Below, piece after piece: positions 1 to 64,000 of a stretch of 64,000 nucleotides of DNA (position 1 is the stretch's first letter; each line of letters starts with the position of its first letter). The DNA comes from Bacteroidetes bacterium 47-18. GTDB taxonomy: Bacteria > Bacteroidota > Bacteroidia > Chitinophagales > Chitinophagaceae. The position numbers were made by a program, and so were the translations under genes. Below the pieces are notes generated by a model that did no database searches, had not been told where the DNA came from, and saw only the letters and a list, made by a program, of their open reading frames with translations. The stretch is taken from NCBI GenBank assembly GCA_001897155.1, contig MKSF01000014.1, positions 310,001-374,000 of the forward strand, given 5' to 3'.

Positions 1-577
1 TAGCCCTGCTCCACTACGGGCTTGATGTCTGTGCCTACGGTCCTGTAAAGTACGGCTTCCTGGAAATTATATCCGTTGTCTGCCAGCAGCGGGGATACCT
101 CATTTTTGGTATTTTCTGAGACCGGCAGGATGATCTTTACCTTTTCCTTGTATTTGCTGAGCACATCCAGCAGGCCATCTGCCGAACCGTCTGCGGAAAA
201 GAATACTTTTCTTTTCCGGTACAGGATGAATTTCTGGAGATAAAGAGCTACGGCTTCGGTGATACAGAAGTATCTCAATTCGGGGGAAACCTTGAATTTC
301 ATTTCGTCACACATCCTGAAAAAATGATCTACTGCGTTGCGGCTCAGCAGTATGACACCGGAAAATTCTGCAAGGTCTAATTTCTGTTTCCTGAATTCCT
401 TGGCGCCCAGGCCTTCCAGTTTTATAAAGGGGAAAAAATCTATTTGAACATTGTATTTTCGTGCTACTTCATAGTATGGCGATTTATCACTGTCAGGTTT
501 GGGTTGTGATATAAGAATCTTTTCAATCCTTTTAGTCGTTTTTGAGGTAGACTTGCTACTTTTCGCTGCTTTTGCCA
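1..577 (-). CDS. hemD: Uroporphyrinogen-III synthase, 3' end beyond window
   Basis: Partial gene: the ATG is at 577 and the frame is open to base 1, giving 192 codons. The product should close linear hydroxymethylbilane to uroporphyrinogen III in cytoplasmic heme/siroheme synthesis. After a Lys/Ser-rich start (MAKAAKSSKSTSKTTKR) comes ILISQPKPDSDKSPYYEVA, then the FxKxEGLGAKEFRKQK and LLSRNAVDHFF segments and the ALYLQKFILYRKRKVFF segment, all typical of the Bacteroidota form of HemD. It lies 54 bp behind the DUF4271 gene on the same strand, a common pairing in this phylum, so the two are probably co-transcribed. The family assignment is from recalled sequence pattern and is firm; the C-terminus cannot be seen. 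Confidence 0.88.
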
Positions 578-631
578 TGTATACTCGCACGTTTTAAAAA
601 TCAAAAAACACTATATGATAGCACTATACGA

Positions 632-1633
632 TTAACGCATAATAAATTTTGATATTGCCTTTACGAAAATCAATAAAGGCATAATTTCCGAGGCGCAAAG
701 GTAAAGAAAAAAATGAAATTTACTGAAATTGAGCAAAGAATTAAAAGAATTTATACTACGAATGTAACGTTGTACCAGGAACAAGAGGAGCACAATCACC
801 CCCAGCAGGCTCATAGGCTGTATCCATTTCGATCCCCCGAAAGTCATCACGGCCATTACCGGCAGCAGCACGAAGGCCGCCACCTTGTGCAGCAGGAATA
901 TGTTGAAGGCATAGGTGTCCAGCGTTTCCTCTATCCTGAATATCCAGCCCAGGAGCTTCAGGAAAACCGCCTTGATAATGAAGGCAGAGCCAACGGTCAG
1001 GGACAGGATCAAAAGCAATAGCCATTCATTCCGGAGGTATTTGCCGAAATCAAGCTGGTATTTCTCCAGCAGCAGGAAGCCGAAAGCACCCAGGACGAGA
1101 CAGGCATAGGCGTTCATCACCAGGTTGCCGAGGCTGTTCTGGCTTAGCTGCTCCCGGAGCTGGCGGGCGCTCAGGTTGGGATTGCGGTAGGCTATGAATA
1201 TATTCCTGAAATAAGAAGGGTTGATGAGCCTGAAAACGGCCGGGATGGCCAGCAGTATGATAAAAAGCGCGAAGTCGAAGTTGTGGTGCTGCCTTTTTCT
1301 TGCTGTTTCCACGGCATTTACCTTGTCGCCGGAAGGGTAGGCTATGCTGTTATTTTCCAGCAGGGTATGGAAACGCAGCTCAGACACGCTGTCGATCGTA
1401 TGGCGTAATGCCACACTGTCGGCCTGCCGCTGCAGCGCCACCCGCGCCATACTGTCCCTGGCCTGCTGCAGGCTGTCGGCGCGCGCCAGGAGCGTAAGGC
1501 TGTCCCGTCTCGCAGCAGCTATACGGATACTGTCCTGTGTCCGTGCCGTATGCACGGTGTCCTGTCCATGCGACATCTGGAATGTATAGCATGATAATAG
1601 TATAAGCAGGTATGTAAATAATTTACACGGCAA
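632..1633 (-). CDS. DUF4271 integral membrane protein
   Basis: 333 residues. A signal peptide-like start (residues 1-23, ending SHGQ) is followed by a Ser/Asp/Gln/Arg-rich stretch at about 25-85 with repeated xDSxxxAR patterns that may form a coiled coil. From about 120 on there are roughly six hydrophobic segments, the last ending FLYLCASEIMPLLIFVKA near the C-terminus. This layout matches the DUF4271 family, whose gene commonly precedes hemD in Bacteroidota, as here. Its function is not known; the linkage to hemD is suggestive but not proof of a role in heme synthesis. The start at 1633 is supported by the signal sequence that follows directly. Confidence 0.8.
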   Translation of the reverse strand: MPCKLFTYLLILLSCYTFQMSHGQDTVHTARTQDSIRIAAARRDSLTLLARADSLQQARDSMARVALQRQADSVALRHTIDSVSELRFHTLLENNSIAYPSGDKVNAVETARKRQHHNFDFALFIILLAIPAVFRLINPSYFRNIFIAYRNPNLSARQLREQLSQNSLGNLVMNAYACLVLGAFGFLLLEKYQLDFGKYLRNEWLLLLILSLTVGSAFIIKAVFLKLLGWIFRIEETLDTYAFNIFLLHKVAAFVLLPVMAVMTFGGSKWIQPMSLLGVIVLLLFLVQRYIRSINSFNSLLNFSKFHFFLYLCASEIMPLLIFVKAISKFIMR

Positions 1634-2020
1634 AACGGGTAGTGCTTTTTAATGAACAGTCCTGCAAAAATAAGTGCTGTATATATACAGCACAATTAAT
1701 TTTATGAAAAAATCTCCCAGCAACGGTGCCCGGGCGCTGCGGGCTCCGGATGCTGATCGTCATCTGGGTTGCAATATTGTGCAGTGGAGGGTATTGGGTT
1801 GCTGGTGAGACACCGGCAACGGAGGTAAGAATGTTTTGCAGTGGTGCCCGGGTGTTGACCGTTATCCAGGTTGCAGTATTGGTAGGTGGATCGATTATTG
1901 AGTTGTTGGTGAAGAACACCAACAACGGAGGAAAAATGGTAAGCCTGTCACCAATGAAGCGTAACGGAACAACCTCCCGGTGGAGGAATGCCAAAGCAAG
2001 AAGAGGAGTGGCTAAAAAGT
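1634..2020. repeat. Intergenic repeats with hairpins of the dispersed family
   Basis: I see no convincing gene between DUF4271 and the hairpin at 2021. Two related units lie in tandem (about 1726-1824 and 1841-1930); each starts GGTGCCCGGG and ends in an inverted repeat followed by CGGAGG. The first hairpin (1798-1820) is GTTGCTGGTG/CACCGGCAAC with one G-U type pair. The second (1902-1926) is the perfect GTTGTTGGTG/CACCAACAAC seen at the other repeat sites in this window. Open frames of about 100-120 codons across this stretch are by-products of the repeats. Confidence 0.6.
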
Positions 2021-2070
2021 AAACAACCTTGCCATATTTTGAACTCAGTCGAAATATGGCAGGGTTGTTT
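2021..2070. terminator. Long hairpin, probable bidirectional terminator
   Basis: The arms 2021-2039 (AAACAACCTTGCCATATTT) and 2052-2070 (AAATATGGCAGGGTTGTTT) pair over 19 bp with a single G-U pair and a loop of about 12 bases. The A/T-rich ends on both sides suit termination in either direction. It lies about 150 bp behind the htpG stop codon. Confidence 0.6.
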
Positions 2071-2087
2071 ATTGATGCATAGCATAC

Positions 2088-2106
2088 CCTTCGACAAGCT
2101 CAGGGT
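2088..2106. repeat. Short REP-like palindrome
   Basis: CCCTTCGACAAGCTCAGGG is an imperfect palindrome of a kind found scattered between genes in many bacteria. One copy is visible here, between htpG and the 2021 hairpin. Confidence 0.4.
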
Positions 2107-2223
2107 GACACAACAGGGTCAATGTGACAATGCAGGCTCACTATAATAATGCAAGCTCACTGTGACCATATAAGCGGCTTTTTAGATAGCCTCTTATTGG
2201 ATATAGCTGTAAGCTGAACCGCT

Positions 2224-4119
2224 TTAATTATCGGACATCATTTTGACGCTCCTGTTCACGAATGCCGTCAGGGCTTCCCCGCTGAGCATTCCCTGGGAAA
2301 GCAGGGCGAGATCGAATGCCTGGCGGGCCAGGGTCTCCTGCTCTGTTTCCGTGGTGCCCAGGATGCGCTGGATGAGCTTGCTGTTACCGTTCACAGATAC
2401 TTTATAGTTATCAGGCATAGACCCATAAAATCCGAACATACCTCCGCCGGAAGTTTTGGCCATTTCCTTCATCCTGCGTGTAAATTCATCCTGCGTAACG
2501 GTTACCGGCACTTCCTCTTCCTGCGATGCGATCACTTCCACGTTCATCGTACCGTTGCTGATGGCCTTTTCAAATACCTGCTTTACGGTGGCGGACTGTT
2601 CTTCCGAAATGGCAAGCTCCAGTTGCTCCTCTTTTTCTATCAGCTTGCTGATGATATCGGCGTCCACGCGTTTGATCTGTGTTTTTTCCAGCTTCTGCTC
2701 CAACTGGGAGATAAAGTGGTTGTCGATAGGGGAGTCGAATATAAGCACGTCATATCCTTTTTTCAGGGCGGATTGGATGTAGGCGTCCTGTTTACCTTTG
2801 TCATTGCTGTACAGGATCACCACATTCCCGTTCTTGTCGGTCTGGGTGATATTGACCTTGGTCTTGTACTCTTCGATCGTATAGAAATTACCGTCAGTGG
2901 AGGACAACAGGGCAAAGTCCTTAGCCTTTTCATAGAATTTGTCTTCCGTGATCATACCGTATTTCACGAACAGGCTGATATCGCTCCATTTGGCTTCGAA
3001 ATCTTTCCTGTCGTTCCTGAAGATCTCGGCGAGCTTGTCGGCTACCTTTTTGGTGATATAGGTATTGATCTTTTTCACATTGCTGTCTGCCTGCAGGAAG
3101 CTGCGGGATACGTTCAGCGGGATATCCGGGCTGTCGATCACACCGTGCAGCAGCATCAGGAATTCAGGTACAATATCCTTGACCTCATCGGTTATAAAGA
3201 CCTGGCGGCTGAACAGCCTGATCTTATTGCGTTGCAGCTCCAGCTCGTTTTTGACCTTGGGGAAGTACAGGACGCCCGTCAGGTTGAACGGGTAGTCCAC
3301 GTTGAGGTGGATCCAGAACAAAGGATCATCCGACATCGGGTACAGCTCCCTGTAAAAGCTGAGGTAATCCTCATCTTCCAGGTCGCCGGGCGCCTTGGTC
3401 CAGATAGGATGTGTGTTGTTGATGATATTGTCAACGGTCACATCTTTATATTTGGTCTCACCCTGCTCATCCTCTCCGTCCGGATCGCTTACAGTACGGG
3501 TGCCGAACTGTATGGGCACGGGAAGGAATTTGCAGTATTTATTCAGGATGCCTTCGATCTTATAATCGTCCAGGAATTCCGCCGCATCCTCCGCGATATG
3601 CAGGGTAATGGTTGTTCCCCTGGTGGTCCTGCTACCTTCGGTTATCTCAAATTCCGTGCTGCCGTCACAGGTCCATCTGGCGGGAGCGGTATCTTCCTTA
3701 TAGGAAAGGGTGTCAATCTCTACCAGGTCGGCCACCATGAACGCGGAGTAGAAGCCCAGGCCGAATTTACCGATGATCTCATTGGCATCTTTGGCTTCCC
3801 TGAATTTCTCCATGAATTCGGTAGCGCCTGAAAAAGCTACCTGGTTGATGTATTTTTTGATCTCATCGGCTGTCATACCGATACCGGCGTCTTTGATGGT
3901 GATCGTTTTAGCGTCTTTATCCACCGCTACTTCCACTTTTAAATCGCCCAGCTCGCCTTTTGCCTCACCCAGGCTAGATAAGCGCTTTATTTTCTGGGTA
4001 GCGTCCACAGCATTGGATACCAGTTCACGCAAAAATATTTCGTTGTCAGAATATAGGAACTTTTTGATAATGGGGAAAATATTCTCCGTGTGAATGGAAA
4101 TATGTCCTTTCTCTTGCAT
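2224..4119 (-). CDS. htpG: Molecular chaperone HtpG (Hsp90)
   Basis: 631 residues, full length for bacterial Hsp90, an ATP-driven cytosolic chaperone dimer. The N-terminal GHKL ATPase domain shows FLRELVSNAVDATQKI (the ATP/Mg-binding Asn), KDAGIGMTADE and GKFGLGFYSAFMV. The middle domain has the WIHLNVDYPFNLTGVLYFP and RLFSRQVFITDEVKDIVPEF blocks and VIDSPDIPLNVSRSFLQAD, all hallmark segments. The C-terminal dimerisation domain ends without an MEEVD tail, as expected in bacteria. It stands alone, with repeats on both sides. A start at 4119 gives the usual N-terminus (MQEKGHISIHTENIF). Confidence 0.97.
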   Translation of the reverse strand: MQEKGHISIHTENIFPIIKKFLYSDNEIFLRELVSNAVDATQKIKRLSSLGEAKGELGDLKVEVAVDKDAKTITIKDAGIGMTADEIKKYINQVAFSGATEFMEKFREAKDANEIIGKFGLGFYSAFMVADLVEIDTLSYKEDTAPARWTCDGSTEFEITEGSRTTRGTTITLHIAEDAAEFLDDYKIEGILNKYCKFLPVPIQFGTRTVSDPDGEDEQGETKYKDVTVDNIINNTHPIWTKAPGDLEDEDYLSFYRELYPMSDDPLFWIHLNVDYPFNLTGVLYFPKVKNELELQRNKIRLFSRQVFITDEVKDIVPEFLMLLHGVIDSPDIPLNVSRSFLQADSNVKKINTYITKKVADKLAEIFRNDRKDFEAKWSDISLFVKYGMITEDKFYEKAKDFALLSSTDGNFYTIEEYKTKVNITQTDKNGNVVILYSNDKGKQDAYIQSALKKGYDVLIFDSPIDNHFISQLEQKLEKTQIKRVDADIISKLIEKEEQLELAISEEQSATVKQVFEKAISNGTMNVEVIASQEEEVPVTVTQDEFTRRMKEMAKTSGGGMFGFYGSMPDNYKVSVNGNSKLIQRILGTTETEQETLARQAFDLALLSQGMLSGEALTAFVNRSVKMMSDN

Positions 4120-4316
4120 AGGGAAACGTTTTTTATAAAAGTATGTGAATAATGGTTTACTTAGTGTGGCAGCAAATTATATTCCATTATACCATTGCAG
4201 GACAAAATGGCATTTTCTTGCCGGCCATGTGGTAGGCTTGTCGGTTATTCCGGGGGAGCATATGGAAAAATGTCGCAAATAGCTTGGCGGTTCCCTTAGG
4301 GGGCGTAGTTAGAAAG
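4120..4316. other. Upstream region of htpG, no gene seen
   Basis: A/T-rich non-coding sequence upstream of htpG on the minus strand. It must hold the htpG promoter, but I find no clean TTG/TAnnTTTG pair and see no CIRCE-like inverted repeat. Confidence 0.3.
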
Positions 4317-4690
4317 TCTTATGGAGTTGTTGGTGAAGCACACCAATAACGGAGCGGAAAAGCTTTGCAGGTTATGAGGGGCTTGGTCAAGTGCCAGGAA
4401 GGGAGTGCAAGGTCCTGTATGGTAGTCATTCCGAACGGATGTGAGGCATCTCTTATAGTCATTGGGTTGGAGCTATCAGATAAAATCTTATAGAGTTGTT
4501 GGTGAAGCACACCAATAACGGAGCGGAAAAACCTTCAGGTTATGAGGGTCTTGGTCAAGTGCCAGGAAGGGAGTGCAAGGTCCTGTATTGTAGTCATTCC
4601 GAACGGATGTGAGGCATCTCTTATAGTCATTGGGTTGGAGCCATCAGATAAAATCTTATGAGGTTGTTGGTCAAGTACGCCCAAAAACAG
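4317..4690. repeat. Tandem direct repeat, period about 169 bp
   Basis: Two nearly identical units start at 4317 and 4486 (169 and 168 bp). A degenerate third begins at 4654 and fades within about 30 bp. Each unit opens TCTTAT(G/A)GAGTTGTTGG, followed by GTGAAGCACACCAATAACGG (a worn form of the hairpin at 1902). It continues through GTGCCAGGAAGGGAGTGCAA and carries CATTCCGAACGGATGTGAGG near its end. No protein is likely to be made here. Confidence 0.85.
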
Positions 4691-4712
4691 CGTCATAAAA
4701 ACAGGTAGGAAT

Positions 4713-4748
4713 GAAGCCCGTACGGTAGCTCACTCGTGGACGGGCTTC
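4713..4748 (-). terminator. Terminator of the thioesterase gene
   Basis: Stem GAAGCCCG (4713-4720) with CGGGCTTC (4741-4748). Read on the minus strand it is followed by a T-run about 15 bases on. It lies 30 bp behind the thioesterase stop codon. Confidence 0.5.
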
Positions 4749-4777
4749 AGGAAAATAGCCGGTAATGGATAAAGGGA

Positions 4778-5164
4778 TTAATGTTCGATCTTAACCGGCC
4801 TTTTATGCTCGTCCACAGCAACAAAGGTGAACTCCCCGCTGACGGCTTTTTCCCGTTCGTCCGAATACATCTGCTCTATGAATATCTCCACTCTTACCTT
4901 GAGACTGGTGCTGCCTATATAGGTAACCTTGCCTATCAGCTCCGCAATAGTGCCGGCAGGGATCGGCTTTTTAAAGTCTATACGGTCGCTGCTCACCGTT
5001 ACCATCCGCTGCCGGCTGTAGCGGGTAGCGGCTATGAAAGCCACTTCGTCCATCAGTTGCATGGCCGTGCCGCCGAAGAGCGTATCGTAGTGGTTGGTCG
5101 TATTGGGAAATACAGCCTTGAAAATGTGTGTCTCCGATTGGCGGATCCTTTCTTCTCTTGTCAT
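4778..5164 (-). CDS. Acyl-CoA thioesterase, hotdog fold
   Basis: 128 residues from the start at 5164 (MTREERIRQSETHIFKAVFP); an upstream in-frame Met would add 41 low-complexity residues unlike the family. The protein hydrolyses acyl-CoA thioesters to fatty acid and CoA in the cytoplasm. NHYDTLFGGTAMQLMDEVA is the acyl-CoA hydrolase hotdog motif, with the catalytic Asp in the MDEVAFIAA helix. The RIDFKKPIPAGTIAELIGKV and GEFTFVAVDEHKRP strands complete one hotdog domain, as in the YciA/BACH type. It is single-domain, unlike the tandem-hotdog eukaryotic enzymes. The substrate chain length cannot be read from the sequence. Confidence 0.85.
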   Translation of the reverse strand: MTREERIRQSETHIFKAVFPNTTNHYDTLFGGTAMQLMDEVAFIAATRYSRQRMVTVSSDRIDFKKPIPAGTIAELIGKVTYIGSTSLKVRVEIFIEQMYSDEREKAVSGEFTFVAVDEHKRPVKIEH

Positions 5165-5577
5165 TGTGTGTTGTTTAGAATGCCTGAAAATAATTCCTGT
5201 ACGGTTGCCGGGCAATGCAGCGAAAGAAGGGAAAGGGCCGCTCCCTGTGCCGGAGCCGCCGGATGGCAAAAAAGATGATGCATACATCCTGACTTTTTAC
5301 TTCAGATCGCGAAAGCGTTGTCATTCAACAAGGATGGTAACCTGGCTTATAACAGCACAGGCAGCACATTCAATGCCTGTGCCTGTTGTTACTTACAGTT
5401 GCGCGACAGCTCGTGATTTGCACACGATTCCCCATTTAAAACACGGTGAAGTGCTCCTTGTTGTGGTAAGCGGTAAAGAACTTTTAGAATCTGTGCAAAT
5501 GTACAGGATTTTAGCATTCGCTGTGCATTATAAAGAAAGCCGGGGAAAGCATAGGGAATGGCCGAAATACTATCGTA
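5165..5577. other. Gap between recF and thioesterase, nothing recognised
   Basis: About 410 bp between two minus-strand genes. I see no coding pattern, repeat-family copy or strong hairpin. It presumably contains the thioesterase promoter. Confidence 0.3.
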
Positions 5578-6648
5578 TCAAAGCGCTTCGATCTGTATAT
5601 CCTTAAAAATATCCTTTGTGAATTTCATGATATCCTCTGCATTGGTATGTGTCATAAATATCTGGGCGAACCGCTGCTGTTGCAGCAGGTTGAAGAGGTT
5701 ACGGAGCCTTACAGGGTCCAGCTTTTCAAAGATATCGTCCAGGAGCAGTATGGGCTGTATGTCCGACTGGCTGAGCAACTCTATCTGGGAGAGCTTCAGG
5801 CTGATCAGGAAGCTTTTTTTCTGTCCCTGCGAGGCATGTGCCTTGCAATGGCTGTCATTGATAAAAAAGCTCCAGTCGTCAAGGTGAGGTCCCCAGAGCG
5901 TTCTTTTAGCTTCTGTTTCCCGTTGCCGGCCGTTCCGGTAGGATGCTGCCGGGTCTGTCGTATTGGGTTCATAAGCTATCCGGGGCGCTTCCTCCGTATT
6001 GCTGCTGACCTGCCGGTAGAAATGGCTGACCCATTCCGGGAGCCGGCTGGTGAGGTGCATGCGCTTTTCTATAAGGAAGGCACCATGGGCTGCCAGTTGT
6101 GCGTCATAGATATTCAGCAGGTTATGATCCGGGGCGCTGCCGTATTGCATTTTCAGGTAGGCGTTTTTTTGCTGCAGCACCTTATTGTAGTGCAGCAGGT
6201 GCTCCAGGTAGCCTGCTTCTTTGAGGCAAAGGATGCCGTCAAAGAATTTGCGCCGGTATTCCCCGCTGCCCGTGATGATGTCGCTGTCATCGGGCGCGAT
6301 CATCACGGCGGAGTATTTCCCGATATGTTCGCTGATCTTTTCATAAGGGACCTTACCGGAGGAGAAGGTCTTTTTGCCGTCCTTCCATACGCAGGTCACT
6401 TCCTCCGGCGACTGGCCGTTCATGAAGATGCCGCTGATACGAAAGCCGTTCTGGTGGTGCTGCACATTATATTTATCCCTGCTCTGGAAATAGCTTTTGG
6501 TGAAGCACAGGTAATAAATGGCATCCAGCAGGTTGGTCTTGCCGATGCCGTTAAGCCCCGTAATGCCCACTATTTTCTCCCGGAAGGAAAAGCGGGCATG
6601 GGGGAAATTCCTGAACTGGGTCAGTGTTATGGATTCTAAAGTGCTCAA
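5578..6648 (-). CDS. recF: DNA replication/repair protein RecF
   Basis: 356 residues, normal for RecF, the SMC-like ATPase that loads RecA at gaps with RecO and RecR. Walker A is GLNGIGKT at residues 31-38, after the typical start LESITLTQFRNFPHARFSF. The ABC signature region is SQGQKKSFLISLKLSQIELL and Walker B is PILLLDDIFEKLD, followed by a D-loop region and HTNAEDI. Like many Bacteroidota recF genes, it is not linked to dnaA-dnaN here. The SDR gene ends 18 bp upstream on the same strand, so they may be co-transcribed. Confidence 0.95.
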   Translation of the reverse strand: MSTLESITLTQFRNFPHARFSFREKIVGITGLNGIGKTNLLDAIYYLCFTKSYFQSRDKYNVQHHQNGFRISGIFMNGQSPEEVTCVWKDGKKTFSSGKVPYEKISEHIGKYSAVMIAPDDSDIITGSGEYRRKFFDGILCLKEAGYLEHLLHYNKVLQQKNAYLKMQYGSAPDHNLLNIYDAQLAAHGAFLIEKRMHLTSRLPEWVSHFYRQVSSNTEEAPRIAYEPNTTDPAASYRNGRQRETEAKRTLWGPHLDDWSFFINDSHCKAHASQGQKKSFLISLKLSQIELLSQSDIQPILLLDDIFEKLDPVRLRNLFNLLQQQRFAQIFMTHTNAEDIMKFTKDIFKDIQIEAL

Positions 6649-6666
6649 GTGTAGATATAATGCTGT

Positions 6667-7452
6667 TTATATGCTGCCTGTCCTGCCGCCGTCCACGGGT
6701 ATGGAAACGCCGTTGACATAGGATGCCGCCGGGCTGGCCAGAAAGGCCACCACATTGGCTATCTCTTCCGGCTGGCCGAAGCGCTTCATCGGGATCTCCG
6801 CCATCATTTCTTCCGTTATGAGCTCCTGCGCCTGCGCGGTCTTCTCGGATCTGGAGGAAATAATGGACGCAAGGCGCTGGGTGGCTGTGGCTCCGGGTAA
6901 TACATTGTTGACCGTAATGCCATAGGCGCCCAGCTCATTGGCCATGGTTTTGGACCAGGAGGCTACGGCTCCCCTGATGGTATTGCTGACACCCAGTCCT
7001 TTCAGCGGTATCTTTACGGAGGTGGAGATGATATTGATGATCCTGCCGTATTGCGCTTCCCGCATACCGGGTACCAGTAGCCGGGTAAGGATATGGTTGC
7101 AGATGAGGTGCTGTTGGAAGGTATCGAGGAAAGCCCCGGGTGTGGCATCCGTGATGGGACCGCCTGCAGGTCCCCCGCTGTTATTGACCAGGATATGAAT
7201 ATGCTTGCCATTGATATAGCGGCTGACGGTCTCTTCCAGGAGCTTACTGTCATTGTAGTCTACAACGAGGTAGTCGTGCGCCTGTCCCTGGCTGGTATCC
7301 AGCTCCTGTACAGCCTTTTCCAGGGCTTCCTTGTTTCTTGCGAGCAGCGTACAGTGGGCGCCCAATGCGGCCAGCTCTCTGGCGGATGCCAGTCCGATAC
7401 CCTGGCTGCTGCCTCCTATGAGGGCATTTTTACCTTTTAATGAAATATCCAT
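6667..7452 (-). CDS. SDR-family protein lacking the YxxxK active site
   Basis: 261 residues from the start at 7452 (MDISLKGKNALIGGSSQGIG); a further upstream Met would overlap the DUF983 gene. It has a Rossmann fold with the cofactor loop GGSSQGIG (normally TGxxxGIG), NNSGGPAGG in place of NNAG, and the C-terminal PVDGG of 3-oxoacyl-ACP-reductase-like SDRs. The Ser region (IINIISTSV) is present. Where YxxxK should follow, the sequence reads GVSNTIRGAVASWSK, so the catalytic Tyr and Lys are replaced. It resembles the BKR-like SDR subgroup known to deviate from the catalytic tetrad, so classical ketoreductase activity should not be assumed. The DUF983 gene ends 7 bp upstream, suggesting an operon. 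Confidence 0.85.
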   Translation of the reverse strand: MDISLKGKNALIGGSSQGIGLASARELAALGAHCTLLARNKEALEKAVQELDTSQGQAHDYLVVDYNDSKLLEETVSRYINGKHIHILVNNSGGPAGGPITDATPGAFLDTFQQHLICNHILTRLLVPGMREAQYGRIINIISTSVKIPLKGLGVSNTIRGAVASWSKTMANELGAYGITVNNVLPGATATQRLASIISSRSEKTAQAQELITEEMMAEIPMKRFGQPEEIANVVAFLASPAASYVNGVSIPVDGGRTGSI

Positions 7453-7459
7453 GAGTTGC

Positions 7460-7897
7460 TTATGAGTTGGTGTGGTGGTGCTGTTTGTTTCTGAATTCCT
7501 CTGCAATGTATCTGTTCTGGCCATATTTTACAAACATGTTGAGGTACAGGACGCGGGAATACCTGATGATCCACGGCTGCAGGAGTACGATCAGGGTAAT
7601 ATTAACGGCCAGGTAATAAAAAATACTGTTGTCCCGCCAGGATATGCCCAGGATAAGATAGTAGGCAATGAAGATAGCTATTGAAAGCGCTACGCAGATG
7701 CCATAGCTTACATAGCCGGTGCCATAGTAAAAGCCGATCTCTATTTCCATTTTCTGGCCGCATTGAGGGCAATGGTCAGGCATTTTCAGCAGGTCCCTGA
7801 GCGGAAAAACGCTTTTGTTGATAAACATATCACCCTTCCTGCAGTTAGGGCACTTTTTTTTCAGGATAGAAGTCAATAGATTCCCGGTATGAGCCAT
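7460..7897 (-). CDS. DUF983 membrane protein with zinc ribbon
   Basis: 145 residues from the start at 7897 (MAHTGNLLTSIL); 20 further codons upstream look non-coding. Two Cys pairs, CPNCRKG near residue 16 and CPQCG near residue 43, form a probable zinc ribbon. Two transmembrane helices follow (about residues 62-83 and 94-113). This is the DUF983 layout; the role is unknown. It is 7 bp from the SDR gene, in a probable operon, and diverges from the polyprenyl synthase gene. Confidence 0.8.
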   Translation of the reverse strand: MAHTGNLLTSILKKKCPNCRKGDMFINKSVFPLRDLLKMPDHCPQCGQKMEIEIGFYYGTGYVSYGICVALSIAIFIAYYLILGISWRDNSIFYYLAVNITLIVLLQPWIIRYSRVLYLNMFVKYGQNRYIAEEFRNKQHHHTNS

Positions 7898-8117
7898 GAT
7901 AGATAATTTGACGGCAAATTTAATCATTTTACGGCTTTTAATGGTGTTAATGCACATATGCCTGGTATTAGTATTGTCCCGGCCCGCCGCGGACAGCCGT
8001 GTTACCGCAGGAAAGTGGGCCGGGAGGCGCCGGGATCAAGAAATGTGCAACAGGTGAAATTATGTTGCGGGCATTGCTTAACTTTACGCCCTGTCAGAAC
8101 CAACCGATTACATCTTT

Positions 8118-9095
8118 ATGCTAAATTTTCAAGAAGCCGTTCAGGTATTTGATGATTTCTATCTGAATAATCTCATATTTCCGCCGGAGCCTCATAATCT
8201 TTATGAACCTTGCAGGTACACGTTGGAAGGAGCGGGGAAAAAGATAAGACCGGTATTGTGCATGATGGCTTACCAGCTGTTCCGGGAAGATTTTACGGAG
8301 GATGTATTCCATACCGCGCTTTCCTTTGAAATGTTCCATAATTTTACCCTTATCCACGATGATATAATGGATAACGCGGCTGTAAGAAGGGGCAGGCCGT
8401 CCGTATTCAACCGGTTTGGGCAGACCGCAGCTATCCTGTCGGGTGATGTTATGAATATATGTGCGTACGACCGGCTGGCCAAGGTCAGTGATGATGTGAA
8501 GCTGGTACAGCTGTTGCGCCTGTTCAACCGTACCGCCATAGAAATATGCGAAGGGCAGCAACTGGACATGGACTTTGAGCAGCGGAATGATGTGGTGCTG
8601 GAGGCCTATATTGAGATGATCCGTCTTAAGACCTCCGTATTGCTGGCTGCCTGCCTCAAGGCCGGCGGCATACTGGCCGATACGACGGCTGCAAATATGG
8701 AAGGATTGTACCGTTACGGGATCCATTTAGGCATCGCTTTCCAGATACAGGATGACCTCCTGGATACTTTCGGGACCGAGGAGAGCATCGGCAAGCAGCC
8801 CGGGGGAGATATCAGGGCCAATAAAAAGACGGCCTTAAGCATTGCGCTGGAGCAGGAAATGGGCAGGGAGGCCTTTGGCCGGGAAATGAGCAGCATCCTG
8901 CGGACGGAAGGTGCGGAAAAGTATACGGGCGTTAAGCGCCTGTACGAACAGTACGGCGTGGATAAGCAGGTGCGGAAAATGGTGCAGCATTATACGGACA
9001 GCGCATTCCGGGATTTACAGTCCATTGATGTGCCGGATGACAGGAAGCAGCATCTTCAGGTATTGACGCAGTATCTGCTGAAGCGGACCAAATAA
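8118..9095 (+). CDS. Polyprenyl diphosphate synthase (trans-isoprenyl)
   Basis: 325 residues. The enzyme condenses isopentenyl diphosphate onto an allylic primer. The first Asp-rich motif DDIMD is at residues 81-85 in FTLIHDDIMDNAAVRRGRPS and the second is in QIQDDLLDTFG; GKKIRPVL (40-47) binds IPP. Residue -5 from the first Asp-rich motif is Phe (F76). In this family a bulky residue there usually limits chain length, so a product up to about C20 (geranylgeranyl-like) is more likely than a C35-C40 quinone tail; this is inference. It is monocistronic, diverging from the DUF983 gene. Confidence 0.9.
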   Translation: MLNFQEAVQVFDDFYLNNLIFPPEPHNLYEPCRYTLEGAGKKIRPVLCMMAYQLFREDFTEDVFHTALSFEMFHNFTLIHDDIMDNAAVRRGRPSVFNRFGQTAAILSGDVMNICAYDRLAKVSDDVKLVQLLRLFNRTAIEICEGQQLDMDFEQRNDVVLEAYIEMIRLKTSVLLAACLKAGGILADTTAANMEGLYRYGIHLGIAFQIQDDLLDTFGTEESIGKQPGGDIRANKKTALSIALEQEMGREAFGREMSSILRTEGAEKYTGVKRLYEQYGVDKQVRKMVQHYTDSAFRDLQSIDVPDDRKQHLQVLTQYLLKRTK

Positions 9096-9890
9096 CCGGG
9101 AAGAGGCGGTCCGACAGGCAGCAAAGGCGCCTGGACAATCAATAATAACTGGCTGTTTCTATATAAGTAACAAAGTCTTCATATAGCAAGGTGTGGGGTA
9201 GCCTATAAGATAGAGATTCCCCACATCCGTTCGGAATGACTACCATACAGAACCTTGTACTCCCTTGCTGATGCGCACTCCGCTGTTGGTGTTCTTCACC
9301 AACAACCCCTAAGGCTTTATCCGATGGCTCTCCCCCTGCTGTCTTTACGGAATAAGATAAGCTGGCTGTATCTATATAAGATAAGCAAAAAAGTGATCCT
9401 ATCGCAGGTGTAAGAGATTCCTCACATCCGTTCGGAATGACTACCATACAGAACCTTGCACTACCTTGCTGGTGCGCACTCCGTTGCTGGTGTTCTTCAC
9501 CAACAACTTCTATCGGGCTTTATCCGATGGCTCTCCCCCTGCTGTCTTTACGGAATAAGATAAGCTGGCTATATCTATATAAGATAAGCAAAAAAGTGAT
9601 CCTATCGCAGGTGTAAGAGATTCCTCACATCCGTTCGGAATGACTACCATACAGGACCTTGCACTACCTTGCTGGTGCGCACTCCGTTGCTGGTATACTT
9701 CATCAATGCTTTCATAACCAACAAAACTTTTTCACTCCGTTGTTGGTGTTCTTCCCCAACAAACTCTATCAGGCTTTATCCGATGACCCACACAATTACT
9801 ATAAGAGATGTCTCACATTCGTTGGAAATGACCACCACCCGAAGCTCCTTTATAACAAAAGTGGTTTCTGATCCCGCAGGCTGATGATAA
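9096..9890. repeat. Tandem intergenic repeats, period about 203 bp
   Basis: No gene is visible. After a short tail, three units begin at GCTGGCT-like anchors near 9148, 9361 and 9564. Each carries TCTATATAAG, AGAGATTCC(T/C)CACATCCG, TTCGGAATGACTACCATACA, and the hairpin core GTTGGTGTTCTTCACCAAC. The second and third are nearly identical over 200 bp; the first differs more. A partial fourth copy (about 9735-9835) repeats the hairpin and a worn CACATTCGTTGGAAATGACC. The same family occurs at 1.7, 4.3, 29 and 37.6 kb. Confidence 0.85.
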
Positions 9891-9892
9891 AA

Positions 9893-9928
9893 AAATAATG
9901 CTATACTTTTAAATGTATAGCATTATTT
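9893..9928. terminator. Perfect 14-bp hairpin
   Basis: AAATAATGCTATAC (9893-9906) pairs perfectly with GTATAGCATTATTT (9915-9928) around an 8-base loop. It may terminate transcription through the repeat cluster or process a leader RNA. Confidence 0.45.
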
Positions 9929-10061
9929 GTAATATTGTAATGTGCGGATAACGTGTCGCTTCACAATGAAATAGTTAAAGCAGCGGGTATAAAATAATTT
10001 TTGCGGTATGCAATAAACTTCAGTGAATGTCGTTTTAGTATCAAAACCAGCTTGAAACAAT

Positions 10062-10286
10062 ATGATTCTAACTTTACCCAACACCCCATCTTCCGATACG
10101 GTCCCTGACCATGAAAACGATCTGATGGCCACATATCATGATGTGATCAGCAGCATAGCGTCAGTAGAGCTTTATCCCAGTGATAAATGTAACGCATTTC
10201 TCCTGAAGTCCCTGGATGCTATGTGCAGCGGGGAGCAGAAAGGAGCCGGAAAAGAAATGACCGTTTCGGGACCGGATATGGATTAA
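10062..10286 (+). CDS. Small hypothetical protein
   Basis: 74 residues, starting MILTLPNTPSSDTVPD. It is acidic in the first half, has one short hydrophobic/helical stretch (ATYHDVISSIASVELYP) and two Cys, and shows no signal peptide or recognised domain. It converges on nadK, and the two stop codons overlap by four bases. The sequence upstream is A/T-rich and promoter-like, but without a clean consensus. It could be a real small gene or a chance frame, and I do not recognise it. Confidence 0.35.
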   Translation: MILTLPNTPSSDTVPDHENDLMATYHDVISSIASVELYPSDKCNAFLLKSLDAMCSGEQKGAGKEMTVSGPDMD

Positions 10287-11164
10287 TTCCTGCTGTCCAC
10301 TCCCCAGTACAGTTTTTGCCTGATGGTTTTCAGGAAGTTATGCTCATCCAGCCTGATCAGCTTGAAGCTGAAGGATTCTTTCCTGATAGCGAGCTGGTAG
10401 TCTTTGGTGATGGTGGCGCTCCTGGCATCCAGTGTGCAGAGGAATTCGTCCGTGCGGCCTTCCATTTCAAAAGATATGACCGTATCATCGGGAACGACTA
10501 TGGGTCGTATATTGAGATTATGTGGTGCTACAGGCGTAATGATGAAGTTGGATGCCTGGGGAAATACCACGGGTCCGTTACAGCTCAGCGAGTAGCCGGT
10601 GCTGCCGGTAGGCGTGGCTATGACCAGGCCGTCGGCCCAGTAGGTATTTAAAAATTCACCGTTCAGGTAGGTGTGCACCTTGATCATGGAAGAGGTCTGG
10701 AGACGGTGTATCGTGAACTCATTGAGCGCAAACGGCGCATCCTCAAACACCGGCAGGTTGCTGTCCAGGTGCATAAGGGCACGTTCATCTATGGTGTAAT
10801 TGCCCATCATCAGCTGCCGGATAGCCTGCTCTATCTCATCCTTGCCAACCGCCGCGAGAAATCCCAGCCGTCCCAGGTTGATGCCCATGACGGGTATCTG
10901 CTTATTGCCTATAAAGGTCACCACATCCAGTATGGTCCCGTCACCGCCGAAGCTGATAAGGCAGTGGGTGTCCGCGGGGAGCTTCTGGTAATCATGGAAA
11001 ATGACAGGGGTATTCAGGAACGAAACACCGTCGTTCAGGAGCGCTTCATATAATTTTTCATAGACCGCCAGCGTCACATTGTGGGACTGGAGGAGCGCAA
11101 CGGTATGTTCCAGAATGTGAAAGTCTTCCTTTTCGTATACCCTGTTGTATAGTGCAATCAGCAT
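10283..11164 (-). CDS. nadK: NAD kinase
   Basis: 293 residues, normal for bacterial NAD kinase, which makes NADP from NAD and ATP in the cytoplasm. The signature GGDGT is at residues 73-77 (LISFGGDGTILDVV), followed by MGINLGRLGFLAAV. The substrate-binding block is VIATPTGSTGYSLSCNGPVV, and ITPVAPHNLNIRPIVVPDD follows. The start at 11164 gives MLIALYNRVYEKED, in register with family N-termini. It is transcribed in the same direction as the DUF5686 gene, which ends 64 bp upstream. Confidence 0.95.
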   Translation of the reverse strand: MLIALYNRVYEKEDFHILEHTVALLQSHNVTLAVYEKLYEALLNDGVSFLNTPVIFHDYQKLPADTHCLISFGGDGTILDVVTFIGNKQIPVMGINLGRLGFLAAVGKDEIEQAIRQLMMGNYTIDERALMHLDSNLPVFEDAPFALNEFTIHRLQTSSMIKVHTYLNGEFLNTYWADGLVIATPTGSTGYSLSCNGPVVFPQASNFIITPVAPHNLNIRPIVVPDDTVISFEMEGRTDEFLCTLDARSATITKDYQLAIRKESFSFKLIRLDEHNFLKTIRQKLYWGVDSRN

Positions 11165-11228
11165 TGTAGAGAATCATAGTTATCTGGAGCAAAAGTACAA
11201 CTATTTGAAAGAATGTAGGTGCCGGAAG

Positions 11229-14054
11229 CTAAAAATCGAAGAATACACCCACCCTTACCCCGAATTTCGAGATATCCGGACGGTCCAGGTAGGTATTGCG
11301 CCATATAGCATCCACCCGGAAGAAGCCCATGATATTGGTGACGCCCACATAGGTCTCTATATACGGATCGCTGCCCAGCGGCCGGGTGGTATAGGCACCC
11401 TCCTTATTAAGCGGGAATTTGAATACATTGCTGTTCAGTATCGGCAGGTTTTTGTCGCTGATATCCCCGTAAAGCAGCTTTATGCCCACCACTTCCCTGA
11501 ACTTCAGCTTTTTGAGCAGCGGTATCTTGTTGAAGATAAACCCGTAAAGGTGGTATTCCGCGTTCAGGAATACGTTCCTGTCGCTGATAAACTCCATATA
11601 GTTCATCAGCATATAGTCCTGGGTGCTGAGCCAGTAGGTCTGGTTGCCCGGCGGCAGGTGCAGCAATGTGAACGGCAGGTCTTCGCCGATGATATAATTC
11701 CCTCCCATCCTCAGGTTGATAAAGCCCATCTGGGGGATGAGTATCCTTTTGAAGATATTAAGATGGTAATTCTGGTAGGTGTATTCGCCGCCCCAGAGGT
11801 CTTTCAGCGCATACCGGGCTACAAAGGTGAAAATGGGGAACCGGTTGTTCATTTCCGTACGGGAGGTGCGGCCCTGAATGATCTTTTCGTTGGGCGCCCA
11901 GCGGAGCGTAAGGCCGAATTCGGTATTGGTCGTTGCCCTTACCGTATCATTGTAGGTGTCATCGCCTTTGATGTAATACCAGGAACCCGCCGGCATCTGC
12001 CGGGTCCACTGGAAGAACGGCACCATACGTATATGATTGCTGAATTCCCGGAAGTATTCTACCTTATAATATTTGTTGTAGATGAACTTATCGTTCACAC
12101 CCCGCTTGAAAGACAGAAAGAAGCTCCCCTCCTGGATAAACCCGGGTTGCTGCCCGGGGAGCAGGATGTCATTCTGATGAGTGACCTTGATATAGTTAAA
12201 GGGGTATTCCGTAAGCAGCCTGCTTTTATCCCTGTACAGGCCTAAGGAGCCGCTGGCAAAATATTTCCACTGCCGGTCCCTGAATCCATACCCGGCGAAT
12301 GTTTCTATATGAAACCTTTTGGTCTCATTGATCATCGTCCTGCCCCCGAAACGCAGCCGCAGGCCTTCCACGGGGTTAAAGGCATAAAAAGTGTTGGTGG
12401 GTCCCAGCTCCCAGTATTTGTTCACTTTCAGGTAGCCCACGAACAGGAAGCGCATCCATTTCATCTTTTCGTTAAAGCCTTTCTGGCGGTAAAGACTGTC
12501 CATGTTCTTATAGGCCAGCGCTTCCACACTGCTGAGGGGGAGCGGCCGTAGCGTATCCCATGAGGCGGCGGTAGCCGCGAAGATGCTGTCCTCATCCACG
12601 AACCGGCGTTTATTTTTCCACAGCTCGTCCGGAGGCACCACTTGGTCCTCGACCTTTTGTATCGTCGATAATTTTTCCCCGTAAATGCCGAAAGAGGTTT
12701 CGTTCATCAGGTTGAAATCCGCAAAAAGGTTATGGTAGCTCATGATATATTTGCCTGATCCCAACTGCTGGTAGTAGATGTCGAATTTAATATCCTTGAT
12801 GAAATTCAGGTTGATATCCTTGCTCAGCCCGAGCTTGGCATATTCTACGGCGTAGTTGGAGAGGTTGATATACAGCCTGCCCAGGAAAAGGAAATCGTTC
12901 TTATTGCGCGGCGCAAATTGCAGCTCTACGAGCGTTTTGCCTTCGGTGTGAATGGTATCCCCGATATAAAACTTATAAAAGGTAGGGCTGAACCTGGCCA
13001 TGGGGCTCATGAACTGGTTGGTCATCACCATGACATTGTCGTCCTTGAGGTCAAAGTTGATGTAGATATGGCTTAAGTAGTTGTCTATGGATTTGCCGGC
13101 GATAAAGCTTTCGTTGAACCGGACCTTCTTCAGCGCTTTAAGGTAGGTCACCTTATTCCTGATATGTCCTTTTATATAGACGTCCGTCAGCTTCTCCTGT
13201 ATGTATATGGGGGTAATGCCATGGGGCCTGTGCTTGATGGTGTCGATATTGTCAAAGATAAAAGCCTGCCGTCTGGTAAGGAAGTTATGTGTCAGCATCC
13301 TCGGCATATCATAGTTGCCCATCTGCACTTTCTCATATTGTTCGTATTGCAGGCCGGCCAGGGTATCGGAGAGGTAGTTGTTATCCTTGGCCGCTATCAC
13401 TTTCCTGATCAGCTCAACAGCAGGATTGTTCTTGTTGCTGTACCTTGCTCTCCTGGCGCTGATGGAAGCGCCCTGCAGCTCCTCCGAAGCCTCGTCCAGG
13501 CTGATGACGCGCCCGCTGTCCAGGGATGCGGTCGCTATGGTCCTTTCACGGTAGCTGATGGTTGAAAGAATGATGCTGTCCACATCTTCGGTAGTTTCAA
13601 GACGGACCCAGCCGGAAGCGTCCGACAGACCTATATGGTTACGGTCCTTATCCAGTATGCCGACATAGGGTATAGGTTGCTTGGTCTGGGAATCCAGGAT
13701 GCGGAAGGTAAAGGAGACCGGTACCAGGGATGGCGGGATAAAGCCGGAAGGGTAGATATAGACCAGCCGGTTGGTAATGTTGTCGTGCTGGATGAAGTAG
13801 TAAAGGGTATCATATCCTTCTTTTATGACCAGCAGGTTGATCAGCGTGTCCGCAATGCTGATCTCAAAATTACCGTTATCATCGCAGGTGACGCTCGTGG
13901 CGGTATCTGCCCATACCAGGGCCTCTGGGACAGGAAATAGAGATTCGTGGTCTATTACCCGGCCTGTAAGAACGTGCCTGTTCTGGGCTGCTGCAAGTGT
14001 GCCAAAACACAATAAGATTATCGTCCATATCCAGATCCTCAACAAATGGTTCAT
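11229..14054 (-). CDS. DUF5686 outer-membrane protein with carboxypeptidase-like domain
   Basis: 941 residues from the start at 14054 (MNHLLRIWIWTIILLCFGTL), where a signal peptide begins directly. After cleavage near AAAQN there is a CarboxypepD_reg-like beta-sandwich (HVLTGRVIDHESLFPVPEAL). A second similar segment follows (FTFRILDSQTKQPIPYVGIL), then the large DUF5686 region starting around ARYSNKNNPAVELIRKVIAA. The C-terminal half is rich in aromatic beta strands and ends in FGVRVGVFFDF, as expected of an outer-membrane barrel. The family is common in Bacteroidota and its function is unsettled. It diverges from the barrel gene at 14214. Confidence 0.85.
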   Translation of the reverse strand: MNHLLRIWIWTIILLCFGTLAAAQNRHVLTGRVIDHESLFPVPEALVWADTATSVTCDDNGNFEISIADTLINLLVIKEGYDTLYYFIQHDNITNRLVYIYPSGFIPPSLVPVSFTFRILDSQTKQPIPYVGILDKDRNHIGLSDASGWVRLETTEDVDSIILSTISYRERTIATASLDSGRVISLDEASEELQGASISARRARYSNKNNPAVELIRKVIAAKDNNYLSDTLAGLQYEQYEKVQMGNYDMPRMLTHNFLTRRQAFIFDNIDTIKHRPHGITPIYIQEKLTDVYIKGHIRNKVTYLKALKKVRFNESFIAGKSIDNYLSHIYINFDLKDDNVMVMTNQFMSPMARFSPTFYKFYIGDTIHTEGKTLVELQFAPRNKNDFLFLGRLYINLSNYAVEYAKLGLSKDINLNFIKDIKFDIYYQQLGSGKYIMSYHNLFADFNLMNETSFGIYGEKLSTIQKVEDQVVPPDELWKNKRRFVDEDSIFAATAASWDTLRPLPLSSVEALAYKNMDSLYRQKGFNEKMKWMRFLFVGYLKVNKYWELGPTNTFYAFNPVEGLRLRFGGRTMINETKRFHIETFAGYGFRDRQWKYFASGSLGLYRDKSRLLTEYPFNYIKVTHQNDILLPGQQPGFIQEGSFFLSFKRGVNDKFIYNKYYKVEYFREFSNHIRMVPFFQWTRQMPAGSWYYIKGDDTYNDTVRATTNTEFGLTLRWAPNEKIIQGRTSRTEMNNRFPIFTFVARYALKDLWGGEYTYQNYHLNIFKRILIPQMGFINLRMGGNYIIGEDLPFTLLHLPPGNQTYWLSTQDYMLMNYMEFISDRNVFLNAEYHLYGFIFNKIPLLKKLKFREVVGIKLLYGDISDKNLPILNSNVFKFPLNKEGAYTTRPLGSDPYIETYVGVTNIMGFFRVDAIWRNTYLDRPDISKFGVRVGVFFDF

Positions 14055-14213
14055 TCCTTTGCCTGATAAAATTGCTCCCGGTATCAATATCGCAATAAAA
14101 ATAAGCCTGAAATTAATTGTTTTTACTCTTATTGGAAAAAAAATATTCCTTAGCTATAAGATTTTTATATATTTGGCGTTAACAAATATTGAATGTTTTA
14201 TTCGTGAAAAATT

Positions 14214-16973
14214 ATGAAACCAATCCAGCTCTTTCTTTTAACCCTGTTGCTTATTTTATGCCGGACACCTGCTCAGGCCCAGTTTACTGTCACGGGAACA
14301 CTGGCCGATACTTCCGGGATCGATGATGTCAATAATATTTCCGTGGTCATCATCCGGGCTTCCGATTCCATATTGCAGTCCTTTACCCGTACGGATATCA
14401 AAGGTAATTTCAGCCTTGATATTAAAGATACGGGCACTTACCTGATGCTGGCCACACACCCTTCCTTCGCTACTTATATTGAGAGCTTCCGGGTAAAGGA
14501 CCGGACGACCGCGTTGGGCATCCTGCCGGTCATTTCCAGGTCTGAGTTGCTGGAAACCATCTTTTTCACGGATGCAAGAGCTATCATGGTCAAAGGTGAT
14601 ACCACTATATATATAGCGGATTCCTTTAACGTAAGGCAGTATGCTACCGTTGATGAGCTGCTGAAGAAGCTGCCCGGGCTGGAGGTGAGCAGGGACGGGA
14701 AGATCAAGGCCTATGGTAAGGATGTACAGCGGATGTACGTGGACGGCGAGGAGTTCTTCAGTGATGACCCCTCCGTGGTGGCCAAGACCCTCCAGGCAAG
14801 TTCTATTGACAGGGTAAAGGTATATGAGGATAAATCTGAAAATTCCAGGAATACAGGCGTGGATGATGGTGAGCGCGTGACAACGATCAATCTTACGCTG
14901 AAAGAAAATGCGAAGAAAGGGGTGATGGGCAGCCTGGAAGCCGGTTACGGACACCCGGATTTCTATGAGCTGGCAGGAAAGGTACAGTCCTATAAAGGTA
15001 AAAGAAAAGTGGCCGCCTATATAATGGGCGCCAATACCAATAATAACACGCTGGGTTTCAGGGACCGTCAGAATTACGCCGGCGATGAAGGGTTTGTCAG
15101 CTTTGATGAGAATACCGGTATATCCACCTATATGTCCGAGGGACCGGATAACAGCGGCCTGCCACGGAATATCAATGGCGGCTTTAATTACACCAATAAG
15201 CTTCTGGAAGACAAGCTGAGCGTGAACGCCACCTATGGCTATAATAACCACCAGCTGGAAAAGATGAATAACAGCATCAGCAGGTATATCATGCCGGATA
15301 CGCAATACGTAATTACCAATAACAGCACCGGCAGTAATCATAATATTACCCATAAGGCCTCCACTACGGAAACCGTTAAGTTTGACAGCCTTAAGACACT
15401 GACCTTTACCGGCAGCATGAATGTCAGGCAGGAAATGAATACCAGGTCAAACAGCTCGGAATCAAAGGATATCCTGGATAACCTTATCACTTCCACCACC
15501 TCCAAAAATACCACGGAGAACAAGTCGCTCAGCAGTAACTTGAGGGTCTACTATAACCAGAAGCTCAGAAAAGAGGGTCGCTCCTATAGTGTTGCTTTTA
15601 ATTTCAGGCATTCGGATGTGCGTTCAGAAGGGTCGCTGAACTCGCTGAACCGGCTGATACTGCTGGATTCCAATATCGTTTACAACCAGCGCCGGGATAA
15701 CCGCAGCCTTACATTGAATTATGGCGGCAGCCTGACCTACACCGAGCCCCTGCTGAAAGATAAGGTCTTTCTGGAGCTGTCGTATAACTTTGCCCGGAAC
15801 GAGAATAATAATGATTTCAGGACCTACGATTATGATGCTTCCGGGACGTCCTATTACAATCCGTTCTTCAGCAACGTATATGCCTTTAATTATAACAGCC
15901 AGACAGGAGGGTTCAACCTGCGCTACAACCATAAAAAGATCAGATCATCCGTAGGGCTGAGCGCCAACGATATCCGGTTTGAGCAGGTGAACGAGCTGCA
16001 TTCCGGCCTGAGCCGTACTTACGGCAATTTCAACCTGATGCCCAGGGCGTCTGTCAATTACAAGCTCAACAGCGGATCCAATTTTACGATGAACTATAAC
16101 GGGAGGACACAGCAGCCTACCATAGAGCAGATACAGCCGCTGGTCATCAATACCGATCCTACCAATATCCGGCTGGGTAACGAGAACCTCAGGCAGTCAT
16201 TTAATAATTCCTTATCCCTGACCTATAATACCTATTCCGTACTGAAGAACTATTATGCCTATGTGAGCGGTAATATGGCCCTGAATATAAACCCGATCAG
16301 CCAGGCCCAGACGCTGAATGAAAGCGGCATCAGGACTTACCAGCATATCAACACCCGCAACAGCTCATCCTACAGCCTGTGGGCTATGTATAATAAGGGC
16401 GTGACGGGCGACCTGGATATCAGCGGGTATTTCAGCACCAGCTATGGCACAAATTACAGCCTCAACAATAACCAGGAATCCAGGAACAATACGCTGACCT
16501 TCAGTCCAGGTCTCGGCATTGAATACGACCTGGATACGATCCTGGAGATATCCTTAAGGTTTACGCCTACCTATTATAATGCGACCACCTCCTTACGGAC
16601 GGATGTAAAGAATGATTACTGGACCTATGCCACTTATTTGGATTTCAGCTACCTGCTGCCGCTGGGACTGGAAGTGGAGAGCAGGGTGGACTGGCAATAT
16701 CGCCCCCGCGTTGATAATTCGATCCGGGGCAATAATGTCTGGCTGTGGAATGCCGGTCTGTCCAAGACCCTGCTGAAAGACCGGTCTTTAAAGGTCACCC
16801 TGTATTGCTATGACATCCTGAATCAGAATGTCGGGTTCAATTATTACCAGAGCGGGTACAATGTGAACGAGTCCTCGTGGAATGTGGTCCAGCGCTACCT
16901 GATGCTGAAAGCCCAATGGAATTTCAACAGCCAGCGAAAGCCCAGGCCCGCGGCGGAAGCAGTAACAGAATAA
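14214..16973 (+). CDS. Outer-membrane beta-barrel protein, TonB-receptor-like
   Basis: 919 residues. A signal peptide (MKPIQLFLLTLLLILCRTPA, cleavage after QAQ) precedes a carboxypeptidase-like N-terminal domain (FTVTGTLADTSGIDDVNNIS). Next comes a plug-like domain with YATVDELLKKLPGLEVSRDG, and then a long barrel with Asn/Tyr-rich strands. The layout matches the outer-membrane beta-barrel family found in Bacteroidota; no TonB box is evident. The GLPGLI gene follows after 21 bp without a terminator, so the two form an operon. The pair is probably an envelope import or assembly module; the substrate is unknown. Confidence 0.88.
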   Translation: MKPIQLFLLTLLLILCRTPAQAQFTVTGTLADTSGIDDVNNISVVIIRASDSILQSFTRTDIKGNFSLDIKDTGTYLMLATHPSFATYIESFRVKDRTTALGILPVISRSELLETIFFTDARAIMVKGDTTIYIADSFNVRQYATVDELLKKLPGLEVSRDGKIKAYGKDVQRMYVDGEEFFSDDPSVVAKTLQASSIDRVKVYEDKSENSRNTGVDDGERVTTINLTLKENAKKGVMGSLEAGYGHPDFYELAGKVQSYKGKRKVAAYIMGANTNNNTLGFRDRQNYAGDEGFVSFDENTGISTYMSEGPDNSGLPRNINGGFNYTNKLLEDKLSVNATYGYNNHQLEKMNNSISRYIMPDTQYVITNNSTGSNHNITHKASTTETVKFDSLKTLTFTGSMNVRQEMNTRSNSSESKDILDNLITSTTSKNTTENKSLSSNLRVYYNQKLRKEGRSYSVAFNFRHSDVRSEGSLNSLNRLILLDSNIVYNQRRDNRSLTLNYGGSLTYTEPLLKDKVFLELSYNFARNENNNDFRTYDYDASGTSYYNPFFSNVYAFNYNSQTGGFNLRYNHKKIRSSVGLSANDIRFEQVNELHSGLSRTYGNFNLMPRASVNYKLNSGSNFTMNYNGRTQQPTIEQIQPLVINTDPTNIRLGNENLRQSFNNSLSLTYNTYSVLKNYYAYVSGNMALNINPISQAQTLNESGIRTYQHINTRNSSSYSLWAMYNKGVTGDLDISGYFSTSYGTNYSLNNNQESRNNTLTFSPGLGIEYDLDTILEISLRFTPTYYNATTSLRTDVKNDYWTYATYLDFSYLLPLGLEVESRVDWQYRPRVDNSIRGNNVWLWNAGLSKTLLKDRSLKVTLYCYDILNQNVGFNYYQSGYNVNESSWNVVQRYLMLKAQWNFNSQRKPRPAAEAVTE

Positions 16974-16994
16974 TATACAAATTATTACCAGGAT

Positions 16995-17744
16995 ATGAAA
17001 AAGATATTATATACAGCAGTGCTGCTGCTGACAGCTTTTACGGCACCGGCCCAGGTCATCAGCAATGGTATCATTAAATATGAAAAGAGGACCAGCCTGA
17101 AGCTGCAGATGAAAAACACCTTCAGCGATAAGCCGGATATGCTGCGCTATATCGATCAGGTGCCCAATACCGTTTCCTCTTATTTTACCCTGTACTTTAC
17201 ACCCCGGCAAAGCCTTTATAAATTTGAGGAGCATGAAAAGCTGCAGGGCATGGCCAGCTACTTTACAGGCTCTTCGCCTGCCAATGAAAATGTGGTGCAC
17301 CGTAACCTGCGGCACGACACGATCACCGCTAAAAAGAAATTCTATGATGCGGAGTTTATTTTAAAGGAAGTGCCGAAAGCACACCAGTGGAAGATAGAGG
17401 AGGAGATCCGGGAGATTGCCGGCTATCCCTGCCGGAAGGCTGTTACTACCATGTTCGACAGCGTGGTGGTCGTTGCCTTTTATACGGAATCCATATTGCC
17501 CTGCAGCGGACCGGAGTCCATTTCCGGGCTACCCGGTATGATACTGGGTGTAGCGATACCGAGGCTATATACCACCTGGTTCGCGACGGAAGTGCAGTTG
17601 AAGGAGCCGCCGCCGGAAGTGTTTGCATACAATTTTAAGGGTAAGGTCACCGGTTCGGAAGATATGGAGGCCATGGTGAAGAAAAGTACAAAAGGCTGGG
17701 GCGGATCCTGGTCGGTTTACAGTACCTGGTGGATGAAGCTGTAA
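16995..17744 (+). CDS. GLPGLI family protein
   Basis: 249 residues with a signal peptide (MKKILYTAVLLLTAFTAPAQ). The family motif appears as GPESISGLPGMILGVAIP (canonical GLPGLI, here GLPGMI), preceded by IAGYPCRKAVTTM, another conserved block. It is a periplasmic or surface protein of unknown function. Its gene directly follows the outer-membrane barrel gene, the usual position for GLPGLI genes in Bacteroidota, which supports both calls. A weak hairpin (17785-17818, GGCGGATT/AATCCGCC) behind it may end the operon. Confidence 0.9.
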   Translation: MKKILYTAVLLLTAFTAPAQVISNGIIKYEKRTSLKLQMKNTFSDKPDMLRYIDQVPNTVSSYFTLYFTPRQSLYKFEEHEKLQGMASYFTGSSPANENVVHRNLRHDTITAKKKFYDAEFILKEVPKAHQWKIEEEIREIAGYPCRKAVTTMFDSVVVVAFYTESILPCSGPESISGLPGMILGVAIPRLYTTWFATEVQLKEPPPEVFAYNFKGKVTGSEDMEAMVKKSTKGWGGSWSVYSTWWMKL

Positions 17745-17888
17745 GCGCAGGGCCCTGGAAAAGCAGCTATAATGCCGGTATATTGGCGGATTAACAGCAC
17801 AATAAGCCGAAATCCGCCTGCGGTATGCCCGAAATGCTGACAGATAGTAGTATATTTACAGTTTTTATCTGTGAGTTATTTTTGTAAT

Positions 17889-20012
17889 ATGAAAAAAATT
17901 TTACTATCCATGTCTTTAGCAGCCGCAGCGTTTAGCGCCTGCAAAAATAATCATGAGAATATTGCCACTAAAGACAATCCGTTGCTGAACCCGTTTACCT
18001 CCCGGTACGGTATTGCGCCCTTTGAGGAGATCAAGGATGAGCATTTTGCCCCGGCTATCGTCAGGTCCATCGATATGGCCAATGAAGAGCTGCAGCTCAT
18101 TACGGAGAATAAGGAGGCGCCAACCTTTGAAAATACGATCGCGGCCCTGGACAGGGTAGGACAGACGCTGACGGATGTCACGAACGTGTTCTATTATTAC
18201 CTGGGCGCCAATACCAATGATAAGCTTCAAAAAGTAGCGGAGGAGATGTCGCCCGTATTGTCCAAGTACAGCGATGATATTTACCTCAATGATAAGCTCT
18301 TTGCGCGGGTGAAAAGCGTATATGATAATAAAGAGGCTTTTCAGTTGAATAAAGAGCAGTCCACCCTGCTGGATAAAACCTATAAGCACTTTGTAAGAAG
18401 CGGCGCCAACCTGGATGAAAAAGGGAAAGAGCGCCTGAGGACCATCAATGCGGAGCTGTCCAGGCTGTCCCTGAACTTCGGGGACAATGTGCTGGGTGAG
18501 ATCAATAATTATCAACTGGTCATAGAAAAGAAGGAGGACCTTGCAGGACTGCCCGAGGAGCTGATAGACGCCGCTGCAAAGGATAATAAATGGGTCTTTA
18601 CGCTGCAGAATCCCAGCGTGATGCCTTTCCTGCAGTATGCGGATAACAGGACCCTCCGCAGGCGGATATGGGAAGCGTATAAGAATGTAGGCAATAACGG
18701 CAATAAGTACGATAATAAAGTGCTGGCGCTCCAGATGAGCAATCTCCGCAGGGAAAAGGCCCAGTTGCTGGGCTATGAAACCTTCGCGCATTATTCCCTG
18801 GAGGAGACCATGGCAAAGACTCCTGACAATGTATATAAGCTGCTGAACCAGTTGTGGGAGCCCGCGCTGGAAAAATCCAAGACAGAGGCCTCGGCCATTA
18901 AGGAGCGTATGCAAAAAGATGGTATCACAGATGAGGTGAAACCTTATGACTGGCGTTATTATGCGGAAAAGATCCGGAAAGAAAAATACGATCTGAACGA
19001 GCAGGAGCTCAAGCCTTACTTTGAGTTGAAGAACGTCAGGGACGGCATCTTTATGGTGACCCAGAAGCTCTGGGGCCTCACCTTTAAGGAAGTGACCACG
19101 CTGCCCAAATATCATAAAGACGTAACCACCTGGGAGGTCTATGACGCGGATAGCACCCTGGCCGGTATATTGTATATGGATATGCATCCCCGCGCATCCA
19201 AAAGAGGGGGCGCCTGGATGACCTCCTTCAGGGACCAGCAGATGAAAGACGGCAAGCGCCAGATCCCGGTCATTGCCATTGTATGTAACTTTACACCTCC
19301 CAATGCCAATGGCGTTTCACTGCTCACCTTTGATGAAACCACCACCTTCTTCCACGAGTTCGGTCATGCCCTGCACGGGCTGCTGTCCAATACCAATTAC
19401 CTTACCCTGGCGGGTACCAATGTATCCAGGGATTTTGTGGAGCTGCCTTCACAGGTAATGGAGAACTGGGCGGCTGATCCTGTGGTCATGAAAATGTATG
19501 CCAAGCATTACCAGACCGGCGAAGTGATCCCGGACGAGCTGATCAGGAAAATCCAGAATGCCGGTACTTTCGACCAGGGCTTTGCTACCGTTGAATACCT
19601 GGCCGCATCTCTCCTGGACCTGGATTACCACAGCGCTAAAGAGAATATTAAAATGGATATTAATGAGTTTGAGCGGCAGTCGGTTCAGAAAATGGGCCTT
19701 ATAGATGCCATCATACCCAGGTACCGTACCACCTATTTCAGGCATGTATTCGCAGGAGGCTATTCCGCGGGCTATTACAGCTATATCTGGTCGGGCGTAC
19801 TGGATACTGATGCCTTCGACGCTTTCAAATCATCAGGAGATGTATTCAATAAGGAGAAAGCGGCCGGCTTCAGGAAGCATATACTGGAAAAAGGCGGCAC
19901 GGAAGATCCTGCCGAGCTTTACCGGAGATTCCGCGGGCATGATCCGTCTATAAAGCCATTGCTGAAAAAGCGCGGCCTGGTAGCGCCTTCTGTTTCCGTA
20001 CAGGAGAATTAA
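17889..20012 (+). CDS. M3-family peptidase, lipoprotein (dipeptidyl carboxypeptidase-like)
   Basis: 707 residues from the start at 17889 (MKKILLSMSLAAAAFSACKN); a Met six codons upstream would precede the signal sequence awkwardly. The signal ends at a lipobox-like FSAC, so it is probably a membrane-anchored lipoprotein. The metallopeptidase signature is TTFFHEFGHALHGLLS with the downstream Glu expected in M3 thimet/Dcp-type enzymes, which cut dipeptides or short oligopeptides. NPLLNPFTSRYGIAPFEEIK and the C-terminal FAGGYSAGYYSYIWSGVLD are typical of Dcp. The length fits the family. It is followed by the NtrC-type regulator gene at 42 bp. Confidence 0.92.
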   Translation: MKKILLSMSLAAAAFSACKNNHENIATKDNPLLNPFTSRYGIAPFEEIKDEHFAPAIVRSIDMANEELQLITENKEAPTFENTIAALDRVGQTLTDVTNVFYYYLGANTNDKLQKVAEEMSPVLSKYSDDIYLNDKLFARVKSVYDNKEAFQLNKEQSTLLDKTYKHFVRSGANLDEKGKERLRTINAELSRLSLNFGDNVLGEINNYQLVIEKKEDLAGLPEELIDAAAKDNKWVFTLQNPSVMPFLQYADNRTLRRRIWEAYKNVGNNGNKYDNKVLALQMSNLRREKAQLLGYETFAHYSLEETMAKTPDNVYKLLNQLWEPALEKSKTEASAIKERMQKDGITDEVKPYDWRYYAEKIRKEKYDLNEQELKPYFELKNVRDGIFMVTQKLWGLTFKEVTTLPKYHKDVTTWEVYDADSTLAGILYMDMHPRASKRGGAWMTSFRDQQMKDGKRQIPVIAIVCNFTPPNANGVSLLTFDETTTFFHEFGHALHGLLSNTNYLTLAGTNVSRDFVELPSQVMENWAADPVVMKMYAKHYQTGEVIPDELIRKIQNAGTFDQGFATVEYLAASLLDLDYHSAKENIKMDINEFERQSVQKMGLIDAIIPRYRTTYFRHVFAGGYSAGYYSYIWSGVLDTDAFDAFKSSGDVFNKEKAAGFRKHILEKGGTEDPAELYRRFRGHDPSIKPLLKKRGLVAPSVSVQEN

Positions 20013-20054
20013 TCAATAGTTCAGGCTATATACATCCAATTAATACGGAATAAT

Positions 20055-21221
20055 ATGGGGAAAAAAATATTAGTCATAGATGATGAAAGGGCGATCCGGA
20101 ACTCTTTGAAAGAGATCCTGGGATTTGAAGGCTATGATGTGGAAACGCTGGAGGACGGCGCCGCAGCAATAGCGTTTATAAGATCGGATCAGCCTGTTGA
20201 TTGCGTATTATGTGACATCAAGATGCCCAAGGCTGACGGTATGGAAGTGCTGGACGCTATGATAAGCGAACGTCCCGATACGCCCATAGTGATGATCTCA
20301 GGCCATGGTACCATTGATGTGGCAGTGGAAGCCGTTAAAAAAGGGGCGTATGATTACCTGTCAAAGCCGCCGGATCTGAACCGGCTGCTGATAACGATCA
20401 AGAATGCCACCGAAAAGCTCCACCTCATCAGGGAAACCAAGACGCTGAAGAAGAAAATAGCTAAAAGGGATGAGATCATAGGGCAGACGGCTGCCATACT
20501 GGAGATACTGGATATGGTGGAAAAGGTCGCTCCCACCGATGCCAGGGTGCTGATAACCGGCAGTAACGGCTCGGGGAAAGAGCTGATCGCGCAGCGTATA
20601 CATAATATAAGTAACCGCAGCCATACCGATATGGTGGAGGTCAACTGCGCCGCCATACCATCCGAGCTTATTGAAAGCGAATTGTTCGGTCATGAAAAGG
20701 GCTCCTTTACTTCGGCCATCAAGCAGCGGGTAGGTAAGTTTGAGCAGGCGGACGGGGGCACGCTTTTCCTGGATGAGGTGGCTGATATGAGCCTGTCTGC
20801 CCAGGCCAAGGTGCTGCGTGTATTGCAGGAAGGCAAGCTGACCCGCGTAGGCGGCGAAAAGGAGATCAAGGTGAATGTGCGTGTCATTGCCGCTACCAAT
20901 AAGGACCTGAAAGCGGAGATAGCGAAGGGTAATTTCAGGGAAGACCTGTACCACCGCCTGGGCGTGGTGCTGATCAACGTGCCTTCTTTGAACGAAAGGC
21001 GGGATGACATTCCCTTACTGATCAGCAGCTTCCTGGAGGATATATGCGAGGAGTACAGGGTGCCTGTAAAGGATATTTCCGGTTCGGCGATGCAACTGCT
21101 GAAAGAGTATGACTGGACGGGCAATATCAGGGAGCTGAAGAATGTGGTGGAACGTCTGGTGATTTTTTCGGATCATGAAATTTCGCAGGCGCACGTAGAG
21201 AAATATATCTTAATGAAATAG
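20055..21221 (+). CDS. NtrC-type response regulator lacking a DNA-binding domain
   Basis: 388 residues. The receiver domain (1-120) has D9/D10, phosphoacceptor D54 (CDIKMP) and K104. The AAA+ domain (about 140-370) has Walker A GSNGSGKE (169-176), Walker B TLFLDEV (236-242) and the arginine-finger region REDLYHRLGV. The loop that contacts sigma-54, normally GAFTGA, reads GSFTSA (216-221). The protein ends at 388, so the usual C-terminal Fis helix-turn-helix is absent. Regulators of this shortened type are common in Bacteroidota. No histidine kinase gene is adjacent. Whether it activates sigma-54 promoters is unclear. Confidence 0.9.
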   Translation: MGKKILVIDDERAIRNSLKEILGFEGYDVETLEDGAAAIAFIRSDQPVDCVLCDIKMPKADGMEVLDAMISERPDTPIVMISGHGTIDVAVEAVKKGAYDYLSKPPDLNRLLITIKNATEKLHLIRETKTLKKKIAKRDEIIGQTAAILEILDMVEKVAPTDARVLITGSNGSGKELIAQRIHNISNRSHTDMVEVNCAAIPSELIESELFGHEKGSFTSAIKQRVGKFEQADGGTLFLDEVADMSLSAQAKVLRVLQEGKLTRVGGEKEIKVNVRVIAATNKDLKAEIAKGNFREDLYHRLGVVLINVPSLNERRDDIPLLISSFLEDICEEYRVPVKDISGSAMQLLKEYDWTGNIRELKNVVERLVIFSDHEISQAHVEKYILMK

Positions 21222-21258
21222 CAGAGAACGAAGGTCTATGTCCTTCGTTCCTGCTTTT
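21222..21258 (+). terminator. Terminator of the NtrC-type regulator
   Basis: GCAGAGAACGAAGG pairs with CCTTCGTTCCTGC (one bulge) and is followed by TTTT; it begins at the stop codon. Confidence 0.7.
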
Positions 21259-21380
21259 ACAGGAGCAGGTGTGCATATCCTGGTACAACGGCCTGATGTG
21301 AAGCAATCTGCTGGTTTCAGGCGTGATGTGCCCAACAATATTCCGGGTAAAAGATATTTTTGAAAAGTTTTTAAATTTAT

Positions 21381-21411
21381 TTGGAGAAATAAATTAACTG
21401 CTATACTTTTG
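21381..21411 (+). promoter_or_regulatory. Promoter of tRNA-Lys copy 1
   Basis: TTG (21381-21383), a 20-base spacer and TACTTTTG (21404-21411) fit the Bacteroidota primary-sigma consensus TTG/TAnnTTTG. Transcription would begin just before the tRNA at 21428. Confidence 0.75.
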
Positions 21412-21427
21412 CACTCCCATCAGGGAT

Positions 21428-21500
21428 GATCCTGTAGCTCAGTTGGTAGAGCAATACACTTTTAATGTATGGGCCCTGGGTTCGAGTCCCAGCGGGATCA
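21428..21500 (+). tRNA. tRNA-Lys (anticodon TTT), copy 1
   Basis: 73 bases with a complete cloverleaf: acceptor GATCCTG/CGGGATC, D arm GCTC/GAGC, anticodon stem ATACA/TGTAT with loop CTTTTAA, T arm CTGGG-TTCGAGT-CCCAG, and discriminator A. The CCA end is not encoded. It is identical base for base to the copy at 32136-32208. Confidence 0.97.
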
Positions 21501-21504
21501 CAGT

Positions 21505-21530
21505 AAGCCTCAACGAAAGTTGGGGCTTTT
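21505..21530 (+). terminator. Terminator of tRNA-Lys copy 1
   Basis: AAGCCTCAAC, GAAA tetraloop, GTTGGGGCTT, then TT; one G-U pair. It starts five bases behind the tRNA. Confidence 0.8.
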
Positions 21531-21985
21531 GTCGTTCAGAGCCGTTTCAAATCAGCATTTTCAGGAAAAAAGCATAAAGGTGATGACCGGGAAGGTACAA
21601 CGGTCCCGAAACTGACCGGATAATATAATTGCTTTATAACCCCGGGCTGTTAAAGCCGCGAATCTATTCTTATCCTGCTCCCCAATAGATACTCCGGGTG
21701 TGCTCTCACGAAAAGGAGGTGAATGGAGGCTCAAAATGACAGGCGGATTTTAGAAACGGCGATTTGGAAGGAGTCAGCAGGAACGGAATGATGCAATTTA
21801 CCAAAGACAATAAATTTACCTATGATAATTTCGGTGGGAGGAGAGAATGCGTATTGCGCTGTAAAAGTAGCTCATTCTTTAGAGCAGCGCATTAAGTCCT
21901 TATTTTTACCAAGAGCAGTACCTGGCGATACGGTTACGTAGCTTATTAGGTAGCCTGTGCAACGGCTGTTAAGGGTAAGGGTTGT
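21531..21985. other. Non-coding stretch after tRNA-Lys copy 1
   Basis: About 450 bp without a credible gene, repeat-family copy or strong hairpin. It separates the tRNA from the convergently oriented cysteine-rich protein gene. Composition is mixed, as in the rest of the accessory region. Confidence 0.3.
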
Positions 21986-22435
21986 TTAGCAAGGTTCTAT
22001 AATCAGGCGTGCGATGCCCTCACAATCTGCGGGCTCCCAACGGGCTCTCAGGCAGTCACACCTTCTTTCACATCCATGGTGCGAACTCCAGAATTCAATT
22101 TCAGGAGGATAACACTTTGGAGTGCCCACTACCCAGGTTTCCAGACGTTGGCAGTCGCGCGGACCGCTATATATAAGTGCCGAGTGTACAAAAACGGGAG
22201 ATGAAGGGAATCCGCATATTGTGGTTGTATTTGGATATGGGACGTTTGCTCCGGAAGGGATCACTATAACGCAACTTGTGAATTCAGCTTCGCAATTCTG
22301 GCACTCACGGGCGCCCCGGAGCTGGAGGTAAATATCACATTCGGTACGGTTGATGATCTCGATACCGCGGGATCCGTTTGAATACCCGGCAAAGGATAAT
22401 AAGACTAAGACGAAACTCAATAAGATGTTTTTCAT
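21986..22435 (-). CDS. Secreted cysteine-rich protein, paralogue 1
   Basis: 149 residues with a signal peptide (MKNILLSFVLVLLSFAGYS). The mature part begins NGSRGIEIINRTECDIYLQL and contains a Cys-rich pattern including ECQNC, GPRDC, GCERRCDCLRARW and DCEGIARL, with a final Cys at the C-terminus. A paralogue lies at 33225 with the same signal start (MKNI) and shared blocks: CDIYLQ, VIVIP, NTTT, SGPR, CEGIARL. The sequence just upstream of both ATGs is also similar (a T-run, then AATCxCC). I do not recognise the family. It is probably periplasmic or extracellular and disulphide-bonded. Confidence 0.75.
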   Translation of the reverse strand: MKNILLSFVLVLLSFAGYSNGSRGIEIINRTECDIYLQLRGARECQNCEAEFTSCVIVIPSGANVPYPNTTTICGFPSSPVFVHSALIYSGPRDCQRLETWVVGTPKCYPPEIEFWSSHHGCERRCDCLRARWEPADCEGIARLIIEPC

Positions 22436-22993
22436 AATAAAAGGATTTAGGGGATTAAAAAAAGAAGCGCCGTTGCACAGGCAGATTTATTGAATACTAA
22501 AGGAAAGCGGCAAAAGACAGGATTGCAACGATCCGGGAGCGTTCTGGTTTCGCTCGTATCCGGGACAAAATAATAATGTAGTACAGCTATATCCAAATAT
22601 TTTTAGCGGAAAAAGTATGAATAGTGTAAAAAAAGTGCTTGAGCAGCGCACGTAATGCCTGGGTGATACATTGCCGCTCCTGAATGGCACACTGTTTTGC
22701 CTGAACGGCACAGTATTTTTGCCTGAATGATACCAGGGGATGCTGCAGATGGTACAGCAGGAGAGGGCAAGGTGATTGCCAGGTCAGACAAATGACAGGA
22801 AATGATAGCTTATCGTGTCTTTGTGCCGCTTTTTAAAAGCAGCCCTTGCTACGGGCGGGCTGTCAAAGGAGGTGGCCCGGTGATACGATAGCCGGTTTTC
22901 AGATGTTAGGATGGGGGCTTACCCGGGAGGTGGGCCCGGGTATTCTTTGAACCGCCTTCACAGGCTGGTAAGCTACCTGGTTGGCAGTGATTG
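22436..22993. other. Intergenic region with short degenerate tandem repeats
   Basis: No gene seen. At 22658-22742 there are four degenerate 21-22-base units, each starting CCTG(A/G)(A/G) and containing a GGCACA or GATAC(A/C) core. The remainder is unremarkable. Confidence 0.45.
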
Positions 22994-23022
22994 TAAAAAG
23001 CCGTATCCCGACCGGGTACGGC
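22994..23022 (-). terminator. Terminator of the XRE regulator gene
   Basis: On the minus strand AGCCGTACCC and GGGATACGGCT pair with one bulge and are followed by TTTTT. It lies about 65 bp behind the regulator's stop codon. Confidence 0.7.
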
Positions 23023-23084
23023 TGCCTGACAGGCGTTTTTGCTATATTCTAACTGGTTTTATATTATGTAAGGTGAAGCAGAGG

Positions 23085-23501
23085 CTACTTATTAAGGAGC
23101 GCTTCGAGACGTTTTATCATAAGCTCTTTCTCTTCCAGCATTCGCTCATATAAAGCCATCTTTTCTGCGTGAAATTCAATTATTTTACTAAGCGGATGGA
23201 TGTTAAATGTAGAGGCATGCCCGCCAAAATAGGCGCCTTCATTGAAGGTATTGGATATGACATTATTAATACCTTGTTCGCTGTCAAAATTTTTGATGAT
23301 TTCAACCGGAATGTTTAAGATAGCCGATATTTTTTCCAGGATTGGCAAGTCAATATATTCTTTTTGCTCCAGTAGAGATACTTTTTTCTGGTTCCAGTCT
23401 TCACCCAATTCGTAAGCCAGGGTCTCCTGTTTGATACCCAGCATTTCCCTTAGCTTTTTGATATTACGGCCTTGATGTACATTGAGCTCCATAGCTTCCA
23501 T
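23085..23501 (-). CDS. XRE-family helix-turn-helix regulator
   Basis: 138 residues (or 135 from the Met at 23492). The N-terminal HTH is recognisable as GRNIKKLREMLGIKQETLAYELG...WNQKKVSLLEQKE, followed by LEKISAILNIPVEIIKNF. The middle (about 75-105) is linker-like. The C-terminus (SKIIEFHAEKMALYERMLEE plus KELMIKRLEALLNK) is a probable coiled coil for dimerisation. It is transcribed away from the metallopeptidase gene. Four copies of a palindrome lie just in front of it (23547-23615), consistent with autoregulation and possibly control of the divergent gene. The ligand or signal is unknown. Confidence 0.9.
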   Translation of the reverse strand: MEAMELNVHQGRNIKKLREMLGIKQETLAYELGEDWNQKKVSLLEQKEYIDLPILEKISAILNIPVEIIKNFDSEQGINNVISNTFNEGAYFGGHASTFNIHPLSKIIEFHAEKMALYERMLEEKELMIKRLEALLNK

Positions 23502-23546
23502 AGTTTAGATTTAGACTTTTATAGTAACTGCAAAAAAGTAAAGTTA

Positions 23547-23615
23547 GGATAATTTATCCGGTAAAATATCCCGTTTACGGGATAAAATATCCTCGCAAAT
23601 GGGATAAAATATCCC
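23547..23615. promoter_or_regulatory. Array of four palindromic operator-like sites
   Basis: Four related palindromes lie at 23547-23559 (GGATAATTTATCC), 23560-23572 (GGTAAAATATCCC), 23579-23592 (GGGATAAAATATCC) and 23601-23615 (GGGATAAAATATCCC). A further half-site, AATATCCC, is near 23627, and CCCGTTTACGGG bridges sites 2 and 3. They sit about 45-115 bp in front of the XRE regulator start, in the gap shared with the metallopeptidase. A dimeric HTH repressor would suit such sites; binding is inferred. Confidence 0.7.
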
Positions 23616-23773
23616 TTTAGAAACTTGAATATCCCAAAAGCCGGGTGTTGTTTTGCGCTGCTGGTATAAAGAATTATTTACATCCGAAATAGTATGGATA
23701 TGACTACGGCAGACTGCCTGTTAATTAACGTATTGTTAAAATTATATATTTTAAGTATGTTTAATAAAAAAAA

Positions 23774-23781
23774 TAATTTTG
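23774..23781 (+). promoter_or_regulatory. -7 element upstream of the metallopeptidase
   Basis: TAATTTTG fits TAnnTTTG and lies 66 bp in front of the ATG at 23848. No TTG stands at the usual distance, so the promoter may be weak or need activation. Confidence 0.45.
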
Positions 23782-23847
23782 CCAACATATTGTTAATTTA
23801 ACCTATTAAGTTTTTATTTATTTTAACTTTAAAAACCCAATTACCTA

Positions 23848-25803
23848 ATGAAAAAAATCAACTTCCTAATGTTGCTTTTAATTGTAGTATTTGCGTCCTG
23901 CAGAAAGACGGACCGACAATCAAACTCCGGGACTGGCTTGCCCCAGCTTCAAAAAATCAGTGGCGTTGCTTCTGATGATATGATGCTTGAATACCGCTGG
24001 ACAAGTCCGTACAGCCTGAAAGTCGTCAGGGCATTGCGCGAGCATGCTGCTGCCACAGGTTCCGATAGTCTGCAAATGGTATTGAATGCACCGCTGAAAG
24101 CCGACAATTATTTCTTATACTATGTGATTGATTTAGTGACCGAAGACCAGGCGGCAGCGCTCCATACGTGGATGGAAGCGGATAGCCAAAACATGGTGGT
24201 GCGCTATCCCGTAGACAGCGTATCTATGTACCCGCATTTATTCGGTGAAGATGTAATGGAAGCCTACGATGAACATAATGCACGTTTTTACGCTACTATA
24301 CCGATGGGTACACCCCTGCCCAATGCTATGGGTGCAACGATCCTTGACACGCTGTATGTGCCGGATGCAGATGAACGGGCACTGGACTTTATGCTGAACC
24401 TTTGGACGGCCAATTTTTCCAACGGCTATATCAATTATTTACAGGGTGCTGCTCCGGGACTGTATGATTTTACCATGAGGGTACACAATGAGGAACGCTA
24501 TGTTCCACAGGGATTTGACCCGATAGACCCCGGCACGGGCAATGACTGGCGCAATCCATTCGGGACGGCCAACAACGGACAGTTCTTTACGCCCCGTGAG
24601 CTGTTTGACAATGGTGGTATGACAGGCATAACCAACCCGGTAAGGCGGTCACGTGGTATCTCTTTCCGGGAAAACACCTTAGATGTAAACGAGGGAATTC
24701 GTGGGCTGCGGGTAGTGGCTACGCGTTTTGTGGTCTTTCAAAGAATTACCATGACCGATATAAATGGGGAATTTGAAGTTGATCTGCCACGTTTCGGCTT
24801 TGTAGGCATCAATTACATTTTCAAAAATACCGAGCTTCAGATACGTGGTACGGATTTCAGCCACCATACGGTAGCCGGAAAAATGGTAAGTGGGCTGAAA
24901 GCTGCCTTCCTGGCCTATGTGCCTGTGATGCACTTCCAATTCTGCGATCCTTTCAACAATATCAACGATCTGGTTATCAATTTTGCGCACGGTACGAAAA
25001 AGGCGCTTTGGGGACTGACCTACAATGCCGTGCAGGAAGCGAACGGCTATACCATAGACCTGAATATGCGAAATGGTACTAAATTCCTGGATGTGCTTTG
25101 CAATTATGCCCAAAACGGTGGCCCCTCTGCGGCTCCTATGTTGCGCTACGTGTACAACTTCCTCGGTGGTCCTGACTATATTTTTCGACTGTTCCAGCTT
25201 AGCGCCTATGTAGGCACCAGCCTGCCGGGTGTATTACCGGATATGATAATCACCGGGCAGAAAAACGATCCTGAAGATACGCACGAGCTGCGACACACCA
25301 TATACCACGAATACGGGCATACGTTGCACTACTTTAAGGCGAATGTGATGGACAGCGATCACTGGAAGCGAAACATAGCCCTTAGCCCACCCCCTGGCTA
25401 CGGTGACGACATTAACGATGTCCGTGGCAGCTATTTTGCATTGTCCGAGGGCTGGGCGGATTTTATTGGTCACACGTATAATTTCAGGAAGTATAATACT
25501 AATGCAACGCATACCGAAACCAACAGATGGACGGGTGTACCGAGGACAGGTAATTACCAGTTCCTGTTGGAAGAAGTGCCTACTTTTAATAATAATTTTA
25601 TTGCAAGAGGATTATTTTATGACCTGACAGATGCTTGGAACCAAGCTGAGCAATTTGATGATATTGAGGGTTTCACGATCAACCAGATCTACCAGCATTT
25701 GACACCATTTAATTACACAATACAGGATTTCCGTACGAGCTGGGAAAATATGCATCCTGACATCAACAATGCAGCTTTATTTAATGAATATCTAAACAGA
25801 TAA
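23848..25803 (+). CDS. Zincin-type metallopeptidase lipoprotein
   Basis: 651 residues. The signal sequence MKKINFLMLLLIVVFASC ends in a lipobox (FASC), so the protein is anchored to a membrane, possibly at the cell surface. HEYGH at residues 487-491 with a third ligand candidate Glu534 in LSEGWADFIGH (43 residues on) gives a gluzincin-like zinc site. A beta-sandwich-like segment around 280-345 (NEGIRGLRVVATRFVVFQRI) resembles carboxypeptidase regulatory domains. I do not recognise the exact family or substrate. The lipoprotein gene begins 2 bp behind its stop, so the two are probably translationally coupled. The gene's last 30-40 codons recur twice downstream (26453, 27241). Confidence 0.85.
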   Translation: MKKINFLMLLLIVVFASCRKTDRQSNSGTGLPQLQKISGVASDDMMLEYRWTSPYSLKVVRALREHAAATGSDSLQMVLNAPLKADNYFLYYVIDLVTEDQAAALHTWMEADSQNMVVRYPVDSVSMYPHLFGEDVMEAYDEHNARFYATIPMGTPLPNAMGATILDTLYVPDADERALDFMLNLWTANFSNGYINYLQGAAPGLYDFTMRVHNEERYVPQGFDPIDPGTGNDWRNPFGTANNGQFFTPRELFDNGGMTGITNPVRRSRGISFRENTLDVNEGIRGLRVVATRFVVFQRITMTDINGEFEVDLPRFGFVGINYIFKNTELQIRGTDFSHHTVAGKMVSGLKAAFLAYVPVMHFQFCDPFNNINDLVINFAHGTKKALWGLTYNAVQEANGYTIDLNMRNGTKFLDVLCNYAQNGGPSAAPMLRYVYNFLGGPDYIFRLFQLSAYVGTSLPGVLPDMIITGQKNDPEDTHELRHTIYHEYGHTLHYFKANVMDSDHWKRNIALSPPPGYGDDINDVRGSYFALSEGWADFIGHTYNFRKYNTNATHTETNRWTGVPRTGNYQFLLEEVPTFNNNFIARGLFYDLTDAWNQAEQFDDIEGFTINQIYQHLTPFNYTIQDFRTSWENMHPDINNAALFNEYLNR

Positions 25804-25805
25804 AT

Positions 25806-26411
25806 ATGAAAAAATATTTGGTATTACTTTTAAGCGTATTGACGCTGATATCCTGTGATCCTAAAGATATGGCGAATGAAGGCATCACATTGCCGCCGAT
25901 GGAATTCGGGTTGAAGGTAAGTCCCGATACTGCGTATATTAAGTTAGGAGATACGCTGACGTTGTACGCCTCTATCCCAAGCACACTAAGCAATGGCGTC
26001 AAAATAGAAGACGGTAAAGCCACGATTGATCTATATATGGGATATAGAAATGAGATACCTGTCTTACATACGAATAACGAAGCTGTAGTCGTAGGTACAC
26101 ATTTGAATGTTTTAGAAGAAAAAGGTAGCATAAGAATTTACCCAAGTACAAATAATATTGTGGAAATCTATGCGCATCCGTATGGGGACAGCATCCAGGT
26201 TGAAATGAAATTTATTCCTCTAAAGACTGGAACCTATGTTATACAGACGTATTCTAAGTTTTACGAAGGGAAAAAAGGCAAAACCCGAACTATACCTAAA
26301 TTTGCTATGGAAGACACGCATTGGGATTTGTATCAAATTCCGGGAGACCCAAGCCCTAATCCCGGAGAAGATAGTTATTACAAGTCTTACTGGTTTGCTG
26401 TCACTGATTAA
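25806..26411 (+). CDS. Small lipoprotein, cassette copy 1
   Basis: 201 residues. The signal MKKYLVLLLSVLTLISC ends in the lipobox LISC. The mature part begins DPKDMANEGITLPPMEFGLK, continues with SPDTAYIKLGDTLTLYASIP (Ig-like beta-strand pattern), and ends YKSYWFAVTD. It starts 2 bp after the metallopeptidase stop codon, implying coupled expression and a shared job. Two further copies follow. Copies 1 and 3 share a run of 55 identical bases (26032-26086 with 27559-27613). I do not recognise the family; a chaperone, anchor, inhibitor or substrate-binding partner of the peptidase are all possible. Confidence 0.85.
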   Translation: MKKYLVLLLSVLTLISCDPKDMANEGITLPPMEFGLKVSPDTAYIKLGDTLTLYASIPSTLSNGVKIEDGKATIDLYMGYRNEIPVLHTNNEAVVVGTHLNVLEEKGSIRIYPSTNNIVEIYAHPYGDSIQVEMKFIPLKTGTYVIQTYSKFYEGKKGKTRTIPKFAMEDTHWDLYQIPGDPSPNPGEDSYYKSYWFAVTD

Positions 26412-26419
26412 GAGTTGAC

Positions 26420-26451
26420 AAGCCGTAGCATTCTTTTTGCTGCGGCTTTTT
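26420..26451 (+). terminator. Terminator of cassette 1
   Basis: AAGCCGTAGCA pairs with TGCTGCGGCTT around a T-rich loop and is followed by a T-run. Related hairpins close the next two cassettes (27205-27235, 27943-27979). Confidence 0.85.
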
Positions 26452-26452
26452 A

Positions 26453-26578
26453 ATGAACCAGATCTACCAGCATTTGACACCATTTAATTATACAATACAA
26501 GACTTTCGTAGAAGTTGGGAAAATCAGCATCCTGATGTCAATAATGCACTTTTGTTTAATCAGTATGGTATAAATTAG
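26453..26578 (+). pseudogene. Duplicated 3' tail of the metallopeptidase gene (cassette 2)
   Basis: 41 codons reading MNQIYQHLTPFNYTIQDFRR and so on to LLFNQYGIN. They match the last codons of the metallopeptidase (NQIYQHLTPFNYTIQDFRTS and onward) with few changes. The matching part begins directly behind the first cassette's terminator and ends 4 bp before the next lipoprotein ATG, so it is the tail of a lost or truncated peptidase gene. An ATG opens the fragment, so a 41-residue peptide could in principle be made. Confidence 0.85.
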
Positions 26579-26582
26579 TTTT

Positions 26583-27197
26583 ATGAAAAGAATATTAATA
26601 GCTTCGATAGTCTGTCTACTTGTTGTTTCTTGCGACCCCAAAGATATGCCCACAGAAGATATAACCCTTCCTGATATAGAGTTTGCTTTCACTGTAAATC
26701 CAGATACAGCTTATTTAAAAGTTGGTGATACTTTTGCAATTCGTGCAGCTATTAGCAGCAAATTAAGCAACGGAGTACAACTAACCGACGGTGGAGGTGA
26801 AATCTGGTTTAGTGCAGTTAGAGGGGAAAATATACCGAGAATTTCTTTTGATGACATAAGTCCAGCATTAAATAATGAAGATTACAATCTGATAATTGAA
26901 AATGGAGCTGTAAAATGGATGTCTTCCAATCCCAATCAACTATATAGATTAACATTTTTTCCTACAGGCGATTCAATTATTTTACATTACAAGTTTGTAT
27001 TTCTCAAAAAAGGACTATACCAAATCGGAGGATTCCAATCTTCGTTTTATCAAGGCTCAAAAGGTAAAGCAAGAACCAAGACTTATTTCAATGTAGCAAA
27101 TCACAATTGGAATCTTGTAGATATGCCAGAAAATCCGGTTCCTAAACCTGGAGAATATGGATATAGTGAGAATTATCTGTTTGCCGTCACAGATTAA
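26583..27197 (+). CDS. Small lipoprotein, cassette copy 2 (divergent)
   Basis: 204 residues. The signal MKRILIASIVCLLVVSC has lipobox VVSC, then DPKDMPTEDITLPDIEFAF. Both ends are conserved with copies 1 and 3 (NPDTAYLKVGDTFAIRAAIS near the start; GYSENYLFAVTD at the end). The middle, about residues 65-135 (SAVRGENIPRISFDDISPAL and beyond), is quite different. Its DNA is noticeably more A/T-rich than the surrounding copies. This pattern suggests a different specificity or a different age of acquisition. Function unknown. Confidence 0.82.
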   Translation: MKRILIASIVCLLVVSCDPKDMPTEDITLPDIEFAFTVNPDTAYLKVGDTFAIRAAISSKLSNGVQLTDGGGEIWFSAVRGENIPRISFDDISPALNNEDYNLIIENGAVKWMSSNPNQLYRLTFFPTGDSIILHYKFVFLKKGLYQIGGFQSSFYQGSKGKARTKTYFNVANHNWNLVDMPENPVPKPGEYGYSENYLFAVTD

Positions 27198-27204
27198 GAG
27201 TTAC

Positions 27205-27235
27205 AAGCCGTAGCGCTCTTTCTGTTGCGGCTTTT
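27205..27235 (+). terminator. Terminator of cassette 2
   Basis: AAGCCGTAGC pairs with GTTGCGGCTT (two G-U pairs), followed by TT; same design as the 26420 terminator. Confidence 0.8.
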
Positions 27236-27240
27236 AAATA

Positions 27241-27333
27241 CCAAAACAACTGGAAGACTTCCGGTTTAGCTGGGAAAATCAATACCCGGACGTAAATAAT
27301 GCAGCATTATTTGATGAATATTTAGATAGATAA
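27241..27333 (+). pseudogene. Duplicated 3' tail of the metallopeptidase gene (cassette 3)
   Basis: 31 codons including the stop, reading KQLEDFRFSWENQYPDVNNA then ALFDEYLDR. They match the metallopeptidase C-terminus (DFRTSWENMHPDINNAALFN, then EYLNR). The fragment starts just behind the cassette 2 terminator, has no start codon, and ends 3 bp before the third lipoprotein ATG. Confidence 0.85.
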
Positions 27334-27336
27334 ATT

Positions 27337-27941
27337 ATGGAAAAATATTTGGTTTTATTTCTAAGCACATTGGTGTTCATATCCTGTGAGCCAGATCCTA
27401 TAGATGAAGGTATTACCTTGCCTGAAATGGAATTTGGATTGATAGTTAGTCCCGTACAGCTTATATCAGATTAGGCGATACCGTTACCTTGTATGCTTCT
27501 ATACCGAGCATATTAAGTAATGGCGTTAAGATAGAAGACGGTAAAGCAACGATTGACTTATATATGGGATATAGAAATGAGATACCTGTCTTACATACGA
27601 ATAACGAAGCTGTGATTGTAGGTACACATTTGAATATTTTAGAAGAAAAAGGAAGCGTTAGGATCAGTCCTAATACGGGTAAAATCGTAGAAGTCTATGC
27701 GCATCCATACGGGGACAGCATCCAGGTAGCGATAAAATTTATTCCTCTAAAGACCGGAACCTATGTTATGCAGTTTTATTCTAAGTTTTACGAAGGGAAA
27801 AGAGGTAAAACCCGAACCGTTCCTAAATTTGATGTTGAAAATCCCCATTGGGATCAACTGTGGAAAATAGAAGGACATCCCGCACCAAGTGCAAAAGAAA
27901 GCAGTTATTATAGGAATTATTTTTTCGCTGTCACTGATTAA
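27337..27941 (+). pseudogene. Small lipoprotein, cassette copy 3, frameshifted
   Basis: The ATG at 27337 gives MEKYLVLFLSTLVFISCEPD (lipobox FISC), then ITLPEMEFGLIVSP, after which the frame breaks. At 27451-27458 the DNA reads CCCGTACA where copy 1 has CCCGATAC, so one base is missing. From about 27455 the frame one base over continues as TAYIRLGDTVTLYASIPSIL and onward to NYFFAVTD at 27941. With the lost base restored the product would be 201 residues, equal to copy 1. It is a recent inactivation, or a sequencing error. The downstream open part could only be expressed by an internal start. Confidence 0.8.
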
Positions 27942-27942
27942 T

Positions 27943-27979
27943 TTACAAGCCGTAACGCTCTTTCTGCTACGGCTTGTAA
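27943..27979 (+). terminator. Terminator of cassette 3
   Basis: TTACAAGCCGTA pairs perfectly with TACGGCTTGTAA. It is homologous to the other two cassette terminators but lacks a clear T-run. It may also serve the convergent gene at 28016. Confidence 0.7.
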
Positions 27980-28015
27980 TATTATGGTTAAAGAAAGCCG
28001 TCGTGCAGTACCTGG

Positions 28016-28453
28016 TCAACGATTGATGGCTTCCAAATTTCCTGGTATCATTCTTTCTTCCAGGTGCAGGTATTTGTTTCGTCCTATAGTGAAGTCATAA
28101 ACTAACGCCAGTATGGCCGGTGCTGCAACGGGCAGCACGAGATTGAAGCTGTCGTGGCGATCCAGTATTCTCAGTAAGATAAGGGCAATGATGGTAAGTC
28201 CCAATAACCATTGAGTATATCTGGAACCCGAAAGCTGGAGGTCGGCAGCGGAAGTGCCGGATAAATCTACGGCAAGCTCCCTGCTGCCGCACCAATCAAT
28301 TTCTGCACGGATACTGTTTATCCCGGAGATTGCCTGGAATTCTCTTGTTTCACCGCTGGCGATGCGCCCTGCGGGCTTGCCGTTGATGTAGATCACCACA
28401 TCTCTGAAGCGGTTGATCAGTTCGTTTTTCCTGTGTATCCTGATGGTAGCCAT
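28016..28453 (-). CDS. Small membrane protein, unknown
   Basis: 145 residues. The N-terminal soluble part MATIRIHRKNELINRFRDVV continues with YINGKPAGRIASGETREF, a beta-sandwich-like pattern seen in small Bacteroidota proteins. Two hydrophobic helices follow at about 84-98 and 104-120 (WLLGLTIIALILLRIL; VLPVAAPAILALVYDF). There is no signal peptide. The function is unknown. It converges on the lipoprotein array. Confidence 0.7.
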   Translation of the reverse strand: MATIRIHRKNELINRFRDVVIYINGKPAGRIASGETREFQAISGINSIRAEIDWCGSRELAVDLSGTSAADLQLSGSRYTQWLLGLTIIALILLRILDRHDSFNLVLPVAAPAILALVYDFTIGRNKYLHLEERMIPGNLEAINR

Positions 28454-28661
28454 ATGTATGCATACAATTTAATGATAAAATATTACTGATATTAGCCCCT
28501 TACCTGCAAATATAAGCAGAAAAAATGTTTTGCAAAATATTAACTTCCCGGGCTGCCTGGTAACAATACACACTTCCGGGGTCATAGGTATAACGGGATG
28601 ATCTGGAAAAAATGAAGGATGTCGGATAGCGATACAACGACCGGTGTGACAACACCGGCCA

Positions 28662-29078
28662 TTATTTGCCAAACCGTTTTTTTACGACTGCAGCTTTTTC
28701 CTCCAATGACTTAAAGGAAGGGCATTGCTTCATGTCATCATCTGTTATTTTAAGCTTACCGCATGCCGCCGCTACTTCAAGCGTTTTTTTACTGGTAATA
28801 TCAATAAGCGCTTTGCCGAAGCTGTCGCTTTGCGCTTGTTCCCTGGTAGGAAAAAAATCAGTAGCGATATACAGCACCTGTACAATATTTTCCATAGCAT
28901 CGGTGCAGTCACAAGGCGTCCTGATATCCGATATTTCAAGCTTGTCCAATATGGCTTGTATGTTTATGATATCTTCACAGGTGAGCTTTTTGCTTTGCGC
29001 ATTTGAGGGTGCAGATAGAAAGATCAGCACGGCAATAAATAAAGACCTTAATGTTATCTCATCGAGTATTTGCATCAA
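28662..29078 (-). CDS. Small secreted protein, unknown
   Basis: 138 residues. A hydrophobic stretch at about 11-26 (RSLFIAVLIFLSAPSNAQ) looks like a signal peptide with cleavage after NAQ. The mature part has Cys in LTCEDI, TPCDCTDAM, AACGKL and KQCPSF, and is mostly helical in pattern, with a basic C-terminus (VVKKRFGK). I do not recognise a domain. It stands alone between non-coding stretches. Confidence 0.65.
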   Translation of the reverse strand: MMQILDEITLRSLFIAVLIFLSAPSNAQSKKLTCEDIINIQAILDKLEISDIRTPCDCTDAMENIVQVLYIATDFFPTREQAQSDSFGKALIDITSKKTLEVAAACGKLKITDDDMKQCPSFKSLEEKAAVVKKRFGK

Positions 29079-29543
29079 AAATAAGTATTTATAAACGCTG
29101 AATGAATTTTCTTTTTATAAGATACCTTATGACCAGCAAAGCTTTCCAACTCCGTTGTTGGTGTTCTTCACCTACAACTGTATAAGGCTTTATTACATAA
29201 CTCCAACTCAATGACTAAGAGATTCCTCACATCCGTTCGGAATGACTGGCACGATACAGCACATTTTACTCCGCTGTTGGTGCTCACTCTGTTGCCGGCG
29301 TGCTTGACCAACGACTCTTATAACCAGCAAAGCTTTCCAACTCCGTTGTTGGTGTGCTTCACTAACAACTCTATAAGGCTTTATCACATACCTCCAACTC
29401 AAGACTAAGAGATTCCTCACATCCGTTCGGAATGACCATAAGAGTACATTTCACCCGTTGCAGGTACTTGCTCAATTGTTGGTGTTCTTCACCAACAACC
29501 TATAAGGTCTTACCAGGTGTCTACGTTCACTTTTAATAAAATA
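29079..29543. repeat. Dispersed intergenic repeat, several copies
   Basis: No gene. At least three copies of the family recur between about 29130 and 29510. Each has a hairpin core of the type GTTGGTGTTCTTCACC or GTTGGTGTGCTTCACTAAC and an AGAGATTCCTCACATCCG-type motif (29217-29245, 29406-29435). The spacing is less regular than at 9 kb. Confidence 0.75.
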
Positions 29544-29575
29544 GGCTGTCCCGGAGAGGACAGCCCATTTGTGCA
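29544..29575 (-). terminator. Terminator of the T9SS type A protein gene
   Basis: GGCTGTCC (29544-29551) pairs with GGACAGCC (29558-29565). On the minus strand the hairpin is followed by TATTTTATT. It lies about 30 bp behind the stop codon. Confidence 0.75.
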
Positions 29576-29592
29576 GGTTAACATAGCGATCT

Positions 29593-31740
29593 TTATCTCG
29601 TCGTCTTTACAAATTTTTTCTGATGCATCACGCCGTTTAATCTGACTTTCACAATATAGACACCATCATTCAAATGATGTATTGGAATGGATATCTTACC
29701 ATTAGTGACAGGCAGGCCGGTTATCTTTAATTGCGATTTGCCATCAGTTCCTATGACCTCCGCATCAATATTCATTGCCTGAAGGTCAGAATTTAAAACC
29801 GGTATCAGAATCTCTGTGTGCGCCGGGTTCGGATACAATTCACCAAGCTCTTTTGAGTCTTTTACCGGGTTATCATCACCGGCTTCCTTGTCGGATGACT
29901 TTTCAAAGCATATCTGGAATCTTTTTACACACTCCATACCGTTCGGCGTATTGTATATAATGGTGACCGTATAAAATCCCGGGCTGGTATATGTATGATC
30001 GACATTGCCTGTTGGGCTGCTTAATGTGTTGCCGTCGCCAAAATCCCAGAAATAGTTGCCACCGGGACTGTAGCCGCTTGCATCAAAATAATAGGTCATC
30101 GGATCGTCAACATCAATACAGTATCTTGCGGTAATTATACACGAATCCTGAGGTTCACATTCCCGCATATAAATGTATATGGAGTCAATGTCGGTACATT
30201 CGCCGTTAGATACTTCCAGCGTGTACCAGCCGGCATTGATTGCCGTGGCGCCGGGGATCACCGGGTTTTGCAATGTGCTGCTGAACCCGGCCGGTCCGTT
30301 CCAGTTGTAGGTGCCGCCGGGTACTGTATTGGCGAACAGGTTGATATTCTCTCCCGGACAATAGGGATTGTTGCCCGCAGTTGCTACCGCATCTACAGCG
30401 CCATAATCGCTAAAGTACGCATAACCCGCACCGCCGTTATTCCTGTCAATAAAGGATAGATGAAACAATCCGGATGTATTGACCAGGTTTATAACGGAGT
30501 TTACAGGATAGGTGGTAATGGGTAAATTCACTCTTGCGAAGACCCATGCCCCTCCGGTGCCGGGAACAGAGCTAAACATTGTCGATGTAATGGCCGTAGG
30601 GGATCCGTTGAGCAGGAAATTACCTTCATGTCCCGAACGTATGAGTATATTGGCCTGTAAGCTCTGGTCCGATACCCTGAGATAGGAAACATTCTGGCTG
30701 CCTGTGCAGTTTATCTGCGGTAACTGTGTCGCTCCCACCTCGCAGCCTGAACCGGAAACCTGCCAGATATAAGCAGGCTGGCTGGTCTGGATATATGTGG
30801 CGTTCTGGGCAGCCCCGATTGATGTTCTGAAGGTTTGTCCCGCATTGATGGTTGCGATCAGCGTACCGTCCTTAAATATTTGAGTTGCATTCTGGGTTGC
30901 AGTGATAAACAGCAATTCATTGGAATCTACTGTGAGTAACCCTTTGATGGCCGCATATTCCGTTCCTGTTTTGGAAACGGGTAAGATCTGGTCTCCTGCC
31001 AGATCCACACAGTAATTATCCACATACAAACCGTCATCTTTAACTGTAATAGCGACAGGCTTGTTGGCGGTCACTAAGGAGCCGTTTAAGTGTCCTGCTG
31101 CAAGGTGGGTGGTGGCAGATGCGCTGTAGGTCTGTCCCGCATTCAGATTGACCGTAAAAGGAATACCTGCGGAGTGTCCCACGATATTATTGCTTGGCGT
31201 GATGGTCACCTGTGTGCTGTTTTCCGTTGCAACGATGTCAAATGAGTTCCTTGCCTGCGGCAGATAGCTGCTGATATTATCGAACGTATTCTGCGAGGGG
31301 ATCCTGAAGCTGGTGCCTAATGCATTTTTCCCTTTGAGCGCAAAAGCCTCAGGATTGTTCTTATTCCCGGATGTACCGCCACTAACCACATCGTAATAAA
31401 CAGAGACAGGGGCTGTGGATGTAATTTTCAGGCCGTTATTCAGAATAGTATTGGCCGGGGTGCATTCCAGGGTACCGATCCAGGCGGTCAGGTCAAAGCT
31501 TTGGAATGCATTGGCCGGAATGAGCAGTGTTCCCAAAGTGCTGGAAGCGGCAGGAATGGTTATCGTAACGGTGGCAGGAGCGCTGTAGGTGGTAATTCTG
31601 AGCAGGATAGGGCGATCCAGGTTGGTTCCCGTGTGCTGCATCACCTCCGGTGCCGCAAACCAGAATTCTGTATCTGTTTGGGCTGCACCGGTCAGCTTTA
31701 ATAATAACATGGCAATTGAGACTAAAAAAAGTTTTTTCAT
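29593..31740 (-). CDS. T9SS type A secreted protein with IgGFc-binding-like and PKD domains
   Basis: 715 residues from the start at 31740 (MKKLFLVSIAMLLLKLTGAA, a signal peptide); 12 further codons upstream precede the signal and are unlikely. The N-terminal half has the pattern of the IgGFc-binding-protein N-terminal domain (TEFWFAAPEVMQHTG..., FQSFDLTAW, AFALKGKNALGTSFRIPSQ). A PKD-like domain follows near the end (YFWDFGDGNTLSSPTG...VDHTYTSPGFYTVTI). The last about 75 residues (LGELYPNPAHTEILIPV to KKFVKTTR) are the T9SS type A sorting domain. It is probably exported to the cell surface as an adhesin-like protein. Confidence 0.88.
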   Translation of the reverse strand: MKKLFLVSIAMLLLKLTGAAQTDTEFWFAAPEVMQHTGTNLDRPILLRITTYSAPATVTITIPAASSTLGTLLIPANAFQSFDLTAWIGTLECTPANTILNNGLKITSTAPVSVYYDVVSGGTSGNKNNPEAFALKGKNALGTSFRIPSQNTFDNISSYLPQARNSFDIVATENSTQVTITPSNNIVGHSAGIPFTVNLNAGQTYSASATTHLAAGHLNGSLVTANKPVAITVKDDGLYVDNYCVDLAGDQILPVSKTGTEYAAIKGLLTVDSNELLFITATQNATQIFKDGTLIATINAGQTFRTSIGAAQNATYIQTSQPAYIWQVSGSGCEVGATQLPQINCTGSQNVSYLRVSDQSLQANILIRSGHEGNFLLNGSPTAITSTMFSSVPGTGGAWVFARVNLPITTYPVNSVINLVNTSGLFHLSFIDRNNGGAGYAYFSDYGAVDAVATAGNNPYCPGENINLFANTVPGGTYNWNGPAGFSSTLQNPVIPGATAINAGWYTLEVSNGECTDIDSIYIYMRECEPQDSCIITARYCIDVDDPMTYYFDASGYSPGGNYFWDFGDGNTLSSPTGNVDHTYTSPGFYTVTIIYNTPNGMECVKRFQICFEKSSDKEAGDDNPVKDSKELGELYPNPAHTEILIPVLNSDLQAMNIDAEVIGTDGKSQLKITGLPVTNGKISIPIHHLNDGVYIVKVRLNGVMHQKKFVKTTR

Positions 31741-32032
31741 GAGCTTTGTTTTGGATGTGATACAATAAATATCCATTCTCTATGCTGTTTTTCTGTCGAA
31801 AATGAATGGTGAAACAAATATTGTTCGGATTGGATCCGCAGGTAAATAAGATACATTGGAAAGATAATAAATAATGTTATTTTATTTTTTTTTTTTTTAT
31901 AAGAGTATTTAAATCATTATTTTATGAATTCAAATAATTAAATATAGTTTTATTTTCGATTACCTGTTGATAGGCGGGCATAGAGGGGCTTGTTATGCAG
32001 AATTGCGTGCTGTAAATTATCTGCTGAAAATT
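31741..32032. other. Upstream region with a long T-run
   Basis: A/T-rich gap between the T9SS gene and tRNA-Lys copy 2. It contains an uninterrupted run of about 14 T near 31885-31898 within TTTATTTTTT-type sequence. No gene is visible. Confidence 0.4.
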
Positions 32033-32062
32033 TTGTAAATTAAGAATAGGGTATTACCTTTG
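32033..32062 (+). promoter_or_regulatory. Promoter of tRNA-Lys copy 2
   Basis: TTG (32033-32035), a 19-base spacer and TACCTTTG (32055-32062) fit the Bacteroidota consensus. The leader to the tRNA is about 70 bases, longer than for copy 1. Confidence 0.7.
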
Positions 32063-32135
32063 CGACCTGATATAAATGCTCGTACAGAGATATATCTATG
32101 GATGAGGTTGACATCTGTAAAAAGCAACTGGTAAA

Positions 32136-32208
32136 GATCCTGTAGCTCAGTTGGTAGAGCAATACACTTTTAATGTATGGGCCCTGGGTTCGAGTCCCAG
32201 CGGGATCA
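32136..32208 (+). tRNA. tRNA-Lys (anticodon TTT), copy 2
   Basis: 73 bases, identical to the copy at 21428-21500, with anticodon loop CTTTTAA and no encoded CCA. The identity ends at the tRNA boundaries: promoters, leaders and terminators differ. Confidence 0.97.
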
Positions 32209-32214
32209 CGTCTT

Positions 32215-32252
32215 GGGACAAGTCTGAAACGATAGGCTTGTCCCTTTTTTTA
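32215..32252 (+). terminator. Terminator of tRNA-Lys copy 2
   Basis: GGGACAAG pairs with CTTGTCCC and is followed by a run of seven T. Confidence 0.85.
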
Positions 32253-32476
32253 TGCCTTGTAATTTACGGGTATACTGATCAGAGGAGTTGGCTGAGTTTA
32301 TCTTCGGGGTTCGATGTTGTGTACGGTCAAATGCAGAAAAATCGGGGAATACCGCACCCATTTTTACTTGTTTTCCTCTGTGGATAGTATTTTTCACCCG
32401 TGCTTCCAACCCGTGCTTCCAATTTCTTTAAAAGCATTTCCACAAGCGCATCAAGGATTTCTATTATTAATCATAC

Positions 32477-32832
32477 TTACTCTTCCTGTTCCAGTATCTC
32501 ATTGTATTTTCTCCTGATATTGCTCCAGTCCTCGTTGTCTTCGTTATTATTAATTAGCCGGAATAGTTCTGTGTCCCCGATATCCTTACCCAACTGCTTT
32601 TGAATATCAGCCAGCCCCCGCAGGTTGTCGCCCATTGCGGAATATTTAGGAAGCATACTTTTGGAAAGCTTCGGGCTTTCTTTTGAATACAGAACATAGT
32701 ATAGTACCGCAAACAACTTTGCGTATTCCTGTGCATCCGGTCTCCGGAAAAACCTATCCTCTTATGATAATTTGTGATGGAGGCGTCCGTCTTTCGGCCC
32801 GGGTCAAACGTACTTTTAAGGTATTGAGACAT
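32477..32832 (-). pseudogene. Frameshifted hypothetical gene
   Basis: The ATG at 32832 gives MSQYLKSTFDPGRKTDASIT then NYHK. After that the sensible frame shifts near 32760 and continues as EDRFFRRPDAQEYAKLFAVL through KESPKLSKSMLPKYSAMGDN to NEILEQEE at 32477. One lost base at the CATAAGAGGAT stretch would restore about 118 residues. The C-terminal part is strongly charged and helical (LINNNEDNEDWSNIRRKYNE). I do not recognise it. It lies next to tRNA-Lys copy 2 and may be a remnant of an inserted element. Confidence 0.55.
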
Positions 32833-33224
32833 TACTTTACACCCGCGTAACGAATTTTGAAATAGTGCCCAGCTATTCAGCTTTCAATAGCCGCCTTAAG
32901 AAAAACACAAATGTGAATGTGTTCAAATTGGTAATTGGGTATCAAATGGCTGACCACCCAATAACGGCCATTATTTCCCCGTAAAGTATATGCAGCTAAC
33001 CCGTTTGTAAACAAAAACAGGCTGAATATCCCCATTTTTATGTCGCTTATCACTATTATTTCTATTATTATCCCTTAACAAATACTTTTGGTACAGGAAG
33101 TAGTACCATTCATTTTTTTAAATCATCTGTAAACCGGCTCCTGCGTTCTGCACCTGTATAGCCGGCTTATTCTTACTGAAATGCTTTTTTACATATTTTT
33201 TTAATCACCCCAAAACCTATACTT
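32833..33224. other. Upstream region of cysteine-rich paralogue 2
   Basis: About 390 bp without a gene. It includes a small inverted repeat TGGTAC/GTACCA (33089-33108) and, before the ATG, a T-run and AATCACC similar to the region in front of paralogue 1. Confidence 0.4.
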
Positions 33225-33680
33225 ATGAAAAACATTATCTTAAGCATCATTTTATCCCTTTGTTACTTTTACGGTTATTCCGATTCCCGGGGCATTGCGA
33301 TCAGCAACGAAAGCCGCTGTGATATCTATCTGCAGGTGCTGGGCACTAAGGAATGCAATACCTGCCAGAAGCAGTATATCAGTGATGTCATTGTCATCCC
33401 CGGCGGCGGTACTGCAACGTACCTGAACACCACTACCCTGGGCGGTAATTTCCCTGCTATCCCGGCTTACATTCATTCCGTACGTATTCTGAGCGGCCCT
33501 CGCCATTGCCGGATGCAGGCTTGGTATATCGGGGAACCGGCATGTAGCTTTCCCACAGCAATTGCCTTTTTTACGCGGGATGAGAACTGCCGTATAATAT
33601 GCGAGCGCCTGCGCGCTGAATGGCATGCTTCCCAAAGCTCAAGGTGCGAGGGCATTGCGCGCTTGGTGATAGCGCCGTAA
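33225..33680 (+). CDS. Secreted cysteine-rich protein, paralogue 2
   Basis: 151 residues with signal peptide MKNIILSIILSLCYFYGYS. It is clearly homologous to the product at 21986-22435: SRGIAISNESRCDIYLQV, GTKECNTCQ, DVIVIPGG, NTTTLGG, IHSVRILSGPRHC, GEPAC, CERLRAEWH and CEGIARLVIAP align throughout without large gaps. Several Cys of paralogue 1 (TSC, TIC, RCDC, the final Cys) are absent here, so the disulphide pattern differs. It lies about 1 kb downstream of tRNA-Lys copy 2, whereas paralogue 1 lies about 0.5 kb downstream of copy 1 in opposite orientation. Function unknown. Confidence 0.78.
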   Translation: MKNIILSIILSLCYFYGYSDSRGIAISNESRCDIYLQVLGTKECNTCQKQYISDVIVIPGGGTATYLNTTTLGGNFPAIPAYIHSVRILSGPRHCRMQAWYIGEPACSFPTAIAFFTRDENCRIICERLRAEWHASQSSRCEGIARLVIAP

Positions 33681-33746
33681 AATATTGGCTGATCCGATAG
33701 CCGCTTTACCCTGTACCGGAAAGATCTTACGGGCAGCATTGTTAAG

Positions 33747-33778
33747 CAAGCCGGGCGACCTAAAGGCCGCCCGGCTTG
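33747..33778. terminator. Terminator after cysteine-rich paralogue 2
   Basis: CAAGCCGGGCG pairs perfectly with CGCCCGGCTTG. It lies between two convergent genes and has only a short T-run (TTG). Confidence 0.65.
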
Positions 33779-33938
33779 TTGTATAGATAAGGCGCTGCTC
33801 CTGCTGTACCGTCAATCCCTTTGTTGCGAACGGCTTATTTTTCCGTATCGCCCGAAAGACGATGTCTCATCCTATTTATTTTCTTTCATTCATTAAGACA
33901 AGCTACTGCCGGGCATTTCCCAACCTTCTGGCATATGC

Positions 33939-35954
33939 TTACTTTAATCTTTGGTTGGCATTGCTGCTGATGAACATCTCATTGCGCTCTTCGGATATAA
34001 TTTCAATGAATCGTTCGTAATGCTTAAGCACATCTGATATCAATTCATTCTTTGTGAAAAGCTGAACATCGTAGCCCTCCCGGTCATCGCCAAAATAGGA
34101 TTTCGGGTAAAATGTCCGGTTATCCTCGATATTGGGCAGGTTGTCCTCCCGGAGCAGGTAATCGGACACTATCCTTAATTCATTCCTGACGCCGTACAAA
34201 AAGTTGTTCACCTTATCATATTTAATTTCGACCTCTATCCTGTGCGGCTTCCCGTAAGAATGGATGTCAGCTTCGATCCCGTTTCTTAAAAATTCTTCTT
34301 TCAGCTCTGTAAAGGCATCCTTCACGGTTGTGTCTATAAAATTATTAACGGACTTACGATCATGGAAAGAGATGATCTGTTTTAAGCGTTCTTTCCAGAA
34401 TTCTCCTGACCACGGTATGGTAGTCGCTGAAAAATCACGCTCATAATAGCTGATGTCAATAGACAAGGCCTTTACCAGGCTTACAATGAACAGCAGCCTG
34501 ATGACAGAGAACGGCAGCGCCGTGATCAGCGTCATGCTTTGTAAAGCGGTAAGCCCTCCCGCGTTCAGCAATAGCAATGCCAGCACAGCCAGTAAAATAC
34601 CCCAGCCGATCGTCTGCCATTTTGGAGAGATCCGGGCGTTCTTAGTGGCAATATTGTTCATGACGAACATGCCCGAATCGGCAGAGGTTATAAAAAAGAT
34701 AATGATGATTGCGATGCTTGAAAAGCTGGCGATTTCAGTCAGGGGAAAATATTCGAGGAAGCGGAACAGTAATGCGTCCGGGCTGCCGGAAAGCCGGCTC
34801 AATGCGCCATCCGCCACGTTCTGGTCGAGCTATATGGCGCTGTTACCGAAAACCGACATCCAGATGAAATTGAACAAAGTGGGGATGATCAGAACAGCCG
34901 CTATAAACTCCCGTATCGTTCTTCCTTTGGATATCCTTGCGATGAACAGGCCTACATAAGGCGACCAGGAGATCCACCAGGCCCAATACAATATTGTCCA
35001 GTCATAGAACCATGGCTGCGTATCCGCTTCATACACGTGCGTGTTGAATGTCAGGTTGAAAAAATTATTGATATAATTCCCGATGCCTTCGGTAAAGCTC
35101 CCGATCAGGTAAACGGTAGGTCCGAAGAGCAGCACAAACAACAGGAGCAGCATAACAGTTATGATATTGATGTTGCTTAATATCCTGATGCCCTTGTCTA
35201 CGCCGCTTACGGCAGAGAGCACGGAAAGCGAAACCAGCACGCCTACGATCAATACCTGGTACAGGAAATTGCTTCCCGGCAGGACATTCAATGTCTCCAG
35301 CCCGGAGTTGATCTGCACCACGCCGAAGCCCAGTGTTGTGGTGATCCCGAAAAAGGTGCTGCAAAGAGCGAATACATCAATGGTATTGCCCCACCTGCCT
35401 TTGATCCTGTCTTTCAGCAAAGGATAGAAACAGCTTCGCAGCGAAAGCGGCAGGCGGTAGCGATAGGAAAAGTATGCCAGAGATAGCCCTACGATCCCGT
35501 AGATCGCCCAGGCGTGGATACCCCAGTGAAAGAAAGTGTAAAGCTGTGCGTCCTTGGCACGCTGAACGGCTGTATTTCCCGAAAATATTGCGTCAGAGTA
35601 GTGCTGCATCGGTTCTGCGACGCTGAAATACATTAGCCCGATCCCCATACCGGCAGCGAACAGCATCGAAATCCATGAAAAGAAAGAATACTGCGGCTTG
35701 CTGTTATTCCTTCCCAGGCGGATATTGCCGTATTTGCTGAACATCAGGTAAACCAGGAACAGGACAAAGATCGTTACGGACCAGACGTAGATCCAGTTCA
35801 GGTTTACGAATATGAAGTTTTTGACGCTGTTGAGCAGGCTTTCCGTGAATGTCGGATAAACGGCAGCCAGTAAACAAATGCCTACAATAAAAATCAGACT
35901 TGGTAAGACTACGGCTTTGCTGAGCGTATTTCTTATTTTGGGTAATTTTATCAT
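33939..35954 (-). pseudogene. BCCT-family transporter (BetT-like) with in-frame amber codon
   Basis: One continuous frame of 672 codons is interrupted by TAG at 34830-34832. The first 374 residues carry the BCCT hallmarks AAGMGIGLMYFSVAEPMQHY and DWTILYWAWWISWSPYVGLF, for Na+/H+-coupled uptake of choline, betaine or carnitine. After TAG the frame resumes as LDQNVADGALSRLSGSPDAL and continues the remaining helices. A long hydrophilic C-terminal extension follows, as in BetT (DDREGYDVQLFTKNELISDV). A GTG at 34817 could start the second piece. Without suppression neither half has the full BCCT core, so this is a recent pseudogene or a read error. Confidence 0.85.
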
Positions 35955-36438
35955 ACGGTATTTAAATATTAGTTCTCCCGAAGCCGGAAGGTCTTATGCC
36001 TGCACTTTCTGTGCACATATACAGCGGAATTGAAACAGGCTGTTACGGTCATAGCCATGGCTGCTCCGGGCATTCAGAGATAAAGATGATTATTGACAAA
36101 AGGCTATGTGCACAAATATAAGAATATAAGCGGAACTACTTAAGCGGAAGGTACGTGATAGCCTGCCTGTGACCGCAGGTGATCTGTGCTGGAGCCCGGT
36201 GTGCGGATGACTGGAACGGCTTATAAAAGAGGAAAGGGTGCACTGCCGGCAAAGAAAGCAGGTAACAGAAAAGCACATCCTGCTATTGCGCTATTGCAGA
36301 CAGGAGCGGGCGTCCCCCGGAATACAAGACCGATATATCCGGAAGTTCATCAGGGGCACAGCCGCTTTTATTATAAAGATGCTTAGGGCGCGGTCATATA
36401 ATATCTGTAGCTTATAATGGCGAAATTGTCGCCATATG
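35955..36438. other. Non-coding gap, nothing recognised
   Basis: About 480 bp upstream of the BCCT gene. Short frames of 60-70 codons are present on both strands but show no signal, domain or codon bias. Confidence 0.3.
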
Positions 36439-36942
36439 TTATTTTTTTAGTTTTGCCAGGAGCCCGTCTAGTTGATTCAGGCCCATTGTAAAGCCTTCTT
36501 TGAAGCCCATGGCTATGGTCGTTTCCAGGTCAGCAAGGGTGTCGAATGTGAGCAGTATATCAACTTGTGCCTTATCTCCTTTTGCAGTAAAGCGGTTCTC
36601 CGCTAAATTCTGAGGGAACCCGGTATTCATCGTTCCGTTTTCATCGCAGAACCCATCTCTCTGGCTGAAGTTTTTTTCCGTTTCAATAGTGATGAAATTG
36701 GCTTTGGCCCAATGCTTTTCTCCTTCAGGTCCTACCATCGCGTAATGCCAGAACCCGCCTTCCCGGAAATCCATGGTCTTTGTTTCGGCCCTCCAGGGTT
36801 GAGGTCCCCACCATTGGTCGAGCAATTCGGACGTTGTCCAGGCTTTCCAGACCAGCTCAAGAGGTGCATCAAATTCACGTATCACGTGAATGGTGTTATT
36901 TTCCTTGTTGACTACGAAGTCAAATAATAGATGGCTGTTCAT
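36439..36942 (-). CDS. SRPBCC/AHSA1-domain protein
   Basis: 167 residues. The START-like fold of the AHSA1 (activator of Hsp90 ATPase homologue 1-like) family is shown by VIREFDAPLELVWKAWTTSE, LDQWWGPQPWRAETKTMDFR and the GFWHYAMVGPEGEKHW segment. The C-terminal helix (GFKEGFTMGLNQLDGLLAKL) closes the cavity. In bacteria these proteins are usually paired with an ArsR-type repressor, as here (gene at 37109, same strand, 166 bp upstream). Ligand unknown; no link to the htpG gene in this window is implied. Confidence 0.88.
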   Translation of the reverse strand: MNSHLLFDFVVNKENNTIHVIREFDAPLELVWKAWTTSELLDQWWGPQPWRAETKTMDFREGGFWHYAMVGPEGEKHWAKANFITIETEKNFSQRDGFCDENGTMNTGFPQNLAENRFTAKGDKAQVDILLTFDTLADLETTIAMGFKEGFTMGLNQLDGLLAKLKK

Positions 36943-37108
36943 TGTATTTGCTTTTTATGTTAATAATAATTTGTCGGGGTCCCGCCTTACCGGGATCTAA
37001 AGCTTGTGCTTTGGTTCCGTAGGCTTTTATATGCATAGCGTTGTCTGCCCTGTCAATGGAAAAACATGGTTTTAGCCTGTGACCTGGAAGCAATAAAACG
37101 GGAATAGC

Positions 37109-37429
37109 TTACTTTTCCTGCATTTTTGCCAATAGCTGATCCAGGTTATCAAAACGATCTTCCCAGATTTTACGGAACTGTTCGAGCCATTGATCTATTT
37201 CTTTCATTTTATCAATTTTAAGCTGGTAATGTATTTCCCTGCCTTTGTGTGCCTGGCTGACCAGTTCGCACTCTGCCAAAATGCGTAAATGCTTGGAAAC
37301 CGCCTGGCGGCTTGTATCAAAATGCTCGGCAATGGCGTTCGGTGTCATCGCCTGTAATGCGATTAAAGCAATAATTGCCCGTCTTGTCGGGTCGGCTATG
37401 GCCTGGAAAATATCTCGTCTCATTTCCAT
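37109..37429 (-). CDS. ArsR-type helix-turn-helix repressor
   Basis: 106 residues from the start at 37429 ([20 protein letters not shown]); an earlier Met would add unrelated residues. The winged helix is clear: [40 protein letters not shown], then REIHYQLK. No metal-binding CxC motif is present, so this is the AHSA1-associated type rather than an arsenic or zinc sensor. It precedes the AHSA1 gene on the same strand and probably controls both. Confidence 0.9.
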
Positions 37430-37774
37430 TGTGCAAATATATGTTTGCAAATATAAGTGCAATTATCCGGTTTCGCAATTTTTTCCGTGATTTTTATGGG
37501 AAACAATCTCTTATTGCAGGTACACTTAGCTAGTGAGCTTCCCGGTTCAGAGACCGTCTTTACTATAGGGTCCATAGCGTACCGGTCATTCCGAACGGAT
37601 GTGAAGCATCTCTTATAATAATTGGTAACTTATAATGGCTTTGTTTCCTTCATACAGATAACCAGTTGATTTTGTTATGGTATGGACCTGCCCGCCTGGG
37701 TGGCGGACCTCCGGGTTGTAAGCCTCCATACCGTTGAAAGATTTGTGTAATTTTGTAATATCCAACCAAATTAT
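37430..37774. repeat. Gap with one copy of the dispersed repeat motif
   Basis: CATTCCGAACGGATGTGAAG followed by CATCTCTTATAATAATTGG lies at about 37588-37625, a short copy of the dispersed family without its GTTGTTGGTG hairpin. A -7-like TAATTTTG (37748-37755) precedes the Crp gene. Confidence 0.6.
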
Positions 37775-38347
37775 TTGCTGAAATGGGGCATATCAGGGCA
37801 TATTACGAACGGATCACGATTGCAGGAAGCGGAATGGAACTTTATAGCTTCTTTTTTCGACAGGAAAGTTTTTGCCAGGAACCAGGTCATTACACGGCAG
37901 GGCGAAACAGAAAACTATCTTTCGTTCGTAGAAACGGGTATCGTCCGGTTTTATATTCCCGGTGATGAGAACGAATTGACCTTTGATTTCTGTTTTGATA
38001 AGGAGTTTACCTGTGCTTACAATTCATTCCTGACACAAACACCGTCCGAATATGAATTGCAGGCATTGACGGAAACCGTTGCCTGGCGGATATCTTACGA
38101 CGATCTGCAAAAAGTGTATGCCCAAACCAAAGCCGGGAATTATTTGGGCCGTTGGGTGTCTGAAAAATTATTTCTTGCAAAAAGCAGGCGGGAATTATCC
38201 CTGTTAAAATATACCGCAAAGGAGCGGTATTTGAATTTATTCAGCGAGCAGCCCGATATTTTAAAATTCATCCCGCTGAAATATATTGCTTCCTACATCG
38301 GGATAACGCCACAGGGCTTGAGCCGGATACGCAGGCAAATTACGTAG
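37775..38347 (+). CDS. Crp/Fnr-family transcription regulator
   Basis: 190 residues from a TTG start at 37775; there is no in-frame ATG between it and the upstream stop, so the TTG is the only sensible start. The cyclic-nucleotide-binding-like beta roll is visible in FARNQVITRQGETENYLSFV and ETGIVRFYIPGDENELTFDF. The C-terminal helix-turn-helix is IPLKYIASYIGITPQGLSRI. No residues typical of cAMP binding are evident. The protein is somewhat short at the N-terminus. It is probably a one-component regulator; its target is unknown. Confidence 0.85.
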   Translation: MLKWGISGHITNGSRLQEAEWNFIASFFDRKVFARNQVITRQGETENYLSFVETGIVRFYIPGDENELTFDFCFDKEFTCAYNSFLTQTPSEYELQALTETVAWRISYDDLQKVYAQTKAGNYLGRWVSEKLFLAKSRRELSLLKYTAKERYLNLFSEQPDILKFIPLKYIASYIGITPQGLSRIRRQIT

Positions 38348-38442
38348 CGGCTATGCCCCCGCTGCAATCGGTAAGCCCGGGGTAAATTAGTTGACATAGG
38401 TTCATTGTCTGCCTTATTGGTTTTTTTGACCTTTGTAATAAA

Positions 38443-39033
38443 ATGCAGGAAATGAAACGTGCAATTCTGGCTTACGGGCACAGCATGCTAAGGCAGCAAT
38501 GCAAAGACATTGAAAAGGAATATTCCGGGTTGGACAAGCTAATAGCCGATATGTGGGAAACCATGAGAAATGCCAATGGTTGCGGGCTGGCGGCACCGCA
38601 GATCGGGCTTCCGGTAAAGTTGTTCATCGTAGACAGCAGAACGACTTTTGAAAATCTTGAAGAAGCGGATAGGGAGATCTATTTTGACCGGGATGATAAA
38701 GGCATCATGGAAACATTCATCAATGCCCGGATCATTGAACGTTCCGGGACGCTTTGGGAAGACGGGGAGGGCTGTTTAAGCATTCCGGGCTTGTTGCAGA
38801 AAGTAAAAAGGCACTGGACGATAAAAATGGAATATTATGATCACAGCTTTGACAAGCACATTCGTTCATTCAGCGGGACAACAGCAAGGATGATACAGCA
38901 CGAATACGACCACACAGAGGGCATTCTTTACCTCGATTATCTTAAGCCCCTGACCAAAAAGCTTATGGCCACCAGGCTCAGGAAGATAATGAAAGGTCAG
39001 ATCAGGCCCCGATATCCTATGAAGTTCGTGTAA
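38443..39033 (+). CDS. def: Peptide deformylase
   Basis: 196 residues (or 193 from the Met at 38452). It removes the formyl group from nascent N-termini. All three motifs are intact: GCGLAAPQIG (GxGLAAxQ), EGCLSIPG (zinc Cys) and QHEYDHTEGILYLD (HExDH zinc histidines and catalytic Glu). A short insertion (FENLEEADREIYFDRDDKGI) lies between motifs 1 and 2, common in this phylum. It stands next to the OmpA-like gene rather than with fmt. Confidence 0.95.
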   Translation: MQEMKRAILAYGHSMLRQQCKDIEKEYSGLDKLIADMWETMRNANGCGLAAPQIGLPVKLFIVDSRTTFENLEEADREIYFDRDDKGIMETFINARIIERSGTLWEDGEGCLSIPGLLQKVKRHWTIKMEYYDHSFDKHIRSFSGTTARMIQHEYDHTEGILYLDYLKPLTKKLMATRLRKIMKGQIRPRYPMKFV

Positions 39034-39083
39034 CCGTATCGTAATATGGTAATTATGTAAATTGCAGTTTAAAAATTTGAGAT

Positions 39084-39530
39084 ATGGGGTATATAAAGGC
39101 GCTGATACTGCTATCAATGATTTTCAGCTTCGGACACCCCGAAGCTCAGTCTCATAATGATGAAAAGCAGCTTGTCCGGTTTAGGGAGCAATCTGTAAAG
39201 CTGACCAGGAGCGGGAAGCTCCGGGTGGACTCATTGATCAATACTATGCAGGACGGCAAGCTGCTGATTGAAGGCGCGGCGGGCCATGACTATGTAGATG
39301 CGCAGTATAGCTGGTCCAGGATGGACGCGGTTAGGGCATATATTATTGACAAAGGGGTAGATACTGCCAGGATCATCTTCAGGTATGGCAGTGAGGTTCC
39401 TTCCCGGTCAGTCAGCTTAAGCGTGACCCTCAAGGAAGATTCCGGTCGCTCGATCACTCCGCCACCGCACCCTGTATTGACTGACTATCCCCCGCGGAAA
39501 TGGCATAAGGTATGGAAGAAGCTCAGGTAG
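39084..39530 (+). CDS. Small secreted protein with OmpA-C-like pattern
   Basis: 148 residues. The signal peptide is MGYIKALILLSMIFSFGHPE with cleavage near AQS. The pattern LRVDSLINTMQDGKLLIEGA, SRMDAVRAYIIDKGVDTARI and IFRYGSEV follows the helix-strand-helix of OmpA-like peptidoglycan-binding domains. However, the usual Asp/Arg pair that contacts diaminopimelate is not clear. The C-terminus is Pro-rich and basic. It may be a diverged envelope protein. The deformylase gene is 50 bp upstream. Confidence 0.65.
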   Translation: MGYIKALILLSMIFSFGHPEAQSHNDEKQLVRFREQSVKLTRSGKLRVDSLINTMQDGKLLIEGAAGHDYVDAQYSWSRMDAVRAYIIDKGVDTARIIFRYGSEVPSRSVSLSVTLKEDSGRSITPPPHPVLTDYPPRKWHKVWKKLR

Positions 39531-39659
39531 CAAAACGTATCAGCTCCTGTAAATGCCTCCCCCCCGGATACGAGGAACCGGAAGCTCAATATATTGCATA
39601 GGGTGTTTTATTTCCATTGATGGGGGAAACAGGTGAATATATGGGCTGCTATGATTTAA

Positions 39660-39698
39660 AATAACAGGAGCCCGGCATAATGCCGGGCTCCTGTTATT
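39660..39698. terminator. Strong bidirectional terminator
   Basis: An 18-bp perfect stem, AATAACAGGAGCCCGGCA with TGCCGGGCTCCTGTTATT, has a 3-base loop, A/T flanks and a T-run on the plus strand. It lies between the convergent OmpA-like and M43 genes. Confidence 0.9.
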
Positions 39699-39714
39699 TT
39701 TTATACGCTTTCCC

Positions 39715-42700
39715 TTAGAGGGATTTCGTGATCTTATTTACCTGTAATACATTATTGTCCTTATCGGCGATATACAGCATATACACACCATCCGAAAGAT
39801 CGGAAATGTTGATATGAAGGGTATTGTCTGCCGTTTTCAGGATCCTGCCGTCTATCGACCTGATAGTGAGATTGACATTCTGGCTGTAATCAATGCTCAG
39901 CAGTCCCGTAGTAGGATTAGGATAGACCTTTATGCCGTTCGCAGCGTAAATATCTCCTATGCCCAGCGGGTCCTTATGGTGGTAAACTTCACTGCAGGCA
40001 TTACAGTCGTCCTTATACACGCATACTTTGAAATAGCCGTATGCCTGCGGCACATGCCGGTAGGTCGTATTGCCTGAGATCAGCACATTGTTAAAGTACC
40101 ATTTGTAGGAATCAAAGGTGGACGGTACTTCAAATGCCCCGTTCTTAAGCAGCAGCACAGGCGTAGGCACCGGCAGCAATTCCGCAGTGGCGGTATTGGA
40201 GCGGGCAACGCAACCGTTGACGGTATTGGTGGCATAATAACGGCCCGCGCTGTACACCCTGATCGTTGTATCGTTTTCGCCCGGGATCAGCCCGCTGTTA
40301 TCGTACCATTCGATGGTTCCGTCAGCATTGCTTACTTCCAGCTCCAGGCTGTCGAAACGGCAATAATCTGCGAAGTAATCCGGTGTGACCGTGATCGGGT
40401 TGGGAGTGGTTACGCTGAAGGTCAGGGTATTGCTCTGTGCCGTATTGTTCAGCACACAAATAGCATTGCTGGTTACCGTAACATATACCTGGTCGCCGTT
40501 CACGAAATTACCGAGGGTAACGGAAGGGCTGTTTGAGCCTATCGGGGAGCCGTTCCTGGTCCATGCAAAGGAAGGAGAGGTACCTCCGTTGGTCGTGGTG
40601 GCTGTCAGTTGTATCGTGCTGTAATTACAGATGTTCACACCGGCAGAGGACGTTATGCTTACTGTAGGTGTAGCGTTAGTCTGTACCTGCATCGTGATGC
40701 TGTTGCTGGTGACCAGGGCGGCTGTCACACAAGGGAGGCTGGACTGTAATTCACAGGTCACCACATCATTGTTGTTCAATGTGCTGCTGGTATAGGTCGT
40801 TGCATTGGTGCCTGTGATATTACCGTTGACCTTCCAGGTATATACGGGAGTGGTACCGGTATTGGTGGCCGTAGCCGTAAAAGTTACCGGTGTGTTCTCG
40901 CATATGGTGCTGGCGGTAGCGGTTATCTGTATCGTTGGGGTGCTTACCGGCAGTACGGTCATCGTGATCGCATTGCTGCTGGCAGTATCCCTGGAGATAC
41001 ATGGCGCGTTAGAGGTCAGGAAGCAGCTTACAACATCGTTATTATTAAGATTGCTCACCGTATAGGTAGCGCTGTTGGTGCCCGTATTGATGCCGTTTAC
41101 TTTCCACTGGTACACGGGATTCAGTCCGCCGTTGGAGGTAGTGGCCGTAAAGGTTACCGTTTGTCCCTGGCAGGCTGTGTTGTTGGTCAGTCCGCTGGCG
41201 ATGCTGATCGTCGGTACCACATTGGGAGTATTGGTCATTGTGATGGTATTGCTGGTAGCGCTCAGCGGGGAAGCGCATGGCAGGTCGGAGGTCATCTCGC
41301 AGGTTACGAAGTCGCCTGCCTGCAGCGTGGCTGTGGTAAAGGTGGCGCTGTTGGTGCCTGCGTTGATACCATTCACTTTCCATTGGTACTGCGGCGTGCC
41401 GCCGTTCACCGGTACGGCTGTAAATGTAACCGATGAGGCTATGCATAAATTGGTCTGGCTGGCAGTGATGCTGACCGCAGGTTGCACATTGGCCGATACG
41501 GACACCGTAAGCCCGTTGCTGACAGCGGTAGGCGTAGTGGTACAGGTAAGGCTTGAGGTCACCTCACAGGTCACCACATCATTATTGCCCAGGGTATTGC
41601 TGGCGAAGGTGGAGCTGTTGGTTCCCGCATTGCTGCCATTCACTTTCCACTGGTACACAGGCGTACTGCCTACATTGGTGGCCGTAGCGTTAAATGTGAT
41701 CAGCTGGCCGGTACATATGGAAAGGCTTTGTGATGTATTGATAGTGATAGTAGGCGTTACGGTACTGACCACCTGGAAGGTCAGCGCATTGCTGGTAATG
41801 GTATCCGTTGCATTGCAGGCGCCGGGATAGGTCACCCTGAATGTGAATACATCATTATTGTTGATGCCGGTGGTATTGTAGGACATACCCGAAGCCAGGT
41901 AGGTGCCGTTCTTATACCACAGGAATTGTGAGGTGACGTGCGGGTTGGTCACATTGGCCGATAAGGTAACATTTGCGTTGGTGCAGATGGTGGTGCCGGT
42001 GCTGGCAGCGATCGTGGCGGCAGGTACCGGTACATTGGGCTCTATGATAACGGTATAGTCTTCGTGCTGCCCGAGATTTAATGCGGCGCAGGGGGTGACA
42101 TTCGCTATCGGGTTGGAGCTGATATCCGCGCTGACCCGCATCCTGACCGGTGTACAGGTAGCTACGCCGGCGGCAGATGGTATGATAATGCTTTGTGTGT
42201 GCGTAAAGGTGGAGCTGGAAGCGGTGGAAGACAAAACAAGCTCACCGGCTTCAAACGTGCCGTTATTATTGTAATCTATCCATACCCGGGCGTGCTGCGG
42301 GTTGGTCCTGGTGCCTACCTGCAGCGTGTATGTTTCACCCTGCTTTAACCTGGTAGGCATAAAGTTACAGACATAGTTCTGGTAATTGACCATATTATCG
42401 CTGCTGTAAGTGCCTGTAATATTATGCAGGTCAGCTATCTTAACGGATACGGGTCCGCAGTCGTTATTGTTGTAGGAAGATCTCAGGGTAGGGGTACATA
42501 CCGCCGCTGTGGTGGGGTTAGGTACTTCCGTCAGCGGAGTGGCTCCCAGTGAGTAGATCAGCGTGGACCTGTAATTGAACAGGTGGAACAGGAAACGTTC
42601 TTTCTGCCCGTGGGTGAACCTGTTGGCGCAGTTGGTATAGTTCATGATATTGTACTGCACATTGTTGTAAGGCATGCCGGTACACCCGTTGGTCCCGCTG

Positions 42701-43572
42701 GGGCAGGCGCCGGACTGCAGGTCATGCGGCTCGGTGTCGCATATCAGGTCGCCGGTGTTCTGGCAGTTGCTTAAGGGAGGGCAGGAATTGGGGCCTGAGC
42801 TTCCCTGGAAAGTATGCAGCAGGCCGAAGCTGTGGCCTATCTCATGCGGGAAGGCAAAATAGTAGCTGCCGTTGGGGTAAGGAGTGGTATAGCGTACCAG
42901 CATCACGTTACCGTCCTGGTTCACCGGTGCGGGAGGCAGGTAAGCGTAGCCTCCGACCCCGCCACCTGGCCCGTCAATATAATTGACCAGCCAGATATTA
43001 TAATAATAGTCCCTGTCCCACATAGACAAAGCTTTCAGGTCGGCATCCGATACGCCTGTGCTGCCTTCAAGCTTTATGCCCCAGTTGGCATAAACAGGGT
43101 AGTAGTCAGTGACCTTTACACGGTTGATCCCGTTAGTGGGCTGCGGGTTGCATCCGGGTGTCCTTTTGGCGATCTTGAACCTGATGGGGAACCTGACACC
43201 GCCGTTCTGCTCATTGACATATAAAGGCCAGGTAGCGGCAAACGTCTGGTTCAGGTAATCCAGGTAGGCCAGGATCGTAGCTTCTGAAGGATTATTGGTC
43301 GTGCCTACCGCTTCCCCGCTGTGCATCACGTGAAATACGACAGGTATCTCGTAGATCGTGTCATTGTTCTCGTATGCGATCAGCTCGTTGAGATTAAGCG
43401 GTCTGCTTTTAAAGGCTGCCCATTGGGCTGTCATTGCATCTACCTGGCTCCTGTAGTTGGCATCGTTGTTGTACCGTTGCTGATGCAGGTAATCGGTACC
43501 GCAGGACTGGGCGCTGAGGTCAGCGCTTATCAGGCCAATGAATGAAAGTAGTAATAAATAGATTTTTTTCAT
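39715..43572 (-). CDS. T9SS type A M43-family metalloprotease with Ig-like repeats
   Basis: 1285 residues with signal peptide MKKIYLLLLSFIGLISADLS. The metzincin zinc site HEIGHSFGLLH is at residues 243-253 and the Met-turn is in NIMNYTNCANRF, as in pappalysin/cytophagalysin (M43). A GEVOTR-like domain follows (DYNNNGTFEAGELVLSS). From about 510 to 1010 there are five or six tandem Ig-like repeats of roughly 90-95 residues with a shared YQWKVNGxNAGTNSATF core and one Cys pair each. The C-terminus (IYAANGIKVYPNPTTGLLSI to VNKITKSL) is a T9SS type A sorting domain. It is probably an extracellular protease. The start is supported by the signal. Confidence 0.93.
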   Translation of the reverse strand: MKKIYLLLLSFIGLISADLSAQSCGTDYLHQQRYNNDANYRSQVDAMTAQWAAFKSRPLNLNELIAYENNDTIYEIPVVFHVMHSGEAVGTTNNPSEATILAYLDYLNQTFAATWPLYVNEQNGGVRFPIRFKIAKRTPGCNPQPTNGINRVKVTDYYPVYANWGIKLEGSTGVSDADLKALSMWDRDYYYNIWLVNYIDGPGGGVGGYAYLPPAPVNQDGNVMLVRYTTPYPNGSYYFAFPHEIGHSFGLLHTFQGSSGPNSCPPLSNCQNTGDLICDTEPHDLQSGACPSGTNGCTGMPYNNVQYNIMNYTNCANRFTHGQKERFLFHLFNYRSTLIYSLGATPLTEVPNPTTAAVCTPTLRSSYNNNDCGPVSVKIADLHNITGTYSSDNMVNYQNYVCNFMPTRLKQGETYTLQVGTRTNPQHARVWIDYNNNGTFEAGELVLSSTASSSTFTHTQSIIIPSAAGVATCTPVRMRVSADISSNPIANVTPCAALNLGQHEDYTVIIEPNVPVPAATIAASTGTTICTNANVTLSANVTNPHVTSQFLWYKNGTYLASGMSYNTTGINNNDVFTFRVTYPGACNATDTITSNALTFQVVSTVTPTITINTSQSLSICTGQLITFNATATNVGSTPVYQWKVNGSNAGTNSSTFASNTLGNNDVVTCEVTSSLTCTTTPTAVSNGLTVSVSANVQPAVSITASQTNLCIASSVTFTAVPVNGGTPQYQWKVNGINAGTNSATFTTATLQAGDFVTCEMTSDLPCASPLSATSNTITMTNTPNVVPTISIASGLTNNTACQGQTVTFTATTSNGGLNPVYQWKVNGINTGTNSATYTVSNLNNNDVVSCFLTSNAPCISRDTASSNAITMTVLPVSTPTIQITATASTICENTPVTFTATATNTGTTPVYTWKVNGNITGTNATTYTSSTLNNNDVVTCELQSSLPCVTAALVTSNSITMQVQTNATPTVSITSSAGVNICNYSTIQLTATTTNGGTSPSFAWTRNGSPIGSNSPSVTLGNFVNGDQVYVTVTSNAICVLNNTAQSNTLTFSVTTPNPITVTPDYFADYCRFDSLELEVSNADGTIEWYDNSGLIPGENDTTIRVYSAGRYYATNTVNGCVARSNTATAELLPVPTPVLLLKNGAFEVPSTFDSYKWYFNNVLISGNTTYRHVPQAYGYFKVCVYKDDCNACSEVYHHKDPLGIGDIYAANGIKVYPNPTTGLLSIDYSQNVNLTIRSIDGRILKTADNTLHINISDLSDGVYMLYIADKDNNVLQVNKITKSL

Positions 43573-43760
43573 AAATATTTAATCATTAATCATTCGCAAA
43601 AATAACGTTTTTGATCCACTATTTTCACAATAAAATAACTTTTATTAAATATCTCTGGAGCTGTGCGGTCCGGCAGGCTGTTTTATTGCCGGCGACCTCT
43701 TACGGATCTGTGCAATGCAGTATCTTTGGTGTCTGAAGCGGAGCCGCTTTTGTCTACATT

Positions 43761-44912
43761 ATGGTAACAACGGAATATATAATTGTCGGCGCGGGCATCG
43801 CGGGCCTCAGCCTGGGCATAGGGCTGCACCGGCGCGGTAAGGAGTTCGTCATCCTGGAGCGGTCGCAGCTTGTGGATGGCATCGGGGCCGGGCTGGGCAT
43901 TACCTCCAATGCCATTACTGCCTTTGAGCATATAGGTATGGCGGATAAGGTAAAGGCTGTGGCCAACCCGCTAGATACGCTGAGGATCGTGGACCGGAAA
44001 GGGAAATTGCTGGTGAACGGCGACCCCGGCCTGATAGCAGGCTATGGCCTGACCAATTATGCGCTGCACCGCTCTGACCTGCATCAGTGCCTCTTCCGCG
44101 AGCTTCCGGCGGAACGTGTCCATACCCGGAAGCAATGTGCCGGTATCGAAGAGCGGGACGGCTGGTATCTCCTGACCTGTGAGGACGGCAGTGTATTCCG
44201 CTGCAGATACCTGGTAGGCGCTGACGGCCTGCATTCATTTGTCAGGCGATACATCTTCCCGGACAGCGTGGTGCGCTACGCAGGCTATACGTGCTGGCGG
44301 GCCGTCATAGACCTTAAGGAGCATTTCCCGTATACCAGCGAGGAGACCTGGGGGGCGGACGGAAGGTTCGGCATTACGCCGCTTATCAACAGGCAGGTGT
44401 ACTGGTATGCCTGCATCAACAGTGCAAAGCCGCGCGATCCTTACTATACTGCTTTTACCATTGATAACCTGAGGCATCATTTCAGGGAGTATCACCCTGC
44501 TGTTGTGAATGCCCTGGCGCTGACCGGGAACCACCGATTGATACAGAATGATATCGCCGATATGAAGCCCCTGCCGGTATATCACAAAGGGCATACCGTC
44601 CTGCTGGGGGATGCCGCTCATGCCACGACGCCCAATATGGGACAGGGCGCCTGTATGGGTGTGGAGGATGCGGTGGTGCTCCTGCAGGAGCTGGACAGGG
44701 CGTCTTCCGTAGCGAAGGCTATGGCCGGTTTTTCCCGCAGGCGTACGGAACGGTGCAGGTTCATTGTAGCTACGTCTCAAAAGATGGGCAGGATCGCCCA
44801 GCTGGACAACCGGTTCCTGGTACCTGTACGCAACTTCCTGGTCCGTCACCTGCCGGCTGCGATACAGCGCCGCCAGCTAGCTAAGGTGCTGGATGTCTCC
44901 GGTGTATTATAA
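43761..44912 (+). CDS. FAD-dependent monooxygenase
   Basis: 383 residues. It is a flavoprotein of the para-hydroxybenzoate hydroxylase-like group: the dinucleotide-binding motif GAGIAGLSLG is near residues 8-17, ERS ends the second strand, the DG motif is YLVGADGLHSFVRR, and the GD motif is VLLGDAAHATTPNMGQGACM with GVEDAVVL. The substrate is not evident; aromatic hydroxylation or modification of a polyketide/terpenoid is typical. The neighbouring epimerase gene converges on it and is unlikely to be related. Confidence 0.9.
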   Translation: MVTTEYIIVGAGIAGLSLGIGLHRRGKEFVILERSQLVDGIGAGLGITSNAITAFEHIGMADKVKAVANPLDTLRIVDRKGKLLVNGDPGLIAGYGLTNYALHRSDLHQCLFRELPAERVHTRKQCAGIEERDGWYLLTCEDGSVFRCRYLVGADGLHSFVRRYIFPDSVVRYAGYTCWRAVIDLKEHFPYTSEETWGADGRFGITPLINRQVYWYACINSAKPRDPYYTAFTIDNLRHHFREYHPAVVNALALTGNHRLIQNDIADMKPLPVYHKGHTVLLGDAAHATTPNMGQGACMGVEDAVVLLQELDRASSVAKAMAGFSRRRTERCRFIVATSQKMGRIAQLDNRFLVPVRNFLVRHLPAAIQRRQLAKVLDVSGVL

Positions 44913-44925
44913 AATATATGTCTCC

Positions 44926-45933
44926 TTAAGGCCTGTAGCCGGAACCGGAGGGGTCCGGTATGGAAATATAGCCTTCCTCGTAGACCAGGCTCGGGTTGGT
45001 CTGTAATAGCAGGGGGCCGTCTATATCCACATAATCCGCTATGGGTATGAGATGTGCCAGTGCGTTGGCGCCTGCCTGGCTTTCGCACATATTGCCTATC
45101 ATGATCTTTTTGCCTTCCTTTTTCAGCCGCTGCATCATTTGCAATGCAGGGGTCATACCGCCGCATTTGGAGAGCTTGATATTGACGCCGTCATAATGCT
45201 GCAGCGCCAGGTCCAGGTCCGCTGCCGTTTTGCAGGACTCATCGGCAATGAATATAATGCCGGGTGCCAGGCTTTTGCAGGCTGCCACCTGCTCATCTTC
45301 GCCGGGTGCAAAGGGTTGCTCTATCAGCGTGATGCCCAACTGTGCCAGCTCGCCCAGGATGGCCCTGGCGTCATCCGCTTTCCAGGCGCCGTTGGCATCT
45401 ATCCATATATCGGCCGTTGTATGCTTCCTGAGCGCCCTGACATGCTCCAGGTCGTCCAGGCCGTTCACTTTCAGCTTGTAGACAGGGGATCGTTTGGCGG
45501 AAACGATCTGTTCCAGCGTGGGGATGTCCTGTATGCCTATAGTATAGCAGGTGGGCTTCAGGTGCTTCCACTGCAGCCCGATGATACTGTGCAGCGAGGT
45601 CTGCTTCATCCTGGCGAACAGGTCCCAGCCGGCAATATCCAGGGCCGCGATCAGGAAATTCTTACCCGGGAACAGGTGGTGCAGGAAATGCCAGAACCTT
45701 TCCGGGCCGTTATAGGCGTATTGTTCCACCGCTTTTTTATATTCGGTCAGCAACTGGTAATATGCCGCGACGTTCGCCTGGTAGTAGGGTATGGATGTGC
45801 ATTCCCCGTGTCCCGTCCAGGGGCCGAAACCTACTTTTACCAGCAGGGCATCCTGGTGGGTCCTGAGCCCGTGGGAGGTCTCGAAAGGATACTCAAAGGC
45901 GTACCGTGCGGTTTCGTATTGTAAACGAAGCAT
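44926..45933 (-). CDS. Dipeptide epimerase (enolase superfamily)
   Basis: 335 residues, muconate-lactonizing subgroup. The catalytic Lys pair region is SPVYKLKVNGLDD; metal ligands are in WIDANGAW, LIEQPF and IADESCK; and the second base is the Lys in VNIKLSKCGG. These fit L-Ala-D/L-Glu epimerases used in murein peptide recycling. The C-terminus PDPSGSGYRP lies near the expected substrate loop. The start at 45933 (MLRLQYETARYAFEYPF) matches family N-termini. Confidence 0.88.
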   Translation of the reverse strand: MLRLQYETARYAFEYPFETSHGLRTHQDALLVKVGFGPWTGHGECTSIPYYQANVAAYYQLLTEYKKAVEQYAYNGPERFWHFLHHLFPGKNFLIAALDIAGWDLFARMKQTSLHSIIGLQWKHLKPTCYTIGIQDIPTLEQIVSAKRSPVYKLKVNGLDDLEHVRALRKHTTADIWIDANGAWKADDARAILGELAQLGITLIEQPFAPGEDEQVAACKSLAPGIIFIADESCKTAADLDLALQHYDGVNIKLSKCGGMTPALQMMQRLKKEGKKIMIGNMCESQAGANALAHLIPIADYVDIDGPLLLQTNPSLVYEEGYISIPDPSGSGYRP

Positions 45934-46068
45934 GAAAAAACGGTTTTGAAAGACAATAAAAATGTAAAAATAATAGTTTTAAGCCTTGAATCGTATATAA
46001 ATCCTGTTTGCATCTGTAAGTGTAAGATGTAAATAGCTATCTTTGCACATTATTTTGAAAATCTATTT

Positions 46069-46776
46069 ATGAAAAAAGCATTCAGCATTCTCGCGTTGGC
46101 AGCCCTGGCCCAGTTAAGTGCATCTGCACAGGAAGAAAAAAAGGAAAAAGCGAATGAGTGGGTCAAGCCGTCAAGAGATTTTGTAATGATCCAGCTACAT
46201 CATGACGGTTGGAACATCGCAAGCGGTGAAAATGTGAAAATGGGCAGCATCGGGCGGGGATTCAGCGCTTACCTGATGTATGATTTCCCGTTGGGCAATA
46301 ATAAGGAAAAGACACACTTCAGCTTTGCCGCCGGCGCAGGGGTGAGTGCCAATAATATTTATTTCAAAGGACAGCTTCCCAACCTGAGGTCGGCTACTAC
46401 GCTGACCATTATAGATACGGACTCGTTGTGGAAAAAGAACAAATATACCACGGCCTTTATCGAAATGCCGCTGGAGCTGCGCTTTTTCGGGAACAGCGCC
46501 AACCGGAATAAAGGATTCAAAATGGCTATCGGTGCCAAGGTCGGCCTGCTGCTGGACTCTCACACCAAATACAGCGAGCCTATTTCGGGAACTTATCTTA
46601 ACCATAAGATCCACGCCAAAAAATTCAACGAATCCTGGAGGCTGGCGCCGATGGTGCGTATAGGCTGGGGGAATTTCTCGATATTTGCCCAGTACAACGT
46701 CTCTACATTATACAAGATGAACGAAGGACCTAAGATATTCCCGTATTCTGTAGGCCTGACCATCACAGGACTGTAA
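46069..46776 (+). CDS. Outer-membrane beta-barrel protein, PorT-like
   Basis: 235 residues with signal MKKAFSILALAALAQLSASAQ. The body has alternating aromatic strands and Gly turns (GRGFSAYLMYDFPLGNN, HFSFAAGAGVSANNIYFKGQ) and ends with FPYSVGLTITGL. This is the small 8-strand-like barrel family of Bacteroidota (outer-membrane protein beta-barrel, of which PorT of T9SS is one member). I cannot say that it is PorT itself. A TATCTTTG -7 element lies at 46038-46045. A terminator follows. Confidence 0.78.
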   Translation: MKKAFSILALAALAQLSASAQEEKKEKANEWVKPSRDFVMIQLHHDGWNIASGENVKMGSIGRGFSAYLMYDFPLGNNKEKTHFSFAAGAGVSANNIYFKGQLPNLRSATTLTIIDTDSLWKKNKYTTAFIEMPLELRFFGNSANRNKGFKMAIGAKVGLLLDSHTKYSEPISGTYLNHKIHAKKFNESWRLAPMVRIGWGNFSIFAQYNVSTLYKMNEGPKIFPYSVGLTITGL

Positions 46777-46804
46777 GGCAGGTGCCGGTATGTACCGGGC
46801 AGGA

Positions 46805-46836
46805 GTTGCAGGGGATTTTCTTCTGCAGCTTTTTTT
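46805..46836 (+). terminator. Terminator of the barrel gene
   Basis: GTTGCAG (46805-46811) pairs with CTGCAGC (46823-46829), followed by seven T. Confidence 0.75.
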
Positions 46837-46892
46837 ATTTGTGCTAAAATACTGTTAGTGGATTTTTTCACAAATTTCCCTGTTGCTTTTAT

Positions 46893-46923
46893 TTGTGGAA
46901 ATAAATATTAAAACGTACCTTTG
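46893..46923 (+). promoter_or_regulatory. Promoter of atpG
   Basis: TTG (46893-46895), a 20-base spacer and TACCTTTG (46916-46923) match the Bacteroidota consensus; the ATG is 35 bp on. This supports independent transcription of atpG. Confidence 0.75.
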
Positions 46924-46957
46924 CACTCAATTTTTACTGTAATATATAATAAAATAT

Positions 46958-47842
46958 ATGTCTGGTCAACTTAAAGAGGTTAGATTACGTATTCAATCGG
47001 TAACAAGTACCCAACAAATTACCAAAGCTATGAAAATGGTCAGTGCTGCGAAGTTACGCCGCGCACAGGATGCCATACTTCAGATGCGACCATACGCGCA
47101 GAAGCTTCAGGAAATGCTGAGTAACATTGTGAGCGGTCTGAGTGACGATATGAATATGGACCTGGCTGCCGAGAGACCCGCAGAACGTATATTAATTATC
47201 CCTATTACCAGTGACAGAGGTACTTGTGGCGCTTATAACACGAATGTTATCAAGGCGGCGCGTCATCTCATTGCCCAGAAGTATGCTGCACAGCACGCTG
47301 CGGGTAAGGTGACCATCCTGCCTATCGGTAAAAAAGGTTATGAGTATTTTGTAAAGCACGAGTATAAAGTAGTAGCAGATTTCTGGTCTTTGTTCTCTGA
47401 CCTGGCTTTTGAAAACGTCCGGAATGTTGCCGTGTATGCACAGCAGGCTTTCCTGAACGGCGAATACGATAAGGTTGAGCTGGTGTACAGCCAGTTCCGT
47501 AATGCAGCGACACAGGTGTTCGTAAGCGAGCAGTACCTGCCTATCCCTAAAGTGGAAAAAGCGGAGGATGATACCAAGCAGAACGATTTTCTGTTTGAGC
47601 CGTCCAAAGAGTCACTGATAGCGGAGCTGATGCCGAAGATTCTGAATACCCAGGTGTTTAAAGCGGTGCTGGATGCCCACGCTTCCGAGCATGGAGCCCG
47701 TATGACCGCTATGGATAAAGCAACAGAGAACGCCAACGAGCTGCTGCGCAATTTGAAAATTTCTTATAACCGTGCAAGACAGGCGGCTATCACTACCGAG
47801 CTCACAGAGATCGTAAGCGGTGCGGCAGCGCTTCAGGGCTAA
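46958..47842 (+). CDS. atpG: ATP synthase F1 subunit gamma
   Basis: 294 residues, the central stalk of the F1 motor. The N-terminal helix (LKEVRLRIQSVTSTQQITKA, MKMVSAAKLRRAQDAI) and the C-terminal helix (MDKATENANELLRNLKISYN, RARQAAITTELTEIVSGAAAL) are the two halves of the gamma coiled coil and match the family closely. The SDRGTCGAYNTNV block is the conserved core loop (normally SDRGLCGG.N). It has its own promoter and no other atp gene beside it in this window. Confidence 0.97.
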   Translation: MSGQLKEVRLRIQSVTSTQQITKAMKMVSAAKLRRAQDAILQMRPYAQKLQEMLSNIVSGLSDDMNMDLAAERPAERILIIPITSDRGTCGAYNTNVIKAARHLIAQKYAAQHAAGKVTILPIGKKGYEYFVKHEYKVVADFWSLFSDLAFENVRNVAVYAQQAFLNGEYDKVELVYSQFRNAATQVFVSEQYLPIPKVEKAEDDTKQNDFLFEPSKESLIAELMPKILNTQVFKAVLDAHASEHGARMTAMDKATENANELLRNLKISYNRARQAAITTELTEIVSGAAALQG

Positions 47843-47857
47843 AAAGAAAAATAAATT

Positions 47858-47887
47858 TTGTTATATAAATTATTTAACGCAATTTTG
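47858..47887 (+). promoter_or_regulatory. Promoter of the rpmB cluster
   Basis: TTG (47858-47860), a 19-base spacer and CAATTTTG (47880-47887), one base off TAnnTTTG; 21 bp before the rpmB start. Confidence 0.6.
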
Positions 47888-47908
47888 CAGTCCAAAAATA
47901 ATTAAGTC

Positions 47909-48145
47909 ATGGCTAGAGTATGTCAGGTAACTGGAAAGAAACCACTTTCAGGTCATAAAGTATGTTTCTCTAACAAAAAAGCAAAACGTCGCTTTTTACC
48001 AAATTTGCAAACAAAACGTTTCTTCCTGGTGGAAGAAGACCGTTGGGTAACTTTGAAATTGTCTTCTGATGCTATCCGTACTATCAATAAAAGAGGTTTG
48101 TACGAGGTGGTAAAAGAATTGCGTGCACAAGGTCAAACTATCTAA
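47909..48145 (+). CDS. rpmB: 50S ribosomal protein L28
   Basis: 78 residues. The start MARVCQVTGKKPLSGHKVCF contains the L28 signature CxVTGKxPxxG, followed by SNKKAKRRFLPNLQTKRFFL, an RNA-binding segment. The end (INKRGLYEVVKELRAQGQTI) is typical of the Bacteroidota protein. First gene of the rpmB-rpmG-DUF4295 cluster. Confidence 0.98.
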   Translation: MARVCQVTGKKPLSGHKVCFSNKKAKRRFLPNLQTKRFFLVEEDRWVTLKLSSDAIRTINKRGLYEVVKELRAQGQTI

Positions 48146-48199
48146 TTGCAGGTAAATATCAATTTTATTATTTTTTAAGTCTATATAAATTTTTAAAAA

Positions 48200-48382
48200 A
48201 TGGCTAAAAAAGGAAATCGTGTTCAGGTGATTTTGGAATGTACTGAGCATAAGAACTCAGGCTTACCAGGCACAAGCCGCTACATCACCACTAAGAATAA
48301 AAAGAACACACCGGAGCGTATTGAACTGAAAAAGTACAATCCGATCATGAAAAAAGTAACTGTTCATAAAGAGATCAAATAG
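48200..48382 (+). CDS. rpmG: 50S ribosomal protein L33
   Basis: 60 residues: [20 protein letters not shown], then [20 protein letters not shown] and the conserved [19 protein letters not shown]. It has a single Cys, not the four-Cys zinc form. The gene is 54 bp behind rpmB. Confidence 0.98.
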
Positions 48383-48444
48383 TTCCTTGATTCATACCAA
48401 TTACTATTCAACTATCATTTCATCGCATTTAAAAATATTTAGTT

Positions 48445-48618
48445 ATGGCAAAAGCAGCGAAAACCGCGATCAAGAAAGACGGTACTAAAGATTTGGACGC
48501 AAAGAACTACACTAAAGTAATCAAAGCTGTACGCAGTCCGAAAACCGGTGCTTATACCTTTAAGGAAGCTATTATCCATAAAGATAAAGTAAAAGATCAT
48601 CTGGAGTCTTTCAAATAA
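48445..48618 (+). CDS. DUF4295 ribosome-associated small protein
   Basis: 57 residues: MAKAAKTAIKKDGTKDLDAK, then NYTKVIKAVRSPKTGAYTFK and EAIIHKDKVKDHLESFK. It is short, basic and Lys-rich, and its gene conventionally follows rpmG in Bacteroidota; this is the DUF4295 family. The position in the cluster suggests a ribosome-linked role. The ATG at 48445 gives the family's start. A terminator follows at 48642. Confidence 0.92.
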   Translation: MAKAAKTAIKKDGTKDLDAKNYTKVIKAVRSPKTGAYTFKEAIIHKDKVKDHLESFK

Positions 48619-48641
48619 AAAGACATTCTTTATTTGATATT

Positions 48642-48682
48642 CATATAGTCACTGTGTTATACATAGTGACTATATGCTTTTT
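48642..48682 (+). terminator. Terminator of the rpmB-rpmG-DUF4295 cluster
   Basis: CATATAGTCACT (48642-48653) pairs perfectly with AGTGACTATATG (48664-48675), followed by CTTTTTT. An ATG at 48674 lies inside the hairpin, which argues against it as a start for the next gene. Confidence 0.88.
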
Positions 48683-48694
48683 TACAACTTTCTT

Positions 48695-49255
48695 ATGTTT
48701 GAAGAGATCAACGATATTGTTACCGTATTGCAGAACGGCGGGGTCATCCTGTATCCCACGGATACTATCTGGGGGCTCGGCTGCGATGCCACCAACCCCG
48801 AAGCCGTGGCCAGGATATTTGCCATCAAGCAAAGGGCTGCCAATAAGAGCATGATCGTGCTGCTGCCGGATGAGAAGTCCGTCCTGCAGTATGTAGCCGA
48901 CCCGCCCCCTGACATTATTGATATGCTCCGGTCCTTTACCGTTCCCACGACCGTCGTGTATGAGAACGGGATAGGCTTTGCAGCCAATGTTCCGGCGGCG
49001 GACGGCAGCATCGGCATACGTGTTACCGCCGATCCCTTCTGCAGGACCCTGCTGAAACGTTTTAAAATGCCCCTGGTGTCAACCTCGGCCAATATATCCG
49101 GCCACCAGAGCCCCCGCACCTTTGCGGAAATAGCCGAAGCGGTAAAAGGAATGGTGGACTATGTGGTGCGGTACAGGCAGGACGACAACAGGCCTGCGGC
49201 GCCTTCCGCCATCGTCAGGATAGGCCCGGACGGCAGCCTGCAGCAGTTACGGTAA
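48695..49255 (+). CDS. tsaC: Threonylcarbamoyl-AMP synthase (YrdC/Sua5 domain)
   Basis: 186 residues from the ATG at 48695 (MFEEINDIVTVLQNGGVILY); the in-frame ATG at 48674 is within the preceding terminator. The enzyme makes threonylcarbamoyl-AMP for the t6A37 modification of tRNAs. Motifs are YPTDTIWGLGCDATN, the KQRAANKSMIVLL segment (K/R motif), FAANVPAADGSIGIRV and PLVSTSANISGHQSPRTFAE. It is of YrdC length, without the C-terminal Sua5 domain. Confidence 0.9.
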   Translation: MFEEINDIVTVLQNGGVILYPTDTIWGLGCDATNPEAVARIFAIKQRAANKSMIVLLPDEKSVLQYVADPPPDIIDMLRSFTVPTTVVYENGIGFAANVPAADGSIGIRVTADPFCRTLLKRFKMPLVSTSANISGHQSPRTFAEIAEAVKGMVDYVVRYRQDDNRPAAPSAIVRIGPDGSLQQLR

Positions 49256-49360
49256 AGCCGGCTGCGGCAGCGCAATGCAGCCCCGTTTATGGAATTTAAC
49301 ACGTATTTTAAATTGTGGAATGTGACCGGGAGGGAAAAGCATAGTCTAACTGGTTAAAAT

Positions 49361-49723
49361 ATGTCGGAAATGAATCAACAACAAATGCTGGCAGCCTTCA
49401 ACAGGGAGAAATACCTGAAGCTGATCGCTGTGATCTTTATTGACCTCCTGGGTGTGCTGACCTACCTTATTCCCGCGGTAGGGGAGCTGGGAGACCTGGT
49501 GATAGCCCCGGTGAGCGCGGTGCTGCTATACGCCGTTTTTAAATCCACGAAGATATCCGCGTTCGGGTTTGCGGAAGAGCTGCTTCCTTTTACGGATATC
49601 ATTCCTACCGGTACCATTTTCTGGATCAAAAGGTATGTGGTAAAGGAGAAAGAGACGTTGGAGCAGTATATCAAAAGCCGGGTGGACCAGCAGTCGGTAT
49701 TGGATAAGCTAATGCCCGGATAA
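49361..49723 (+). CDS. Small membrane protein, unknown
   Basis: 120 residues. Two hydrophobic segments are visible at about 20-38 (KLIAVIFIDLLGVLTYLIPA) and 46-61 (LVIAPVSAVLLYAVFK). A possible re-entrant segment follows (ELLPFTDIIPTGTIFWIKRY). The C-terminus is charged (VKEKETLEQYIKSRVDQQSV). There is no signal peptide. Function unknown; similar small proteins occur in many Bacteroidota. Confidence 0.7.
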   Translation: MSEMNQQQMLAAFNREKYLKLIAVIFIDLLGVLTYLIPAVGELGDLVIAPVSAVLLYAVFKSTKISAFGFAEELLPFTDIIPTGTIFWIKRYVVKEKETLEQYIKSRVDQQSVLDKLMPG

Positions 49724-49730
49724 AGACTGT

Positions 49731-49755
49731 AAAGCCTGCTCTCAGAGCAGGCTTT
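49731..49755. terminator. Bidirectional terminator overlapping the lutA stop codon
   Basis: AAAGCCTGCTC (49731-49741) pairs perfectly with GAGCAGGCTTT (49745-49755) around a 3-base loop. It lies between convergent genes, and the loop contains the lutA stop codon (49742-49744). Confidence 0.85.
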
Positions 49756-50464
49756 CGTATAGGAAATCGGCGATATGCATGGTTTTGATGGGTAGCTGGT
49801 GGCGCTCTATATACGCATTGATATGGAGCAGGCAACTGAAATCTCCTGAGATGATATAGGAAGCGCCCGTGTCTATGGCGCTGTGCACTTTGGTATAGGC
49901 CATACCTGTGGATATAGGCTCGAACTTGACGGCAAAGGTGCCCCCGAAGCCGCAGCAGGTTTCGCATTCCTTCATTTCTACCAGCTCCAGCCCTTCCACC
50001 TGCTGCAGCAGCTTGCGTGGCTGCTCCTTTATATGGCATTCCCTGAGCGATCCGCAGCCGTCGTGATAGGTGACCTTTACGGGATTCCTCATTTTAAGCC
50101 GGCTGTAATCCAGGTGATCGACCACGAACTCCGAGAATTCGTAGATATTATCCCTGACCTGCTTGCAGGTGCTGTGGTCCGGCGTATTATTGAACATCTT
50201 TCCGTAAAAATTACGGACATACCCGGTGCAGGAGCCGCTGGGAGATACAACGGGATGTTCCACTTTAAAATCCTTCAGGAACTTGACGGCTATGCCCCTG
50301 GCCTCTTTTACAAAGCCGCTGTTATAGGCCGGCTGCCCGCAGCAGGTCTGCTGATCATTATAATGTATATCACATCCCAGCCTTTCCAGTATCCTGGTCA
50401 TATGGATACCGGTCTCCGGGCTTATCTGGTCCACAAAGCAGGGGATGAAAATATCTATGTTCAT
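49742..50464 (-). CDS. lutA: (Fe-S)-binding CCG-domain protein, LutA-like
   Basis: 240 residues. Two CCG (DUF3390-type) domains are visible: CFVDQISPETGIHMTRILER with QTCCGQPAYNSGF, and CHIKEQPRKLLQQVEGLELV with ECETCCGFGGTF. They match LutA of the LutABC L-lactate oxidation complex and the GlcF/HdrB group. No lutB or lutC is adjacent, so the gene symbol is a family assignment. The start overlaps the last 4 bp of the upstream FUSC gene, so translation is coupled. Confidence 0.85.
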   Translation of the reverse strand: MNIDIFIPCFVDQISPETGIHMTRILERLGCDIHYNDQQTCCGQPAYNSGFVKEARGIAVKFLKDFKVEHPVVSPSGSCTGYVRNFYGKMFNNTPDHSTCKQVRDNIYEFSEFVVDHLDYSRLKMRNPVKVTYHDGCGSLRECHIKEQPRKLLQQVEGLELVEMKECETCCGFGGTFAVKFEPISTGMAYTKVHSAIDTGASYIISGDFSCLLHINAYIERHQLPIKTMHIADFLYESLL

Positions 50465-52716
50465 GTTGCAATCTCCTCGTTTGGTTCGTTCTTGGTATGA
50501 TCCGTGTCTGTTGCTGCCGCATCTCCCTTTGCCTGCAGGGACTGTAACGCAGCGGTGTCTGTGCTTAAAGACGATCTGATCGCCCTGAGCTCGTTTGAAA
50601 TCTTCAGCAAATGTATGACTTGATGCTCACTTGGCGTAAGGTTTTTTAGGCCGTTCACCGGGTAATCCTCTATCATATTGTCCCGGATGAACTTATTGCC
50701 TTTCATCCTGCCCAGCCGCAGGATATCCCTGAAAAGGTCGTCTATCTCGTATAGCAACTGGTAAAAAAGGTCCTTATTATGAGCGGGCATCAGCTCATCG
50801 TTGAACTCGTTATCGGTGTGGTAGGCATTAAGCTCACGGGTGATCCGGATATTGTGCACAATAAGGTAATAAGAGGAGGCGAAACCTTTTTTACGCCTGA
50901 CGATGGTTTCCTGTATATAGCGGTTGACGCTGTCAAAGGCATTGCTGTTCTTGACTTCGGCGTCCCGCTTAAAGGTGGTCCAGAGCGACTGGTCCGTATT
51001 GTTATTATAGAATGTTTCCTTGAAGTACCTGAAATTGGCTTCCACCGCTTCCGCGAGGAATTTCGGCAGCAGCTTCTTATCATAGGTCGGGAAGAAAAGG
51101 AAGCCGGCCAGGATGGCAATGACGCACCCGATGGCCGTGAACAGTATCCTGCCCAGCATCAGCGACATATCAAAGCCGCTCTCCACGTACAACATCGCTA
51201 CCAGCAGCATCGTGATGAAGAAGGTAGCCATTGCATACCGGGTCTTTAAAAAATAGACCAGGAAGAGTGAGCTGATGAGGATCAGCCCGAACTGGGCGAT
51301 AGTGGGAAAAGGTATGAACAGCAGCAGGGAGCTGACCAGCACGCCGATCATAGTGCCCAGGCTTCGCTGCAATCCTTTTTTGAGCGTCGCATTGACAAAA
51401 GGCTGGGAAACGATGATGGCCGTAAGCGGGATCCAGTACCCGTGATCCCTGAAGATAAAGTACTGGAGCAGGTAGCCGATCATAGCCGATATGCCCACGC
51501 GAAGCGCGTAGCGTACCGTAAGGCTGTCATTCCTGAGCAGCGTCTTGATATTGGTCCACAGGTATCTGGGATGCAGGATGTTGATCGTTTCGATAAAAGT
51601 ATAGCTCCTGATGCTTATTTTTTCCCGGTGCTTGCTGTGCAGGTCGAGCGCCTTCAGGAACAGCCTGATGATCCTGTTGATGATAATGTCTATTTCGCTG
51701 ACGTGGCGGCTCATATATTCATTGTCCGCGGCGTCAAGGCGGATCATCTGCAATACCTTGCTCAGTCTTTCTATCTTGACCCGGATCACCAGTTGCTCTT
51801 CTTCCTTGAGGTGGGCAATGAAGTGCCCCATGCGTTCGCTGAGCTGCTCCACGATCCTGAAAAGACTGAATATCTTCAGGCGGGTCCTGAAAGGTATGCT
51901 TTGCTTATCCAGTTGGTCCACATATTCCGTAAGCTGTATCACGTGCAGGCCTACCAACACGGCTACTTTCCGGGACTGTGTGAGCGTGTAGAGCTTGGAG
52001 CCGTTATCCTTGACCTTATCCACGGTGGTCTCAAAGAAGGACAGGGACGAGTTGATAGCGTCCCTCAGGCTTTTTTCCGTCAGGTACAGGGTACGCAGGC
52101 TTTCCCGTTTGCTTTTGTTATCCCATCCTTTGCCGCTCACCTGTGCCAACAGCGCCACCTTGTCCCATATGGCTTCGATAGACCTGCGGAAAGGAGAGCC
52201 TTCCTTGATAAAGAGCACCGCGACGATATTGACCAGGGCCGCCCAGGCGCCCCCGATCAGGAAGAGCTGGGTCCTGGCCGCCAGGGACTCGGAAGAGGTA
52301 ATGGGAAAGGCCACATTGATGATGGCGCTCACATACACGCTGAGGGCAAGCGCGGCGCCTTTCTCGCCGAGATTTTTAAAAAGCCCGGACAGGAATCCTA
52401 CCCCGAACATAAAAAATACCGCTAGCCACCATATCCCCCCGATCAGCCCGCCGAGAATGGCGAAGAGCACATTCAGGCAGACGGACCCGAAGAGGATCCG
52501 GATCCTCTGGATGGCATCGCCTTTCAGCTCTATAAGGGCGGTACTTTCTGCCGCTATCGCTATCCATATGGCCGCTTCGTGCCGGCCCGTCAGCTCGCCG
52601 AACAACAGCGGGACGGTTACGGCAATAGCGATGCGCAGCCCCCAATACCAAACAGGATCTTCGAGGACCTCGCTCCACTTGTGAAATCTGGACTGTATTT
52701 TATAACGTATATTCAA
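50461..52716 (-). CDS. FUSC-family membrane protein (YccS-like)
   Basis: 751 residues. Two sets of hydrophobic helices (about 25-155 and 410-530) are separated by a cytoplasmic helical region (about 180-400), the FUSC/YccS/AaeB layout of efflux-like or envelope proteins. The second membrane block contains HGYWIPLTAIIVSQPFVNAT and RSLGTMIGVLVSSLLLFIPF, which are typical. A charged C-terminal domain follows, ending in an acidic tail (DTDHTKNEPNEEIAT). Substrate unknown. The 4-bp overlap with the lutA-like gene downstream implies one operon. Confidence 0.85.
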   Translation of the reverse strand: MNIRYKIQSRFHKWSEVLEDPVWYWGLRIAIAVTVPLLFGELTGRHEAAIWIAIAAESTALIELKGDAIQRIRILFGSVCLNVLFAILGGLIGGIWWLAVFFMFGVGFLSGLFKNLGEKGAALALSVYVSAIINVAFPITSSESLAARTQLFLIGGAWAALVNIVAVLFIKEGSPFRRSIEAIWDKVALLAQVSGKGWDNKSKRESLRTLYLTEKSLRDAINSSLSFFETTVDKVKDNGSKLYTLTQSRKVAVLVGLHVIQLTEYVDQLDKQSIPFRTRLKIFSLFRIVEQLSERMGHFIAHLKEEEQLVIRVKIERLSKVLQMIRLDAADNEYMSRHVSEIDIIINRIIRLFLKALDLHSKHREKISIRSYTFIETINILHPRYLWTNIKTLLRNDSLTVRYALRVGISAMIGYLLQYFIFRDHGYWIPLTAIIVSQPFVNATLKKGLQRSLGTMIGVLVSSLLLFIPFPTIAQFGLILISSLFLVYFLKTRYAMATFFITMLLVAMLYVESGFDMSLMLGRILFTAIGCVIAILAGFLFFPTYDKKLLPKFLAEAVEANFRYFKETFYNNNTDQSLWTTFKRDAEVKNSNAFDSVNRYIQETIVRRKKGFASSYYLIVHNIRITRELNAYHTDNEFNDELMPAHNKDLFYQLLYEIDDLFRDILRLGRMKGNKFIRDNMIEDYPVNGLKNLTPSEHQVIHLLKISNELRAIRSSLSTDTAALQSLQAKGDAAATDTDHTKNEPNEEIAT

Positions 52717-52841
52717 GAATATGCGGCATTTTATGCTTACTGCTCAAATTTAATGGAATACCACCAGATTGTGATGACATAATAAGATGAAAATAAGGTT
52801 ATTGTTCATCACACCTGTAATATGTGGCAACGGTGCGTAGT

Positions 52842-52877
52842 AAAAAGCGCCTGCTCTTTACAGGGCAGGCGCTTTTT
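52842..52877. terminator. Bidirectional terminator
   Basis: AAAAAGCGCCTGC (52842-52854) pairs with GCAGGCGC-TTTTT (52865-52877). It lies just behind the minus-strand bacilliredoxin gene at 52896. Confidence 0.85.
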
Positions 52878-52895
52878 GCATTAAATATGGCTTGA

Positions 52896-53315
52896 TCAAT
52901 CGCAGTATTCTTCATAAGCTGCCTGGAGGTTGGCCGCTATCATATCTGCTGTTCTGCCTTCTATCAGGTGGCGCTCTATCATATGAACCAGCTTACCGTC
53001 CTTCAGCAGCGCGATGCAGGGTGAAGACGGCGGGTAAGGCATCAGGAATTGCTGGCGGATAGCCTGAACAGCTTCCTTGTCAAAGCCGGCGAAAGCAGTA
53101 GTGAGCCTGGCAGGCTTCTTTCCGGCTCCCTGAACGGAGCGTAAAACGCCCGGGCGGCAGGTGCCTGCGGAACATCCGCAAACGGAATTGATCACCACCA
53201 GGGTAGTGCCTGGCTGGCTTAAAGTGTCCTGGACTTCCTGGGGAGTTAATAATTCTTGAAAACCGTTTTGTGTCAATTCGGCTTTCATCGGGTTCACTAA
53301 TTCTGCTGGGTACAT
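52896..53315 (-). CDS. BrxA/BrxB-family bacilliredoxin
   Basis: 139 residues from the start at 53315 (MYPAELVNPMKAELTQNGFQ), the family's usual N-terminus; an earlier Met would add 46 unrelated residues. It has a thioredoxin-like fold with the active site VVINSVCGCSAGTCRPGVL; the CGC motif is the bacilliredoxin site that removes bacillithiol from proteins. YPPSSPCIALLKDGKLVHMI and ERHLIEGRTADMIAANLQ complete it. It is mainly known from Firmicutes but common in Bacteroidota. Cytoplasmic. Confidence 0.92.
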   Translation of the reverse strand: MYPAELVNPMKAELTQNGFQELLTPQEVQDTLSQPGTTLVVINSVCGCSAGTCRPGVLRSVQGAGKKPARLTTAFAGFDKEAVQAIRQQFLMPYPPSSPCIALLKDGKLVHMIERHLIEGRTADMIAANLQAAYEEYCD

Positions 53316-53458
53316 AATTATGAAAAATTTGTGGTTGAGTGTTAATAATCTGTGCTGCAAAGGTAGGCCAATAATTTTACTCTGCTGAAAGCGTATCGTT
53401 ATGCGCCTATAGATTTTATATATGGCAGCGCTATCCGGGAGTCGCCTGCGCAACGCAG

Positions 53459-54913
53459 CTACTGCACGGTGCTGACCTTGTTGATGTCCTGGTTGCGGAT
53501 CTTCTGGAAAGTGAATTTCACATTGTTGCTGTTGATCTTGTCTATCATCAGCAGCACGTAATTGGCAATGCCGGTCATCCCGTCGTAATGGAGCCTATTG
53601 GGGAAATCATTGAGCGTATTGTGCACTTCGTTCTTGCCTGTAGTGACGAGTATGGAAGGAACATTGGCGGAATAGAAGTCTATATGCTCTGAGTTCATAG
53701 TGATCTTGTTCTGCTGGGTAACGCTTATATTGTTGCCCGTAGCGGGAACGGACTGGACGATCTCATTCCAGGCCAGGGCGGAGCCCATGCCTTCTATCTG
53801 GAATTTTTTACTGTTCTTCAGGAGCCCGACACGGTCTATGCTGATCATACAGGCAATACTTTCCTGCTTGACAGGCAGATTCTTCAGGAAGGCCTTGGAG
53901 CCCATCATACCGTTTTCGTAGGCGGAGAATGCCACAAAGATAAAATTATAGTTCTTGTACTCCGCCCTTTTGATGCGGGCGGCCAGGGCCAGCATCACAC
54001 CTACGCCGCTGGCGTTATTGTCTGCGCCGGGGAAATAGGCGGCAGTGCCCCTGTTCACCATTTTATCTTCGCCCAGGTGATCATAATGGGCGCCGATGAC
54101 GATGGTCTGCGGCGCGTTATTATTAATGATGCCTATGATATTGGTGCCGATCAGCTTTTCTGCCGTAAACTCGATGCTCAGCGCAACGGGCGTGATCGTT
54201 TTGATAGACCTGATATGCTTGTCATAGGCCGGCTTCTGCACGATCACTACGGGTATGTTCAGCGGGTCGTAAGCACTGGATTGCTTGAATACCGGCTTAT
54301 TGGCAGCTCCGAACTCATCATACAGGACAACAGAGCTGGCGCCTTTTTTCTGCGCCCTGAGCGCGATAAGGTAAGCCGTCTCTTCCCAGTCGAAATCAGG
54401 GTTACGGGCTTCCTGCGCGTTCTGGTACAGGGGAACGACCCAGGGAGCGTTGGGCTCCTCGCTTTTAGGCATCATGAAGTTGTCCTCTTTCTTTTCAATA
54501 TTGGAGAATGCCATGGGTATGGCGTCCTCCGGTATGAACAGGTAGCTGCCGCCGATGAGCATTTTGCAGTCCTTGGACAGCCGTTTATCGCTTTCGAACT
54601 TGAAATGCTGCCTGAAGCTGTTGTTGACGGCCGGCTTCAGCCCTATAGTACCCATGCGCTGCTCGATGAAGACCCCGGCAAGCTCTTCGCTTTTAGTGCC
54701 GGACTTCCTGCCCAGCAGTGCCGGGCTGCAGAGGTAATCCACGGTTGTCCTGATCAGGGCGATCTCATCGGCGCCTATGGTGGGGACGGTACTGTTTTTA
54801 TTGAAAGCTCCCGTTACTTTGCTCCATACCTGGCTGTACACGGAAGAGGTTTGAACACATATACTTGAAAAAAGGAAAACAATTGCTGTAAAGCTTTTTT
54901 TCGCTAATGACAT
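53459..54913 (-). CDS. M28-family peptidase homologue, catalytic Glu replaced
   Basis: 484 residues with a signal-like start (about 1-27, TAIVFLFSSICVQTSSVYSQ). The M28 zinc site is recognisable: H276 (GAHYDHLGE), D298 (PGADNNASGVG), E333, D360 (SIDRVG) and H431 (EVHNTLNDFPNRLHYDGM). In active enzymes the pair after FxAFSG is Glu-Glu, of which the first is the general base; here it reads FSAYENG (Tyr332-Glu333). Zinc binding may persist, but peptide cleavage is doubtful. It is probably exported. The bacilliredoxin gene lies 143 bp downstream. Confidence 0.88.
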   Translation of the reverse strand: MSLAKKSFTAIVFLFSSICVQTSSVYSQVWSKVTGAFNKNSTVPTIGADEIALIRTTVDYLCSPALLGRKSGTKSEELAGVFIEQRMGTIGLKPAVNNSFRQHFKFESDKRLSKDCKMLIGGSYLFIPEDAIPMAFSNIEKKEDNFMMPKSEEPNAPWVVPLYQNAQEARNPDFDWEETAYLIALRAQKKGASSVVLYDEFGAANKPVFKQSSAYDPLNIPVVIVQKPAYDKHIRSIKTITPVALSIEFTAEKLIGTNIIGIINNNAPQTIVIGAHYDHLGEDKMVNRGTAAYFPGADNNASGVGVMLALAARIKRAEYKNYNFIFVAFSAYENGMMGSKAFLKNLPVKQESIACMISIDRVGLLKNSKKFQIEGMGSALAWNEIVQSVPATGNNISVTQQNKITMNSEHIDFYSANVPSILVTTGKNEVHNTLNDFPNRLHYDGMTGIANYVLLMIDKINSNNVKFTFQKIRNQDINKVSTVQ

Positions 54914-54951
54914 AAGATACTTGAGTGGCGGTTTATTTAATTACTATTATT

Positions 54952-54986
54952 AAATCAGGGTATTTTAAGCTGTAAAACCCTGATTT
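54952..54986. promoter_or_regulatory. Hairpin in the divergent intergenic region
   Basis: AAATCAGGGT (54952-54961) pairs with ACCCTGATTT (54977-54986), and TTTT/AAAA can extend the stem. It lies between divergent genes, so it is not an ordinary terminator; it could be an operator or attenuator for the regulator gene at 55082. Confidence 0.45.
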
Positions 54987-55081
54987 ATTTTGTAATTTTA
55001 GACATCTGTTCCTGATTTAGTGTATAAAAATAACGCTTTTATTTTTGTTTGGACGGATAAATTCAAAAAAACTAATGTTAT

Positions 55082-55702
55082 ATGGATGTTAGAGTAGTTA
55101 TAATAGAGGATGATAAAGTGATCAGGGATGCCTACCGGTTTTTTATAGAGCAGCAGCAATCCTGCAAGGTGGTGGGTGCCTATCCCGGGGTGGAAGCTGC
55201 CCTGCCGCATCTGAAGGCATTAGACCCGCACGTGGTATTCCTGGATATAGAATTGCAGGGCATGAACGGGGTGGAGGGCATTTCCCGCATCAAGGAGCTG
55301 GTGGCTGACGTATATATTATAATGCTGTCCGTATATGATAGTCCGCATTATGTTTTTACCGCGCTGGCCAACGGCGCGTCGGGCTATCTTACCAAGGACG
55401 CCGGCCCGGAAAAGATCGTAGGCGCCATAGAGGAGGTGCTGACGGGCGGGGGGCCTATGACCAGCAATATTGCCCGTATGATCGTGTCGTCCTTCCAGAA
55501 GAACAGGGAGTCGCCGCTCACCAAGAGGGAAACGGAGATACTGGAATTCCTCAGCCAGGGCAAGACCAGGACCATGATCGCGCAGGAGCTGTTTATAGAT
55601 GCAGAGACCGTAAAGTCGCATGTGAAGAATATCTATGCCAAATTGAATGTCCATTCCAAAGCGGATGCCATCCGGAAGGCAAAACAGAATAAATACATTT
55701 AA
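55082..55702 (+). CDS. NarL/FixJ-family response regulator
   Basis: 206 residues. The receiver domain (1-120) has EDD at 10-12 and the phosphoacceptor D55 (VVFLDIEL), with S/T and Lys in LSVYD and YLTKDAGP. The LuxR-type helix-turn-helix (about 142-206) reads SPLTKRETEILEFLSQGKTR and continues through IDAETVKSHVKNIYAKLNVH. The gene is not beside a histidine kinase, so it is an orphan regulator. The M28 homologue gene diverges from it. Confidence 0.92.
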   Translation: MDVRVVIIEDDKVIRDAYRFFIEQQQSCKVVGAYPGVEAALPHLKALDPHVVFLDIELQGMNGVEGISRIKELVADVYIIMLSVYDSPHYVFTALANGASGYLTKDAGPEKIVGAIEEVLTGGGPMTSNIARMIVSSFQKNRESPLTKRETEILEFLSQGKTRTMIAQELFIDAETVKSHVKNIYAKLNVHSKADAIRKAKQNKYI

Positions 55703-55749
55703 CTTTGCATCCCGGTATCCATCCTGTATCATAAAAGCATCCGATAGCA

Positions 55750-57159
55750 TTGGCCAACAATCAGTTCGCAAAGAATACATTATCTATAATGCTGGTACGT
55801 ATCATAAGCGTATCGGCTACTTTATTTTTAACCTATTTCCTGTCGCATAAGCTTTCCGTAGCGCAGTTCGGTACCATCACCTCGTTCTGGGTGCAGACGG
55901 TAATGGCTGTGACCATTGCCGGCCTGGGGCTGCCGGTTTTCGTATTTACCTACAGCAGGCAGAAGCTGGGGCAATTGCTGGCGGCGCTGCCGCAGGCGTA
56001 CAAGCTGTATTTCGGCGGCTGGATAGGTGTCGCCAGTGCCGTGTTTGCAGGTATACAGCTCTCCAGCAACACCCTTTTTGCGCCTGATATTGCCAGCTTC
56101 TTCTGCCTGGCCCTTTTTTTCGCGGTGACTACCATGGGCCTGCTGCTGGACGCCTTGTCTATTATTTACGGGTATTACCAGCGCCTGATCTTCGCGGCCG
56201 TATGCTATAATGCATGGTATATCATCCTGTATGTGCTGTATTACCGCGGGACGATAGGCCCGGACCTGCTCCTCGCGGCGCTCACCGGAAACGCGATCCT
56301 GAAGGTGATCCTGCTTAGCAGGCAGGTCTTCAAAGCGCATCAGCCTGCCGGCGATATCAGCTTTTTATCCCTGAAAAGCCACTGGCTGTCCACGGGGCTG
56401 TACGATGTATCCCAGAACGTGGTCAAATATCTTGATAAGTTCATACTGAGCTTCCTGGTGGGGAAGGAGGCGCTGGCCGCCTATACCAACCTGACAACGG
56501 AAATCCCGGTTTTCGCGCTGGTCTTTGCCTCCGTCAAATCCAGCACGTCCATTTATCTCGCGCATTCGGCCAGGAATGAAAGGCATATAGGCAGGTATCT
56601 CAGGGCCGCCGGGCGACTGCTGGGATATTTCATATTCCCGTCAGTATTTTTTATCGGTATGTTTGCGCCGGATATCATTACAATGGTATTCTCGGAAAAG
56701 TACCTGGGCGGTATCGCGCTGTTCCTGGTGGCGCTCCTGAAGTTGCCTAATTATAATTTTATGTTCAGCGCGGTGCTGCAATATTATGAAAAAGGCCATA
56801 TCGTTCATAAAGGGGTATGGGTAGATACGCTGGTTTCCCTCGTGCTGGTATTCCCGCTTTATTATTGTATGGGCCTGAGCGGGATTGTGCTCAGCATGGT
56901 TATCAGCACCTATTGCCAGAACTTTTATTACGGTAATGCGCTTAGAAAGATAATGAACACTTCCTGGACGGCTATCCTGCCTTTACGTTCGTGGATGATA
57001 CAGGCGGGTGTCTTTGCCGGTCTGTCAGCCGGTCTCTGGTATATCCTCAATCAAACGGACCTTCATTATATGGCACGCCTGTCGATAGCATTCGCGGTGA
57101 TGGCACCGCTTTCATTGTGGGGAATCTACCGTACCTACAGGCAGATCAAAAGATTTTAG
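55750..57159 (+). CDS. Flippase-like polysaccharide export membrane protein
   Basis: 469 residues from a TTG start at 55750 (MANNQFAKNTLSIMLVR); an ATG at 55789 would give MLVRIISVSATLFLTY and lose the first helix's cap. About 12-14 helices of the Wzx/MATE-like oligosaccharide flippase superfamily are seen, with SVAQFGTITSFW in the first loop. No glycosyltransferase genes are adjacent. Substrate unknown. Its 3' end overlaps the convergent GNAT gene by 4 bp. Confidence 0.85.
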   Translation: MANNQFAKNTLSIMLVRIISVSATLFLTYFLSHKLSVAQFGTITSFWVQTVMAVTIAGLGLPVFVFTYSRQKLGQLLAALPQAYKLYFGGWIGVASAVFAGIQLSSNTLFAPDIASFFCLALFFAVTTMGLLLDALSIIYGYYQRLIFAAVCYNAWYIILYVLYYRGTIGPDLLLAALTGNAILKVILLSRQVFKAHQPAGDISFLSLKSHWLSTGLYDVSQNVVKYLDKFILSFLVGKEALAAYTNLTTEIPVFALVFASVKSSTSIYLAHSARNERHIGRYLRAAGRLLGYFIFPSVFFIGMFAPDIITMVFSEKYLGGIALFLVALLKLPNYNFMFSAVLQYYEKGHIVHKGVWVDTLVSLVLVFPLYYCMGLSGIVLSMVISTYCQNFYYGNALRKIMNTSWTAILPLRSWMIQAGVFAGLSAGLWYILNQTDLHYMARLSIAFAVMAPLSLWGIYRTYRQIKRF

Positions 57160-57650
57160 AAAATTTTGGTCATAACGTAATCGTTCATCTGGAAGCCATT
57201 GCCGATATCCAGGTCCTCTTCCTTCTCTATTGCCCATCCGAGCGCCTGGTAAAATGCTACGGCGGCATTTTTGCGGTTGACATTCAGCACCATACCGGTG
57301 TTATTATGCTGCCGGGCGATCCCTTCTATATGGTTCAGCAGCAGCCTTCCTGCTCCCTTTCCCTGGCTTTTGGGCAGAATATACAGCTTATGCACTTTGG
57401 TCATATCTGTATGATTGTAATTCAATTCATAGGAGGCAAAACCGTGATAGGTGCCGTCTTCCCAGACAAGAATGAAATGGTGCTTAAGATTAGTGACCTG
57501 GTTATGAAGCGATTGGCTGCTATACATCAGTTTAAGCATGTAATCGATCTGGTCGTCTGATAAAATGCTTTTAAACGTGTCTGGCCAGGTGAACTGGGCA
57601 ATATGCTGTATGATCAGGTAGTGCGGATCTTCTGCTTGAACTATTTGCAT
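57156..57650 (-). CDS. GNAT-family N-acetyltransferase
   Basis: 164 residues. The acetyl-CoA loop is LYILPKSQGKGAGRLLLNHI (motif A, Q-x-x-G-x-G), preceded by the beta4 strand MTKVHKLYIL. Motif B follows at MVLNVNRKNAAVAFYQALGW. The N-terminal part (WPDTFKSILSDDQIDYML) fits the family. The acceptor substrate is unknown. It converges on the flippase gene. Confidence 0.9.
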   Translation of the reverse strand: MQIVQAEDPHYLIIQHIAQFTWPDTFKSILSDDQIDYMLKLMYSSQSLHNQVTNLKHHFILVWEDGTYHGFASYELNYNHTDMTKVHKLYILPKSQGKGAGRLLLNHIEGIARQHNNTGMVLNVNRKNAAVAFYQALGWAIEKEEDLDIGNGFQMNDYVMTKIF

Positions 57651-58052
57651 CCCGGTTGAAAATATTTATATAGCGTCCTGTAGAATTATTTTTTATCGGG
57701 GTAAAGATAATAAGTAAATTCTATTTGAAGGCATATATCGGTAAAATAAGGTAGTGATACCGGTTGATTTTTAAATAGTTATAATTTAGTTAAAGCTCTG
57801 TTTGGCGCCGGCCTGCCGGGTTGCGGGGTATTTATCGGGATCCGGGGCCTGTATATTAAGGTAGTAAAGAGGCTGTATTTTTCTGCTGTGCCTGCCAATT
57901 CTGTGCCGGAATGCGCTTTTTTTACAGGCCGGTTACGGAACGGTCCCGTTGGTTTGCGGTTTTTTTTGTAGTTTTACCCAACTGTTAACACACTTCCGGG
58001 CGTCTCCGGAAAGAGACAGTAGAAGTTAGAACCCAATAATTACAAACGGATT
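57651..58052. other. Non-coding gap upstream of the T9SS type B gene
   Basis: About 400 bp without a gene. TAGTTTTA at 57969-57976 resembles a -7 element, but no TTG stands at the right distance. Confidence 0.35.
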
Positions 58053-61000
58053 ATGTTGAAAAAAATTGTATTTATGGCCGTCTTGGGGATAGGCGTTCAG
58101 GGGCTTACGGGCGTATCTTACGCGCATACCCATGGAGATGGTCAGCCGCAACCGGGAAACCTTAAGATTATAGAGAATAAAGGGCAATGGGGGACCCAGG
58201 CAAAGTATAGGGCTGAGATCAGCTATGGTGCGATGTACCTGACTGATGGAGGCTTTGTATATAATTTCAGCAGCAGCGAGGATTATGCGAAAATAGATAA
58301 GGTGCTGCATGATGAAAAGAAAGCCGATGTGGATGTTTCCGGCATGATTATCAGGAATCACGCCTATAAGGTGAATTTCCTGGGGGCTAATACGGATATC
58401 CGTTATGTGCCTGCAGAAAAGAATGTGACAAAATTTAACTATTTCATTGGTACCGACCCTTCCAAATGGGTGAGCGGCGCTGCCGTGTACGGCGCTGTTA
58501 CGCAGCAGAACGTTTATAACGGTATTGATGTTAAGGTATATTCCAGCGACCATAGCCTGAAGTATGATGTGGTGGTAGCCCCGCAGGCGGACCCGTCCCT
58601 GGTAAGGCTGCAATTTGAAGGTGTAAAGCCGGTTTTGAACGCTAAAGGTGACCTGATCGTCAGGACTTCCGTGAATGAGGTGGTGGAGAAAGCGCCTTAT
58701 ACCTACCAGGTTGTAGAAGGCCGTGAGGTAGAGGTACCTTCCCGCTATAGGCTGAACGGTAATATACTCAGCTTTGAATTTCCACAGGGTTATGATAAAA
58801 GCCTGCCTTTGATCATTGACCCCAACCTGCTTTTTGTGAACTTCAGCGGTGCTTCTACAGGCACCTTTTATGCGCACTCAACGGCTTACGATCTGGACGG
58901 CAATACTATTACAGGTGCCCTGTCCAGCAATGGTGCGGGATGGCCTACTACCGTAGGAGCCTATAATACTACTTTCGGCACCGGAAATACAGCCTGTATC
59001 CACAAATACAATGCGGACGGCAGCGCGCTGGTTTTCGGCACCTATATCGGTGCAGGGACCGGCGGCGGTATGCTGCCTAACACGATCAGGTCTGATGCGC
59101 AGGGCCGCATTTATTTCGGCGGTTCCACTACCAATGCTACTTTACCCATCACTTCAGGTGCCTACCAGCCCACTATAGGCGGAGGTGCGGACATCTACCT
59201 GGCCCTGTTGAGCGCTGACGGCTCTACATTGCTGGCTTCCACCTACCTGGGCGGATCCGGCCACGAAGGGTCGCAGATGAATACTACAACAGCCTTTACT
59301 GCCTTGGGCAGCCAGACCACATCCCTGACCCCGACTGACATCGCTGTGGACGGAGATGGCAATGTCTGGGTGGCTTCCAATACAGGGTCCGCTAACTTCC
59401 CGGTTACATCCAATGCTTACCAGTCCACGCTGACCGGCAGCCATGATGTCACCCTGACCAAGCTGAGCCCCGACCTGACCACGCTGCTGTACTCTACATT
59501 CCTGGGAGGAACAGGCTGGGACGGCGCAACCAGTGTTGAATTTGATGCTACCCGCAATTATATCGGTATTTCCGGCTTTACCAATAGTCCCAACTTCCCT
59601 ACATCCCAGGGCGCTTATCACACCACTGCAAGAGGAGGCGTTGACGGGCTGCTGGCATTATTTGATGTGAACAGCTCTTCTTATGTAGCTTCTACTTACC
59701 TGGGCACTTCGGCCGAGGACTTTGCGGCCCGTATCGCTTTTGACTGTGCCGGCAATGTCTTTGCTACAGGAAGGACGCAGGGTAATTATCCTATAACCGC
59801 GACCGGCAGCTTTGTGGTGCCGAACGGCTTTATCTTTATTGATAAACTTACCCCGGGCCTGACAGCCTCTATGGCTTCCACCCGTACGGGTGCCGCCCAT
59901 ACTTCCATAGTGCCTTCTGCGATGATGGTGGATGTATGTGGTAATATCCTGGTAGCTACCATTGTTAATAATACTTCACAGCTCAATATGCCGTTGACGC
60001 CGGATGCCTTTGAAACTACTCCCAGGGCATTCTACTTTGCGGCCTTTGCGCCTGATTTCTCAGACCTGGTGTTCGGGAGCTATTTCGGTTCAACAGGCAA
60101 CCAGGATCACTTCCATCCCGGTATCTGCCGTATAGATCCTGCCGGCGTTATTTACCACGCGGTTTGTTCCCCGACCTCGGGAGCGAACTGGGCGCCCAAC
60201 CGTACAGCACATGCCGTGCACCCGGATAAGCTGAACGGTACTACCAATGACAACGTAACATTCAAATTTGACTTTGAAGCCTTCTCCGTAAAAGTAACAG
60301 GTGAGACCCCTGAAGGTGGAAATGTGAACCAGAACCACGCTATACGGGGGTGTAAATCAGCATATTTACACTATAAAAGAGGTAAAGCTGATACATTTGA
60401 CCTTGTATTGAGACTGCAGATCCTGGGCGATGCCATCAATGGAGTGGATTACGTCTTCCTGGCGGATTCCCTGGTGATCCCGGCCAATGATACCGTTGCC
60501 ACCCTGGAAATAAAAGCCCTGCTGGCCAACCCGGCTACAGGTCCGAGAAGGGTTATTGTCAATACAATGGCGCCTTGCGCCTGTGACGGTAACAGGGATA
60601 ATATAATGTCCTCCGATACGGTGCTGATCCTGGATTCCGTATATGTCAAAATGCTGACTCCTTTGGATACAACCTGTCCGGGAGACCAGATCACGATCCA
60701 GGCTGAAATAGATCCGACCCTGAACTTCTTCTGGACGCCGGCCAACCTGATACCTGATGCTACCGGCCTGACGATCACACCTTCTCCGGTGCTTACTACC
60801 TTTTTTACTATTGAAGCTTCCCAGCCGGGCGCGCCATCTACCTGTCCGCCCAGAAGAGCCACTTATATGGCCTATGTGGAGCCTTACCCGGAGATAAACG
60901 TACCGAATAATTACCTGACAGTATGCTACCGGGATTCCGTAGGCCTGACGATGCAGGTAACACCTGATCTGCCGGGATATATCTATGAGTGGAGCCCTTC

Positions 61001-61664
61001 ACAGTATATAGCCGCTCCAAATAATGCAAGTATAAAATTCTTAGCTCCGGTGGGATTATATAAGCTCTATATGAACGTAAAAACGCCGGGTGCCGGATGT
61101 TCCGCTACGGATAGCATGATGATCAATGTGGTTCCTCCGCTGACCCTGGAAGGTATAGAGCCTAAAGATACGCTGATAAGATACGGCGATGAGATCCAGT
61201 TGCGTGCTGTCGGAGAGGATGCGGTGATGTGGACCTGGAGCCCGCTGGATTATATCCGTGACGCGATGCTGCCTGTGATCACCGTGAAGCCGGAACGTGA
61301 TATGGTCTATAGCGTAAGGGCCTGGGATCAGTACGGTTGCTTTGCAGACGATGAGGCCAAAGTGAGAGTGTACCACCAACCCCGGATTTTTGTCCCCAAT
61401 GCTTTCAGTCCTAATGGCGACGGCCTGAATGATGTCTTCAAAATTGAAAACATGACGTATGAGAGGCTGATTTCTTTCAAGGTGTTTAACCGCCTGGGAG
61501 AAGTGGTATTCGAAACCATAGATCCTAATAAGGGCTGGGATGGTACCAATAAGGCTGGGAAAGCCCTGGCATCTGATGTGTACTACTACTACATCCAGAT
61601 ATCAGGACCTACAGAAGAAACCAAGAATATAGAATATAAAGGGGATGTCACGCTTATAAGATAA
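58053..61664 (+). CDS. T9SS type B (gliding-associated) giant surface protein
   Basis: 1203 residues with signal MLKKIVFMAVLGIGVQGLTG. The DUF7948-type N-terminal domain begins at about 30 (IIENKGQWGTQAKYRAEIS, SYGAMYLTDGGFVYNFS). SBBP-type beta-propeller repeats (about 270-700) follow, with recurrent IxxDxxGNxxxxG and FPVTSNAYQSTL patterns. Ig/PKD-like parts come next. The last about 85 residues (FVPNAFSPNGDGLNDVFKIE ... KGDVTLIR) form the gliding-motility-associated C-terminal domain, the type B sorting signal. It is probably exported by T9SS and attached or released as an adhesin. A strong terminator follows. Confidence 0.93.
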   Translation: MLKKIVFMAVLGIGVQGLTGVSYAHTHGDGQPQPGNLKIIENKGQWGTQAKYRAEISYGAMYLTDGGFVYNFSSSEDYAKIDKVLHDEKKADVDVSGMIIRNHAYKVNFLGANTDIRYVPAEKNVTKFNYFIGTDPSKWVSGAAVYGAVTQQNVYNGIDVKVYSSDHSLKYDVVVAPQADPSLVRLQFEGVKPVLNAKGDLIVRTSVNEVVEKAPYTYQVVEGREVEVPSRYRLNGNILSFEFPQGYDKSLPLIIDPNLLFVNFSGASTGTFYAHSTAYDLDGNTITGALSSNGAGWPTTVGAYNTTFGTGNTACIHKYNADGSALVFGTYIGAGTGGGMLPNTIRSDAQGRIYFGGSTTNATLPITSGAYQPTIGGGADIYLALLSADGSTLLASTYLGGSGHEGSQMNTTTAFTALGSQTTSLTPTDIAVDGDGNVWVASNTGSANFPVTSNAYQSTLTGSHDVTLTKLSPDLTTLLYSTFLGGTGWDGATSVEFDATRNYIGISGFTNSPNFPTSQGAYHTTARGGVDGLLALFDVNSSSYVASTYLGTSAEDFAARIAFDCAGNVFATGRTQGNYPITATGSFVVPNGFIFIDKLTPGLTASMASTRTGAAHTSIVPSAMMVDVCGNILVATIVNNTSQLNMPLTPDAFETTPRAFYFAAFAPDFSDLVFGSYFGSTGNQDHFHPGICRIDPAGVIYHAVCSPTSGANWAPNRTAHAVHPDKLNGTTNDNVTFKFDFEAFSVKVTGETPEGGNVNQNHAIRGCKSAYLHYKRGKADTFDLVLRLQILGDAINGVDYVFLADSLVIPANDTVATLEIKALLANPATGPRRVIVNTMAPCACDGNRDNIMSSDTVLILDSVYVKMLTPLDTTCPGDQITIQAEIDPTLNFFWTPANLIPDATGLTITPSPVLTTFFTIEASQPGAPSTCPPRRATYMAYVEPYPEINVPNNYLTVCYRDSVGLTMQVTPDLPGYIYEWSPSQYIAAPNNASIKFLAPVGLYKLYMNVKTPGAGCSATDSMMINVVPPLTLEGIEPKDTLIRYGDEIQLRAVGEDAVMWTWSPLDYIRDAMLPVITVKPERDMVYSVRAWDQYGCFADDEAKVRVYHQPRIFVPNAFSPNGDGLNDVFKIENMTYERLISFKVFNRLGEVVFETIDPNKGWDGTNKAGKALASDVYYYYIQISGPTEETKNIEYKGDVTLIR

Positions 61665-61684
61665 GCTGATAACCACCTGGTCAT

Positions 61685-61717
61685 AAAAAGACTGCTCCGC
61701 CCGGAGCAGTCTTTTTT
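61685..61717. terminator. Strong bidirectional terminator
   Basis: AAAAAGACTGCTCC (61685-61698) pairs with GGAGCAGTCTTTTTT (61703-61717) around a GCCC loop. Confidence 0.92.
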
Positions 61718-61801
61718 GTTAAAGAATGTTTTACATTTTAAGCGGTGATTGCATAATATGCTTTATTTTTAACCTGTACTATTGCCTACACATACAGCTT
61801 T

Positions 61802-63502
61802 ATGTTAAAAGATATTTTCAGGAAAAAGCAGATCTCGGATATTGTCAGCTACCATAGTGCAGGGGAGGGCCCGGGCTTAAAAAAAATTCTGGGAGTTAAG
61901 GACCTGACCGCTATGGGCGTGGCCGCTATCATCGGCGCGGGTATTTTCAGCAGCATCGGCAAAGCCTCTTATGAGGGAGGGCCTGCCGTGGTCTTCCTAT
62001 ACATCTTTACAGCCATAGCCTGCGGCTTCGCCGCGATATGCTATGCGGAGTTTGCTTCGGTGATACCGGTTTCCGGGAGCGCCTATACCTATGCTTACGT
62101 GGCATTTGGCGAGATCATCGCGTGGATGATAGGGTGGTGTCTCATTATGGAATATGCCATCGGCAATATCGCCTGCGCCATATCCTGGAGCGATTACTTT
62201 ACCGGCCTGCTGGCTAAGACGCGCTTCGCTGTCCCGGAATGGCTTTGCACCGATTACTGGAGCGCTATGGACGGGTATGAAAAAGCCGTCTCCCTGCAGA
62301 CCAGCTTCGGCGTGCCGTTTCACCTGCTGGAGCAGCAGGTGCAGAGCGGTTACACTGCCTGGCTGCAGGCGCCGCAATGGGGTAGTATGAGGCTGATCGT
62401 CGATATCCCCGCTTTTATCATTGTTGTTATTATCACTGCCGTGGTATTCGTGGGCATCCAGGAATCCAGGAAAACGAATAACTTATTTGTCTTGCTCAAG
62501 CTGGCGGTTGTCTTCCTGGTGATCGTGGCCGGCTCTTTCTATATCCAGCCGGAAAACTGGTCTCCCTTTGCTCCCAATGGTATGATAGGGGTGCTGAAAG
62601 GCGTGTCTGCCGTTTTTTTCGCCTATATAGGCTTTGATGCCATCTCCACTACTGCCGAGGAGTGCAGGAACCCGCAGCGGGACCTCCCGAAGGCTATGAT
62701 GTATGCTTTGCTGATATGCGCGGTATTATATGTGCTGGTAGCGCTGGTGCTGACCGGCATGGTGCACTACAGCCAGCTGAAGGTAGGCGACCCGCTGGCT
62801 ATGGTGTTTGACCAGAACGGCCTGTATATTATCGGCGCTATAGTGGCCTTCAGCGCCATTATTGCCACCGCGTCGGTGATGCTGGTCTTCCAGATAGGCC
62901 AGCCCAGGATATGGATGGCAATGGGCAGGGACGGCCTGCTGCCGAAAAAATTCGCAAGCCTGCATCCCAGGTGGCAGACCCCGGCTTTTGCCACCATTGT
63001 AACGGGACTGCTTGTAGGTGTTCCGGCCTTATTTATGAACCTGGACCTGGTCATTTCCCTCACCAGCATCGGGACCTTATTTGCCTTTATAATAGTATGT
63101 TCCGGTGTATTGGTGCTGCAGAAGCGCCCGGACAGGCCGGAGAGCAGGTTCAGGGTGCCTTTTGTGAACAGCAGGTATATCGTGCCGCTCCTATTGGTGG
63201 TAGCGGTGGCTGTGACGAGTTATTATTACCCTGCTTATTTTACGGACCTGTTCAGCGCCGAGGGCTGGACGGATAATATCCCGATGATAGCCTTCTGGCT
63301 GGTTGCGGTCGTGATGACCATATTATGCGCCTGGTATGCCTTCTCTTTAATACCCGTGCTGGGCATGATAAGCTGCTTTTACCTGATGGCCCAGGAGGCT
63401 GTCAGCAACTGGCTGGGCTTCGGGGTATGGCTGTTGCTCGGTCTTGTCCTGTATTTTGCCTATGGCTACAGGAACAGCAGGTTACGGTATAAGTCCGCTT
63501 AG
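61802..63502 (+). CDS. APC-family amino-acid permease
   Basis: 566 residues with 12 or more helices. The first helix break is AAIIGAGIFSSIGKAS, the APC cation/amino-acid motif. PVSGSAYTYAYVAFGEIIAW and the VFFAYIGFDAISTTAEECRN plus PQRDLPKAMM blocks match the cationic amino-acid transporter (CAT) branch. The N-terminal 30 residues are cytoplasmic. The substrate is probably a basic or neutral amino acid. Confidence 0.92.
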   Translation: MLKDIFRKKQISDIVSYHSAGEGPGLKKILGVKDLTAMGVAAIIGAGIFSSIGKASYEGGPAVVFLYIFTAIACGFAAICYAEFASVIPVSGSAYTYAYVAFGEIIAWMIGWCLIMEYAIGNIACAISWSDYFTGLLAKTRFAVPEWLCTDYWSAMDGYEKAVSLQTSFGVPFHLLEQQVQSGYTAWLQAPQWGSMRLIVDIPAFIIVVIITAVVFVGIQESRKTNNLFVLLKLAVVFLVIVAGSFYIQPENWSPFAPNGMIGVLKGVSAVFFAYIGFDAISTTAEECRNPQRDLPKAMMYALLICAVLYVLVALVLTGMVHYSQLKVGDPLAMVFDQNGLYIIGAIVAFSAIIATASVMLVFQIGQPRIWMAMGRDGLLPKKFASLHPRWQTPAFATIVTGLLVGVPALFMNLDLVISLTSIGTLFAFIIVCSGVLVLQKRPDRPESRFRVPFVNSRYIVPLLLVVAVAVTSYYYPAYFTDLFSAEGWTDNIPMIAFWLVAVVMTILCAWYAFSLIPVLGMISCFYLMAQEAVSNWLGFGVWLLLGLVLYFAYGYRNSRLRYKSA

Positions 63503-63503
63503 G

Positions 63504-64000
63504 CTATTTGATAAAAGGCAGGTATTTCTTTACCAGCTCGTTGAATTCTTCTGAGATCTTCAGCCGCATGCTCAGTCCCAGGAAGAGTATGCTGTAAATG
63601 CCTCCTTTCAGGAACATATTGCAGATAGGGTTGGAAAACAGGTTCAGGAAGTAGCATGCTGCCAGGGCTACGATGCTGATACCGGCTATTTTGAGGGTAT
63701 TGACCGTATAAGGCTGGATGCCCAGCTTCCTGTACAGGAATACGGACTTCAGCACCGCGTACATGACCATGCCTATGCTGCTGGCCCAGGCCACGCCCTG
63801 CAGGCCGTAAACGTCTATCCAGTTATAGATCAGGATAACGATAACGATAAGGCTGGAAAAGGAGAATAAGGTATTATACAGGTAATACTTGCTGAGCGTA
63901 AGGACTTCCAGGCTCAGGCCTCCCAGCACATCTATGACGTGACCGATGAGCAGGATCAGCATGATATGGCTGACCGACTCATAGCCCGGCTTGAGGAGAT
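63504..64000 (-). CDS. Flippase-like membrane protein, 5' end beyond window
   Basis: The frame is open to base 64000 (an internal Met lies at 63962; upstream codons read LLKPGYESVSHIMLILLIGH). Only the last 164 residues are visible: about five helices of an oligosaccharide flippase-type protein (HVIDVLGGLSLEVLTLSKYY, AWASSIGMVMYAVLKSVFLY, IAGISIVALAACYFLNLFS), ending KYLPFIK. It converges on the permease gene, one base apart. The N-terminal part is not seen, so the call is tentative. Confidence 0.75.
   Translation of the reverse strand, partial: LLKPGYESVSHIMLILLIGHVIDVLGGLSLEVLTLSKYYLYNTLFSFSSLIVIVILIYNWIDVYGLQGVAWASSIGMVMYAVLKSVFLYRKLGIQPYTVNTLKIAGISIVALAACYFLNLFSNPICNMFLKGGIYSILFLGLSMRLKISEEFNELVKKYLPFIK

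Follow-up and report, generated by a model that had tools for sequence, protein, structure and literature searches.

The window, by which we mean the entire 64,000-nucleotide stretch of DNA analysed here, encompasses a 346-bp intergenic stretch flanked by two divergent genes. On the minus strand, an open reading frame (ORF) encodes an XRE-type helix-turn-helix (HTH) regulator of 138 amino acids (23085-23501), and on the plus strand, divergent from it, lies the ORF of a predicted lipoprotein metallopeptidase (23848-25803), with an HEYGH motif read from the sequence. Beside the peptidase gene is a lipoprotein gene (25806-26411, plus strand), with similar genes at 26583-27197 and 27489-27941. An earlier note on this DNA had placed an array of palindromic sites between the divergent XRE and metallopeptidase genes, which is borne out by the ORFs. 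Neither Pfam (at E 0.001) nor NCBIfam (at 0.01) yielded a match for the peptidase. A piece of its C-terminus (residues 608-648, 83% identical) recurs at 26444-26566 and, together with the repeated lipoprotein genes, points to a putative tandem duplication of the peptidase tail plus lipoprotein.

The XRE protein scored 20.6 bits against Pfam HTH_3 (PF01381; cut-off, 23) and, among PHROG families, matched transcription regulators (best E 6.7e-7). The AlphaFold2 model (mean pLDDT 74.6, pTM 0.49, with blocks of residues 11-60 at 88-90) consists of a globular HTH domain and a long C-terminal helix (residues 103-136). In a Foldseek search with this model, the top matches, at probability 1.00, were C.BclI, the DNA-binding domain of the 434 repressor, and C.AhdI, with a best E of 4.0e-3 and no match at E 0.001 or better; C.Csp231I is also among the nearest solved folds. 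Together, the model and these matches assign the protein to the XRE fold. A sequence search of solved structures with the same protein yielded no match at E 0.01. The predicted recognition helix comprises residues 38-44 (QKKVSLL), encoded at 23370-23390 on the minus strand, as delineated by the AlphaFold2 helix H38-44; its residue K39 ranks first in the column scan described below. The protein also matches the PADLOC model HTH_VI (34.1 bits), which we take to be retron-associated. The non-canonical LexA of Bacteroidetes (PMC8565304) was set aside as a candidate identity, given a 138-residue XRE protein with no Pfam peptidase match.

The intergenic stretch contains four predicted operator sites that match GGATAnnnTATCC, a pattern with 10 fixed bases, at 8/10 or better, three of them perfectly. 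Site 1 (23547-23559, GGATAATTTATCC, 10/10) is the same in the closest paralogue, on contig C22; site 2 (23560-23572, GGGATATTTTACC when read on the XRE strand) reaches 8/10 when scored as 23559-23571; site 3 (23579-23593) has the core GGATAAAATATCC at 23580-23592, and site 4 (23601-23615, GGGATAAAATATCCC) has its core at 23602-23614, both 10/10. Further out, an in-phase half-site, TATCCC (23630-23635), has its centre at 23628, 20 bp beyond that of site 4, and scores 6/10 as a complete 13-mer. The site centres thus are at 23553, 23565, 23586 and 23608, with the half-site at 23628, and the spacings are 12, 21, 22 and 20 bp. When the 346-bp stretch was shuffled 5000 times with dinucleotides preserved, no shuffle contained four 8/10 sites, the maximum being three (5 shuffles), and a single perfect GGATAnnnTATCC site occurred in 1 of the 5000, compared with the three observed. 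The array of repeated sites is real and beyond chance. Palindromes of the general form 5+3+5 are another matter: three were observed in this AT-rich stretch, and 562 of the 5000 shuffles contained at least three, so that the generic palindrome count is ordinary and the signal of the array lies in the shared sequence of the sites.

The four recurrent palindromic sites and the half-site reported in the earlier note therefore stand, as three perfect sites and one at 8/10, whereas of the centre spacings given there (about 13, 20 and 22 bp) only 22 holds, the other two being 12 and 21 bp as measured. The same note had seen no other copy in the window. This is correct for perfect copies of GGATAnnnTATCC, of which none was found outside the array within the 64 kb, but not for near matches, because 9/10 matches are present at 62-74 and 13805-13817 and 8/10 matches are scattered throughout. 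A bridging palindrome described there, CCCGTTTACGGG (23570-23581), is made up of the arms with which sites 2 and 3 face each other and has no counterpart in the array of the C22 paralogue; accordingly, we rejected it as a separate element. Genome-wide, 10 matches to GGATAnnnTATCC were found in 3.87 Mb, compared with 7 for a reversed-pattern control: three in the array, one upstream of the C22 paralogue, and six scattered, about the chance level. The abundance of unlinked copies that would have spoken against local control is thus not seen in this genome.

Read on the XRE strand, the array leads into TAACTTTA, a predicted -7-like box found by pattern scan (23539-23546, minus strand) that abuts site 1, with sites 1-4 located upstream of it. 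The -7 consensus of Bacteroidota is TAnnTTTG, and TAACTTTA is a near match. Toward the peptidase, the nearest -7-like box from the same kind of scan is TAATTTTG (23774-23781, plus strand), about 140-160 bp from the edge of the array, and no clear upstream element of this box was found by eye. The layout fits control, first of all, of the predicted XRE promoter: the phased sites abut or overlap the putative core promoter of the regulator's own gene, as in an autoregulator. Across loci of the XRE family, the distance from the last site to the -7 box is scattered, and 9 of 64 loci have no box within 60 bp; perhaps, two promoters are present upstream of many of the homologues. In four Flavobacterium loci (L051, L056, L060 and L116), a second -7-like box, contained in CTTTATCTTTGAGCC, lies ~37 bp downstream of the first one, which suggests a second promoter, perhaps an unregulated one.

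The genome encodes five other close copies of the XRE protein, one of which, on contig C18 (L006:1501-1872 of genome G000), is interrupted by an in-frame stop, contains a short internal duplication and is apparently decayed. The nearest paralogue, on C22, is 70% identical to the window protein and carries an array of its own, with one site more than that of the window. The promoter-proximal site, GGATAAATTATCC, and the next one, TAACTTTAC, are kept, whereas two sites are rewritten to GGTATAnnnTATACC, reading GGTATATTTTATACC where the window has GGATATTTTATCC, and the outermost one is half-changed, GGGATATTTTATACC. The C22 protein lacks the two residues directly before the recognition helix (E34-D35 of the window protein) and has R in place of K40. 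Residue 39 is K in both proteins and therefore cannot explain the difference between their sites, which must have another source, with the two missing residues and K40R as candidates. The deletion alone cannot account for the C22 sites either, because other proteins lacking these two residues (the SQQA class) have TGTA-type sites. The divergent neighbour of the C22 gene encodes a TonB-dependent receptor (Plug domain), not a peptidase; as the two loci share the regulator gene and the array but not the neighbour, the homologous unit consists of the regulator and the array.

Within the same bacterial family, at least 70 of 294 genomes and at least 40 of 101 genera encode homologues of the XRE protein (E 1e-15 or better); among the best 80 of 500 matches, homologues are also present in Flavobacterium, Chryseobacterium, Niabella, Dyadobacter and others. 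Upstream of 115 homologues (250 bp each), we found 48 sites at 9/10 or better, distributed over 33 loci, compared with 0.79 expected from shuffles and 1.48 from flanking DNA. Among 62 representatives (protein similarity ratio below 0.85), there were 23 such sites in 15 loci, compared with 0.45 and 0.94, respectively. Fetching 60 further loci of this family, of which 51 were usable and 9, lacking the N-terminal motif by which the gene was placed, were left out, brought the collection to 166, including apparent double entries, such as L028/L107 and L031/L110. We assigned these loci to classes by the residue that follows the conserved Gln of helix 3 (K39 in the window protein): 111 K, 34 Q and 17 R, with the other 4 outside the class tests. 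The array is not universal, given that 45 of the 111 K-class loci have no 8/10 site. A strict double-site pattern, found once each in 15 of the 294 genomes (control, 5 genomes), was rejected as a family-wide finder, with 14 of the 15 matches located away from an XRE gene of this family; only the match in the window adjoins one, which makes the window array an unusually perfect example.

For the site counts by class, arm sequences, spacings and column scan, we used representatives with protein similarity ratios below 0.88. Site pairs 20-23 bp apart numbered 30 in the K class and 39 in the Q class, compared with 1.05 in shuffles for each, and further peaks near 11-12, 31-33 and 41-44 bp correspond to multiples of the helical repeat. 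Site types were called in the 300 bp upstream (GG-type at 8/10, TGTA-type at 7/8), with thresholds chosen after the first loci had been seen and with the K/Q/R grouping first noticed in loci that belong to the test set. The 69 K-class representatives have 64 GG-type sites in 37 loci (8.6 in shuffles) and 25 TGTA-type sites in 17 loci (10.3); the 31 Q-class representatives have 52 TGTA-type sites in 26 loci (6.3) and a single GG-type site (2.5); and the 14 R-class representatives have three GG-type sites, all in one locus (1.1), and no TGTA-type site (1.2), with CCGTA or CGGTA in 11 of 26 R-class arms. Within palindromic TAnnnTA sites, the base flanking the core on the outside is A in 108 of 154 K-class arms, G in 52 of 54 Q-class arms and G in 16 of 26 R-class arms. 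The site type tracks residue 39 of the predicted recognition helix, with K corresponding to GGATA arms, Q to TGTA, and R mostly to C(C/G)GTA. Exceptions exist: of the 81 K or Q representatives whose site type could be decided, 14 depart from this pattern, all of them K proteins with TGTA-type sites.

In a column scan of 78 representatives, with the site type taken from the DNA alone and, as in the nearest-pair comparison, proteins outside the K, Q and R classes or shorter than 110 residues left out, residue 39 came first among all columns aligned to the window protein (mutual information 0.45, compared with 0.02 in shuffles; z 20), followed by E26 (z 14.7) and Q10 (z 9.7). Residue 39 is the second residue of the modelled helix 3, and each of the three residues lies at the start of a helix or beside it (helices 3, 2 and 1, respectively; H38-44, H25-32 and H10-20 in the AlphaFold2 model). 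Helix starts of this kind are where XRE proteins usually meet DNA. Common descent may confound this association: a helix-masked tree of 121 rows (representatives at a ratio below 0.90, of which 74 belong to the K class, 14 with TGTA-type sites and 19 undecided) implies at least 18 changes of the K/Q trait, but it is poorly resolved, with no more than two pairs supported by its branches and p 1 in the built-in sign test. Among 34 nearest Q/K pairs, 19 differ in the expected direction, none in the opposite one, and 15 are undecided. For 14 path-disjoint pairs taken nearest first on the same weak tree and from the same representatives, the counts are 11, 0 and 3, and with random order, the means are 6.7 expected and 2.5 undecided, with none opposite.

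Other members of the family face different divergent genes. In the genome of the window, the XRE paralogues on contigs C29 and C35 face SymE-like genes (PF08845), which are the only two SymE matches in the genome at E 0.01; no SymE-like gene adjoins the window XRE gene or is encoded on C14. A divergent SymE-like ORF is located upstream in 26 of the 166 loci (for example, L005:2049-2318 and L002:1506-1760), and a divergent ORF of another family, ~185 amino acids long, in 24 of the 166 (for example, L094:2283-2822), many of these from Flavobacterium and Chryseobacterium. Both are present in L028 and L107, apparently one locus from two collections. Seen from the SymE side, an XRE gene of this family is located beside SymE in 13 of the 31 SymE loci fetched. 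The members of the ~185-amino-acid family that we tried had no convincing match in Pfam, NCBIfam, PHROG or PADLOC. Part of the XRE family may thus regulate toxin-like genes.

We conclude that the array is, with high probability, an autoregulatory operator through which the adjacent XRE protein controls its own gene. As the earlier note had proposed, the sites appear to belong to this protein: many of its homologues carry such sites, their type follows the predicted recognition helix, and they are phased with the DNA helix. From these features, we infer a circuit that would rely on binding, dimerisation, cooperativity and repression, and on insulation from other XRE circuits. XRE dimers would bind the 13-15 bp palindromes, with dimerisation probably mediated by the long C-terminal helix. 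With sites ~12 and ~21 bp apart, successive dimers would come to lie on one face of the DNA and would occupy the array stepwise and probably cooperatively, giving a graded or cooperative response. With site 1 abutting the -7-like box of the XRE gene, its occupation would block RNA polymerase and hold the level of the regulator down; the sign of this control, repression rather than activation, is read from the position of the sites alone. The predicted recognition helix would read the arm sequence, residue 39 being a main determinant, and the tendency of sites and helix to covary across the family would help to keep paralogous circuits apart.

An additional role of the array in governing the divergent metallopeptidase and lipoprotein genes seems unlikely, although some effect on the peptidase gene is conceivable. 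The divergent layout, with the array inside the shared intergenic stretch, would suit such dual control, as would the frequent presence, in other loci, of a divergent gene of the SymE-like or ~185-amino-acid kind ~100-250 bp from the XRE start. The distance from the array to the peptidase-side box, the TonB receptor gene opposite the C22 array, and the distribution of the two genes argue against it: peptidase homologues (E 1e-10) were found in 4 of the 294 genomes, including the genome of the window itself, compared with the at least 70 with the XRE protein. In two of the three other genomes (G055 and G044), a relative of the window's lipoprotein gene (E 1.3e-3 and 2.1e-5, respectively) comes after the peptidase gene, with no adjoining XRE gene and no 9/10 site, and therefore the peptidase and the lipoprotein seem to be a pair by themselves. 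None of the peptidase loci of three relatives (G055, G044 and G161, with 1.5-kb flanks) contained a 9/10 site or an XRE gene of the family, with the neighbours judged in G055 and G044, as the peptidase of G161 (L134) was not refound. In a wider stretch of G055, an XRE gene lies ~4.7 kb from the peptidase gene, with unrelated genes in between. The earlier note had taken the array as a sign that the whole peptidase/lipoprotein locus is a dedicated unit of regulation, a suggestion not supported in view of the TonB neighbour of the paralogue, the peptidase-lipoprotein pairs without XRE, and the position of the array at the XRE box. Control of the peptidase locus as the main role was rejected as the best explanation on the homologue counts, together with the C22 neighbour and these pairs.

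It is similarly doubtful that the array serves activation or a two-stage switch of the kind found in the controllers of restriction-modification (R-M) systems, with the distal sites recruiting RNA polymerase at low protein levels and site 1 shutting the promoter at high levels. The nearest folds, C.BclI, C.AhdI and C.Csp231I, are of the type that acts in this manner (PMC3115060 and PMC4824078), and several sites of unequal quality do lie upstream of one promoter. The array, however, has four to five sites rather than two, and with site 2 on the likely (inferred) -33 region and site 1 at the -7-like box, there would be little room for an activating complex. That the sites belong to some other regulator of the cell and are located here by chance of neighbourhood is improbable: six further single matches exist in the genome, but these are at about the level of the control, and the sites recur upstream of the XRE family in many genera and vary with its own helix residue. 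Least probable is a DNA structure, such as hairpins, a terminator or a repeat element, in place of a protein operator, because, notwithstanding the long inverted arms (for example, 23546-23565 and 23574-23593), the spacings cluster at multiples of ~10.5 bp, the arms follow a protein residue across the family, and the paralogue lacks the bridging palindrome.

Beyond autoregulation itself, we tentatively consider the possibility that the regulator and its array form a self-control unit, perhaps a mobile one, that has spread in Bacteroidota, with duplicates rewriting the recognition region and most of the sites in step and thereby becoming largely insulated. The window and C22 copies would be one such split, in which the loss of E34-D35, and perhaps K40R, went along with half-sites 1 bp longer. 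That the C22 paralogue has the same site 1 and the same residue 39 as the window copy keeps us from rating this scenario higher.

What looked like an isolated repeat becomes a testable recognition rule for a large family of regulators, in which one helix residue predicts much of the arm sequence. Such a rule would allow operators, and then targets and toxin-like partners such as SymE, to be predicted across Bacteroidota. The diverged regulator-operator pairs of the family also provide natural material for asking how paralogous circuits are kept apart. Among the top papers listed in a limited literature search, none dealt with this XRE family of Bacteroidota, its operators, or its pairing with SymE.

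Judged by the predicted model, the closest kind to the window regulator is the R-M controller (C) protein, although no structural match reached E 0.001. Like the C proteins, and C.Csp231I (motif 8) in particular, it appears to be a small autoregulator of the XRE fold with repeated palindromes upstream of its own gene. It differs from them in the four to five sites in place of two, in the long C-terminal helix, and in the AT-rich TAnnnTA core of the sites, with GGA, TG or CCG/CGG as outer bases. None of the seven ORFs scanned between 21986 and 29078 matched an R-M gene in Pfam or NCBIfam, so that, within this stretch, the regulator does not lie with restriction and modification genes. The 434 and lambda repressors and SinR share the HTH fold, and repressors of this type act on multiple phased operators that overlap the regulator's own promoter. 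In contrast, no phage switch is known here, the operator sequence is different, and no divergent second repressor gene is present in the window. In motif 8 controllers, residue 37 of the recognition helix (Gln or His) tracks an operator base (PMC3115060), and C.Csp231I both activates and represses its own promoter (PMC4824078); correlating protein and site columns is an established method (PMC5045206). Xre-RES modules and other self-repressing HTH antitoxins show XRE-type autoregulation on palindromes (PMC12204516), as predicted for the present family, some copies of which face a SymE-like gene, although no SymE gene adjoins the window copy. An HTH protein would be an unusual partner for SymE, which is listed in Pfam as a type I toxin. 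The XRE paralogues of Caulobacter (RtrA, RtrB, CdxA, CdxB and the phage TgrL) are likewise numerous in one genome and share largely overlapping sites (59-99% by ChIP-seq; PMC10688885), whereas the predicted operators of the paralogues described here visibly differ.
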